This document shows positions 1-40,719 of a DNA stretch of 40,719 bases, in pieces (within the stretch, counting starts at the first letter, position 1; every line of letters starts with the position of its first letter). This DNA comes from an uncultured Sphingosinicella sp. (GTDB lineage: Bacteria > Pseudomonadota > Alphaproteobacteria > Sphingomonadales > Sphingomonadaceae): NCBI RefSeq assembly GCF_902806315.1, contig NZ_CADCWD010000082.1, positions 298-41,016 of the forward strand. Direction: 5' to 3'. The position numbers and the translations under genes are program-made. The notes under the pieces were generated by a model, which searched no databases, was not told where the DNA came from, and saw only the letters and a program-made list of their open reading frames with translations.

Positions 1-375
1 ACTAACGCTTACAAGTTCTCCTGGGCGCTGATTCCACTTTCCATGCCATTTGTTTGGTTGCTGTTTATCCACCGACGCGCCTACCGCACTGAATACGGCG
101 CATACGACCACTTGGTCTTCGTCACCTATTCCGTCGCTTTCATGAGCATGCTGGGCATTGTGCTCGTCCTGCTGTGGGCGATAGGCTTGGGTGGCGGTTT
201 GCTACAGTCTCTGATCCTCTTGCTGCCGCCTTTGCACATGTACCGTCAACTGAGGGGGGCATACCGGCTGTCGCGTTCAAGCGCGCTTTGGCGAGCTTTC
301 ATGCTGCTGATCTTTGCCAGCGTTACTAGCAGCCTATTTCTCCTTCTCCTGATCGGGCTCGGGGTACTCGGCTGA
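1..375 (+). CDS. DUF3667-type membrane protein, C-terminal part
   Basis: The reading frame is open from base 1 and stops with TGA at 373-375, so the gene begins upstream and only about 124 residues are visible. They contain about three hydrophobic segments and short basic loops, with the pattern NAYKFSWALIPL, then YDHLVFVTYSVAFM. This resembles the C-terminal membrane region of DUF3667 proteins, which often start with a zinc-ribbon-like segment that would lie outside the window. No biochemical role is established for the family. The family call is from memory of its pattern. A 32-bp inverted-repeat element starts inside the stop codon. Confidence 0.65.
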   Translation, partial: TNAYKFSWALIPLSMPFVWLLFIHRRAYRTEYGAYDHLVFVTYSVAFMSMLGIVLVLLWAIGLGGGLLQSLILLLPPLHMYRQLRGAYRLSRSSALWRAFMLLIFASVTSSLFLLLLIGLGVLG

Positions 376-405
376 ATGTCAGCAATGGGTGGAAAGCGGA
401 CATTC
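374..405. repeat. 32-bp inverted-repeat element, copy 1
   Basis: Arms GAATGTC (374-380) and GACATTC (399-405) are perfect inverted complements around an 18-base centre containing TGGGTGGAAAGC. A second copy of the same length with the same conserved core lies at 1666-1697. Both sit just after a stop codon. The hairpin could cap a transcript, but no T-tract follows. From memory, similar short repeats are common in sphingomonad intergenic DNA. Confidence 0.6.
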
Positions 406-420
406 GCCGACACGCGGTTC

Positions 421-1167
421 TTACTGCACGAGCCCGAGCTTATGCTCCGGCATGTGCAGGTAGCTGCTCTGGAAGTCTCCGGCCGCCGCAAGCGCCTTCC
501 AGTCCGCAACCGTTACCGAGCGCTTGCTCCTCACGATCAGGCGGCTCGCGTCCAATGCCTTGAGGGTCCGGTTGACGTGAACCGGCGTAAGGCCCGTCGC
601 GTCGGCGAGTTGCTCCTGCGTCATCGGCAGATCCCACTTGCCGTGCTCGCCGAGGCCCGCAGCTTCCAGGCGAAGCGCAAACTCGCATAGGAGGTGCGCC
701 AGCCGCGTGCGCGCATCCCGCCGCCCAACATTGGCGATCCATTCCCGAAAGACGGAGCCGTCGACCAGCGTGTCGTGCCACATCGCCATCCCGATGGATG
801 GGCGCGCAAAGGCAATCTCCTGGACCGCTTCGCGAGGGATGTAGGCCACTTCGGCCCGGGTCAAAGCCTGCACATTGTGATCCGCCAGGCGCAGCAGGGA
901 GTTCTGGAGGTCGACCATGTCTCCCGACATGTGCAGCGCAAGGATCTGCCGCGCACCATCGGCGACAATCTTGTGCCGGTAGAGGTAGCCAGACCTCAGC
1001 AGGCAGGAATGGGTCGGCTTGTCCCCCTCCCGAACGACCATCCCCGCAGGTTCGAAAGTTTTGAGGGTGTAGGGAAGAGCAAGCAGCGCCTCTCGGTCAC
1101 TGTCCGAGAAGGTAGCCCAATATTCCAGCTTCCGGAGCATCGGCGCGAGGGGAGATGTGTCGGACAT
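421..1167 (-). CDS. Crp/Fnr family transcriptional regulator
   Basis: The 248-residue protein has the usual Crp/Fnr length. An N-terminal cyclic-nucleotide-binding-like beta-roll occupies roughly residues 20-145 (VVREGDKPTHSCLLRSGYLY). A C-terminal winged helix follows at about 150-230, with the helix-turn-helix TQEQLADATGLTPVHVNRTLKAL. There is no N-terminal cysteine cluster, so it is not an oxygen-sensing Fnr. The ligand is unknown. The ATG at 1167 is preceded by a GGAG-type ribosome site. It is divergent from the DUF6894 gene across about 230 bases, in which I see no convincing paired operator. Confidence 0.88.
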   Translation of the reverse strand: MSDTSPLAPMLRKLEYWATFSDSDREALLALPYTLKTFEPAGMVVREGDKPTHSCLLRSGYLYRHKIVADGARQILALHMSGDMVDLQNSLLRLADHNVQALTRAEVAYIPREAVQEIAFARPSIGMAMWHDTLVDGSVFREWIANVGRRDARTRLAHLLCEFALRLEAAGLGEHGKWDLPMTQEQLADATGLTPVHVNRTLKALDASRLIVRSKRSVTVADWKALAAAGDFQSSYLHMPEHKLGLVQ

Positions 1168-1400
1168 GAGGGTGCTCCACTTGTGGCGGGAGCTCGAAAC
1201 TCTCAGTCGCTAGTAAGCCAGGCTAAGCCAACGATGTAGGGAGTGTAGCACGGTTATGTGAAACTGCCTAACTCTATGTTTTATTTAGATGTTTCAATTC
1301 GTCTTAACCCATGATAGATATGGAACATCGTCGAGCAATCCTTGGGCCTCGACGGGCTGAGAGACCGCCGCGCTCCCGCCTTTCCGGAAGGGAGCAGCTT

Positions 1401-1637
1401 GTGCCACGGTTCTTCTTCAATGTTTACGACGACATCATTGCTGAGGACGAAGAGGGAGTGGAGCTCCCCAACCTCGACGCTGCTCGCCTGCAAGCCTTGA
1501 GGGGCGCTCGCGACCTCATCGCAGAGCAGGTAAGGCACGGCTACATTATGCTCTCACATTGGATCGATGTGATGGATGAACACGGTGCGAAGGTTTTGAC
1601 GCTCACGTTTGGTGAGGCCGTCGACATCAAAGAGTAG
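1401..1637 (+). CDS. DUF6894 family small protein
   Basis: The 78-residue protein begins PRFFFNVYDDIIAEDEEG, continues LDAARLQALRGARDLIAEQV, and ends near a beta segment VLTLTFGEAVDI. This is the DUF6894 pattern found widely in alphaproteobacteria; no function is known. The GTG at 1401 is chosen as the start because the conserved FFF motif follows at once and GGAAGGGAG lies just upstream. A longer frame opens at 1311, but its extra residues do not look conserved. It converges on the 311-aa gene that ends at 1720. Confidence 0.7.
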   Translation: MPRFFFNVYDDIIAEDEEGVELPNLDAARLQALRGARDLIAEQVRHGYIMLSHWIDVMDEHGAKVLTLTFGEAVDIKE

Positions 1638-1665
1638 CTTGGCGGCAGAGGCTCGTTGATGGAGC

Positions 1666-1697
1666 GAATGTCTGCGTTGGGTCGAGAGCAGACATCC
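1666..1697. repeat. 32-bp inverted-repeat element, copy 2
   Basis: Arms TGTCTGC (1669-1675) and GCAGACA (1688-1694) flank a centre with TGGGTCGAGA. The element starts GAATGTC like the copy at 374-405, has the same length, and shares most bases, including the TGGGT core. It lies between two convergent genes. Confidence 0.6.
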
Positions 1698-1719
1698 GTG
1701 AACCCTGGACTTGGCCGCT

Positions 1720-2655
1720 TTAGCGCGAGCGAAGTAGCTTCCGGAGTGCCGAGGCCCAGCCCGGTATATGCGGCACGCGATGCACAGTTGGATCGCGGCG
1801 TTTGATAAGCTCGGTCCGGCTGCACTGCGTGAGCTGCTCCCAGTCCTCTTCGAAGACGTAGAGAGCATTTCCGTATTCCAGGTTTTCAAGTGCGACGAGC
1901 TTACTCCCGAACCTTGCTCCGAAGTAGCGCGCGAACCTGCCCGAGCCGAGGATAAAGCCGTCGTGGTTGAGACCGTCGAGAACACGAAGCCGATGAGCGG
2001 CAACGGCCAGACGCTCACCACTCACCCCTTTTTTGTTCGACAGCCGCTCCAAGACACGATCCGCAGAACCGGGCGGCAGCAATTCCCAATCGACGTGCTG
2101 GATCTTGGCATACGCGTCATCATTAAGGTCGGCGTCGAACACCTGCGCCTCTCCGACCGCTTCGCTGAGGAGCTTCAGATTAAACGTGAGGTCTTCGGCG
2201 AAATTCGCTGCGTCGCGCCGAAGAGGCTCATCAACCCGGAACCGAACAATAGCGGCGTCACGCAGGTGCTCAAGAATTGTCGCCGAGATCGTAAGGAGCT
2301 TCGCGGGATGGTATTCGAGTGGATAAGCCTCGACTGTCCGGTGGACCAGATGAGAGCCGCTGCCGTTCCAGCTCGGCGCCGAATGCGATATCTCCCGAAG
2401 CTCCTTGGGCAGATCCTTCCGCTTAAGCTGCCAGCCGTCCAGATTGCGCTCGGCGAACGCGCCGCCAGCCCGCGATGGCGGTGCAGGATCAACCGTGGTG
2501 ATCCGGCCACGTTCAATCGACAACCCGAGATGCCCAAGCGTCTCGGCGTCCTGCAAAGTGAACGTTTTGACAGCGGCGACCACGACGCTGGATCCGCTAA
2601 CTTGTGCGAGTGCTGATTGAGTTGCCCGGGAGAGCCGTGGTCTGCTGGCGGTCAT
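1720..2655 (-). CDS. Unrecognised 311-aa protein in phage-like patch
   Basis: I do not recognise this family. The protein is soluble, without a signal peptide or membrane segment. It has mixed charged and hydrophobic stretches (FRVDEPLRRDAANFAEDLTFNLKLLSEAVG) and a basic C-terminus ending RKLLRSR. The ATG at 2655 has GGGAG upstream. It follows the DUF5681 and methyltransferase genes on the same strand with short spacing, so it probably belongs to the same transcript. Its codons look less GC-biased at third positions than the housekeeping genes to the right, which fits acquired DNA. Length and lack of frame breaks support a real gene. Confidence 0.7.
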   Translation of the reverse strand: MTASRPRLSRATQSALAQVSGSSVVVAAVKTFTLQDAETLGHLGLSIERGRITTVDPAPPSRAGGAFAERNLDGWQLKRKDLPKELREISHSAPSWNGSGSHLVHRTVEAYPLEYHPAKLLTISATILEHLRDAAIVRFRVDEPLRRDAANFAEDLTFNLKLLSEAVGEAQVFDADLNDDAYAKIQHVDWELLPPGSADRVLERLSNKKGVSGERLAVAAHRLRVLDGLNHDGFILGSGRFARYFGARFGSKLVALENLEYGNALYVFEEDWEQLTQCSRTELIKRRDPTVHRVPHIPGWASALRKLLRSR

Positions 2656-2685
2656 GCTTCGTCTCCCGTAGAAGTCGGCAGCTTC

Positions 2686-3108
2686 TTATAGCATCGGTCC
2701 TGAAGCCAAATGATCCACCCGAAGACGCCGGTCCTCCTCTTCGATGCCCCGAACGAGCTCGGCCATCGCCGATTGGGCGAGACGGTTGCCCTTCATGGCG
2801 GAGACGCCAAGGGCGCGGAATACGGCTTTGATAACCGGCATCTCGATCACCTTCTCGCCTTCCCGAACGGCAATGGTCCGGTAAGCCTCCTCGAGCAGCA
2901 TCCGGTTGGCCGGCTGGGTTCCGAAATCGAGGCTGTCGCACGTCGGCACGGTGTTCTTTGAACGCTTCGGCCTCCCTTTGGGATTGCCCGACTGTCCTTT
3001 CTGGAATCGGTGCTGAGCCGGCGGCTTGGCGTAGCCCACATCGTAAGGAGCCGGGTTATTGCTTTCGTCCGTGCCGCCAGGAGACACCCGCCGCGCCGAC
3101 CGGCTCAT
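2686..3108 (-). CDS. DUF5681 domain-containing protein
   Basis: The 140-residue protein contains VGYAKPPAQHRFQKGQSGNPKGRPK at about residues 24-48, the hallmark of DUF5681. Members often occur in prophages and integrated elements next to DNA-modification or packaging genes; their function is not settled. A helical acidic C-terminal half follows. Its ATG overlaps the stop of the upstream methyltransferase frame by four bases (3105-3108), so translation is probably coupled. The surroundings suggest a phage-derived module that now lacks recognisable terminase, portal or capsid genes. Confidence 0.85.
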   Translation of the reverse strand: MSRSARRVSPGGTDESNNPAPYDVGYAKPPAQHRFQKGQSGNPKGRPKRSKNTVPTCDSLDFGTQPANRMLLEEAYRTIAVREGEKVIEMPVIKAVFRALGVSAMKGNRLAQSAMAELVRGIEEEDRRLRVDHLASGPML

Positions 3109-4425
3109 TCTGCCGCCTCCAGATCAAGACCGAGCCGCTCGTCAGAAACCACGTCAAGATAGGCGCCACTCCCGTTCAACGTCGCCCGCTTGCCGGTGTA
3201 ATGTTCCCAACGCCTGATGATCGTGTCACAGTAGATCGGATCAAATTCGATAAGCCGGGCGGACCGACCCGTCTTCTCGGCTGCGATCAAGGTTGAGCCG
3301 GAGCCACCGAACCCATCGAGCACGGTCTCGCCGCGACGTGAGCAGTCGCGAATGGCGTCGGCGATGAGCGCGACCGGCTTCACTGTCGGGTGCATGGCGA
3401 GTTCCTCAGACCGGCTGGCGCCGATCGAGCTAATGCCTGCATAATCCCATACGTTGGTGCGGTATCGGCCAGTCTCTCCGAGGCCGAAGCTGTTGGTGTG
3501 CTCTGCCCGTCCTTGCTTGAAGACGAAGACCAGTTCGTGCTTCGAACGATAAAAGGCGCCCATGCCGCCGTTCGTCTTATTCCAGACGACCAGGTTCTTG
3601 AGCTCTGTGAAGGCAGCTGATCCGGCCGTGAGCAGTTCGCCCATGTGGCGCCAGTCCATGCAGACGTAGGCGATCGCACCGTCGCGCATCACCCTGCCGA
3701 GATTGCCGAGCGTCTGAGCCAGGAAGGCGGTGAACTGCGGCTCACTCATCTCGCCAGACGCGAACGCGAATTCGCGATGCTTTACTGAGCCAAGGCCGCA
3801 GACGTTTCCGTCGATCGCCACATTGTACGGCGGATCCGTGAACACGAGATCTGCACGCGCGCCAGCCATAAGCGCGTCCATGTCAGACAAGCTGCGTGTG
3901 TCGCCGCAAAGCAGGCGATGTCGCCCGAGCAACCAGAGATCACCGTGCCTGCTCACGGGCGGGCCGGTTATGGCCGGAACCGCGTCCTCGGCAGCATCGA
4001 TGCCGTCGGGATCGGCTTCACCAGCCTCGTCCAAAATGAAGTCGACCTCCGCCAGGCTGAAGCCCGTGAGCTCTAGATCGAAGTCGAGATCGACGAGCGC
4101 TTGCAACTCGATCGCCCAGGATCTGTTTGTCCCAACCTGCATTCAGCGCCAGCTTGTTATCGGCCAAGACGTAGGCGCGGCGCTCGGCCGCCGTGAGATG
4201 CGACAGGGCAAGCGTTGGAACTGCTTTCATCCCGAGAAGCTTGGCCGCCTCAACACGGCCGTGCCCGGAGACGATTTCTCCCTCGTCGGAAATGAGGACA
4301 GGGTTCGTGAACCCGAACCTCTCGATCGACGACGCGATCTGCTTGATCTGCTTCCTCGAATGCGTGCGCGCGTTGCCAGCGTAGGGCCGCAGCGACGAAA
4401 CCTCTTCTCGACCAGCTGACCCCAC
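3105..4425 (-). pseudogene. ParB-like/DNA methyltransferase fusion, frameshifted
   Basis: Two overlapping frames together encode one family member of about 439 residues. The N-terminal frame (4425 down to about 4118) is a ParB/sulfiredoxin-like domain with IVSGHGRVEAAKLLG and LADNKLALNAGWD. The C-terminal frame (from about 4117 to 3105) continues AIELQALVDLDFDLELTGF. It holds the methyltransferase motifs TDPPYNVAIDG and, later, DGFGGSGSTLIAAE. DPPY before FxGxG is the order of beta-class N6-adenine or N4-cytosine methyltransferases. One extra base in the CCC at 4115-4117 (GGG on the coding strand) breaks the frame; deleting it restores the expected join. Whether this is decay or a sequencing error cannot be told. 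The 345-residue C-terminal frame could still be translated from an internal ATG at 4142, which keeps the catalytic domain. Confidence 0.82.
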
Positions 4426-4452
4426 CTCATCACGACCACTCCTGTGTACGTC

Positions 4453-4468
4453 AGCGTAATACTACGTT
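4453..4468. promoter_or_regulatory. Candidate operator upstream of the XRE gene
   Basis: AGCGTA (4453-4458) and TACGTT (4463-4468) form a near-palindrome with one mismatch around ATAC. It sits between the divergent methyltransferase and XRE genes. The octamer CCTGTGTA occurs twice nearby, at 4441-4448 and 4478-4485. An XRE repressor would be expected to bind such a site, but binding is inferred only from position. Confidence 0.35.
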
Positions 4469-4531
4469 GAACGCTTGCCTGTGTAATCCTGGGCGTATGC
4501 TGGCGTGCTACCGCAGTTGAACGAGGTCCAA

Positions 4532-4864
4532 GTGAGTTTCTCCCGACGGCTCCATGAGCTACGCATCGCAAATCGTCTTTCCCTCCAAGATGTCGCGGAC
4601 AGGGTCGGCATTTCGAAGGCCCACGTCTGGAACTTGGAGAAAGGTCTCTCGGACAATCCATCCATGGAGCTGGTGCTGAAGCTCGCGGACTTGTTTCGGG
4701 TTCGGGTCGCGGCTTTGGTCGGTGAGGATCCGGATGCGCCGGGCGAAGACCCGGCGATGATCGCCATGTTCAAAGATCTCAAACAGCTCGATGACCGGGA
4801 CCGAGGCACCATCGCTGCGCTGATGGAGCAGATGAAACGTCGTGGGGCGAAGGGCGCCGGTTGA
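4532..4864 (+). CDS. XRE-family helix-turn-helix regulator
   Basis: The protein of about 110 residues starts SFSRRLHELRIANRLSLQDVADRVGISKAHVWNLEKG, a clear Cro/C1-type helix-turn-helix with LQDVADRVGISKAHVWNLE as its core. A short helical tail ends in a basic stretch. GTG at 4532 is preferred because GAGG lies just upstream and the domain starts immediately; GTG at 4505 would add nine residues. It overlaps the peptidase gene by four bases (TTGA at 4861-4864). In such pairs the regulator is often the peptidase's substrate, as for ImmR and ImmA of ICEBs1. That role is inferred here from the pairing. Confidence 0.85.
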   Translation: MSFSRRLHELRIANRLSLQDVADRVGISKAHVWNLEKGLSDNPSMELVLKLADLFRVRVAALVGEDPDAPGEDPAMIAMFKDLKQLDDRDRGTIAALMEQMKRRGAKGAG

Positions 4865-5688
4865 AGATCAGTCGCCTCGATCTCGACGGTGTCGGCTCAC
4901 CGGCGGCGTTAGCAGCTCGGATTCACGAGCTTGAGCCCGGCCTCCCGCCCAAGCTGCCGCTCGAGGAGCTCTGCGCTTGCCTCGACATCCAGTCGATTAC
5001 TGAGCTGGAGACGCAAGGTTTCGAGGCCGCTTTGGTCATGGACGACCTAAAGGCCAGCGGCGCTATATTGCTGGCGAAGGATAGGCCGCCGAAGCGTCGG
5101 CGCTATTCCATCGCCCATGAGCTCGGGCATTTCCTGATACCGACGCACCTCCCGGTCCGGGGACGTCCCCTTGAATGCTCTCTCGACGATTTCCATCTGC
5201 CGGATCCTAAGGATCGGGACCGGCGACGGCGGATCGAAGCCGAGGCAAATCGCTTCGCGGCGCACTTATTGATGCCGCCGGAGCGAGTGAGGACGGGCAT
5301 AGGTCAGTCCGGATCGAGCCTCGAGGGCATAATCGCCATGGCAGGCGAGTTCGGGGTGAGTAAGGAAGCCATGGCTCGCTCCTGGGTACAATTGCATCGT
5401 GAACCAGTCGCGATCCTCGTAGTGCATCACGGATGGGTCATTCGCCGCTACCGGAACGACGATTTCCCTTGGCTGCCGGACCACAATGGCCAGCTGCCGC
5501 CTGAGTCCGTCGCCGCTCTCGAATGGGCCAACGCAGGGTTCTCTGAAACCGAAGACATTGACCCGTCGGCGTGGCTCTCTGATCGCGACGCTAGAAGGAC
5601 CCTTAGCTTGACGGAGCAGGTCCTTGGCCAGCGTAACGGCTACGCGCTGATCCTACTACAGGCCGAGCTCGACGACGGGGCGGTATAG
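4861..5688 (+). CDS. ImmA/IrrE family metallo-endopeptidase
   Basis: The 275-residue protein carries the zinc motif HELGH at residues 86-90. RRRIEAEANRFAAHLLMP follows around 122-139 and supplies the downstream glutamate ligand typical of ImmA/IrrE proteins. The family cleaves repressors to release mobile-element or stress genes. The start is a TTG at 4861 overlapping the XRE stop codon, so the two are translationally coupled. The C-terminal 120 residues look like a separate small domain of unknown role. The likely target is the neighbouring XRE protein, by analogy with other pairs. Confidence 0.88.
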   Translation: MKISRLDLDGVGSPAALAARIHELEPGLPPKLPLEELCACLDIQSITELETQGFEAALVMDDLKASGAILLAKDRPPKRRRYSIAHELGHFLIPTHLPVRGRPLECSLDDFHLPDPKDRDRRRRIEAEANRFAAHLLMPPERVRTGIGQSGSSLEGIIAMAGEFGVSKEAMARSWVQLHREPVAILVVHHGWVIRRYRNDDFPWLPDHNGQLPPESVAALEWANAGFSETEDIDPSAWLSDRDARRTLSLTEQVLGQRNGYALILLQAELDDGAV

Positions 5689-5704
5689 CGACGAGCGTCG
5701 GCGG

Positions 5705-5915
5705 ATCTGACTGCTTTGCATCCCTGATCTCACTTTTGCGACCTCTGTTTTGCCCGCCTCCGATCCCTGTTCGGCGCTTCCGGGTTCCCTGTTATATCGG
5801 CAGGGAGGATCCCGCGTAAACCGCGGGAAAGCTCGCGTTTCCAAGCGGCATGAGGCCAAAGTCGCAGGCCAGATTGTCATTTTTCCCTGTAAACTTGGGC
5901 TGAACAGGGTAATCG
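5705..5915. repeat. CCCTG/CAGGG-rich repeat region
   Basis: The stretch between the peptidase and the ABC-F gene holds repeated CCCTG units (near 5720, 5764, 5787 and 5885) and inverted CAGGG units (5801-5805, 5905-5909). Nested hairpins are TCCCTG/CAGGGA (5786-5791 with 5801-5806) and CCCGCG/CGCGGG (5811-5816 with 5822-5827). Read on the minus strand it contains AACAGGGAA-type words that, from memory, recur near integrated elements in alphaproteobacteria. No gene is visible. It may mark the right edge of the accessory patch. Confidence 0.45.
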
Positions 5916-5975
5916 CGCTCAGAGAGCGGTTCGCAGCTGACTGCGCCCACCGCCATTTCGCCGAGTATTAACGCA

Positions 5976-7844
5976 GTGCTGAATCTTGCCAACGTCACCG
6001 TCCGCCTTGGCGGGCGCACCATCCTGGACGGCGCCACTGCGGCGCTGCCGCCGCGCAGCCGCGTCGGGCTGATCGGGCGCAACGGGGCGGGCAAGACGAC
6101 GCTTGTGCGGGTGATCGCCGGGATGCTGGAGCCGGATGGCGGATCGGCCGACATGCCGCGCGGCGTCCGGCTTGGTTATATCGCGCAGGAAGCGCCGGGC
6201 GGGCAGGCGACTCCGATCGAGACGGTGCTCGCCGCCGACACCGAGCGTTCGGCCTTGCTGGCGGAGAGCGAGACCTGCGAGGATCCCGACCGAATCGGCG
6301 AAGTGCACGAGCGACTCCTCGCGATCGATGCCCATTCGGCGCCCGCGCGGGCGGCGCGAATCTTGATCGGCCTCGGATTCGACGAGGAGGCGCAGGGGCG
6401 ACCGCTGGAAAGCTTTTCTGGCGGCTGGCGGATGCGCGTCGCTCTCGCGAGCCTGCTCTTCTCCCAGCCCGATCTGCTGCTGCTCGACGAGCCTTCGAAC
6501 CACCTCGATCTCGAAGCGGTGCTGTGGCTGGAGGACTTCCTCGTATCCTATCCGGCGACGATCCTGATCGTCAGCCATGAGCGCGACTTCCTCAACAATG
6601 TCGTCGATCACATCCTGCACCTCGATCGCGGCAAGCTCGCTTTGTATCCAGGCGGCTACGACGCGTTCGAGCGCCAGCGGGCCGAGCGCCAGGCGCAGCT
6701 CGCCTCGGCCCGTGCCAAGCAGCAGGCGGAGCGCGAGAAACTGCAGGACTATATCGCCCGGAACAGCGCCCGCGCGTCGACCGCAAAGCAGGCCCAGTCG
6801 CGCGCCAAGGCGCTCGCCCGCATGCAGCCGATCGCCGAGTTGCTCGACGATCCGAGCCTTTCCTTCGGCTTCCCGGATCCCGATGCACTGCGCCCGCCTT
6901 TGATCACGCTGGACATGGCTTCGGTCGGCTACGGTGCAACGCCGATCCTCCAGCGCCTCAACCTGCGCCTCGACCCGGACGACCGGATCGCTTTGCTCGG
7001 CCGCAACGGCAATGGCAAGACGACCCTCGCCCGCCTGCTCGCGGCGCAGCTTACGCCGATGGATGGCGCAAAGGCTGCCTCGGGCAAGCTGCGCGTGGGC
7101 TACTTCACCCAATATCAGGTGGAAGAGCTCGACCGCGACGACACCCCGCTTGAGCATATGACCCGCAAGATGGCGGGTGCGACCCCCTCGGCCGTGCGCG
7201 CCCAGCTCGGCCGCTTCGGCTTTTCCGGCCCGAAGGCGACCACCCAAGTTGGCAAGCTATCGGGCGGCGAGCGCGCGCGGCTCGCGCTGGCGCTCATCAC
7301 CCGCGACGCGCCGCACCTCCTGATCCTCGACGAGCCGACCAACCACCTGGACGTCGATGCGCGCGAGGCGCTGATCCAGGCGCTCAACGCTTACTCGGGC
7401 GCAGTCGTGATCGTCAGCCACGACCGCCACATGCTGGAGATGACCGCCGACCGGCTGGTGCTCGTTGATGCCGGCACCGCGCGCGAATATGACGGCACGC
7501 TCGACGACTATATCGCGCTGGTGCTCGCCGGCGACCCCGCGGCTCCGTCCAAGGCGGAAGCAAAGGCGAGCCGCAAGGACAGCCGCCGCGCCGCCGCCGA
7601 AGCGCGCGAGAAGAGCCAGGCGCTCCGCCGTCGGGTCAAGGATGCCGAGGCCGAGCTTGCACGCCTCACGGCCCAGCGCAGCAACATCGACCGCGCCATG
7701 TTCGACCCGAGCTCGGCCGATGCCTCGCTCGCCAGCCTGAGCATGGGCGACCTGATGAAGCGGCGGGGCGAGGTGGAGCGCAAGATCGCCGCGATCGAAG
7801 CCGCCTGGGTCGATGCCAGCGAGGCGCTTGAGCGCGCCGCCTAG
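5976..7844 (+). CDS. ABC-F family ATP-binding protein
   Basis: The 622-residue protein has two ABC ATPase domains on one chain and no membrane segments. The first has Walker A GRNGAGKTT at about 34-42 and signature SGGWRMRVALA near 147. The second has GRNGNGKTT near 342 and LSGGERARLALAL near 428. Each has a Walker B ending in LLDEPSNHLD or LILDEPTNHLD. A charged linker separates them, and a coiled C-terminal tail follows at about 530-620, as in Uup/YheS-type members. ABC-F proteins act on ribosomes rather than transporting solutes. The start is GTG at 5976. It converges on the Gre-type gene, sharing CTAG at 7841-7844. Confidence 0.93.
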   Translation: MLNLANVTVRLGGRTILDGATAALPPRSRVGLIGRNGAGKTTLVRVIAGMLEPDGGSADMPRGVRLGYIAQEAPGGQATPIETVLAADTERSALLAESETCEDPDRIGEVHERLLAIDAHSAPARAARILIGLGFDEEAQGRPLESFSGGWRMRVALASLLFSQPDLLLLDEPSNHLDLEAVLWLEDFLVSYPATILIVSHERDFLNNVVDHILHLDRGKLALYPGGYDAFERQRAERQAQLASARAKQQAEREKLQDYIARNSARASTAKQAQSRAKALARMQPIAELLDDPSLSFGFPDPDALRPPLITLDMASVGYGATPILQRLNLRLDPDDRIALLGRNGNGKTTLARLLAAQLTPMDGAKAASGKLRVGYFTQYQVEELDRDDTPLEHMTRKMAGATPSAVRAQLGRFGFSGPKATTQVGKLSGGERARLALALITRDAPHLLILDEPTNHLDVDAREALIQALNAYSGAVVIVSHDRHMLEMTADRLVLVDAGTAREYDGTLDDYIALVLAGDPAAPSKAEAKASRKDSRRAAAEAREKSQALRRRVKDAEAELARLTAQRSNIDRAMFDPSSADASLASLSMGDLMKRRGEVERKIAAIEAAWVDASEALERAA

Positions 7845-8296
7845 CTCAGCTCAATTACCTCTAATGCCTCGACCTCGCCGCCGAAATCGATGAGGTCGCC
7901 GACCTCCGCGCCGATCAGCGCCCGACCCAGGGGCGATGAGAATGAAATGAGCCCGTTCGCCGGATCGGCCTCGTCGTCGCCGACGATCCGCATCTCCTTG
8001 GCCTTGCCCCTGTGCAGGAAGCGGGCCTGGGAGCCGATCGCCGCCTTTCCCTCGGGCGGAGGCGGAGCCACTTGGGCCGTTGCGAGCCGCGTCCGCCAGT
8101 AGCGGAGGTCGCGCTTCGCCTCGGCAAGCCGCGTCTCGTCGTCCTCGGTCGCCACCAGCCCCTCGAGCTCCTCCACCCGCGCCTCGATCTGAGCGAGCCC
8201 GGAGGGCGTCACCAGGTTGGGACCGACGGGGATCGGGATCTCGAACCGAGGCTCCTTATGCTCCTCGTCGCTCTCCCGCCGAAACGCTACGCTCAC
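7841..8296 (-). CDS. GreA/GreB-type elongation factor
   Basis: The roughly 151-residue protein has an N-terminal charged helical part (LAQIEARVEELEGL, then TRLAEAKRDLRYWRTRL). The C-terminal domain has GDDEADPANGLISFSSPLGRALIGAEVGD, the typical GreA/GreB FKBP-like end. Gre factors bind RNA polymerase and stimulate cleavage of backtracked transcripts. The first 30 residues differ from classical GreA, so it may be a divergent Gre-like factor rather than the main GreA. GTG at 8296 is chosen because GGAAGGAG (minus strand, 8309-8302) sits just upstream. Its stop interlocks with that of the ABC-F gene. Confidence 0.85.
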   Translation of the reverse strand: MSVAFRRESDEEHKEPRFEIPIPVGPNLVTPSGLAQIEARVEELEGLVATEDDETRLAEAKRDLRYWRTRLATAQVAPPPPEGKAAIGSQARFLHRGKAKEMRIVGDDEADPANGLISFSSPLGRALIGAEVGDLIDFGGEVEALEVIELS

Positions 8297-8457
8297 TGGC
8301 TCTCCTTCCAAAAACGCTCCTGTAAAGCAGGGCTCCTCCCGATCAACGGAGGCGCGACCTCGATGTTTCGCGCCGCCGATGCTTCACTGCTTCCCACCCT
8401 CCACCGCAAGCTGTAGCGATCGTCGGGCGCGGACTCGTCGCGGCGGAGCAGGTGAAG

Positions 8458-8865
8458 ATGGTGAAATCGGCAACCGACGTGATGCAGGAGGTCGTCGTCT
8501 CCTCGGTGATCGACGCGGTCATGGCGTTGAAGGCGTCGTCCAAGGGCGTCCCGAACACGTTGCTGCGCGACCTCAACGCGATCCATGCCAACACCACTTT
8601 CGCCGACCTGCCGGCCGAGCTTCAGGCGAGCCTCACCGCCAGCGTGCGCTCGGCCTTCACCCGGCTGCTGAAAGAGGGCTATTCGGTCTCGACGGGACAG
8701 CCGCCTGCGCCGCGCCCAGCGCCGCAGCGGTCGGGCCCGGCAAGCCAGCCCAGCCGGCCGAGGAGGCCCCAGCCGCCCACGAGGCGGGGCGAGGGCGAGC
8801 CTGGAAGGCCGCCGCGCGGCGGCGGGCGGCCAGGCGGCGGAAAGCCGAGAACTCCGCGCGGGTAA
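8458..8865 (+). CDS. Hypothetical protein with basic Pro/Gly-rich tail
   Basis: The 135-residue protein has two parts. Residues 1 to about 75 are a compact helical segment (VMQEVVVSSVIDAVMALK, then LPAELQASLTASVRSAFTRLLKEGYSV). The rest is low-complexity and rich in Pro, Arg and Gly, ending GGGRPGGGKPRTPRG. The basic tail suggests nucleic-acid contact, but no family is recognised. ATG at 8458 is preferred over GTG at 8452 because GGAG (8445-8448) is better spaced. It is divergent from the Gre-type gene and ends 12 bases from the convergent membrane-protein gene. Confidence 0.65.
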   Translation: MVKSATDVMQEVVVSSVIDAVMALKASSKGVPNTLLRDLNAIHANTTFADLPAELQASLTASVRSAFTRLLKEGYSVSTGQPPAPRPAPQRSGPASQPSRPRRPQPPTRRGEGEPGRPPRGGGRPGGGKPRTPRG

Positions 8866-8877
8866 GCCGATGCGCTG

Positions 8878-9147
8878 TTAGCGCACGCGGCCCCGGCGGA
8901 AGAGGTTGACGATCGCCAGCAGGATGATGGCGCCGAGCAGCGCAACCAACAGGGTGCGAATGTCGAGCGTGCCTTCGAGAAGGTTGCCGCCGCCCAGGAT
9001 CGGGCCGAGCAGGAAGCCGCCGAGCAGCGAGCCGACGATGCCGACGACGACGTTGAGCAGGATGCCCTGCTGGGCGTTCGTGCGCATCACGATGCTGGCG
9101 AGCCAGCCGATGATGCCGCCGATGATCAATGCCAGAATCAAACCCAT
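8878..9147 (-). CDS. GlsB/YeaQ/YmgE family membrane protein
   Basis: The 89-residue protein consists of three hydrophobic helices. The start MGLILALIIGGIIGWLASIVM is followed by GILLNVVVGIVGSLLGGFLLG, then LLVALLGAIILLAIVNLF and a basic tail RRGRVR. The glycine-rich pattern is that of transglycosylase-associated (GlsB/YeaQ/YmgE) proteins, small inner-membrane proteins often linked to stress. Their molecular role is not defined. It appears to be a single-gene transcript. Confidence 0.88.
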   Translation of the reverse strand: MGLILALIIGGIIGWLASIVMRTNAQQGILLNVVVGIVGSLLGGFLLGPILGGGNLLEGTLDIRTLLVALLGAIILLAIVNLFRRGRVR

Positions 9148-9275
9148 TCGAGCCTCCTCGATTTGCGCTCCACAAGGGAGCGGGCTCGAATCAGACGCTC
9201 TAGGTCGGACGCTTGTTCCTGAGGATCGTGGTTAACGCGTGCCCCGGGTTCCTGCAGGGGCGGCAGGAGAGGCGC

Positions 9276-9575
9276 TCAGAACTTCTGCTGGCGTTCGTAG
9301 AGCGACTTGTAATGCTGGATGCGCGTGACGCGCAGGCCCGGCATGCCCGACCGGTCGACCGCTCGCTGCCAGCCGGCAAATTCCTCAAGGGTGAGGCCGT
9401 AGCGCTCGCACGCCTCGTCGATCGAGAGAAGCCCGCCGTTCACGGCCGCCACGACCTCCGCCTTACGGCGGACGACCCAGCGGGTCGTCGTCGGATGCGG
9501 CAGCGAGTCGAGGGTCAGCGGCTCGCCGAGCGGGCCGATCACCTGGGCTGGACGTATCTTCTGGTTCTCGATCAT
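9276..9575 (-). CDS. sciP: CtrA inhibitor SciP (DUF1153)
   Basis: The 99-residue protein contains VIGPLGEPLTLDSLPHP at about 12-28 and RWVVRRKAEVVAAVNGGLLSIDEACERYGL after it. It ends with EFAGWQRAVDRSGMPGLRVTR. This is the DUF1153/SciP pattern. In Caulobacter SciP binds CtrA and blocks activation at CtrA promoters, linking it to cell-cycle timing. Its presence supports an alphaproteobacterium with a CtrA circuit. The ATG at 9575 has AGGTAGGA upstream. A C6/G6 hairpin lies 14 bases before the start. No clear CtrA box was seen upstream. Confidence 0.9.
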   Translation of the reverse strand: MIENQKIRPAQVIGPLGEPLTLDSLPHPTTTRWVVRRKAEVVAAVNGGLLSIDEACERYGLTLEEFAGWQRAVDRSGMPGLRVTRIQHYKSLYERQQKF

Positions 9576-9589
9576 TCCTACCTCGGTTT

Positions 9590-9609
9590 CCCCCCAATCA
9601 CCCGGGGGG
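9590..9609 (-). promoter_or_regulatory. C6/G6 hairpin in the sciP 5' leader
   Basis: On the coding strand CCCCCC (9609-9604) can pair with GGGGGG (9595-9590) around an 8-base loop. The hairpin lies about 14 bases before the sciP ATG and just upstream of its ribosome-binding site. It could affect translation or mRNA stability; function is inferred from position only. Confidence 0.35.
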
Positions 9610-9693
9610 TCGGATGTTCTCGTTGCCTTGGCTTAGCCCCGCGCCTTTGAAGGAAGGCTGAAATGCGAAGGTAAATGCCCCGGTCATCAATCT

Positions 9694-9972
9694 TTACGGC
9701 CGCCGGCCTCCAAGCTTTACCTGGGCGCGGTTGAAACAGCCCCGCTGCGCGGCCACCGCGTCGCGCCAGGAAGGGCCCCCTAGAAGAAGCTCGACGATGG
9801 GATCGTGCCCGGGCGACATGTTGGCGGCCTCCGGACCGGAGCGGATGCTTCGCGCGGCGGGGCTTGCCGATTGGATCGCCTCCAGGGTCGCGACCAGCAC
9901 CCTGTAATCGAGGGGCGCCGCACCGCGTCGGGCAAAGACACGTTCGGCGCGCCGGGAAAAACTCAAATCCAT
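9694..9972 (-). CDS. Small hypothetical protein
   Basis: A 92-residue frame begins MDLSFSRRAERVFARRG and ends NRAQVKLGGRRP. It has no recognised domain, signal peptide or membrane segment, and is basic overall. Third positions are mostly G or C, as expected for coding DNA here, but the antisense frame is also open over much of it. ATG at 9972 is preferred; a TTG at 9993 would extend it. It is divergent from mnmA. Confidence 0.42.
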   Translation of the reverse strand: MDLSFSRRAERVFARRGAAPLDYRVLVATLEAIQSASPAARSIRSGPEAANMSPGHDPIVELLLGGPSWRDAVAAQRGCFNRAQVKLGGRRP

Positions 9973-10061
9973 CCTCAAGCCCTTAAGGAACAAGGCTGAA
10001 GACGAGGTAAAGGCGGCGGCAAGGCTGTCCGCGCGCCTGGTTTGGCGCTATAGGCGCCGCA

Positions 10062-11174
10062 ATGACCGAAGACCTGTTCCAGCTGGGCCGCCCCGCAAAA
10101 GGCGCGCGGATCGTCGTCGCCATGTCGGGCGGCGTCGACAGCTCGGTCGTGGCCGCGCTCGCCGCACGCACCGGCGCCGAGGTGATCGGCGTGACGCTCC
10201 AGCTTTACTATCATGGCGCGGCGGTGCAGCGGACCGGGAGCTGCTGCGCGGGGCAGGACATTTACGACGCGAGGACGGTCGCGGACCGGCTGGGCATCGC
10301 CCACTATGTCTTCGACTATGAGAGCCGCTTCCGCGAGGGCGTGATCGAGCGCTTCGCCGACGAATATATGCGCGGGCGCACGCCCATTCCCTGCATCTCC
10401 TGCAACCAGGGAGTGAAGTTCACCGACCTGCTGGGGCTTGCGCGCGAGTTGGGGGCGGATTGCCTTGCCACCGGCCATTACGTGCGCCGCGTCGCGGGGC
10501 CGAGCGGGGCCGAGCTTCACAAGGCCGCCGATCCGGCGCGCGATCAGAGCTATTTCCTGTTCGCCACGACCGCCGATCAGCTCGAGTTCCTCCGCTTCCC
10601 GCTCGGCGACATGCCCAAGGCTGCCGTGCGCGAGATCGCTCGCGAACTGAGCCTCGCGGTGGCGGAGAAGCCCGACAGCCAGGACATCTGCTTCGTGCCC
10701 AACGGCGATTATGCCTCGGTGGTGAAGAAGGTTCGGCCGGAGGCGAATGAGGGTGGCGAGATCGTCGATGGGGACGGGCGGGTCCTCGGGAGGCACCGCG
10801 GGCTCATCCATTTCACCGTCGGCCAGAGGCGGGGGCTCGAAATCGGTGGGCAGAAGGAGCCGCTCTATGTCGTCCGCCTCGAGCCGGACGCCCGGAGAGT
10901 TGTGGTGGGGCCGAAGCGAGCGCTTGCGGTGCGCGCGGCTCGGCTCGGCGACCTGAACTGGCTCGGCGGCATTCAGGCCGATGAAGGCGTGACGGCGAAG
11001 GTGCGCTCGCTCGCGCGCCCCGCCCCGGTGGAGTTCGACGGCTGCAGCATCCACTTTGCTGTGCCGGAATATGGCGTGGCGCCCGGCCAGGCGGCGGTGC
11101 TCTATCGCGGCGACCAGGTGCTTGGCGGCGGCTGGATCGAAGAAACGGTGCCGGCCGAGCTGCTCGCCGCCTGA
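10062..11174 (+). CDS. mnmA: tRNA-specific 2-thiouridylase MnmA
   Basis: The 370-residue protein has the PP-loop SGGVDSS at 22-28, which binds ATP. The conserved GSCCAGQD follows near 61-68. [13 protein letters not shown] lies near 111 and [15 protein letters not shown] near 205. These mark MnmA, which thiolates uridine 34 of tRNAs for Lys, Glu and Gln. The catalytic cysteines lie in the CISCN and DICF segments. The length is normal and the ATG at 10062 begins the conserved N-terminus. The Nudix gene starts two bases after its stop, so the two are probably co-transcribed. Confidence 0.96.
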
Positions 11175-11176
11175 GC

Positions 11177-11644
11177 ATGGCGCGGACTGCGAAGGTCAGC
11201 GCCGGGATCCTGCTCTACCGGCGCGCCGGCGCGGAGATCGAAGTTCTGCTGATTCTTCCCGGCGGCCCCTTCTGGCGCGGCCGTGATCGGGGGGCGTGGA
11301 TGATCCCCAAAGGCGGCGTGGAAGAGGGCGAGGAGATTGCCGCCTGCGCGCTGCGCGAGTTCGAGGAGGAGCTGGGCACCCGGCCGCAGGGAGAGATCCG
11401 GCCGCTCTGCAGGATCAGGCAGGCCGGCGGAAAGTGGGTCGAAGCCTTTGCGCTTGAAGGCGACCTCGACGCAGAGGCCATCGTCAGCAACGAGTTCAGT
11501 ATGGAGTGCCCGCCCAAAAGCGGCGAGTTCCAGTCATTCCCCGAAGTGGACCGAGCCGCCTGGTTCAGCCTCGCGAACGCGCGCGAGCAGATCTTGCCGA
11601 GCCAGCTACCAATCCTCGACGCGCTTGAAGCCAAACTGGCTTAA
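11177..11644 (+). CDS. Nudix hydrolase
   Basis: The 155-residue protein has a complete Nudix box, GGVEEGEEIAACALREFEEELG, at about 43-64 with the REFEEEL catalytic core. It begins AKVSAGILLYRR and carries WMIPKGG just before the box. This variant is common among small Nudix proteins that hydrolyse diadenosine or nucleoside polyphosphates; the substrate here is unknown. It follows mnmA after two bases. Its TAA interlocks with the stop of the convergent response-regulator gene (TTAA at 11641-11644). Confidence 0.9.
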   Translation: MARTAKVSAGILLYRRAGAEIEVLLILPGGPFWRGRDRGAWMIPKGGVEEGEEIAACALREFEEELGTRPQGEIRPLCRIRQAGGKWVEAFALEGDLDAEAIVSNEFSMECPPKSGEFQSFPEVDRAAWFSLANAREQILPSQLPILDALEAKLA

Positions 11645-12369
11645 GCGTCGGCGCTCTTCCACAGCCGATAGCCGGCGCCGCGTTCGCTGCGGATCTTGTA
11701 GGGGCTGTTCTGCAGCTCAAGCTTGCGCCGAAGCTGTCCGACCAAAACGCGCACATGACTTTGGCCGCGCGGCTTGTCCCGTCCCCAGATCGCCTCGATA
11801 ATGTCGTCATAGGTGACCACGTCATCGCCGCGGCCCTCCAGCAGCTTGAAGAGGTTGCCCTCTAGACGCGCGAAGCGGACGTCGCCGTCGGGTATCGCCG
11901 GCGCCGGCCCGCCATTCTCCTCAATGATGTCATTGGCCGCCATCGCAAGAGACGGGCCGCGGCGTCGCAGAACGGCGCGGATACGGGCGAGGAGTTCGCC
12001 GGGCAGGAAAGGCTTGGCGACGAAATCGTCTGCGCCGAGATCGAGCGAGGCGATCTTGTCCTGCTCGGTGCCGCGGCCGGAGACGACCATGATCGGAACG
12101 TCGCTGTTGGTGCGAAGCGTCTTGATGAGGTGCGAACCGTCGAGATCGGGGAGGCCGAGATCGAGCAGAACCGCGTCGTAGGAGCGATCGTTCAGGCGTT
12201 GCAGCGCGTCGAGAGCCGTGGTGGCGACGTCGCTCGCGAAGCCGCCATATTCAAGCGTCGCCTCCAGCACGTGCAAGGTGGCCGGATCGTCCTCGACAAG
12301 CAGGAGGTGGGGAGCGGAGGTTGCCAATACTGTTACTCGCAAGAAGCCGTGACACGACCGGAGCAGCAT
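11641..12369 (-). CDS. OmpR/KdpE-type response regulator, orphan
   Basis: The 242-residue protein has a receiver domain (HLLLVEDDPATLHVLEATLE) with phospho-acceptor Asp at about 70 (DAVLLDLGLPDLDG) and conserved Lys near 119 (DFVAKPF). A linker of about 30 residues leads to a winged-helix output domain ending HVRVLVGQLRRKLELQ and RSERGAGYRLW. The layout is that of OmpR/PhoB-type regulators, closest to KdpE. No histidine kinase lies nearby, so its partner is unknown. ATG at 12369 is used; a start closer to VTVLATSAPHL is possible. Confidence 0.92.
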   Translation of the reverse strand: MLLRSCHGFLRVTVLATSAPHLLLVEDDPATLHVLEATLEYGGFASDVATTALDALQRLNDRSYDAVLLDLGLPDLDGSHLIKTLRTNSDVPIMVVSGRGTEQDKIASLDLGADDFVAKPFLPGELLARIRAVLRRRGPSLAMAANDIIEENGGPAPAIPDGDVRFARLEGNLFKLLEGRGDDVVTYDDIIEAIWGRDKPRGQSHVRVLVGQLRRKLELQNSPYKIRSERGAGYRLWKSADA

Positions 12370-12639
12370 AAGGCGGCAACGGCCATTAGCACCATTGTCC
12401 TCATTTTAGCATAGTCCTGTCGCAGGGACGTTAACATTTTGTAGCGGTGGCGAAACGCTTAAGCATTTGGAATGATATAAGAGTTTCGATGAACGGGCGG
12501 TGTCGCCCGGCTCACCGGAAAAGCAGGATTCACCATAAGAGGTTCGCGCCGCGGATTGAGGTGGACATAGGCATTCGGCTTCTGAGAACAAGATTGTCGG
12601 TGAGCGGTTCCGCATCTGCGGTTAGTCGCAGGTTGGTCG

Positions 12640-13422
12640 TCAAGGCCCGAACGTGCCCTCGATCACGGTGATGCAGCTTCCTCCCAGGATCGCACGGTCC
12701 CCAGCCAGGCGACACGCCACCTCGCCGCCGCGCTTGCTGGCCTGGAATGCGCTGAACTCGAGGCGTCCGAGCCGTTCGGCCCAGAAGGGCACCAGGGCGG
12801 CATGGGCGGACCCGGTGACGGGGTCCTCATCGACCCCCCAAGCCGGCACGAAAACTCGGCTGACCACGTCTGTCCCGTCCCCGCGTGCCGTGACAATGGC
12901 CATGAGTTCGATGTCTCGAAGCGCCCGCATATCGGGCGCGCAGGCGCGCACCGCCGCTTCGTCCTCAAGGAGGATGATCGCCGTCGCCTCCGCGCCCGAA
13001 TGAGAGTGGAAGACCTCCCCTGCGGGCGTGCAGAGCGCCTCCAGCAGCCGCCGATCCTCGGCGCGCTTCACCAGCGTCACCGGCAGGTCCAGCGTCAGCG
13101 CGCAGCCGTCGCGCCGGACGACCAGCACGCCGGCCTTGCGCGTGCGGAACCGGACCTCGTCGCGCTCGATCAGCACATGACCGCTGGCAAGAGTGGCATG
13201 CCCGCACAGTGCGACCTCGGTCGTGGGCGTGAACCACCTCAATTCGTAATCGGCGTCGCCGCTGGCCGGCACCGTGAACGCGGTCTCGCTGAGGTTGTTC
13301 TCCATCGCGATCGCCTGCATCACCTCGTCCGCCAGCCAGCTTTCCAGCGGGATCACTGCGGCGGGATTGCCGGTGAACGGCCGGTCCGCAAAGGCGTCGA
13401 CCTGAACGAAACGAAGGCTCAT
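12640..13422 (-). CDS. PhzF family isomerase/epimerase-like protein
   Basis: The 260-residue protein starts MSLRFVQVDAFADRPFTGNPAAVIPL and has NNLSETAFT with the catalytic Glu at 46. ALCGHATLASGHVL lies near 92 and DPVTGSAHAALVPFW in the C-terminal half. This is the PhzF fold of two similar halves; the best-known member acts in phenazine synthesis. No phenazine genes are nearby, so the substrate is unknown. Its ATG overlaps the CDF gene stop (ATGA). It is the last gene of the pdxH-CDF-phzF operon. Confidence 0.92.
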   Translation of the reverse strand: MSLRFVQVDAFADRPFTGNPAAVIPLESWLADEVMQAIAMENNLSETAFTVPASGDADYELRWFTPTTEVALCGHATLASGHVLIERDEVRFRTRKAGVLVVRRDGCALTLDLPVTLVKRAEDRRLLEALCTPAGEVFHSHSGAEATAIILLEDEAAVRACAPDMRALRDIELMAIVTARGDGTDVVSRVFVPAWGVDEDPVTGSAHAALVPFWAERLGRLEFSAFQASKRGGEVACRLAGDRAILGGSCITVIEGTFGP

Positions 13423-14366
13423 GCGCGCTTTCCGAACCAGATGGGTGTGACGTCGGTCTCGACGAGGTTGTTGCCGGGATGATCGACATGGCCTTCCGGA
13501 TCGAGATGGATCAGCACTTCGACGTTTGGGAATTCACGGGCGATCTTCGCCTCCACCTCGTCCATCACGACATGGGCCTCCTTCACGCTCATGTCCGGCG
13601 CGACATACATGTGGAATTGCGCGAAATCGCGCGAGCCGCTGCGGCGGGTGCGGAAGTCGTGGATGCCGCGAAGCTCGGGGTGCTGAGCCGCGGCGGAAAG
13701 GAAGCGGTCGCGCTCCTCCTCCGGCCATTCCTTGTCCATCAGCTGGTCGACCGCGTGGCTCGACGCCTTGAACGCGCCCCAGGCAAGCCAGAGCGCGATC
13801 GCGATGCCGAACAGCGGATCGGCGCCGGTAAGGCCGAGATGCTGGTCGAGAATCAAGGCGGCAATCACCGCCAGATTGAGCAGCAGATCGCTCTGATAAT
13901 GGATGCTGTCGGCGCGGATCGCGATCGAGCCGGTGCGGGCGATGATCCGACGTTGGTAGGCGAGCAAGGCAAAGGTGGCGACGATGGCGATCAGCGACAC
14001 CGCGATCCCGAACTCCGCGTCGGCGGTCGGTCGGTCGTCCCGCAGCCGCGCGATCGCCTGCCAGCCGATCGCGACCGCCGATGCGGTGATGAGGGCAACC
14101 TGGAACAAGGCGGCCAAGGCTTCCGCCTTGCCGTGCCCGAAGCGATGATCGTGGTCGGCGGGAGTTGACGCCAGGTGGACGCCGTAAAGCGTGACAAGCG
14201 CGGCGAGCAGATCGAGGCCGGTGTCGGCGAGCGAGCCGAGCATCGCCACCGAGCCGGTGGTCCAGGCGGCATAGGCCTTGAGCAGCAGCAGGAAGAGCGC
14301 CGTCGCGACACTCGCGATTGCAGCTCTGACCGTGAGGCGGCCCTGATCGCGGCGGATCGCGTTCAC
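13419..14366 (-). CDS. Cation diffusion facilitator family transporter
   Basis: The 315-residue protein has about six membrane segments, starting AAIASVATALFLLLLKAYAAW. The metal-site region DTGLDLLAALVTLYGVHLA is followed by DHDHRFGHGKAEALAALFQ. A second site motif IHYQSDLLLNLAVIAAL comes later. The C-terminal cytoplasmic domain (about 215-300) has RTRRSGSRDFAQFHMYVAPDMSVKEAH. CDF carriers export Zn, Fe or related ions by proton exchange; the sequence looks FieF-like. The GTG start at 14366 overlaps the pdxH stop (GTGA), and its own stop overlaps the phzF start. Confidence 0.93.
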   Translation of the reverse strand: MNAIRRDQGRLTVRAAIASVATALFLLLLKAYAAWTTGSVAMLGSLADTGLDLLAALVTLYGVHLASTPADHDHRFGHGKAEALAALFQVALITASAVAIGWQAIARLRDDRPTADAEFGIAVSLIAIVATFALLAYQRRIIARTGSIAIRADSIHYQSDLLLNLAVIAALILDQHLGLTGADPLFGIAIALWLAWGAFKASSHAVDQLMDKEWPEEERDRFLSAAAQHPELRGIHDFRTRRSGSRDFAQFHMYVAPDMSVKEAHVVMDEVEAKIAREFPNVEVLIHLDPEGHVDHPGNNLVETDVTPIWFGKRA

Positions 14367-14941
14367 GGGTAGAGGAGGCTTTCGGACCAGCCATCGCCCG
14401 TGCGGACGAACAGCCGCCGCTCGTGCAGCCGGTGGGCGCGGTCGTTCCAGAATTCGATCCGCTCAGGCACCAGTCGAAAGCCCGACCAGCGCGGCGGGCG
14501 CGGCACGTCGCCGCCTTCGAAGCGGGCGCGCACCTCCTCGTATCGGCTCTCGAACAGCTCGCGCGAGTCGAGCGGTCGCGATTGATCGGATGCCCAGGCG
14601 CCAAGCCGGCTGTCGCGGCCCCGAGTGGCGAAATAGGCGTCGGCCTCGGCCAGAGTGACGGGCTCCACAGGGCCCTCGACACGGACCTGCCTGCGCAGCG
14701 ACTTCCAATGGAAGAGCAGGGCCGCATTCGGGTTGGCCGCCAGGTCGCCGCCCTTCCGGCTGTCGAGGTTCGTGTAGAAGACGAAGCCGCGCGGGTCGTG
14801 CCCCTTGAGCAGCACCATGCGCAGCGACGGCCGCCCGTCCGGCGTGCTGGTCGCAAGCGCCATCGCGTTCGGGTCGTTCGGCTCCGAATCCTGCGCCTCG
14901 GCGAACCACGTCTGGAACAGGCTGTTGGGATCGTCCGCCAT
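14363..14941 (-). CDS. pdxH: Pyridoxamine 5'-phosphate oxidase
   Basis: The 192-residue protein has MALATSTPDGRPSLRMVLLKGHDPRGFVFYTN, the FMN-binding start of PdxH. LFHWKSLRRQVRVEGPVE, SQSRPLDSR-like SDQSRPLDSR and the C-terminal ERIEFWNDRAHRLHER follow. It oxidises pyridoxamine or pyridoxine phosphate to pyridoxal phosphate with FMN. ATG at 14941 gives the normal family length; upstream in-frame codons back to 15079 add non-conserved sequence. It is the first gene of the operon and divergent from the DnaJ-like gene. Confidence 0.95.
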   Translation of the reverse strand: MADDPNSLFQTWFAEAQDSEPNDPNAMALATSTPDGRPSLRMVLLKGHDPRGFVFYTNLDSRKGGDLAANPNAALLFHWKSLRRQVRVEGPVEPVTLAEADAYFATRGRDSRLGAWASDQSRPLDSRELFESRYEEVRARFEGGDVPRPPRWSGFRLVPERIEFWNDRAHRLHERRLFVRTGDGWSESLLYP

Positions 14942-15077
14942 GCGGGACGTCTTGCCGCCCGCCGCGGTTTCGCACAAGCTTGGCGCTTGCCGAGGGCGGC
15001 TCATCAACCCATCTGCAACAGAGTTGCGTCTATGCAACAATGGACTTTTCAGCATCTTCCGGAGAACGACGTTTCCC

Positions 15078-16031
15078 ATGGCCGATCTTTATTCAGAACT
15101 GGGCGTGGCGAGGAGCGCGGACGAAGCCGAGATCAAGAAGGCATATAGGAAGCTCGCCAAGGAACTTCACCCGGACCGCAACAAGGACAATTCCAAGGCG
15201 ACCGAGCGCTTCTCGAAGGTCACGCGCGCCTACGACATCCTGACCGACAAGGGTAAGCGCGCCCAATATGACCGCGGCGAGATCGACGAGGAAGGCAATC
15301 CGAAGATGCCGTTCGGCTTTGGCCGGGGCGGCGCCGCTTCAGGCGCGGGCGGCGGGTTTCGGCCGGGCGGCGGGCCCGGCGGGTTCGACATGGGCGGGGA
15401 GCAGGTCGATCTTTCCGACCTGTTCGAGAACATCATGGGGCGCCGCAACGGCGGCGGAGGCGGCGGTTTCGGCGGATTCGGCGGCGCGCGCAGGCCTCCG
15501 CCTGCGAAGGGCGCCGACACGGGTTACCGTCTGGCAGTGAAATTCGAGGACGCTGCCACGCTGAAGGACCAGCGCGTTTCGCTTGGCAGCGGAAAGACGG
15601 TCGACATCAAGCTCCCCAAGGGAGTCGAGGAAGGCACCAAGATCCGCCTCGCCGGTCAGGGTCAGCCGGGGGCCGGCGGCAACGGCGATGCGATCGTCAC
15701 CATCCACATCGCTGCACATCGCTTCTTCAAGCGGGACGGCGACGACGTGCGGGTCGACCTCCCGATTTCGATCGACGAGGCGGTGCTTGGCGCCAAGGTG
15801 AAGGTGCCGACGGTGGACGGACCAGTGATGGTCGGCGTGCCGAAGGGGTCGACCTCGGGCAAGGTGCTGCGCCTCAAGGGCAAAGGCTTCACCGACAAGT
15901 CCGGCACTCGCGGCGATCAGCTGGTGACGCTCATGGTTGATGTTCCAGCCGATGACCCGGAGATCGCCGAGTTCGTGCAGAAGTGGAAAGGCCGCGGCAA
16001 AGGAAACCCGAGGGCCGCTTTGGGCGTCTAA
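15078..16031 (+). CDS. DnaJ-like co-chaperone without zinc finger
   Basis: The 317-residue protein starts MADLYSELGVARSADEAEIKK and has the J-domain HPD motif at 31-33 (KELHPDRNKDN). A Gly/Phe-rich region spans about 75-150. The C-terminal substrate-binding domains follow (DIKLPKGVEEGTKIRLAGQG; VPTVDGPVMVGVPKGSTSGK). It lacks the CxxCxGxG zinc repeats, so it is a CbpA-type rather than DnaJ-type protein and would stimulate DnaK. ATG at 15078 opens the J domain directly. The YihY gene begins six bases after its stop. Confidence 0.93.
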   Translation: MADLYSELGVARSADEAEIKKAYRKLAKELHPDRNKDNSKATERFSKVTRAYDILTDKGKRAQYDRGEIDEEGNPKMPFGFGRGGAASGAGGGFRPGGGPGGFDMGGEQVDLSDLFENIMGRRNGGGGGGFGGFGGARRPPPAKGADTGYRLAVKFEDAATLKDQRVSLGSGKTVDIKLPKGVEEGTKIRLAGQGQPGAGGNGDAIVTIHIAAHRFFKRDGDDVRVDLPISIDEAVLGAKVKVPTVDGPVMVGVPKGSTSGKVLRLKGKGFTDKSGTRGDQLVTLMVDVPADDPEIAEFVQKWKGRGKGNPRAALGV

Positions 16032-16037
16032 GGCCTC

Positions 16038-17054
16038 GTGCAGACCATCTCGCCCGAATCCCCAGAAGCCAGACGAAAGCGATTAGCCAAGGCGAAGGCG
16101 CTGCTGGGCAAGGAATATGCCAGGGTCAAACCTGGCACCCGGGCTTTCGAGGTGGTGAAGCGGGTCGCGGTCGGTGTCTATTCGGACGGCTTCATCCACG
16201 CCGGCAACCTTGCCTATCTGGCGCTGATGACGCTGTTTCCGTTCGTCATCGTGGCGGCCGCGGTCGCGCGGCTGGTGGGCGAGGCCCAGGGGGGCATGAA
16301 CACGGTCGTGGCTCTGCTGCAGACGATGCCGCCGAACGTCGCCGAGGTGCTTCGCAAGCCGATCAGCGACGTGCTGCAGGCACGTTCTGGCAATCTGCTA
16401 TGGCTCGGCGCGCTTGTCGGGCTCTGGACCACCGGCAGCTTCGTCGAGACGATCCGCGACATCATCAGGCGAGCGTACGGGGTCGCTTACAGCCGTCCTT
16501 TCTGGGAATATCGCCTGGGCTCGATGGGGCTGATCTTCGCCTCGGTTTTCCTGATCCTGATCGCGTTCGCACTCTCCATCGCGCTTTCCAGCGCGCAGGA
16601 ATTTCTGCTGGACGCCTGGCCAGGCGGAGAAGAGCTGGCAGGTTTGTTCTCGCTGCTCCGCTTCGCGCCGGCCCTGATCCTGTTCGGATCCCTCTATCTT
16701 CTGTTCGTTTCGCTGACGCCCAAGCGCTACCGCAAGAAGGGTTGCAAGAAGTGGCCGGGGCCGGCCTTCGTCACCGTCTGGTGGCTTGCGACTACGTCGC
16801 TGCTGCCGGTCGTGCTCTCCAGCCTGGGAAGCTACGACCTTACCTATGGCAGCCTTGCGGGTGTCATCATCGCGCTGTTCTTCTTCTTCATGATCGGCTT
16901 GGGCGTCACAATCGGCGCACAGCTGAACGCGGCGCTGGCGGAACCGCCCGAACCCACTGTACAGGACATTCGCGAAGCCAAGGCGGAGGACGTCGCCGAG
17001 GAGGCGGCGGAGGCGTCCCGGGATGCCTCAGTGGGCGAAGAGGAGACGGAATGA
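16038..17054 (+). CDS. YihY/BrkB family inner-membrane protein
   Basis: The 338-residue protein has about six membrane helices, including GNLAYLALMTLFPFVIVAAAVARL and SMGLIFASVFLILIAFALSIAL. YDLTYGSLAGVIIALFFFFMIGLGVTIGAQLNAAL is the family signature region. The C-terminal 45 residues are acidic and soluble. Once called ribonuclease BN, the family is now regarded as membrane proteins of uncertain, possibly transport, function. The start is GTG at 16038. Its TGA overlaps the fabI ATG (ATGA at 17051-17054). Confidence 0.9.
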   Translation: MQTISPESPEARRKRLAKAKALLGKEYARVKPGTRAFEVVKRVAVGVYSDGFIHAGNLAYLALMTLFPFVIVAAAVARLVGEAQGGMNTVVALLQTMPPNVAEVLRKPISDVLQARSGNLLWLGALVGLWTTGSFVETIRDIIRRAYGVAYSRPFWEYRLGSMGLIFASVFLILIAFALSIALSSAQEFLLDAWPGGEELAGLFSLLRFAPALILFGSLYLLFVSLTPKRYRKKGCKKWPGPAFVTVWWLATTSLLPVVLSSLGSYDLTYGSLAGVIIALFFFFMIGLGVTIGAQLNAALAEPPEPTVQDIREAKAEDVAEEAAEASRDASVGEEETE

Positions 17055-17854
17055 CGGGTTTGATGGGGGGCAAAAGGGGCTTGATCATGGGCCTCGCCAA
17101 TGATCGGTCGCTGGCTTGGGGGATCGCCAAGGCGCTTGGGGAGCAGGGCGCGGAACTGGCGTTCGCCTATCAGGGCGAAGCGCTGCAGCGCCGCGTCGCG
17201 CCGCTTGCCGCGGAGCTCGGGTCCGATTTTCTGATCGATTGCGACGTTTCCGACATGGCGGCGGTGGACCGCGCCTTCGAAAAGATTCGTAGCCGTTGGG
17301 GCCGGCTCGACTTCCTCGTCCACGCGATCGGATTTTCCGACAAGAACGAACTTCGCGGCAAGTTCGTCGACACCAGCCTCGACAACTTCCTGATGACGAT
17401 GAACATTTCGGTGTTCAGCTTCGTCACCGTGACTCGCAAGGCGCGCGAGCTGATGCCGGACGGCGGCAGCATCGTCACGCTGACCTATTACGGCGCGGAA
17501 AAGGTGATCCCGCATTACAACGTGATGGGGATCGCCAAGTCGGCGCTCGAGACCAGCGTCAAGTATCTCGCCATGGATCTCGGGCCCGAGAAGATCCGCG
17601 TCAACGCGATCTCGGCAGGTCCCATCAAGACGCTTGCGGCCAGCGGCATCGGCGACTTCCGCTACATCCTGAAGTGGAATGAATATAACAGTCCGCTCCG
17701 CCGCAACGTGACGATCGAGGATGTGGGCGGCGCGGCGCTCTACCTGCTCTCCGACCTCGCGAGCGGGGTCACGGGCGAGATCCACCATGTCGATGCCGGC
17801 TATAACGTCGTCGGAATGAAGGCCGAGGACGCGCCGGACATCACGACCACGTGA
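17051..17854 (+). CDS. fabI: Enoyl-ACP reductase FabI
   Basis: The 267-residue protein has KRGLIMGLANDRSLAWGIAKAL, the NAD-binding start of FabI. The catalytic Tyr156 and Lys163 lie in YNVMGIAKSALE, at the same numbering as E. coli FabI. SAGPIKTLAASGIGDF follows. It reduces the enoyl-ACP double bond in the last step of each fatty-acid elongation cycle. ATG at 17051 overlaps the YihY stop and has GGAG upstream. A much longer frame reaches back through the YihY gene in another phase and is not meaningful. Confidence 0.96.
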   Translation: MTGLMGGKRGLIMGLANDRSLAWGIAKALGEQGAELAFAYQGEALQRRVAPLAAELGSDFLIDCDVSDMAAVDRAFEKIRSRWGRLDFLVHAIGFSDKNELRGKFVDTSLDNFLMTMNISVFSFVTVTRKARELMPDGGSIVTLTYYGAEKVIPHYNVMGIAKSALETSVKYLAMDLGPEKIRVNAISAGPIKTLAASGIGDFRYILKWNEYNSPLRRNVTIEDVGGAALYLLSDLASGVTGEIHHVDAGYNVVGMKAEDAPDITTT

Positions 17855-17861
17855 TCGGCCC

Positions 17862-18380
17862 GTGAACCACGAAGCCGCGCTCCGCAAACGCCTCGGCTCC
17901 TACTGGAAGATCGAGCTGTCCTGCGCGTTTCTGGTTCCGGTTGCCGCGGTCATGCGAGCTCCTTCCTCCGAATGGCGGGAAAGCCTGGCGCTCGGCGCGG
18001 CGATCCTCCCGGTGTCGGTTCTGCTGCTGATAGGCGGCCTCTATTGGCGCGGCGTGTTGAAGAAGGCACAGGGCGACCGACGCTCGTACAAGGCCGTGCT
18101 GCGCGCGGCGGACCAAGCCGAACGGCCGCTGATCGCCGCGATGATCGTCGGTCTCATCACAACGGTCGTGGCCCTGATATTCCATGGATGGACCGGCCCG
18201 GTGATCGCGGCGTTGATCCTGGTGGCGCTCGCCGGCCTCGAGTTCGTCAATTATTACCGCATTCAGCTGCAGAATTTCGACAATATCGCCGATCTGAAGC
18301 GCTTTGCCCACACCCGGCGCTTCAGGCGCTCGCACCTGGCTCGGGACCTCGAAGCCTTTCGGCGTCGCCCGACCATTTAG
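17862..18380 (+). CDS. Small membrane protein of unknown function
   Basis: The 172-residue protein has about four hydrophobic segments (IELSCAFLVPVAAVM; SLALGAAILPVSVLLLIGGLYW; LIAAMIVGLITTVVALIF; PVIAALILVALAGLEFVNYY). They are separated by basic loops, and the cytoplasmic tail is basic. No family is recognised. It starts seven bases after fabI and is probably co-transcribed. Its TAG interlocks with the stop of the convergent methyltransferase gene (TTAG at 18377-18380). Confidence 0.75.
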   Translation: MNHEAALRKRLGSYWKIELSCAFLVPVAAVMRAPSSEWRESLALGAAILPVSVLLLIGGLYWRGVLKKAQGDRRSYKAVLRAADQAERPLIAAMIVGLITTVVALIFHGWTGPVIAALILVALAGLEFVNYYRIQLQNFDNIADLKRFAHTRRFRRSHLARDLEAFRRRPTI

Positions 18381-19123
18381 CTGCGGCGGGTGCCGATCAG
18401 GGTGCCCTTGGTGCCGCCCTTCACCAGGCAGAAGCTGAAATCCGGCCATGCCTTGCGCCAGCGCCGCGCGACCACCCGCTCGCCGGGCCGCGCTCCGTCG
18501 TCGAGGAGCATAGTGCCGCCGGGCGCGATCCTGTCGAAGATGGTCTCCGCAGAGCCGCGCGTGAGGGGGTGGATCGTCCAGGGCGGCCCGTCGATCAGCA
18601 GCAGATCGATGCCGTCCGGCAGCGGCCCATGATCGTACCACAGGCCAGGCCAGCCGGAGGGTGAGGGTTGTAGCGGCACCGCCCGCAAATCCGCCTGCAG
18701 GCCATGCTCGGCGAGCCAGGTACGGGTCGCTTCGACAAATTCGGGATGCTGCTCGAAGCTGATGAAGGTCCCGCCGCCAGCCATCTGCAGCGCGCGCGCG
18801 ATGATGAGGGTGGAAGCCCCGGTGCCGAACTCCACGACCAGCTTCGGCTTGTGCTGGAGGATATGATCCGCAACCAGCGTCAGCAGGCCGGTGTCCGCCT
18901 TCCAGCTGCCGAGATTGGGAAGCGCGTCCCGCGGGAGGCCCAAGCGGTCGAGCAGCTTGTGCTTGTCGGCAAGGCGGCCGCCGTGGAGGCTTCTGAGCAG
19001 CCAGGGCCACTGGACCGCTCCAAAGGCGAGGAGGGCGGCCCAATCGCGCTTCGAACGCCCGCGGGCGCCAACGACGTTCTCACCGGAACGGGGCAGCAGG
19101 CCCGTCGTTTCGCGCGATGTCAT
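18377..19123 (-). CDS. Class I SAM-dependent methyltransferase
   Basis: The 248-residue protein contains KLVVEFGTGASTLIIARAL at about 95-113, the SAM-binding motif I, followed by GGTFISFEQHPEF. GIDLLLIDGPPW and APGGTMLLDDGARPGE complete the Rossmann methyltransferase pattern. The substrate is unknown. The first 90 residues are a helical extension. It starts four bases after purA on the same strand, so it is likely the last gene of the serC-serA-purA series. Confidence 0.8.
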   Translation of the reverse strand: MTSRETTGLLPRSGENVVGARGRSKRDWAALLAFGAVQWPWLLRSLHGGRLADKHKLLDRLGLPRDALPNLGSWKADTGLLTLVADHILQHKPKLVVEFGTGASTLIIARALQMAGGGTFISFEQHPEFVEATRTWLAEHGLQADLRAVPLQPSPSGWPGLWYDHGPLPDGIDLLLIDGPPWTIHPLTRGSAETIFDRIAPGGTMLLDDGARPGERVVARRWRKAWPDFSFCLVKGGTKGTLIGTRRS

Positions 19124-19127
19124 GGCG

Positions 19128-20417
19128 TCAGTCGGAGAACGGGTCGCGGACGAGGATCGTGTCCTCGCGTTCCGGGCTCGTAGAGACCAGGGCGACGGGG
19201 CAGTGGATCAGCTCCTCCACGCGGCGAATATATTTGATCGCCTGCGCCGGGAGCTGCGCCCAGCTCCGGGCGCCGGCGGTCGACTGCTGCCAGCCTTCGA
19301 TCGTTTCGTAGACCGGCTCGACCGCCGCCTGCTCAGCCGCATGGGCGGGGAGGTGGCCGAGCGTTCTGCCGCCGAGCTTATATCCGGTGCAGATCCTGAT
19401 CTCGTCCAGCCCGTCGAGGACGTCGAGCTTGGTGAACGCGATGCCGGTGACGCCAGCGACGGCGCAGGACTGGCGAACCAAGACAGCGTCGAACCAGCCG
19501 CAGCGGCGCTTCCGCCCGGTCACGGTGCCGAACTCGCGGCCGCGCTCGCCAAGGCGCTGGCCGATGTCGTCGTGGAGCTCGGTGGGGAAGGGGCCGGAGC
19601 CGACGCGGGTCGTATAGGCTTTCACGATCCCCAGCACGAACCCCGCCGCGCTGGGTCCGAGGCCGGTTCCGGCGGCAGCGGTGCCGGCGATCGTGTTCGA
19701 GGAGGTGACGAAGGGATAGGTGCCGTGATCGACATCGAGCAGAACGCCCTGCGCGCCTTCGAACAGGATGCGCTTGCCGCGGGCGCGGGCCTCGTTGACC
19801 GTGATCCAGACCGGCTTGGCGAATTGCAGGACGAAGTCGGCGATTTCGCGCAACTGCTCCTTCAAGGCTTCACGGTCGATCGGCGGCTCGCCGAAGCCGG
19901 CGCGAAGCGCATCGTGATGAGCCAAGAGGCGGTCGAGCTGCGGGTCGAGGCTGTCGAGGTGGGCAAGGTCGCAGACGCGGATCGCGCGACGGCCGACCTT
20001 GTCCTCATAAGCCGGGCCGATGCCGCGCCGCGTGGTGCCGATCTTGCCCTTGCCCGACGCGTCCTCGCGCAGCGCGTCGAGATCGCGGTGGATGGGGAGG
20101 ATAAGCGGGCAGGTATCGGCGATCTGGAGGCTTTCCGGAGTGATCGAAAGGCCCTGCGCCGTCAGCTTCTCAATTTCCGCCTTCAACGCCCAGGGATCGA
20201 GCACGACGCCGTTGCCGATAACCGAAAGCGTGCCACGCACGATGCCGGAGGGAAGCAGCGAGAGCTTGTAGGTCTCGTTCCCGACCACGAGGGTGTGGCC
20301 GGCATTGTGGCCGCCCTGGAACCGCGCGACCATGTCGGCGCGGCTCGCGAGCCAGTCGACGATCTTGCCCTTACCTTCGTCGCCCCACTGGCCGCCGATC
20401 ACGGTCACGTTCGCCAA
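19128..20417 (-). CDS. purA: Adenylosuccinate synthase
   Basis: The 429-residue protein begins [22 protein letters not shown] with the GTP-binding GDEGKGK at 12-18. [10 protein letters not shown] follows near 35, and [14 protein letters not shown] near 129. [24 protein letters not shown] lies near 220 and the [11 protein letters not shown] block near 300. It joins IMP and aspartate with GTP hydrolysis in AMP synthesis. Length and motifs are complete. It follows serA after 72 bases, which contain a weak G/C palindrome near 20442-20457. Confidence 0.97.
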
Positions 20418-20489
20418 GGCTCAAGCTTCCCCGAAATTAGAACCGGCCGGCTCTAGGCGGCACGCGGCGGTGCGTCCAGCAGCAAGGCG

Positions 20490-22067
20490 TCAGAAGCGCA
20501 GCGGCTTCACGCTGCGGACGCCCGGCAGCGCTTGCAATTGCTTCAGCACGGGCTGCTCGACATGGCTGTCGACCGAGATCAGCGCGACAGCCTCGCCGCC
20601 TTCCTCCTGCCGGCCGAGGTTGAACGTCCCGATATTCACTCCGGCGGCTCCGAGCGTGGTTCCGAGACGACCGATGAATCCGGGTTGGTCGTCGTTGACG
20701 ATGTAGATCATTTCGCCGGTGAGTTCGGCTTCGACGCGGATGCCGAAGATCTCGACGAGGCGAGGCGCCGAGTTTCCGAACAAAGTCCCGGCTACCGATT
20801 TCTCGCCCTCGGCGGTGCGGACGGTGACGCGGACGAGGGTGTGGTAGTCGCCTTCACGGTCGTGACGGACTTCGCGCACGTCGAGGCCGCGTTCTTTCGC
20901 CAAGAAGGGCGCGTTCACCATGTTCACCGTGGCGGAATAGACCTGCATCAGGCCAGCGAGCACGGCGCTGGTGATCGGCTTCTGGTTGAGGCTGGCGGCG
21001 GCGCCCTCCACTTCGATGGCGATGGCCTTGACGCGACGCCCTTCGAGTTGGCCGACGAGCGAGCCGAGTTCCTGTGCGAGCTCCATGTAGGGCCTGAGCT
21101 TCGGAGCTTCCTCGGCGGAAAGCGCCGGCACGTTGAGCGCGTTGGTCACCCCGCCCGTGTTGAGGAAGTCCGCCATCTGCTCGGCAACCTGAATGGCGAC
21201 GTTGACCTGTGCCTCGGTGGTGGAGGCGCCGAGATGCGGTGTGGCGACGAAGTTGGGGGTGCCGAAGAGGGGGCTCGCCTTGGCAGGTTCCTCCGCGAAG
21301 ACATCTAGCGCCGCGCCGGCGACTTGCCCGCTTTCCAGTGCCTCCTTCAGCGCCGCCTCGTCGATAAGGCCGCCGCGGGCGCAGTTGATGATGCGCACTC
21401 CGCGCTTGGTTTGCGCCAGCGCCTCGCGGGACAGGATGTTGCGGGTCTGGTCGGTGAGAGGCGTGTGGAGAGTGATGAAGTCGGCGCGGGCGAGAAGCTC
21501 GTTCAGGTCGACCTTCTCGATGCCGAGATCGACGGCGCGCTCCGGAGTCAGGAACGGATCAAAGGCGATCACCTTCATCCTGAGGCCGAGCGCCCGGTCG
21601 GCGACGATCGAGCCGATGTTGCCCGCGCCGATCAGTCCCAGCGTCTTGTGGGTGAGCTCGACCCCCATGAAGCGGTTCTTCTCCCATTTGCCGGCCTGTG
21701 TGGAGGCGTCCGCGGCGGGGAGCTCGCGAGCGAGCGCAAACATCAGCGCAATCGCATGCTCGGCAGTCGTTATCGAGTTGCCGAAGGGAGTGTTCATCAC
21801 CACGACCCCGCGCGACGAGGCGGCGGGGATGTCGACGTTGTCCACGCCGATGCCCGCGCGGCCAACCACCTTCAGGCTCGTTGCCGCGTCGAGCACGTCC
21901 GCCGTGACCTTCGTTGCCGAGCGGATCGCGAGGCCCTCATAGCCGCCGATGATTGCCTTCAGCTCGTCCTTCGAGAGGCCGGGCTTCTCGTCGACTTCGA
22001 TGCCGTGGGCGCGAAAAATCTCCGCCGCCTTCGGATCCATCTGATCCGAGATGAGCACTTTGGGCAT
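20490..22067 (-). CDS. serA: D-3-phosphoglycerate dehydrogenase
   Basis: The 525-residue protein starts MPKVLISDQMDPKAAEIF. It has the NAD motif LGLIGAGNIGSIVADRALG near 145, NCARGGLIDEAAL with the catalytic Arg, and VATPHLGASTTEAQ with the catalytic His. A long intervening domain precedes a C-terminal ACT domain (IYIVNDDQPGFIGRLGTTLG). This is the long SerA type of alphaproteobacteria and actinobacteria. ATG at 22067 is fixed by AAGGA overlapping the end of serC. The pair carries out the first two steps of serine synthesis. Confidence 0.96.
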   Translation of the reverse strand: MPKVLISDQMDPKAAEIFRAHGIEVDEKPGLSKDELKAIIGGYEGLAIRSATKVTADVLDAATSLKVVGRAGIGVDNVDIPAASSRGVVVMNTPFGNSITTAEHAIALMFALARELPAADASTQAGKWEKNRFMGVELTHKTLGLIGAGNIGSIVADRALGLRMKVIAFDPFLTPERAVDLGIEKVDLNELLARADFITLHTPLTDQTRNILSREALAQTKRGVRIINCARGGLIDEAALKEALESGQVAGAALDVFAEEPAKASPLFGTPNFVATPHLGASTTEAQVNVAIQVAEQMADFLNTGGVTNALNVPALSAEEAPKLRPYMELAQELGSLVGQLEGRRVKAIAIEVEGAAASLNQKPITSAVLAGLMQVYSATVNMVNAPFLAKERGLDVREVRHDREGDYHTLVRVTVRTAEGEKSVAGTLFGNSAPRLVEIFGIRVEAELTGEMIYIVNDDQPGFIGRLGTTLGAAGVNIGTFNLGRQEEGGEAVALISVDSHVEQPVLKQLQALPGVRSVKPLRF

Positions 22068-22077
22068 GTGAGGTTCC

Positions 22078-23235
22078 TTAGCTCGCGCGCGCTGCGTGGA
22101 AGGCCCAGTCGAGCCAGGGTCCCAAGGCAACGATATCGTCCGTTTCGACGGTGGCTCCGCACCAGATACGAAGGCCTGGCGGCGCGTCGCGGTAGCTCGC
22201 CACGTCGAAGGCGGCGCCTTCGGCCTCGAGCAAAGTCGCCATCCGCTCGACCAACGTGGTGCGCGCTTCATCGTCAAGCGTCGGCACGGCCGCATCGGCG
22301 AATTTGAGGCAGACGCTCGTCGTGCTGCGAGTCGCGGGGTCGGCGGCGAGATGCTCGATCCAGGGCGTCGCCTGCACCCATTCATCAAGCGCCGCCGCAT
22401 TGGCTTCGGAGCGAGTGATGAGCGCCGGCAAGCCGCCGAGGCCCTGCGCCCATTCAAGCGCGTAGATGTAATCCTCTACCGCGAACATGGACGGGGTGTT
22501 GATCGTCTCGCCGTGGAAGATACCCTCGATCAGCTTGCCGCCTTTCGTCATGCGGAAGATCTTGGGCAGCGGCCAGGGTGGCAGATAGGTTTCCAGCCGC
22601 TCGACGGCACGGGGGCTGAGGATCAGCATGCCGTGTCCCCCTTCTCCGCCAAGCACTTTTTGCCAGCTGAAGGTGGTCACATCGAGCTTGTCCCAGGGCA
22701 GCTCCATCGCAAAGGCCGCTGAAGTGGCGTCGCAGACGGTGAGCCCCTCCCGAGCGTCGCTGATCCAGCCGCCGTTCGGCACGCGAACGCCCGAAGTGGT
22801 GCCGTTCCAGGTGAAGACCACGTCCGTCGCGGGGTCGATCGCCGCCAGATCCGGCAGTTCGCCGTACGAGGCTTTCACCACCGCGGCATCGAGTTTCAGC
22901 TGCTTGATCACATCGGTGACCCAGCCCTCGCCGAAGCTCTCCCAGGCGAGCATCGTCACCGGGCGTGCGCCCAGCATCGACCACAGCGCCATTTCCACGG
23001 CGCCGGTGTCGGACCCAGGGACGATGCCTATGCGATGGGTGGGGGGGAGGCGGAGCAGCTTGCGGGTCAGCTCGAGCGCATGGACGAGCCGCGCCTTGCC
23101 GAGCTTGGATCGGTGCGAGCGGCCGAGTGAGCCATGCGGAAGATGTTCGGGGCCCCAGCCCGGCGGCTTTGCGCAGGGGCCGGAGGAAAAATGCGGACGC
23201 AACGGCTTGTTGGACGGCCGCGGGTGGTCAGTCAT
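22078..23235 (-). CDS. serC: Phosphoserine aminotransferase, alphaproteobacterial type
   Basis: The 385-residue protein starts [27 protein letters not shown]. It has the PLP lysine in [15 protein letters not shown] at about 192-206, and [18 protein letters not shown] near 75. It converts 3-phosphohydroxypyruvate and glutamate to phosphoserine. ATG at 23235 is supported by GGAAGGAG (minus strand 23250-23243); residues upstream in the frame are the leader, not protein. The leader folds into two hairpins resembling the serC RNA motif. serA follows after ten bases. Confidence 0.95.
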
Positions 23236-23325
23236 GTCGTCTCTCCTTCCAGAGAGCAGCGCCGCGTTGGGGCGGCGTGGCCCGCCGACGGTCTTAAAGA
23301 CGTCGGCGGGCCCGTCAATCAAAGA
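23236..23325 (-). promoter_or_regulatory. serC leader with two hairpins, serC-motif-like
   Basis: Two stems precede serC. Hairpin 1 has perfect 12-bp arms: GGCCCGCCGACG at 23312-23301 and CGTCGGCGGGCC at 23290-23279, read on the coding strand, around a 10-base loop. Hairpin 2 has arms CGCCGC and GCGGCG (23277-23272 and 23265-23260) and ends about ten bases before the ribosome-binding site. The serC RNA motif is described upstream of serC-serA in alphaproteobacteria; the match is inferred from position and two-hairpin layout. Hairpin 1 could also end the PepSY transcript, though no T-tract follows. Confidence 0.55.
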
Positions 23326-23640
23326 TCACTTCTTCTTGAAGAGCACCTGGCCGCGGCGGGAGACGAGCAGCTTTTCGAACGTCACCGGATGGAAATAGGC
23401 CTCGACGCGGTTGCCCTTCTCATCGGTGCCGTAGACTTCGTAGCAGCCGCCATCGACCTTTGACTTGCGCACCTGCCAGCCTTGCTTGGCGAGGTTCGCC
23501 TTGAGCGCGTCCTGGCTCTTCCACTTGGCCTGCGGGCCAGCATTGCAAGTCATCTTGCCGGTCGCGAGCGCGGGCGAGGCGACGGTGAGAGAGGTGGCGG
23601 CAAGGGCAGTGGCGGCGAGGATCAGGCGGGTCATCATCAT
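23326..23640 (-). CDS. Secreted PepSY-domain protein
   Basis: The 104-residue protein starts with a signal peptide (MTRLILAATALAATSLTVASPALA) that likely directs it to the periplasm. The mature part has KANLAKQGWQVRKSKVDGGCYEVYGTDEKGNRVEAYFHP, the PepSY fold pattern. PepSY domains are small and often tied to peptidase inhibition or metal and redox proteins. Three adjacent ATG codons (23640, 23637, 23634) leave the exact start open. The first overlaps the stop of the ferric-reductase-like gene, so the two are translationally coupled and probably work together. Confidence 0.82.
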   Translation of the reverse strand: MMMTRLILAATALAATSLTVASPALATGKMTCNAGPQAKWKSQDALKANLAKQGWQVRKSKVDGGCYEVYGTDEKGNRVEAYFHPVTFEKLLVSRRGQVLFKKK

Positions 23641-24257
23641 GCATTCTCCAGATTGGTCGTGGGGGTGGTAGGGCGGGGCCCGTGGCCCCGGTATGAACGG
23701 GCGAGGCGCCAGAGCTGGAGCGCGGCGAGCGGCGCGAAATTGACGAGCGCGGGCACCAGATTGTCATGGATGAAGATCCAGTGGAGGAGCGTCAGCACAG
23801 CGGCAGGGTAGGCGAGCCGCTGCAGCCGCTTCCAGCCGGCTTTCAGCGCCCGCATCGTGGCGTCGTTGCTGGCGAGGGCGAGCGGGACCATCAGCAGGAA
23901 CGCGGCCCAGCCGGTCCAGATGCCGAGTGCGCCGAGTTCCGCCATGATGCTCTCCAACGTACCCATCTCCAGCAGGTAGAAGAGGAGGTGGAGGAGGGCG
24001 TAGCCGAAGGCGGCGACGCCGAAGCTGCGGCGGCGGCGGAGGAGCCACTTCACCCAGCGCTGGCCGGGGAGAAGCATCGAGAGCGACGTCAGCATCAAAG
24101 CGAGGATGATTAGCCGCGCCGACCATTCGCCGCTCGGGTGGAGCAGGTCTTCGAAATAGATGTCCGGATCGAAGGCGCGGACGATCATCAGCAGCGCCGG
24201 AATCGAGAGCAAGGCCCAAAGCAGCGGCTTGCTGTCGATGATCCTCCGCAACGTCAT
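23637..24257 (-). CDS. Ferric-reductase-like membrane protein, MsrQ-like
   Basis: The 206-residue protein has about six membrane helices. Histidines sit inside helices in YALLHLLFYLLEMG and VLTLLHWIFIHDN, fitting heme ligands of the ferric-reductase-like family that includes MsrQ. MsrQ passes electrons to the periplasmic reductase MsrP, but no msrP is nearby. ATG at 24257 gives the family length. A TTGCGA-N5-TCGCAA palindrome lies upstream (24299-24315). The coupled PepSY gene and the operator shared with a siderophore receptor point to an iron-linked role; that role is inferred. Confidence 0.8.
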   Translation of the reverse strand: MTLRRIIDSKPLLWALLSIPALLMIVRAFDPDIYFEDLLHPSGEWSARLIILALMLTSLSMLLPGQRWVKWLLRRRRSFGVAAFGYALLHLLFYLLEMGTLESIMAELGALGIWTGWAAFLLMVPLALASNDATMRALKAGWKRLQRLAYPAAVLTLLHWIFIHDNLVPALVNFAPLAALQLWRLARSYRGHGPRPTTPTTNLENA

Positions 24258-24296
24258 GGCCCTGCGTCTAAGGCGCGCGAAGACATTGCGCAAGCT

Positions 24297-24320
24297 TGTT
24301 GCGAGAGATTCGCAATAGCA
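24297..24320 (-). promoter_or_regulatory. Fur-like operator upstream of the ferric-reductase-like gene
   Basis: A perfect palindrome with 6-bp arms TTGCGA (24299-24304) and TCGCAA (24310-24315) lies between the serine hydrolase stop and the ferric-reductase-like ATG. On the coding strand it reads TGCTATTGCGAAT, then three variable bases, then TCGCAACA. The same halves occur upstream of the TonB receptor (36927-36950), with only the three middle bases different. Resemblance to Fur-type boxes is from memory. Confidence 0.6.
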
Positions 24321-24337
24321 GTTATGCGACTGGCCGC

Positions 24338-25546
24338 TTACCTGCGTGGCCCAGCCACCGCGTGGCACAAGCTGTCGGCCGCTAGCGCTATACGCGACTC
24401 GACGGCGGCGCGGTTGGAGGCGTTGTTCTGGACGCCGCGCGTTTCGGTGTTGAACGCGAGCAGGCTGCCGACCCGCTGGTCAGGACACAGGCTGAGATAG
24501 GCGCGGAAGCCGTTCTGGTCGCCATTGTGGCCGATGATGCGCACCGCTTGGCTCTGGTCGACGAAGAAGGAAAGTCCGCTTTGGGTCGTCTCGGCCATTC
24601 GTCCCTGGGTGAAGTCCTCGCCCGCCGAGACTTGCGGCCGCCACATTTCCTCCAGCGAAGATCGCTTGAGAACGAGGTCGTATTCGGACTGGCGCCTGGG
24701 GTCGCCAAGCAGGAAGGCCAGGTATTTCGCCATGTCGGGCAGCGGCGCGTTGAGCCCGCCATTGGATACCGTCACTCCGGTATCGACGTCGAACGGGGCG
24801 GCGACCCGCTTACCGTCGCGGATGTAGTAGCTGTGCGACCGGTGCCGCAGCAGGTGCGGCGGCGTGCGGTCGAAATAGCTGGCATGCATGCCCAGCGGCT
24901 TCAGGATGTTCTTGTCGACATAGACTTCGAAATCCTCGCCCGAGAGCCGCTCGATCACCTGTCCGAGATAGACGATGCCGGGATTTGGATAGCTGAACCG
25001 CGTGCCGGGCCGGAAGCCGACCTCGGTATAGGGAAGCATCGCCGCCAGTTGGGTCCAGCTCTCGGGTTCGAACGGCTGCCAGTCGCGATCGCGCCAGCGC
25101 CACGTCCCGCCGCCAAAGCCTGCGCTGTGGCTCATCAAATGGCGCAGCGTGATCGCGCTCGTTTCCCCGAACGAATTATGCACGGTGGCGAGCTCGGGCA
25201 CGTGTTGGACGATCGGATCGTCCAGCGTCAGCAGGCCGCGATCGCGCAACTGCATGATCGCGATCCCGGTCATCGTCTTCGTGATGGATGCCCAATGATA
25301 TATGGTCTCGGCGGTGACCGGGACATGCTGGGCCGCATCCTGCTCACCCAGATGATCGGCGACAGCGGTCCTGCCGTCGCGCACCACATAGAAGCTGCTC
25401 CCGACGATGCCCGATCGCCGAGTTTCGGCGCGGTGGAGCTTGCGGAAGTCGCTCAGCGCCGCCTCGAATGAAGGCTCGCCAGCAGAAGCCGGGCTGGCGA
25501 CTTTCAAAGCGGCAAGGAGGATCGTGGCGGCGAGCAAACGGGGCAT
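24338..25546 (-). CDS. Secreted serine hydrolase, class C beta-lactamase fold
   Basis: The 402-residue protein has a signal peptide (MPRLLAATILLAALKVASPASA). It carries the SxxK motif SITK at 87-90 within YHWASITKTMTGIAIM, a Tyr-x-Asn motif in RFSYPNPGIVYLG, and HNG in IGHNGDQNGF near the C-terminus. This is the beta-lactamase/D-aminopeptidase/esterase EstB family; the substrate cannot be read from the sequence. Drug resistance should not be assumed. ATG at 25546 is chosen because the signal peptide begins there. The operator for the next gene starts 17 bases beyond its stop. Confidence 0.9.
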   Translation of the reverse strand: MPRLLAATILLAALKVASPASAGEPSFEAALSDFRKLHRAETRRSGIVGSSFYVVRDGRTAVADHLGEQDAAQHVPVTAETIYHWASITKTMTGIAIMQLRDRGLLTLDDPIVQHVPELATVHNSFGETSAITLRHLMSHSAGFGGGTWRWRDRDWQPFEPESWTQLAAMLPYTEVGFRPGTRFSYPNPGIVYLGQVIERLSGEDFEVYVDKNILKPLGMHASYFDRTPPHLLRHRSHSYYIRDGKRVAAPFDVDTGVTVSNGGLNAPLPDMAKYLAFLLGDPRRQSEYDLVLKRSSLEEMWRPQVSAGEDFTQGRMAETTQSGLSFFVDQSQAVRIIGHNGDQNGFRAYLSLCPDQRVGSLLAFNTETRGVQNNASNRAAVESRIALAADSLCHAVAGPRR

Positions 25547-25662
25547 GGCGATCCTACTCTGTATCCACCCAAAGCAAGGCAGTTTTTGCGCGAGGCTTAG
25601 CGAGGCGCAACCGGCAATGTGATCGTGCATCTGCCGCTCGACAGATGGCCTGAGCCGACGCG

Positions 25663-25923
25663 TCACGGTTCCTCGCTTCCATCGGCTAGGTCCATGAAGT
25701 TCCGAGCGGCTTCGCGGTCCGCTTCCTCCTTGAACGCGACGTCCAGATCGGGCGCGGCGCCAAGCATGTGCATCATCGCCCAGAGCGCGAAGCACCGGCT
25801 ACGGTCGGTTTCGAGGCCGAGATCGACGTTCATGCGCTCGATGCCGGCGGCGAACGCGCCGGGCTCGATCGCCGCAATGTTCGCGGTTCCGAAATAGCGT
25901 AGCAGCTGGTCGTCGAGGTCCAT
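25663..25923 (-). CDS. Small acidic hypothetical protein
   Basis: The 86-residue acidic helical protein starts MDLDDQLLRYFGTANIAAIEPGAF and has RCFALWAMMHMLGAAPDLDVAF in its middle. It has no signal peptide or known domain. The pattern recalls a small conserved sphingomonad protein, from memory only. ATG at 25923 is used. It is divergent from the possible RNA locus; the DnaA-box-like sites start 37 bases beyond its start codon. Confidence 0.65.
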   Translation of the reverse strand: MDLDDQLLRYFGTANIAAIEPGAFAAGIERMNVDLGLETDRSRCFALWAMMHMLGAAPDLDVAFKEEADREAARNFMDLADGSEEP

Positions 25924-25959
25924 CGGCGGAGTGAAGCACCGCCCGCTCCGAACCGCAAC

Positions 25960-25986
25960 TTATCCCCATGATCCTACTTATCCACA
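25960..25986 (+). promoter_or_regulatory. Two DnaA-box-like 9-mers
   Basis: TTATCCCCA at 25960-25968 and TTATCCACA at 25978-25986 lie in the same orientation, 18 bases start to start. The second is the consensus DnaA box and the first differs by one base. They sit between a divergent small gene and the candidate RNA. Two boxes with no AT-rich unwinding region do not make an origin; a DnaA-responsive promoter is possible. Confidence 0.6.
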
Positions 25987-26088
25987 GGCGGATTGTGTTT
26001 GCCCGACTCGGCCGGAGGTGACACTTTCATCTCGTGGCCGGGAGCGGCCCGAACGGAAACGGACGGAAGGCTCAAGGACATCGCCACA

Positions 26089-26124
26089 GCGGAAGCGGCG
26101 GAGGCTCGAAAGAGCGGAAGCGGC
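26089..26124 (+). repeat. Direct repeat pair in the candidate RNA
   Basis: GCGGAAGCGGC occurs at 26089-26099 and again at 26114-26124, on either side of the GCTC/GAGC hairpin. The copies are identical. They may form equivalent unpaired or protein-binding segments. Confidence 0.5.
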
Positions 26125-26420
26125 AAGGCAGTGGTGGGGCGATCGGAGGAAGAAGCGTGAGGCAAAGGCGCAAGCCAATGCCGCTCCCACTTTCCAACGA
26201 AGTCCGGCAATATTCCAGGGATTCGCCTGGGATTGCGCGAAAGAGGATCTGCCGGATAGCGATATCAGGGAGGTTCTCGATGGGGATCCGGCGAGGCAGA
26301 AATGCTTCGATCGGGCGACCCGAGAGGGAGAGAGAGGCGGCCGCGAGGCCAAACTTCGAAACCTCTCCGCCTGGCGAAACGCCGCCGCACTTCGGTGCTG
26401 TGGTTGGAGCTAAGGAAAGT

Positions 26421-26446
26421 GGGGGCTGGCGGAAACGCCGGCCCCC
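26421..26446 (+). terminator. Strong GAAA-capped hairpin, possible terminator
   Basis: GGGGGC, T, GGCG (26421-26431) pairs with CGCC, G, GCCCCC (26436-26446) around a GAAA loop, giving 11 pairs with one G-U. The following bases (ATTACGTTT) are only partly T-rich, so it may be a terminal RNA stem rather than a classical terminator. Confidence 0.5.
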
Positions 26447-26569
26447 ATTACGTTTGCGGCCCGCCGACGTCACAGCGAACGGACAGTTCGGCGCACGAGG
26501 CGAACGCCTGGACTCGCGCGGCATTTGCGCGGCTTGACCCCATGACTCAGTGCAAAGCAATCTCGGCCC

Positions 26570-27208
26570 ATGCGGTGGGGGATCGTCGCGGCGAGCCTGC
26601 TGGCCGCCGCCTGCATACCAAAGAGCGAAGCGCCGATCCGCGAGGCCGGCAAGCCTGAGGCCGCGCGCCCCGACAGGACGGCTTTGCTGTGCCACGCCGA
26701 ACTTCGGAAGGACGAGATCGGATTCCGCGCGCTTCCGGACCGGAGCTTTTCCGGCGGCTGCAGCGCTCTCGGCGCCGTGCAGCTGACGGAGATCGGCACG
26801 CCTGTGACCAATCTCGGCGCCATGACCTGTCCGGCCGCCCGGCAGTTCGCGCGCTGGACTCGCGAGGCGGTGCAGCCGGCCGCGCAGCAATGGCTGAAGG
26901 CCCCGATCAAGCGGATCGAAAGCCTGGGCACCTATAGCTGCCGGCCGGTCAACGGAGTGCCCGGCGCCAAGCTCAGCGAGCATGGCCGCGCCAATGCCGT
27001 CGATATCGGCGCTTTCGTGCTGGAGGACGGGCGGCGGATCACGGTCGAGGAGGGCTGGAACGGCGAGGACGAGGATGTGCGCCGTTTCCTTCGCGCCGTT
27101 CACCAGGCCGGCTGCCGCCGCTTCGGGGTAACGTTGGGGCCGGACGCGAACGGCTATCATCGCGACCATCTGCATTTCGACATGGGCGCGGGGCCCTATT
27201 GCCGCTGA
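26570..27208 (+). CDS. Extensin-like family lipoprotein
   Basis: The 212-residue protein has a short hydrophobic N-terminus ending LLAAAC, a lipobox with the lipidation Cys at 15. The C-terminal domain contains LGTYSCRPVNGVPGAKLSEHGRANAVDIGAF and GYHRDHLHFDMG, the extensin-like C-terminal pattern. Its His and Asp residues suggest a metal-dependent peptidase-like fold related to cell-wall enzymes. Several Cys residues probably form disulfides outside the cytoplasm. ATG at 26570 has no strong ribosome site. Plant extensins themselves are unrelated in role. Confidence 0.87.
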   Translation: MRWGIVAASLLAAACIPKSEAPIREAGKPEAARPDRTALLCHAELRKDEIGFRALPDRSFSGGCSALGAVQLTEIGTPVTNLGAMTCPAARQFARWTREAVQPAAQQWLKAPIKRIESLGTYSCRPVNGVPGAKLSEHGRANAVDIGAFVLEDGRRITVEEGWNGEDEDVRRFLRAVHQAGCRRFGVTLGPDANGYHRDHLHFDMGAGPYCR

Positions 27209-27255
27209 GCTAAAAGCCCTTTCCAGCCCCGCGCCAAGGTGCGAAAGGCCGCCCG

Positions 27256-28140
27256 ATGAACGATCCGAAACCCCCCAAACGCGTCTTTTCACCTGCTCGC
27301 GAAGAAGCCAAGATGGCTGCCCAGGCGGCCTCCAGCCCTCAGACCGAGGATCCGGCCTACAAGCTTGCCTTCCAGGATAACGACTTTCTGTTGCGCCAGG
27401 ACCTGCGGCCGGTTCGCTTCCAGCTGGAACTGCTGAAGCCCGAATTGCTGCTCGACGAGGCGAACATCGCATCGACACTTGTCATCTACGGCTCGGCGCG
27501 GATTCCCGAGCCGAGCAAGGCCGACGCTTTGATCGAGACCGCGGCGACCGACGAGCAGCGCAGGATCGCCGAGCGCCTCAAGGCCAAGTCGCATTATTAT
27601 GACGAGGCGCGGGAGCTTGCGCGCATCGCCAGCCGTGTCGGGCCGGACGCCGAGGGCAAGAAGCAGTTCGTGGTGTGCTCGGGCGGCGGCCCGTCGATCA
27701 TGGAGGCGGCGAACCGCGGCGCGCAGGACGAGGGCAAGGATTCGATCGGCCTCAACATCGTGCTTCCGCACGAGCAGCTTCCCAACCCCTATGTCACGCC
27801 GAGCCTCAGCTTCCAGTTCCACTACTTCTCGCTGAGGAAGATGCACTTCCTGATCCGCGCCCGCGCGGTCGCCGTGTTTCCGGGCGGGTTCGGCACGTTC
27901 GACGAGTGTTTCGAGCTGTTGACGCTCATTCAGACCGGCAAGATCAAGCCGATGCCGATCGTGCTGTTCGGCCACGAATATTGGAACCGCGTCATCAACT
28001 TCGAAGCGCTGGTGGAAGAGGGCGTCGTCTCCGCGCGCGACCTCGAGCTTTTCAAGATGGTCGAGACGGCCGAAGAGGGCTGGCAGTATATCTGCGACTA
28101 TTATGCGGAAGCCGAAGAGGGCCTGGCGCTGGTCAAGTGA
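27256..28140 (+). CDS. LOG family (TIGR00730) nucleotide hydrolase
   Basis: The 294-residue protein has VCSGGGPSIMEAANRGAQDEG near 141 and FPGGFGTFDECFE near 208-220, the PGGxGTxxE signature of LOG-family proteins. Members hydrolyse nucleoside monophosphates to base and ribose phosphate, best known for cytokinin activation. In bacteria the natural substrate is often unclear. An N-terminal extension of about 75 residues, basic at first, precedes the fold. It follows the extensin-like gene after 47 bases and may share its transcript. Confidence 0.9.
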   Translation: MNDPKPPKRVFSPAREEAKMAAQAASSPQTEDPAYKLAFQDNDFLLRQDLRPVRFQLELLKPELLLDEANIASTLVIYGSARIPEPSKADALIETAATDEQRRIAERLKAKSHYYDEARELARIASRVGPDAEGKKQFVVCSGGGPSIMEAANRGAQDEGKDSIGLNIVLPHEQLPNPYVTPSLSFQFHYFSLRKMHFLIRARAVAVFPGGFGTFDECFELLTLIQTGKIKPMPIVLFGHEYWNRVINFEALVEEGVVSARDLELFKMVETAEEGWQYICDYYAEAEEGLALVK

Positions 28141-28170
28141 TCTTGCTTGCGCGCAGGGCAGTCTCCGCGG

Positions 28171-28617
28171 CTACTTGGCGCGCGTGGCCTCATATTCGGC
28201 GATGAAGGTCTCCACAGGGATCGACCGAATCGTGTCCGCCAGCACTTCCTCAGCGACCTGATCGGCGCGTTTGAAGCGGAGGCAGCTCTTGCCCATGTCG
28301 AGCTTCTTGCCGGCATCAGACCAGGACTTCTTCAGGCGCTGGGTGCGTTCTTCGGACGCGTACACACAGTTCAGATAAAGCGCGGTGTGGCTCTTCTGCG
28401 CGGCGAGTGCTGCGTAGACGAGCGGCTGCCCGTTATATGTGTCAGGATAGCGCTGCAGCGGGAGTTCCCAGCTGATCATCCCCCAGTTCATCCGCTCGAC
28501 ATAACCTTCGGGAAGGTTGCCGTTGACGATGTCGCGGAGGCGTGAGGCCAGCTCCCGGCGGTCCGGCGGGAGTTCGTCAAGATAAGCTTCGGGGGTGGCT
28601 GCCTTGCTGCTGACCAT
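28171..28617 (-). CDS. DUF1801 domain-containing protein
   Basis: The 148-residue protein begins MVSSKAATPEAYLDELPPDRRELASRLRDIV and has ERMNWGMISWELPLQRYP and LYLNCVYASEERTQRLKKSW, matching DUF1801 (YdhG-like). Related proteins have been linked to iron-sulfur or frataxin-like roles, but the function is not firm. ATG at 28617 is used because upstream residues in the open frame lie over the cytochrome gene. It starts 13 bases after the cytochrome c stop on the same strand. Confidence 0.85.
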   Translation of the reverse strand: MVSSKAATPEAYLDELPPDRRELASRLRDIVNGNLPEGYVERMNWGMISWELPLQRYPDTYNGQPLVYAALAAQKSHTALYLNCVYASEERTQRLKKSWSDAGKKLDMGKSCLRFKRADQVAEEVLADTIRSIPVETFIAEYEATRAK

Positions 28618-28630
28618 CCCCGCCGCTCCC

Positions 28631-29344
28631 TTATTCCGACTTGGTCTTGGCCTGCCCCTCGCGGCCGGCGACCGTGGGAGCGCCTTCGCCGAACACCCTG
28701 CCTTCGGGCTGCTTGGCGGCCTGACCTTCGGTGAGAACGGGCTCGTCCTCGGCCTTGTCACCGAGCGCGGGCTGGTCCGCCTTCTCGGCCGCCACCTGGG
28801 CCGGGTTGGCAGCCGCGGCGGGCGGCGGCGGCAGAGGAATGTTGCTGCCCTGAGTGTTGAGCCAGGCCATCAGGTTGGCGCGATCTTCGGCCTTGCCGAG
28901 ACCGGCGAAGGTCATCTTGGTGCCCGGAGCGAAGCCCTTGGGCGACTTCAGCCATTCGTTCATGGCGTCCCAGGTCCAGGTGCCGCCCTTGCCCTTCAGG
29001 GCATCGGAATAAGCAAAGCCGGGCTTGGCCGCGAGCGGAGCGCCCATGATGGCGTGCACGTTGGGCCCGAGCGCGTTGGCGCCGCCGGGCGTCGCATTAT
29101 GGCAGGCGGCGCACTTCTTGAAGACCTGCTCGCCCAGCCGCGGATCGGCGGAAGCGAGGTAGAGCGCGATCGGCTGCTCCGCCGCCTCGCCGCTGGCACC
29201 CTCTTCCTCCACGCCCTCGATCGGATATCCCATCTTCTCGGGGCGCTCGGAATGGAAGATCTCGCCGGTCACGATCGACGCCCCAAGCGCCACGATGCCT
29301 GCGCCAAGCGCCCAGCCCGCAATCGTGTTGAACCGATCGTCCAT
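28631..29344 (-). CDS. Membrane-anchored cytochrome c
   Basis: The 237-residue protein has an N-terminal anchor (IAGWALGAGIVALGASIVTG, about 8-27) and a class I cytochrome c domain. The heme motif CAACH is at 78-82 and the axial Met is near 144 (GTKMTFAG). This matches CycM/c552-type carriers between the bc1 complex and oxidases. From about 168 an Ala/Pro-rich, then acidic tail extends well beyond the heme domain and is probably unstructured. The DUF1801 gene follows closely. Confidence 0.93.
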   Translation of the reverse strand: MDDRFNTIAGWALGAGIVALGASIVTGEIFHSERPEKMGYPIEGVEEEGASGEAAEQPIALYLASADPRLGEQVFKKCAACHNATPGGANALGPNVHAIMGAPLAAKPGFAYSDALKGKGGTWTWDAMNEWLKSPKGFAPGTKMTFAGLGKAEDRANLMAWLNTQGSNIPLPPPPAAAANPAQVAAEKADQPALGDKAEDEPVLTEGQAAKQPEGRVFGEGAPTVAGREGQAKTKSE

Positions 29345-29412
29345 TCAAGCACCCTCTTTAGATGACGCGCAGCCGCTGGCACTGGGCGCGCGAGACAGAA
29401 TTCGCGCCTCCT

Positions 29413-30294
29413 TTAAGCGCGCCCTTCGGTCTCGGCAAGCGGCTCCGGGTCGTCGAGCCAGCGGCGGAAAAGCGTGTGCGCGATGGCGAATGTTGGCGGC
29501 GCGATGAACGGCGCTTCCGGGGAGCCGGCAAGCGCCGCCGCAACACCGTCGCGATCGACCCACATGGCCGCTTCGAGCTCCTTCTCGTCGAGGGTGAGCG
29601 CGGCGCCCTTCGCTCGTGCTATGCAGGCGACCATCAGCTGCCCGGGAAAGGGCCAGGGCTGGCTGGCGACATAGCGGACCCGGCCGACCTCGATCCCCGC
29701 TTCCTCGCCAAGCTCGCGCGCGACGGCTTCCTCGATCGACTCGCCGGGCTCGACGAAGCCGGCGAGGGCGGAGTAGCGGCCGGCGGGATATTGCGGCTGG
29801 CGGCCGACCAGGACCTTTCCGTCATGCTCGGCGAGCATGATCACGACGGGATCCACGCGCGGGAAATGCTCGGCCTGGCAGCTTGCGCACTTTCGGCCCC
29901 AGCCCGCACGAAAGGCGCGGGTGGCGGTCCCGCAATTGGCGCAGAATCTGTGGCGGTTATGCCATTCGATGAGACTGCGCGCGGCGCCCCACAGGGCGAG
30001 GTCCTCCGGCGACATGAGCGCCATCAGCTGAAACACGCTCCAGGCGCGCTGGCCGGTGTCGACCTCCGGAAGCGGCGAGAAGAGCGGCGCTCCCTGGTCG
30101 AGCCCCAGGAAGATGCGGTCGGAAGCTGGGGCACAAGGATCCCACATCAGGCGTCCGTCTTCCGCGAGCACCGGGTCGTGTCCCTGCAGCCTGAGCAGCT
30201 TCGCTTCTGGGCTGGCGGCGAGCGCGGCGATCCTGTCCGGATCAAGACGAAGATGGTCGGCGCGATCGAGGCGCGAGCCGGTGAAGCCGATCAT
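29413..30294 (-). CDS. nudC: NAD(+) diphosphatase NudC
   Basis: The 293-residue protein has a zinc ribbon with Cys at 118, 121, 136 and 139 (FCANCG; KCASCQ). The Nudix box spans about 179-201 (GFVEPGESIEEAVARELGEEAG). SQPWPFPGQLM at 211-221 is the NADH-pyrophosphatase hallmark. It hydrolyses NAD(H), and in E. coli it also removes NAD caps from RNA. Its start overlaps the mutY stop by four bases (30291-30294), so the two are coupled. Confidence 0.95.
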   Translation of the reverse strand: MIGFTGSRLDRADHLRLDPDRIAALAASPEAKLLRLQGHDPVLAEDGRLMWDPCAPASDRIFLGLDQGAPLFSPLPEVDTGQRAWSVFQLMALMSPEDLALWGAARSLIEWHNRHRFCANCGTATRAFRAGWGRKCASCQAEHFPRVDPVVIMLAEHDGKVLVGRQPQYPAGRYSALAGFVEPGESIEEAVARELGEEAGIEVGRVRYVASQPWPFPGQLMVACIARAKGAALTLDEKELEAAMWVDRDGVAAALAGSPEAPFIAPPTFAIAHTLFRRWLDDPEPLAETEGRA

Positions 30295-31340
30295 GCGGCT
30301 TTGCCCAACAAGGGGAGGCTCGCCTCACGGGCGCGGGCTGCTGCCTTGGCGAAGACGGTGGGAAGCCCGGCTTCACCCAAGCTTTCGACCGGCCACCAGA
30401 TCCCGGCGGCCGTCCGGTCCTGGGCCTCGCCTCGCACTATTCGGAGTCTGAGGCTGAAGTGGGTGAAGACGTGGTCGACCGAGCCGACTTCTTCCCACTG
30501 GACTTTAGCGGGCGCCGCTTCGTCGAGGGCAGCATGGTCAGCCCAGGGGCCGGTGGGAAGTGCGAGCATCCCGCCGAGCAGCCCCCGCGCCGGGCGCCGA
30601 ACAAGGAGAACATGGCCTTCGTGCTGCAGCCAATAAGCGAGGCCCTCCCGGTGTGGCTTGGCGGGCTTCGGTAGCTTCCGAGGGAAGCTTTCCTGGCAGC
30701 CTTGCTCGAACGCGATGCACCGTTCGGCAAGGGGACAGATGCCGCATCTTGGGCGGCGCGGAGTGCAGATGGTGCGGCCGAGATCCATCATTGCTTGCGC
30801 GAAGTCCCCCGCGCGCTCCGCCGGGGTGACCCGATCGGTGAGCGAATAGAGCCTGGCCCGGGCGGCGGGCAGCGGCTCGTCAACCGCGAACAGGCGCGAG
30901 ACCACCCGCTCGACATTGCCGTCGACCACGACCGCGCGTTTGCCGAACGCGATCGCGGCTATGGCGGCGGCGGTATATCGGCCGATGCCGGGGAGCCTCA
31001 GCAACTCGGCTTCGGTTTCCGGGAAAGCGCCGCCATGCTCGGTAGCCACCTTGCGGGCGCAGGCGTGGAGGTTGCGGGCACGGGCGTAATAGCCAAGGCC
31101 GGCCCAGGCGGCCATCAGTTCGCCTTCGTCCGCGCCGGCGAGCGCCTCGACACTTGGCCACCGCCGATGGAATTTGTCGAAGAAGGGCCGCACCGCCGCG
31201 ATCGTGGTCTGCTGCAGCATGATCTCCGACAGCCAGACGCGGTATGGATCGGGCCGCTCGCCGCCCTCGGCGCGCCAGGGGAGGGGCCTTGGGCCCGAGT
31301 CATACCAGCGCAAAATCTCAACTGAAGCATCGACGGACAT
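30291..31340 (-). CDS. mutY: A/G-specific adenine glycosylase MutY
   Basis: The 349-residue protein has catalytic Glu39 (SEIMLQQTT). The helix-hairpin-helix LPGIGRYTAAAIAAIAFG spans about 116-133, with Asp140 in VVVDGNVERV. The [4Fe-4S] ligands are Cys 192, 199, 202 and 208. A Nudix-like C-terminal domain that recognises 8-oxoguanine follows. It removes adenine mispaired with 8-oxoguanine. It heads the minus-strand mutY-nudC pair and is divergent from the DUF721 gene. Confidence 0.96.
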   Translation of the reverse strand: MSVDASVEILRWYDSGPRPLPWRAEGGERPDPYRVWLSEIMLQQTTIAAVRPFFDKFHRRWPSVEALAGADEGELMAAWAGLGYYARARNLHACARKVATEHGGAFPETEAELLRLPGIGRYTAAAIAAIAFGKRAVVVDGNVERVVSRLFAVDEPLPAARARLYSLTDRVTPAERAGDFAQAMMDLGRTICTPRRPRCGICPLAERCIAFEQGCQESFPRKLPKPAKPHREGLAYWLQHEGHVLLVRRPARGLLGGMLALPTGPWADHAALDEAAPAKVQWEEVGSVDHVFTHFSLRLRIVRGEAQDRTAAGIWWPVESLGEAGLPTVFAKAAARAREASLPLLGKAA

Positions 31341-31399
31341 GGCCCGCCTATGCCATGCTCCGGCGAATGGTTAAATCGGGTGGCGTAGGTTGTTCCGGC

Positions 31400-31954
31400 G
31401 TGAGTAAGCGGGGGAAGAAAGAGGGGGATCAGCCGGCGCGCTCCATGCGTGCGCGTTCGATCGCCGATATGCTCCCCGACGTCGGCCGCGCCTCTTTCCG
31501 CCGCTTCGGGTTCGTCCAGTCCGCGATCGTCAGCCGCTGGCGCGAGATCGTCGGCGAACGATACGCCGGCGTGTCGTCCCCCGAATCGATCCGGTTCCCG
31601 CCCGGCAAGCGCTCGGACGGCGTGCTGAACCTCGTTATCGAGGGCGCGCATGGGCCGATGATGCAGCATATCGCGCCGGTGATCGTCGAGCGCGTGAACC
31701 GCTTCTTCGGCTATCCCGCGGTGAGCAGGGTGCAGTTCCGGCAAGGGCTGGTTCAGGTCGCGAAAGCCAAGGCGCGCGCCGCGCCGCCGTCGCTGAGGCC
31801 GATCCCGGCGGAGCTCGGCGACAGCCTGCGCGAGATTGCGGACCCTGAGCTCCGGGCCGTTCTTGAAGGCCTTGCGCGGGGGCTTGGGCCAAGCGAAGGG
31901 GCGCCGGCACCCCAGATGATGACGATTCCGGTCGTCGGCAAATTGACGAGGTAA
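31400..31954 (+). CDS. DUF721 (DciA-like) protein
   Basis: The roughly 184-residue basic protein has SIADMLPDVGRASFRRFGFVQSAIVSRWREIVGERYAG. A second block is GVLNLVIEGAHGPMMQHIAPVIVERVNRFFGYPAVSRVQF. This is the DUF721 pattern, now linked to DciA, which helps load the replicative helicase DnaB in many bacteria. Here the DNA-replication role is inferred from family only. GTG at 31400 (VSKRGKKEG) is preferred; ATG at 31367 would add 11 residues. It is followed by the DsbA-like genes after three bases. Confidence 0.82.
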   Translation: MSKRGKKEGDQPARSMRARSIADMLPDVGRASFRRFGFVQSAIVSRWREIVGERYAGVSSPESIRFPPGKRSDGVLNLVIEGAHGPMMQHIAPVIVERVNRFFGYPAVSRVQFRQGLVQVAKAKARAAPPSLRPIPAELGDSLREIADPELRAVLEGLARGLGPSEGAPAPQMMTIPVVGKLTR

Positions 31955-31957
31955 GGC

Positions 31958-32701
31958 ATGAAATCATTGTTGACTGGCACCGGCATCGCGCTGGCTTTGC
32001 TCCTCACCGGCTGCGGCGAGGGCGGCGGAACCTCGGCGGGCGGCGGCACTCCGAAGGTGGCGCCAACGCCCGCTCCGAACGGCGGCGACTGGTCGCAAGT
32101 GGTCTCGCAGACGCCAGAAGGCGGCTTCATCATGGGCAATCCGACAGCGCCGGTGAAGGTGGTGGAGTACGCCTCCCTCACCTGCGGGGTCTGCGCCCGC
32201 TTTTCGGAAGAGGGTGAGCCCCAGCTGATCGAAAAATATGTGAAGACAGGCCAGGTGAGCTTCGAACTTCGCAACTTCGTCCGGGATCCGGCCGATCTTG
32301 CCGCAGCCTTGCTCAGCCGCTGCAGTGGCCCCGGACCTTATTTCAAGCTCACCGATCAGCTGTTCGCCGCGCAGAAGGAGTGGCTCGACAAGCTCCAGAC
32401 CATGCCTCCCGCGCTTCAGCAGCAGCTTCAATCGATGCCGCCTGAGCGCGTCCCGGCCACCATCGCCGAACAGGCCGGGCTGACCCAGTTCGTGCGCGTG
32501 CGCGGGGTTCCTGCGGACAAGGCGAACGCATGCCTCGCCGATCAGGCGGGTCTGCAAAAGCTCGTGGATATGAGCAGCGCGGCCCAGAGCGATTTCAAGG
32601 TGAGCGGCACGCCGACCTTCCTGATCAACAACGAGGCGGTGGAAAGCGCCACCACCTGGGAGGCGCTTGAACCGCGCATCCGGGCTGCGTTGGGCGCATG
32701 A
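31958..32701 (+). CDS. DsbA-like thioredoxin-fold lipoprotein
   Basis: The 247-residue protein has a lipoprotein signal ending LLLTGC, with lipidation Cys at 19. A Gly/Pro-rich linker follows, then a DsbA-like domain starting GNPTAPVKVVEYASLTCGVCARF. The active-site CGVC is at 76-79 and the cis-Pro loop is GTPTFLINNE. It probably forms or reshuffles disulfides on the membrane face of the periplasm. Its stop overlaps the next gene's ATG (ATGA at 32698-32701). The neighbour is a diverged paralogue. Confidence 0.92.
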   Translation: MKSLLTGTGIALALLLTGCGEGGGTSAGGGTPKVAPTPAPNGGDWSQVVSQTPEGGFIMGNPTAPVKVVEYASLTCGVCARFSEEGEPQLIEKYVKTGQVSFELRNFVRDPADLAAALLSRCSGPGPYFKLTDQLFAAQKEWLDKLQTMPPALQQQLQSMPPERVPATIAEQAGLTQFVRVRGVPADKANACLADQAGLQKLVDMSSAAQSDFKVSGTPTFLINNEAVESATTWEALEPRIRAALGA

Positions 32702-33402
32702 GGCGCTGGTTCGGAGCCTTGGTGGCCGGGGCGGCGCTTAGCGGCGCGGCCTCGCTTTCGGCGGCTCCCCCTAAGAAAGCGGCGGCCCCAGCTAAGCAGG
32801 ATTGGGCTCGTTCCGTGGCAGTCACGCTGGAGGGCGGCTACCGCATGGGCAACCCCAGCGCCGCGGTGAAGGTGGTGGAATATGGCTCGCTCACCTGCCC
32901 GACATGCGCCGCGTTCAGCAATTCGGCGAAGGCGCCGCTCGCCGCTCGGGTGCGCACCGGAAAGGTCAGCTTCGAGTTCCGCAATTTTGTGCTGAACGGC
33001 GTCGACGTGACCGCCTCGCTGTTGGCGCGGTGTGCGGCGCCCTCCGGCTTCTTCCCGCTCCTCGAGCGGCTGTATTCGACGCAGGGGCAGTGGACGGCGA
33101 AGTTCAGCGGCCTCTCGCAAGCTCAGCAGCAAAAGATCAGCGCGCTCCCCGAAGCGCAGCGCCTGGTAGGTGTCGCCGATGCTGCCGGCCTGACGCAGCT
33201 CGCGGCGCAAGGCGGTGTTCCCACGGCGAAAGCCAAGGCCTGCCTTGCCGATCCCGCGCGCCTGGCCCGGCTCGGGAAGATGCGGGAGGCCGCCTCCGCG
33301 CTCGGCGTTCAGGGAACCCCGACCTTCTTCGTCAACGGCGCCAAGGTGCACGCGCACGATTGGGCAGAACTCGACGCCGAGATCCGAAAAGTCGGCGGCT
33401 AG
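32698..33402 (+). CDS. DsbA-like periplasmic thioredoxin-fold protein
   Basis: The 234-residue protein has a signal peptide (MRRWFGALVAGAALSGAASLSAA) without a lipobox. The domain matches its neighbour: MGNPSAAVKVVEYGSLTCPTCAAF has the active-site CPTC at 67-70, and GTPTFFVNG is the cis-Pro loop. It would act as a soluble thiol-disulfide enzyme. The tandem pair, one anchored and one soluble with different CxxC dipeptides, suggests a split of partners or of redox direction. It overlaps the lipoprotein gene and precedes smc by about 33 bases. Confidence 0.92.
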   Translation: MRRWFGALVAGAALSGAASLSAAPPKKAAAPAKQDWARSVAVTLEGGYRMGNPSAAVKVVEYGSLTCPTCAAFSNSAKAPLAARVRTGKVSFEFRNFVLNGVDVTASLLARCAAPSGFFPLLERLYSTQGQWTAKFSGLSQAQQQKISALPEAQRLVGVADAAGLTQLAAQGGVPTAKAKACLADPARLARLGKMREAASALGVQGTPTFFVNGAKVHAHDWAELDAEIRKVGG

Positions 33403-33435
33403 CGGGGGCAAGATGACACGCTGGGGGGCGGGCAT

Positions 33436-36400
33436 TTGCGGATAAAGCGGATCAAGCTGGCGGGCTTCAAAAGCTTCGTCGAGCCCGCCGAACTCCGCAT
33501 CGAGCCCGGCCTGACCGGCGTGGTCGGCCCCAATGGCTGCGGCAAGTCCAACGTCCTCGAGGCGATCCGCTGGGTGATGGGCGAAAATTCGCCCAAGTCC
33601 ATGCGCGGCGCCGGCATGGACGACGTGATCTTCGCCGGCACCGCGGCGCGGCCCGCGCGCGATTTTGCCGAAGTGTCGCTGCTCGTCGAGCGCGAGGCGA
33701 ACGACCTTTCCGGCGATCTTGGCATTGGCGGCGGCGAGGTCGAGGTGACCCGCCGGATCGAGCGCGGCGCGGGCTCGGCCTATCGGGTGAACGGGCGCGA
33801 CGTGCGCGCTAAAGACGTTGCTTTGTTATTCGCGGATGCGGCCACGGGCGCGCATTCGCCGGCCCTCGTCAGCCAGGGCAAGATCGCGCAGGTGATCGCT
33901 GCCAAGCCGACGGAGCGCCGCCAGATGCTGGAGGAGGCGGCGGGTATTTCCGGCCTCCATGTCCGCCGCCGGGACGCAGAGGCTAAGCTCCGCGCGGCCG
34001 AGGCGAACCTGACGCGCCTCGCCGAGATCATCGCCGACATGGAAAGCCGCTCGGCTGCGCTGAGGCGGCAGGCCAAGGCGGCGGAACGCTATCGCCAGCT
34101 CAGCGATCGGATCCGGGTGGCGGAAGGGCGGCTGATCTTCGCCCGCTGGCGCGAGGCCGCAGCGGCAGCGGACGCCGCCAAGCGTGAAATGGAGATGGCG
34201 GTTGCGGCGGTGGAAACCGCGGCCGTGGCGCAGCGGGGAGCGACCGAACGGCAAGCCGAATCCGCACATAAGCTGGCGAGCCGGCGTTCGGCAGCGCAGG
34301 CGGCGCGCGAGCGTTCCGCGGCTCTCGCCCATCGTCTCAGCAGCCTGCGAGCGGAGCGCGATGCGGCGAGCCGCAGGATCAACGAACTCGCTGAGCGGCG
34401 CCTGACCTTGCTTGCGGACCGCACGCGCGAGGCCTCGCTGCAGGAAGACGCGCAGGCCGCCCTCGAGCGGCTGGAGGAGGAGCGGGGGGGGATCGCGGCG
34501 CGACTTGCCGCAGCGGAAGCGTCGCGCTCGACTATCGATGTGCGCACGGTGGAGCATGAGGATGTCGCGCGGGCGGCTGAGGCGGCCCTGGCCAAGGCGC
34601 GCGCGGCCCAGGCGGCGGAGCAGGCCGAGGCGCGGGTCGCGCTTGCGGCGCTGGAGGCAGCGAGGACCAAGCTTGCGCGAGCGGAAGCGGAGGTGCGGCG
34701 GCTCCAGCAGCAACTTGCCGAAGTCGGTGACGAGGCTCCGCTCCTTACCGCTCGCGAGGCCGCGCGCCAGCAGCGCGAAGAGGGGAAGAGGCGGCTCCTG
34801 CTGGCAGACGAGGCGTTGACCCAAGCCGAGGATGCGCGAAGCGCCGCCGCCGCCGAGCGGGACCGGGCGGAGAGCGAAGGCGCGGCAGCGCGCGCCGGCC
34901 TTGCGGCGCTGCAGTCGGAAGCGAAGGCGTTGCTGAAGGCAGTGGAGACCGGGGGGCGAGGCGAAAAGGCGATCCACCACATCAAGGCCGGAAAAGGATA
35001 TGAGCGCGCACTCGCAGCCGCTCTCGGCGAGGACGCCGAGGCCGTCATCAAGGGTGATAGCGAGCGGCGCTGGAACGGAGCGATCCCTCAGCCCGGCGAT
35101 CCAGCGCTTCCGCGAGGCGTGAACCCGATTGCCGACCATGTGCAGGCGCCTCCCGCCCTGGCACGCCGGCTTGCGCAGATCGGGGTCGTCGAGAGCGACG
35201 ACGGGAGCATCGAGCTTGCCGTCGGGCAGCGGCTGGTCACCTTTGCCGGTCGACTTCGCCGCTGGGACGGCTTCGTGGCGACGGGGCTCGGCGCGGCGGC
35301 AGCGGAGCGGCTGATCCGCATGAATCGGCTTGGCGAGATCGAGCAGGCCTTGCCCGAAAGCGCGGCTGCCGTCGCAGCGGCGCAGGCGCAGGCAGAGGCG
35401 GCGCTCGCCGGCATGCGCGCTGCTGCTGGCGCGGCCGAAGCCGCACGCAGGTCGGAGAGCGAGGCGGCGGCGGCAATTCGCCTGGCCGAGCGCGAAGAGG
35501 ATGCCGCCGCCATCGCGATCGAGCGGCTCGAGCTTCGCCGCACCGGAATATCGGAGCGCATGGCCCAAGCCGAGGCGGACGTCGCCGACGCTCGAGCGGC
35601 GCTCGCTTCGGCAGAGCAGGTCGTCGCGGCGCTGCCGGATGCGCGCGCGACCGATGCCGTGGTGACAGAGCTGCGCCAAGCAGCCGAAGCCGCGCAGCGC
35701 GCGCTCGCCGACGTCCGGGCCGAGGCCGCGACGCACGCACGCACGGTCAGCGCCGACAAGCAGCGCCTCGAAGCGGCCTCGAAGGAGAGCGATGCCTGGC
35801 GCCTGCGCGCGTCGGATGCCGCCAAGCGCCACACGGATATGGGCCGCCGCATCGCGGAAGCGGAGGGCGAGGCGGAACAGCTGGCGGACGCACCGGCGAG
35901 GATCGCGGCGCAGCTTGGGGAGACGGAGGTCGAAGCCGGCCAGGCCGCCGCGACCGCTCAGACGGAAGTGGCTGAGGAGCGAGCGGCGGAAGCTGCGCTC
36001 CGGGAAGCCGATGCTCGGCTCGCCCAAGTCACCGAGGCGCTCTCGATCGCTCGCGAAGCGAGGGCGGGTGCCGTCGCTCGGGCCGAGAACCAGGAGAGCC
36101 GCAGAATCGAGACGGGCCGGGCGGCGGGCGAGCGCTTCGAATGCCCGCCGCCGCTTCTGCCCGGCAGGCTCGGCTTCGAGGAGGCGTCGCTCGGCACCGT
36201 GGCAGCCGAGGCCTCGACGCTGGACGGCCTGACCGGCGAGCGCGAGCGGATTGGGCCCGTGAACCTCGTGGCGGAGCGCGAGCTTGCCGAGCTGGAGGAG
36301 GGGCGGACCCAATCCCAAGCCGAGCGCGAGGAGCTGGGCCTTGCGATCAACCGCCTGCGCGGCTCGATCGGCAGCCTTAACCGCGAAGGCCGGGCGCGGC

Positions 36401-36876
36401 TGCTCGCCGCCTTCGAGGCGGTGAACGGCCATTTCCGCAGCCTTTTCGCAACCCTGTTCGACGGCGGCCAAGCGCATCTGGAGCTGGTCGAGTCGGACGA
36501 TCCGCTGGAAGCCGGCCTAGAGATCCTGGCGCAACCGCCAGGCAAGCGCCTGGCGACACTCACGTTGCTCTCGGGCGGCGAGCAGGCGCTGACGGCGATC
36601 GCTCTCATCTCCGGGCTCTTCCTCACCAATCCGGCGCCGATCTGCGTCCTCGACGAGGTCGATGCGCCGCTCGACGATGCGAATATCGAGCGCTTCTGCG
36701 ACTTGCTGGACCGCATGACGCAGGAGACGGACACGCGTTACCTGATCGTCACCCACAATGCGGTGACGATGAGTCGCATGCACCGTTTATTCGGCGTCAC
36801 CATGATCGAGCGAGGCGTCAGCCGGCTCGTCAGCGTGGACCTTGGCAGCGCCGAGCGCCTCCTTGCAGCAGAATAA
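33436..36876 (+). CDS. smc: Chromosome segregation protein SMC
   Basis: The 1146-residue protein has Walker A GPNGCGKSN at 31-39. Two very long coiled-coil arms flank a hinge near 490-640 (KAGKGYERALAAALGEDAE). The ABC signature LSGGEQALTAIA is near 1045 and Walker B VLDEVDAPLDD near 1073. The arms are Ala/Glu/Arg-rich and slightly shorter than in many SMCs. SMC with ScpA and ScpB compacts and segregates the chromosome; scpA and scpB are not in the window. The start is TTG at 33436, giving MRIKRIKLAGFKSFVEP. A large antisense open frame across it is a composition artefact. Confidence 0.97.
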   Translation: MRIKRIKLAGFKSFVEPAELRIEPGLTGVVGPNGCGKSNVLEAIRWVMGENSPKSMRGAGMDDVIFAGTAARPARDFAEVSLLVEREANDLSGDLGIGGGEVEVTRRIERGAGSAYRVNGRDVRAKDVALLFADAATGAHSPALVSQGKIAQVIAAKPTERRQMLEEAAGISGLHVRRRDAEAKLRAAEANLTRLAEIIADMESRSAALRRQAKAAERYRQLSDRIRVAEGRLIFARWREAAAAADAAKREMEMAVAAVETAAVAQRGATERQAESAHKLASRRSAAQAARERSAALAHRLSSLRAERDAASRRINELAERRLTLLADRTREASLQEDAQAALERLEEERGGIAARLAAAEASRSTIDVRTVEHEDVARAAEAALAKARAAQAAEQAEARVALAALEAARTKLARAEAEVRRLQQQLAEVGDEAPLLTAREAARQQREEGKRRLLLADEALTQAEDARSAAAAERDRAESEGAAARAGLAALQSEAKALLKAVETGGRGEKAIHHIKAGKGYERALAAALGEDAEAVIKGDSERRWNGAIPQPGDPALPRGVNPIADHVQAPPALARRLAQIGVVESDDGSIELAVGQRLVTFAGRLRRWDGFVATGLGAAAAERLIRMNRLGEIEQALPESAAAVAAAQAQAEAALAGMRAAAGAAEAARRSESEAAAAIRLAEREEDAAAIAIERLELRRTGISERMAQAEADVADARAALASAEQVVAALPDARATDAVVTELRQAAEAAQRALADVRAEAATHARTVSADKQRLEAASKESDAWRLRASDAAKRHTDMGRRIAEAEGEAEQLADAPARIAAQLGETEVEAGQAAATAQTEVAEERAAEAALREADARLAQVTEALSIAREARAGAVARAENQESRRIETGRAAGERFECPPPLLPGRLGFEEASLGTVAAEASTLDGLTGERERIGPVNLVAERELAELEEGRTQSQAEREELGLAINRLRGSIGSLNREGRARLLAAFEAVNGHFRSLFATLFDGGQAHLELVESDDPLEAGLEILAQPPGKRLATLTLLSGGEQALTAIALISGLFLTNPAPICVLDEVDAPLDDANIERFCDLLDRMTQETDTRYLIVTHNAVTMSRMHRLFGVTMIERGVSRLVSVDLGSAERLLAAE

Positions 36877-36926
36877 ATAGTCCTGATCTCAAGTCCCTGC
36901 TGGCCAGTCCAGCCGATTAGAGAGAT

Positions 36927-36950
36927 TGCTATTGCGAATAAGTCGCAACA
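36927..36950 (+). promoter_or_regulatory. Fur-like operator upstream of the TonB receptor
   Basis: A perfect palindrome with arms TTGCGA (36932-36937) and TCGCAA (36943-36948) lies 50-75 bases before the receptor ATG. The wider halves TGCTATTGCGAAT and TCGCAACA match the element upstream of the ferric-reductase-like gene (24297-24320), with three differing bases between them. Iron-responsive control is inferred from the receptor type. Confidence 0.65.
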
Positions 36951-37001
36951 GCACTAGGCCCCGCACCAGACGCAAAGATGCGCTGATCGAGAAGGGGTCA
37001 C

Positions 37002-39110
37002 ATGTTCGTTCGTTCCGTTTCCGCCGCTGCGCTCGCTTGCGCGCTCGCCGCCCCGGCACTCGCCGCTGACGACACCGTCGCTGCCGGGGACGATCAGGCG
37101 CCGATCATCGTCACCGGCAGCCGCGACGAATATGGCGTCAAATCGACTTCCACCGCGACCCGGACCGAAACCGACGTCAAGGACATCCCGCAGTCGCTGT
37201 CCGTGATTTCCGAGGCGCAGATCGAGGACCAGGACCTCCGCTCGATCGCCGACGTGCTCAATTACGTGCCCGGCGCCACGCCCGGCACCGGCGAGGGCAA
37301 TCGCGACCAGATCACGCTTCGCGGCAACAACACGACAGCCGACTTCTTCATCGACGGCGTGCGCGACGACGTTCAATATTTCCGCGACCTCTACAATGCC
37401 GACCGCGTCGAAGTGCTGCGCGGCCCCAATGCAATGATCTTCGGCCGCGGCGGCGGCGGCGGCGTCGTCAACCGCGTGCTCAAGCGCCCGGGCCTGCGTG
37501 AAAATCGCGAGTTCGCGGTGAGCGGCGACAGCGAAGGGGGCGTCCGCCTCACCGCCGACCTTGACCAGCCGCTCACCTCTTCGGCGGGCGTCCGGATCAA
37601 CGGCGTCTATGAGAATGGCGAAAGCTTCCGCCGCGGCGTCGAGCTGGAGCGCTACGGCGTCAACCCGACTGCGGCCCTGCTGCTCGGTCCCGATACCCGC
37701 ATCGACTTTTCCTACGAGTTCTTCCACGACCGCCGCACCGCCGACCGGGGCATTCCGGCGTTCGGCGACCGTCCGCTTGAAGGCTTCGACAAAATCTTCT
37801 TCGGGGACCCGGAGCAGAGCTTCGCCGACATCGATGCTCATATCGGCAGCTTCATGCTCAGCCATGATTTCGGCGAAGGCTTCAGCATCCGCAACCGCAC
37901 GCAATATGCGGATTACGACAAGCTGTATCAGAACGTCTTCCCCGGCGATCTTCTCGAGGCAAGCGGCCAGGTTCGGCTTTCCGCCTACAGGGACACGACC
38001 GCGCGGCAGAACCTGCTCAGCCAGACCGACCTCATCTGGGAGAACAGGCTGGGCGGCATCGACCAGACTTTGCTGCTGGGCTTCGAGATCGGCCGGCAGG
38101 ACAGCCGCCAGCAGCGCCTCAACGGCTTCTTCCAGCCGACGGACAGCGCTTCGGTGCTGGTTCCGCTGGCCTCGCCCACGATCGCCGCGAACATCATCTA
38201 CCGGCCGGTCAACACCAATGCGGCGCGCACCCCATCGAACTTCACCGCGAGCGAGGCGTCGATCCTGGCGGTCTACGCACAGGACCAGATCCGCCTGTCG
38301 GACATGTTCGAGATCGTCGCGGGGCTCCGCTACGATCGCTTCGAGCTGGACGTTGAGAACCTCAACAATGGGGCGCTGTTCAGCCGCACCGACGATCTGG
38401 TCTCGCCGCGACTGGGAGTGATCGTGAAGCCGATGCCGGACCTGTCGATCTACGCCAGCTACAGCCGCTCGTACTTGCCGAGCTCGGGCGATCAGTTCAC
38501 TTCGCTCGACGTCACCTCCGAAGCGCTGAAGCCCGAGCGGTTCGACAATTACGAGATTGGCGCGAAGTGGGAGCCGGTGCGTGGCCTGCTCGCGACGATC
38601 GCCGTCTACCAGCTCGACCGCACCAACACCCGGGCCGCGGGACCCACTCCCGGCACGGTCGTTCTCACGGGCGAGCAGCGCAGCCGCGGCGTCGAGATCG
38701 GGCTGGAGCGCAACATCTCCGATCGCTGGCAGGTCTCGGCCGGCTATGCGCTTCAGGAGGCGGAGATCCGCCGGACGACGGCCGCTGCTCCGGCCGGGCG
38801 CGAGGTGCCGCTGGTGCCCCGTCACCAATTCTCGCTGTGGAACCGCTACGATGTGAACGACACGCTTGGGCTGGGGCTGGGCATCCTTGCCGCGTCCAAG
38901 TCATACGCATCGATTAGCAACGAGGTTCGGCTGCCCGGCTATGTCCGCCTCGACGCGGCTGTATTCTACGAGCTGACGGACGGGATCGAAGCGCAGCTCA
39001 ACGTCGAGAATGTGTTCGGCAGGGACTATTTCCCCACCGCACATAATGACAACAACATCGCCCCAGGCGCGCCGAGGACCCTGCGCGGGACGGTGCGGTT
39101 CAGCTTCTAA
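37002..39110 (+). CDS. TonB-dependent siderophore receptor
   Basis: The 702-residue protein has a signal peptide (cut near 21, after APALA). A plug domain spans about 45-160, with IPQSLSVISEAQIEDQ, DVLNYVPGATPGTG, TLRGNNTTADFFIDGVRDDVQYFRDLYNADRVEVLRGPNAMIFGRG. A long beta-barrel ends with FGRDYFPTAHNDNNIAPGAPRTLRGTVRFSF, including the terminal Phe used by the outer-membrane assembly machinery. The plug pattern is that of siderophore receptors such as Fiu/FhuA relatives. The ligand is unknown. It would need TonB-ExbB-ExbD, not in the window. Confidence 0.93.
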   Translation: MFVRSVSAAALACALAAPALAADDTVAAGDDQAPIIVTGSRDEYGVKSTSTATRTETDVKDIPQSLSVISEAQIEDQDLRSIADVLNYVPGATPGTGEGNRDQITLRGNNTTADFFIDGVRDDVQYFRDLYNADRVEVLRGPNAMIFGRGGGGGVVNRVLKRPGLRENREFAVSGDSEGGVRLTADLDQPLTSSAGVRINGVYENGESFRRGVELERYGVNPTAALLLGPDTRIDFSYEFFHDRRTADRGIPAFGDRPLEGFDKIFFGDPEQSFADIDAHIGSFMLSHDFGEGFSIRNRTQYADYDKLYQNVFPGDLLEASGQVRLSAYRDTTARQNLLSQTDLIWENRLGGIDQTLLLGFEIGRQDSRQQRLNGFFQPTDSASVLVPLASPTIAANIIYRPVNTNAARTPSNFTASEASILAVYAQDQIRLSDMFEIVAGLRYDRFELDVENLNNGALFSRTDDLVSPRLGVIVKPMPDLSIYASYSRSYLPSSGDQFTSLDVTSEALKPERFDNYEIGAKWEPVRGLLATIAVYQLDRTNTRAAGPTPGTVVLTGEQRSRGVEIGLERNISDRWQVSAGYALQEAEIRRTTAAAPAGREVPLVPRHQFSLWNRYDVNDTLGLGLGILAASKSYASISNEVRLPGYVRLDAAVFYELTDGIEAQLNVENVFGRDYFPTAHNDNNIAPGAPRTLRGTVRFSF

Positions 39111-39135
39111 ACTCTAAAGCTGGGGACCCTCACCT

Positions 39136-39219
39136 CGTCATTGCGAGCGCAGCGAAGCAATCCAGTGCTGTCTCGGAGGACCACTGGATTGCCGCGTCGC
39201 TCCGCTCCTCGCAATGACG
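39136..39219. repeat. REP-like imperfect palindrome
   Basis: The left arm starts CGTCATTGCGAG (39136-39147) and ends with CAATCCAGTG; the right arm starts CACTGGATTG (39182-39191) and ends CTCGCAATGACG (39208-39219). The middle of each arm differs. The whole could form a long hairpin between the receptor gene and the convergent peptidase gene. From memory, this REP-type sequence is widespread in alphaproteobacteria. It may stabilise or end both transcripts. Confidence 0.75.
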
Positions 39220-39239
39220 GGGTTGGTGAGAGCCGCGCC

Positions 39240-40136
39240 TCAGGCGCTGAACTGGCAGGCGGCCGGGTCGCCCGTCTGCAGCCCGCGCTGAAGCGCCGCC
39301 ATGCGCTGGGCGCTGGTGCCGTGGGTGAAGCTTTCGGGCACGACGCGGCCCTGGCTCTCACGCTGGAGGGTGTCGTCGCCGATCGCTTCGGCGGCGCGCC
39401 TGCCTTCCTCGACGTCGCCGGGCTCGAGACGGTTCCGGTTCCGCGCTGCCCAGACGCCGGCATAGCAATCGGCCTGCAACTCCACCTGCACCTGCACCGC
39501 ATTGCCCCGGGCCGCCGGCAGCCGGCTCTGCGCCGCCTGAGCCTGGTCCAGTGTGCCCGTGAGATGCTGGATGTGGTGGCCGACTTCATGGGCGATCACA
39601 TAGGCCTGGGCGAAATCGCCGGCGGCGCCGAAGCGGTTTTGAAGCTCCTGGTAGAAGCTGGTGTCGACATAGATCTTGTTGTCCGTCGGGCAGTAGAACG
39701 GCCCCATCGCCGATTGCGCGGCGCCGCAGCCCGATTGGCCGCGACCGCTGTAGAAGACGAAGCCGGCCGGCTGATAACGCTGGCCCTGCTCGTTGAAGAT
39801 GGTGCTCCAGGTGTCCTCGGTGCTTGCCAGCACCTGGCAGGAGAAGCGGCTGGCCTGGTCGACGGCGCAGGCCTCCGCGGCGGTGCCGCCGCCGCGGGCC
39901 GCCTGCTGGCCCGGCGCCACGACGCCGCTGCCGCCGCCGGTCATGCTGCCGAGGCCGCCGAACATGAAGAAGAGGATGCCGAGCACGATCACGCCGCCGA
40001 TCCCAAAGCGGCTCAGCACCAGCCCGAACAGCATGCCGAACATTCCACCGCCGCCGCCGCCGAAACCTCCGCCGCCGAAGTTCTGGCCTCGCTGATCGCC
40101 GACATTGTCGCTGGTGCGGTAATCGTCGAGGCGCAT
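39240..40136 (-). CDS. Neutral zinc metallopeptidase (KPN_02809/YpfJ family)
   Basis: The 298-residue protein starts MRLDDYRTSDNVGDQRG. A glycine-rich stretch and one membrane helix (IGGVIVLGILFFMFGGLGSM) follow. The catalytic domain has IYVDTSFYQEL, then AYVIAHEVGHHIQHLTG with the zinc motif HEVGH near 182. NRLEPGDVEEGRRAAEAIGDD comes later, and the C-terminus has FTHGTSAQRMAALQRGLQTGD. This is the YpfJ-type family of membrane-anchored zinc peptidases with unknown substrates. ATG at 40136 has GTAGGAG upstream. Confidence 0.9.
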   Translation of the reverse strand: MRLDDYRTSDNVGDQRGQNFGGGGFGGGGGGMFGMLFGLVLSRFGIGGVIVLGILFFMFGGLGSMTGGGSGVVAPGQQAARGGGTAAEACAVDQASRFSCQVLASTEDTWSTIFNEQGQRYQPAGFVFYSGRGQSGCGAAQSAMGPFYCPTDNKIYVDTSFYQELQNRFGAAGDFAQAYVIAHEVGHHIQHLTGTLDQAQAAQSRLPAARGNAVQVQVELQADCYAGVWAARNRNRLEPGDVEEGRRAAEAIGDDTLQRESQGRVVPESFTHGTSAQRMAALQRGLQTGDPAACQFSA

Positions 40137-40245
40137 GGCGAAACTCCTACAGGTGCGCCGGTCCAATGCGCGGAGCCGAGCGCTGGTTGCATTTGCGGGG
40201 GAGCCGCCCGAAAAGGCCGCGGCTTAGAAGGAGACCTCCACGCCC

Positions 40246-40719
40246 ATGTTCCTCGACGGAAAGACCGCACTCATCACCGGCTCCACCTCCGGCATCGGCC
40301 TAGCCGTCGCGCGCGCGCTCAGGAGCGAGGGGGCACGGGTGATCCTCAACGGCTTCGGAGATCCCGCCGAGATCGAGCGGCTACGTGCCGAGCTCGACGC
40401 GGGCTATAGCGGCGCCGACCTGACGAAGCCCGACGCGATCGAAACGATGATGGAAGAGGCGGGCGAGGTCGACATCCTCGTCAACAATGCCGGGATGCAG
40501 CATGTCGCGCCGATCGACCAGTTTCCCGTCGACAGGTGGGACCTCCTCATCGCGCTCAACCTGTCGGCCGCGTTCCACACGATCCGGCTGGCGCTTCCGG
40601 CGATGAAAGCGAAGGGTTGGGGCCGGATCATCAACACCGCCTCGGCGCACAGCCTCGTCGCGAGCCCCAACAAGGCGCCCTATGTCGCCGCCAAGCACGG
40701 CATCGCCGGCCTCACGAAA
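40246..40719 (+). CDS. 3-hydroxybutyrate dehydrogenase-like SDR, 5' part
   Basis: The frame starts at ATG 40246 after AAGGAG and runs off the window with about 158 residues visible. It begins MFLDGKTALITGSTSGIGLA, with the SDR nucleotide motif TGSTSGIG. VDILVNNAGMQHVAPIDQFP follows, then the catalytic Ser in NTASAHSLVASPNK and the YVAAKHG catalytic Tyr and Lys. NNAGMQHVAPI and TASAHSLVASP fit 3-hydroxybutyrate dehydrogenases, which interconvert 3-hydroxybutyrate and acetoacetate. The C-terminal quarter is missing, so the exact family is not certain. Confidence 0.85.
   Translation, partial: MFLDGKTALITGSTSGIGLAVARALRSEGARVILNGFGDPAEIERLRAELDAGYSGADLTKPDAIETMMEEAGEVDILVNNAGMQHVAPIDQFPVDRWDLLIALNLSAAFHTIRLALPAMKAKGWGRIINTASAHSLVASPNKAPYVAAKHGIAGLTK

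What the first reader, a model, noticed from the sequence alone, without database searches (positions are those of the whole stretch)
25990..26450. Possible new structured RNA in the largest gene-free stretch
At least seven short perfect stems occur in about 420 bases, three capped by stable tetraloops (GAAA, GCGA, TTCG), plus a longer bulged stem joining 26248-26257 with 26286-26300. A GAAA-capped 11-pair hairpin closes the region, and an 11-base word is repeated on both sides of one stem. Open frames show weak third-position G/C bias. Conserved cores of RNase P, tmRNA and SRP RNA were not found. A shared fold of this size is unusual for plain spacer DNA.
Basis: partly seen in the sequence, partly recalled or inferred. 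Interest (0 to 1): 0.75.

Follow-up and report, generated by a model that had tools for sequence, protein, structure and literature searches.

The report
New structured RNA with cell-cycle-like promoter
The gene-free stretch holds one copy of an apparently uncatalogued, highly folded RNA gene found in many sphingomonad bacteria, and its start region looks like a switch tied to DNA replication, though no transcript has yet been measured.

Summary
Confirmed and extended. The stretch is one copy of an RNA gene family: 40 copies in 25 of 26 genomes of the genus, matches in 62 of 249 of the family. Rfam has no match. Compensatory changes support the fold: 40 of 109 pairs change on both sides among 7 relatives; shuffles give 19, slid controls 8-15. 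Loops show the strand: 92 of 215 hairpins on + carry GNRA or UUCG, against 6 of 216 on -. Frame-breaking indels argue strongly against a protein. Units run from a conserved 5' block to a GNRA-capped 3' hairpin. The 5' block (25960-26027) has three DnaA-box-like 9-mers, a GANTC (CcrM/GcrA-type) site and an extended -10. It resembles sequences before dnaB, dnaG, gapR and dinB in other Alphaproteobacteria, but was absent before gapR and dnaG in its own genus. Best reading: a free-standing, probably replication-timed non-coding RNA, about 26034-26455; target unknown, protein scaffold is my guess.

The parts
25960..25986 (+). three head-to-tail DnaA-box-like 9-mers: TTATCCCCA, TGATCCTAC, TTATCCACA
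   Evidence: Read; third box exactly TTATCCACA in 58 of 66 distinct 5' blocks (the blocks were picked by a fuzzy match to these boxes, so this count is partly circular)
25999..26004 (+). -35-like hexamer TTGCCC, 17 bp before the -10 (weak match)
   Evidence: Read; inference. The simple sigma-70 scan finds no promoter here
26005..26009 (+). GANTC site (GACTC) inside the spacer: CcrM methylation / GcrA-type site
   Evidence: CGANTC present in 66 of 66 blocks, 62 GACTC and 4 GAATC (some loci were found with model R1, which covers these columns)
26019..26027 (+). extended -10-like TGACACTTT
   Evidence: TGNNANNNT 8-10 nt after GANTC in 56 of 66 blocks
26034..26455 (+). predicted RNA, about 420 nt (start inferred from the -10; end from the hairpin and its tail)
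   Evidence: neither end is measured
26034..26081 (+). 5' helix GUGGCCGGGAGC with GCUCAAGGACAU, holding a GNRA hairpin
   Evidence: 4 of 11 pairs with a double-sided change (helix 2)
26104..26115 (+). hairpin GCUC-GAAA-GAGC
   Evidence: 3 of 4 pairs with a double-sided change, 100% paired (helix 6)
26148..26194 (+). domain GGAAGAAGCGUGAGGC..GCCGCUCCCACUUUC with GGC-GCAA-GCC on top
   Evidence: helices 8 and 9 (few changes, so mostly untested by covariation)
26207..26238 (+). long hairpin
   Evidence: 8 of 11 pairs with a double-sided change (helix 10)
26243..26278 (+). helix 26243-26252/26269-26278 enclosing hairpin 26255-26258/26263-26266 (GCGA loop)
   Evidence: hairpin 100% paired, 3 of 4 pairs with a double-sided change
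26292..26309 (+). hairpin CGAGGCA-GAAA-UGCUUCG
   Evidence: 1 of 7 pairs with a double-sided change
26322..26367 (+). helix GAGAGG/CCUCUC holding a GGCC-GCGA-GGCC hairpin
   Evidence: helices 15 and 16
26387..26398 (+). hairpin with UUCG loop
   Evidence: 3 of 5 pairs with a double-sided change (helix 17; this part of the alignment has gaps)
26418..26455 (+). 3' hairpin with GNRA loop and AUUACGUUU tail, possible intrinsic terminator
   Evidence: a strict T-run terminator scan does not call it

Best explanation
A free-standing non-coding RNA gene. Its promoter block binds DnaA upstream, and GcrA with sigma-70 RNA polymerase at a methylated GANTC between -35 and -10, so transcription follows chromosome replication. 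Transcription ends at a GNRA-capped hairpin, releasing a roughly 420-nt RNA of many GNRA/UUCG hairpins that acts in trans. Shown by comparison: the multi-copy family, the conserved ends, the covarying fold, the transcribed strand, the lack of a conserved frame. Inferred: promoter activity, DnaA and GcrA binding, cell-cycle timing, termination at the hairpin. Guessed: that the RNA works as a protein-binding scaffold or sponge, because its shape is kept while its sequence and length drift fast.
For: Copies in 25 of 26 genus genomes. In 100 loci of the named collection, 89 of 102 5' blocks have the 3' hairpin downstream on the same strand; 11 of the 13 misses have 710 bases or less of DNA left. 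Covariation. Tetraloop strand asymmetry. No conserved frame. CGANTC in 66 of 66 blocks with the N varying. gcrA and a CcrM-type RAMA domain in the same genome. Outside the order the same block precedes dnaG, dnaB, gapR and dinB genes and lies near hemE. In Caulobacter, cell-cycle TSSs with GANTC between -10 and -35 are activated at 40-60 minutes (PMC4287350, passage seen). Neighbour genes vary.
Against: No transcript data. No canonical sigma-70 hexamers and no strict T-run terminator at this copy. In the genus, 0 of 26 gapR and 0 of 26 dnaG upstream regions carry the block, so it is not a general replication-gene promoter there. The out-of-order gene cases were noticed after the fact, and other loci read (L093, L198, and two Firmicutes loci L077, L102) showed no such gene that I could name. 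In 4 of 12 clusters the reverse strand folds as well as or better than the + strand in the column-shuffle test, and in one cluster 2 of 30 shuffles match the + strand. The window copy itself has long stop-free frames (up to 143 codons), though they are not kept in relatives. Model R1, used to find part of the copies, covers the GANTC columns.
Confidence: 0.62

Rival explanations
1. A base-pairing regulatory RNA like CcnA or EcpR1, in which a few unpaired stretches bind mRNAs of cell-cycle regulators and the rest is packaging.
For: CcnA of Caulobacter is a 182-nt cell-cycle RNA at oriC reported to bind ctrA and gcrA mRNAs (PMC8959179, abstract, outline and passages seen); EcpR1 modulates the rhizobial cell cycle (PMC4414408, start of abstract in a listing).
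Against: The body diverges fast: the three G000 copies are 40-53% identical in the body but 77-81% in the first 70 bases, and the words enriched across 50 bodies are mostly hairpin-loop words. Targets were not searched.
Confidence: 0.2
2. A DNA-level DnaA site (datA- or DARS-like titration element, recalled names); the RNA is a by-product.
For: Three DnaA-box-like 9-mers at the 5' end; some weak model hits are box-only and look origin-like (by eye).
Against: GANTC, -10, 3' hairpin and covarying RNA helices are conserved as well.
Confidence: 0.08
3. A cis-acting leader of the downstream gene (here extensin-like, start 26570).
For: Same strand, about 115 bases upstream of it.
Against: No downstream gene family recurs in more than a few of the 178 positions examined (top clusters printed, simple ORF calling), and a terminator-like hairpin closes the units.
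Confidence: 0.05
4. A small mobile or repeat element spread by transposition.
For: Several copies per genome with conserved ends.
Against: The three copies in the window's genome are divergent; the two ends do not look like inverted repeats of each other (by eye); some subclades share neighbour genes.
Confidence: 0.03

Closest known systems
CcnA (Caulobacter cell-cycle ncRNA)
   Same: alphaproteobacterial ncRNA tied by its control region to cell-cycle regulators, with DnaA boxes (PMC8959179, passages)
   Different: CcnA is 182 nt, lies at oriC and is presumably CtrA-activated; here the unit (promoter included) is 357-1407 bases, lies more than 100 kb from hemE in 20 of 20 genomes checked, is often in two copies in this genus and has a DnaA-box/GANTC block
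OLE, GOLLD and ROOL large ornate RNAs
   Same: long intergenic RNA rich in stable hairpins, without a coding frame (features of these RNAs partly recalled)
   Different: no Rfam match here (that these families are in Rfam is recalled); other host groups; body length and sequence vary strongly and the most conserved parts are the two ends
GcrA/CcrM-dependent promoters
   Same: GANTC between -35 and -10 of a sigma-70-type promoter
   Different: here attached to an RNA gene and to a DnaA-box triplet; GcrA dependence not tested
EcpR1 (rhizobial trans-sRNA)
   Same: alphaproteobacterial RNA linked to the cell cycle (PMC4414408, start of abstract)
   Different: not compared in sequence

Membership tests
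any Rfam 15 family | score above a family's gathering cut-off | tested here: not met
   window; 20 other loci; the only hit is a tRNA in L043 outside the unit; permissive scan of the window copy: best E 0.39, far under the gathering score
structured non-coding RNA | helices kept by compensatory change | tested here: met
   40 of 109 pairs, 0 of 500 shuffles reach it
structured non-coding RNA | no conserved reading frame | tested here: met
   59 of 65 indel runs in 6 relatives are not multiples of 3
structured non-coding RNA | discrete transcript | not testable with these tools
   no expression data held
GcrA/CcrM-controlled promoter | GANTC in the promoter | tested here: met
   66 of 66 blocks
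GcrA/CcrM-controlled promoter | gcrA and ccrM in the genome | tested here: met
   GcrA; RAMA domain, taken as a CcrM proxy
GcrA/CcrM-controlled promoter | expression depends on GcrA and methylation | not testable with these tools
   needs experiment
DnaA-controlled promoter | DnaA boxes that bind DnaA | tested here: inconclusive
   exact TTATCCACA in 58 of 66 blocks (partly circular); binding untested
CcnA | location at oriC | tested here: not met
   0.10-2.5 Mb from hemE in 20 of 20 genomes, one copy per genome, linear contig distance; oriC lies close to hemE in most Sphingomonadaceae per PMC4741004 (passage)
intrinsic terminator | GC-rich hairpin followed by a T run | tested here: inconclusive
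   hairpin conserved and covarying in 25 sequences but the tail ATTACGTTT fails a strict scan

The most novel reading that the evidence does not exclude
A replication-gated RNA class: DnaA and the GcrA/CcrM methylation clock both read one promoter to release, once per cycle, a large structured RNA whose shape rather than sequence is selected, acting as a scaffold or counter in the sphingomonad cell cycle.
Probability: 0.3. Interest if true: 0.88.

Novelty: new variant of a known kind. Interest (0 to 1): 0.72.

Why it matters
Large structured bacterial RNAs of unknown function are few, and few ncRNAs are wired to the bacterial cell cycle. This family is spread through a common bacterial order, has sharp predicted gene ends and predicts its own regulators, so its expression, timing and need can be tested directly.

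Tried and rejected
A long-range switch pairing CCCACTTTCC (26186-26195) with GGAAAGTGGG (26414-26423): rejected because L011 and L140 appear to keep the local helix through compensatory change but lose this pairing (read by eye from the alignments). Protein-coding origin: not supported. tmRNA, RNase P, SRP or riboswitch identity: no Rfam match. Shared promoter with gapR and dnaG inside the genus: negative, 0 of 26 regions each (the gapR set is 26 loci from 25 genomes). Conserved synteny: weak; extensin-like and/or LOG genes lie near the element in 8 other loci of those compared, some of which are the same genome under different ids, and no neighbour is general. Position near oriC: 16 of 20 genomes have the one copy I took within 0.72 Mb of hemE, not corrected for kinship or contig circularity, so only a hint. 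RNAalifold found no pairs in the 5' block alignment A1; A1 also contains the first 45 or so bases of the RNA, so this says little. Papers: searches and look-ups gave no description of this RNA in what I saw; only openly licensed papers are held.

Full report
What was checked. The stretch 25990-26450 lies between a beta-lactamase-family gene and a small ORF (both - strand) and an extensin-like gene (+ strand, 26570). Rfam 15 has no match over it at the gathering score; a permissive scan gives only two weak sub-threshold matches, best E 0.39. The + strand folds better than 100 shuffles (z -4.9); the - strand is less unusual (z -2.5, 1 of 100 shuffles as good). Of four ORFs tested over the stretch none has a Pfam match.

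It is one copy of a family. A DNA search of the 26 genomes of the genus, the window's own included, found matches in 21. A sequence model of the 5' block (R1, 117 positions, built from 26 genus copies) found 40 copies in 25 of the 26: three in the window's genome, two in 13 genomes, one in 11, none in G025. In the family sample R1 matches 62 of 249 genomes, 24 of 96 genera. Of 16 weak hits that I read, about half were more divergent members with a recognisable 3' hairpin or body; the others were box-only, so at least four of the 62 genomes (G080, G123, G131, G184) are doubtful, while fast filters lose other copies. In the order sample, which overlaps the family one, 23 of 147 match. In the class sample 5 of 289 match, the window's own genome among them; the other four are not clear members. 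Matching contig lengths suggest that Sphingosinicella sp. CPCC 101087 and Sphingomonas parva belong to the window's genus.

Anatomy. Units run from a 5' block to a 3' hairpin, 357-1407 bases from the first box to the hairpin's end in 89 copies. In 100 of the 119 loci, 89 of 102 5' blocks have the 3' hairpin downstream on the same strand; 11 of the 13 misses have 710 bases or less of DNA left, L130 has a hairpin that the model missed, and L123 stays unexplained. Away from those hairpins and their mirror images I count eight other model hits in 763 kb. In the genus, 25 of 26 aligned copies share the hairpin; L028 has an odd one and was left out of the model. The hairpin has 14 pairs, five with double-sided changes in 25 sequences, and a GNRA loop; distant copies change both arms together (by eye), and a few have a UUCG loop (by eye).

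The 5' block. It holds three 9-mers like DnaA boxes, then CGANTC, then an extended -10 pattern 8-10 bases on. Among 66 distinct blocks, 62 have CGACTC and 4 CGAATC, so what is kept is GANTC; 34 have two or more GANTC; 58 have an exact TTATCCACA; 56 have the -10 pattern. Background GANTC density is 2.3 per kb in these loci. Outside the order the same block precedes dnaG (L091), dnaB (L196), gapR (L195, L197) and dinB (seven loci with the same downstream start by eye, four of them listed as Microvirga; L073 tested) and lies upstream of hemE (L108). These cases were noticed after the fact; L093, L198 and the Firmicutes loci L077 and L102 gave no replication gene that I could name, and L089 is cut short. 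Against a general rule: 0 of 26 gapR and 0 of 26 dnaG upstream regions in the genus carry it, and a strict consensus scan finds neither a sigma-70 promoter nor a T-run terminator at this copy.

The RNA. Seven window-class sequences, the window's included, give 109 consensus pairs, 40 with a double-sided change. Shuffled partners give 19.1 such pairs and no shuffle of 500 reaches the observed value on any of five measures; sliding the partners gives 8-15. The structure was derived from the same alignment, which favours it in these controls. Without the promoter and the 3' hairpin the alignment folds at z = -12.4 against column shuffles on the + strand and -5.0 on the reverse. Over 12 clusters the + strand ranges from -2.1 to -12.4 and is the more negative in 8, equal in 1 and less negative in 3. 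In 50 diverse bodies, perfect four-pair hairpins with four-base loops carry GNRA or UUCG in 61 + 31 of 215 cases on + and 3 + 3 of 216 on -; shuffles give 6.3 + 0.9 of 114. This points to the + strand as the RNA. Of 65 indel runs against six relatives, 59 are not multiples of three, so no frame is kept, although single copies have stop-free frames up to about 140 codons.

Evolution. The three copies in the window's genome share 77-81% of the first 70 bases but only 40-53% of the body. By body similarity 146 units (some the same copy under two ids) fall into 19 clusters and 27 singletons. Neighbour genes vary, with some sharing inside subclades. This fits an old trans-acting gene whose ends are fixed and whose body keeps shape more than sequence.

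How it may work. In Caulobacter, cell-cycle TSSs with GANTC between -10 and -35 are activated at 40-60 minutes (PMC4287350, passage), and GcrA recruits RNA polymerase to methylated promoters (PMC7403470, passage). The window's genome has gcrA and a RAMA-domain methyltransferase candidate. I therefore read the block as a replication-linked promoter (about 0.65), the gene as a real structured ncRNA (about 0.95), and the action as protein binding (about 0.4). None of the expression steps is shown.

Novelty. No Rfam family matched, and nothing I saw in the paper searches named under Tried and rejected describes it. Works like: large orphan RNAs (OLE, GOLLD, ROOL) in build, CcnA in wiring. It is filed as a member of none of them: no Rfam match, and not at oriC as CcnA is.

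Noticed in passing
window 23236-23287 (- strand): serC leader motif (RF00517, 57.3 bits) within the 5' part of the long - strand ORF 22078-23322, which looks like phosphoserine aminotransferase (by eye).
   Followed up: no
L183 (IMG/VR contig, 13 kb), element at about 1739: A copy lies on a contig with portal, head-tail adaptor and GTA-gp10-like tail tube genes: a gene transfer agent or prophage neighbourhood, in a contig filed as viral.
   Followed up: partly
L049, L055, L090, L118: Two diverged copies of the RNA unit in tandem, about 440 bases apart.
   Followed up: no
G018:C1:1041851(+) and 1044652(-); G011:C1:2071924(+) and 2075752(-): Two copies facing each other about 2.8 and 3.8 kb apart in single genomes.
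   Followed up: no
L204, L207, L208 (box-only hits): DnaA-box-like cluster with AT-rich DNA upstream of a fumarate hydratase gene (L204 by Pfam; the other two by eye): an origin-like layout distinct from hemE.
   Followed up: no
L009, L010: Longer bodies repeat a GGUCAAACC-type hairpin several times (by eye), suggesting growth by hairpin duplication.
   Followed up: no
L109, L129, L071, L178, L223, L225, L227, L234: LOG-family and/or extensin-like genes, neighbours of the window copy, recur near other copies.
   Followed up: partly
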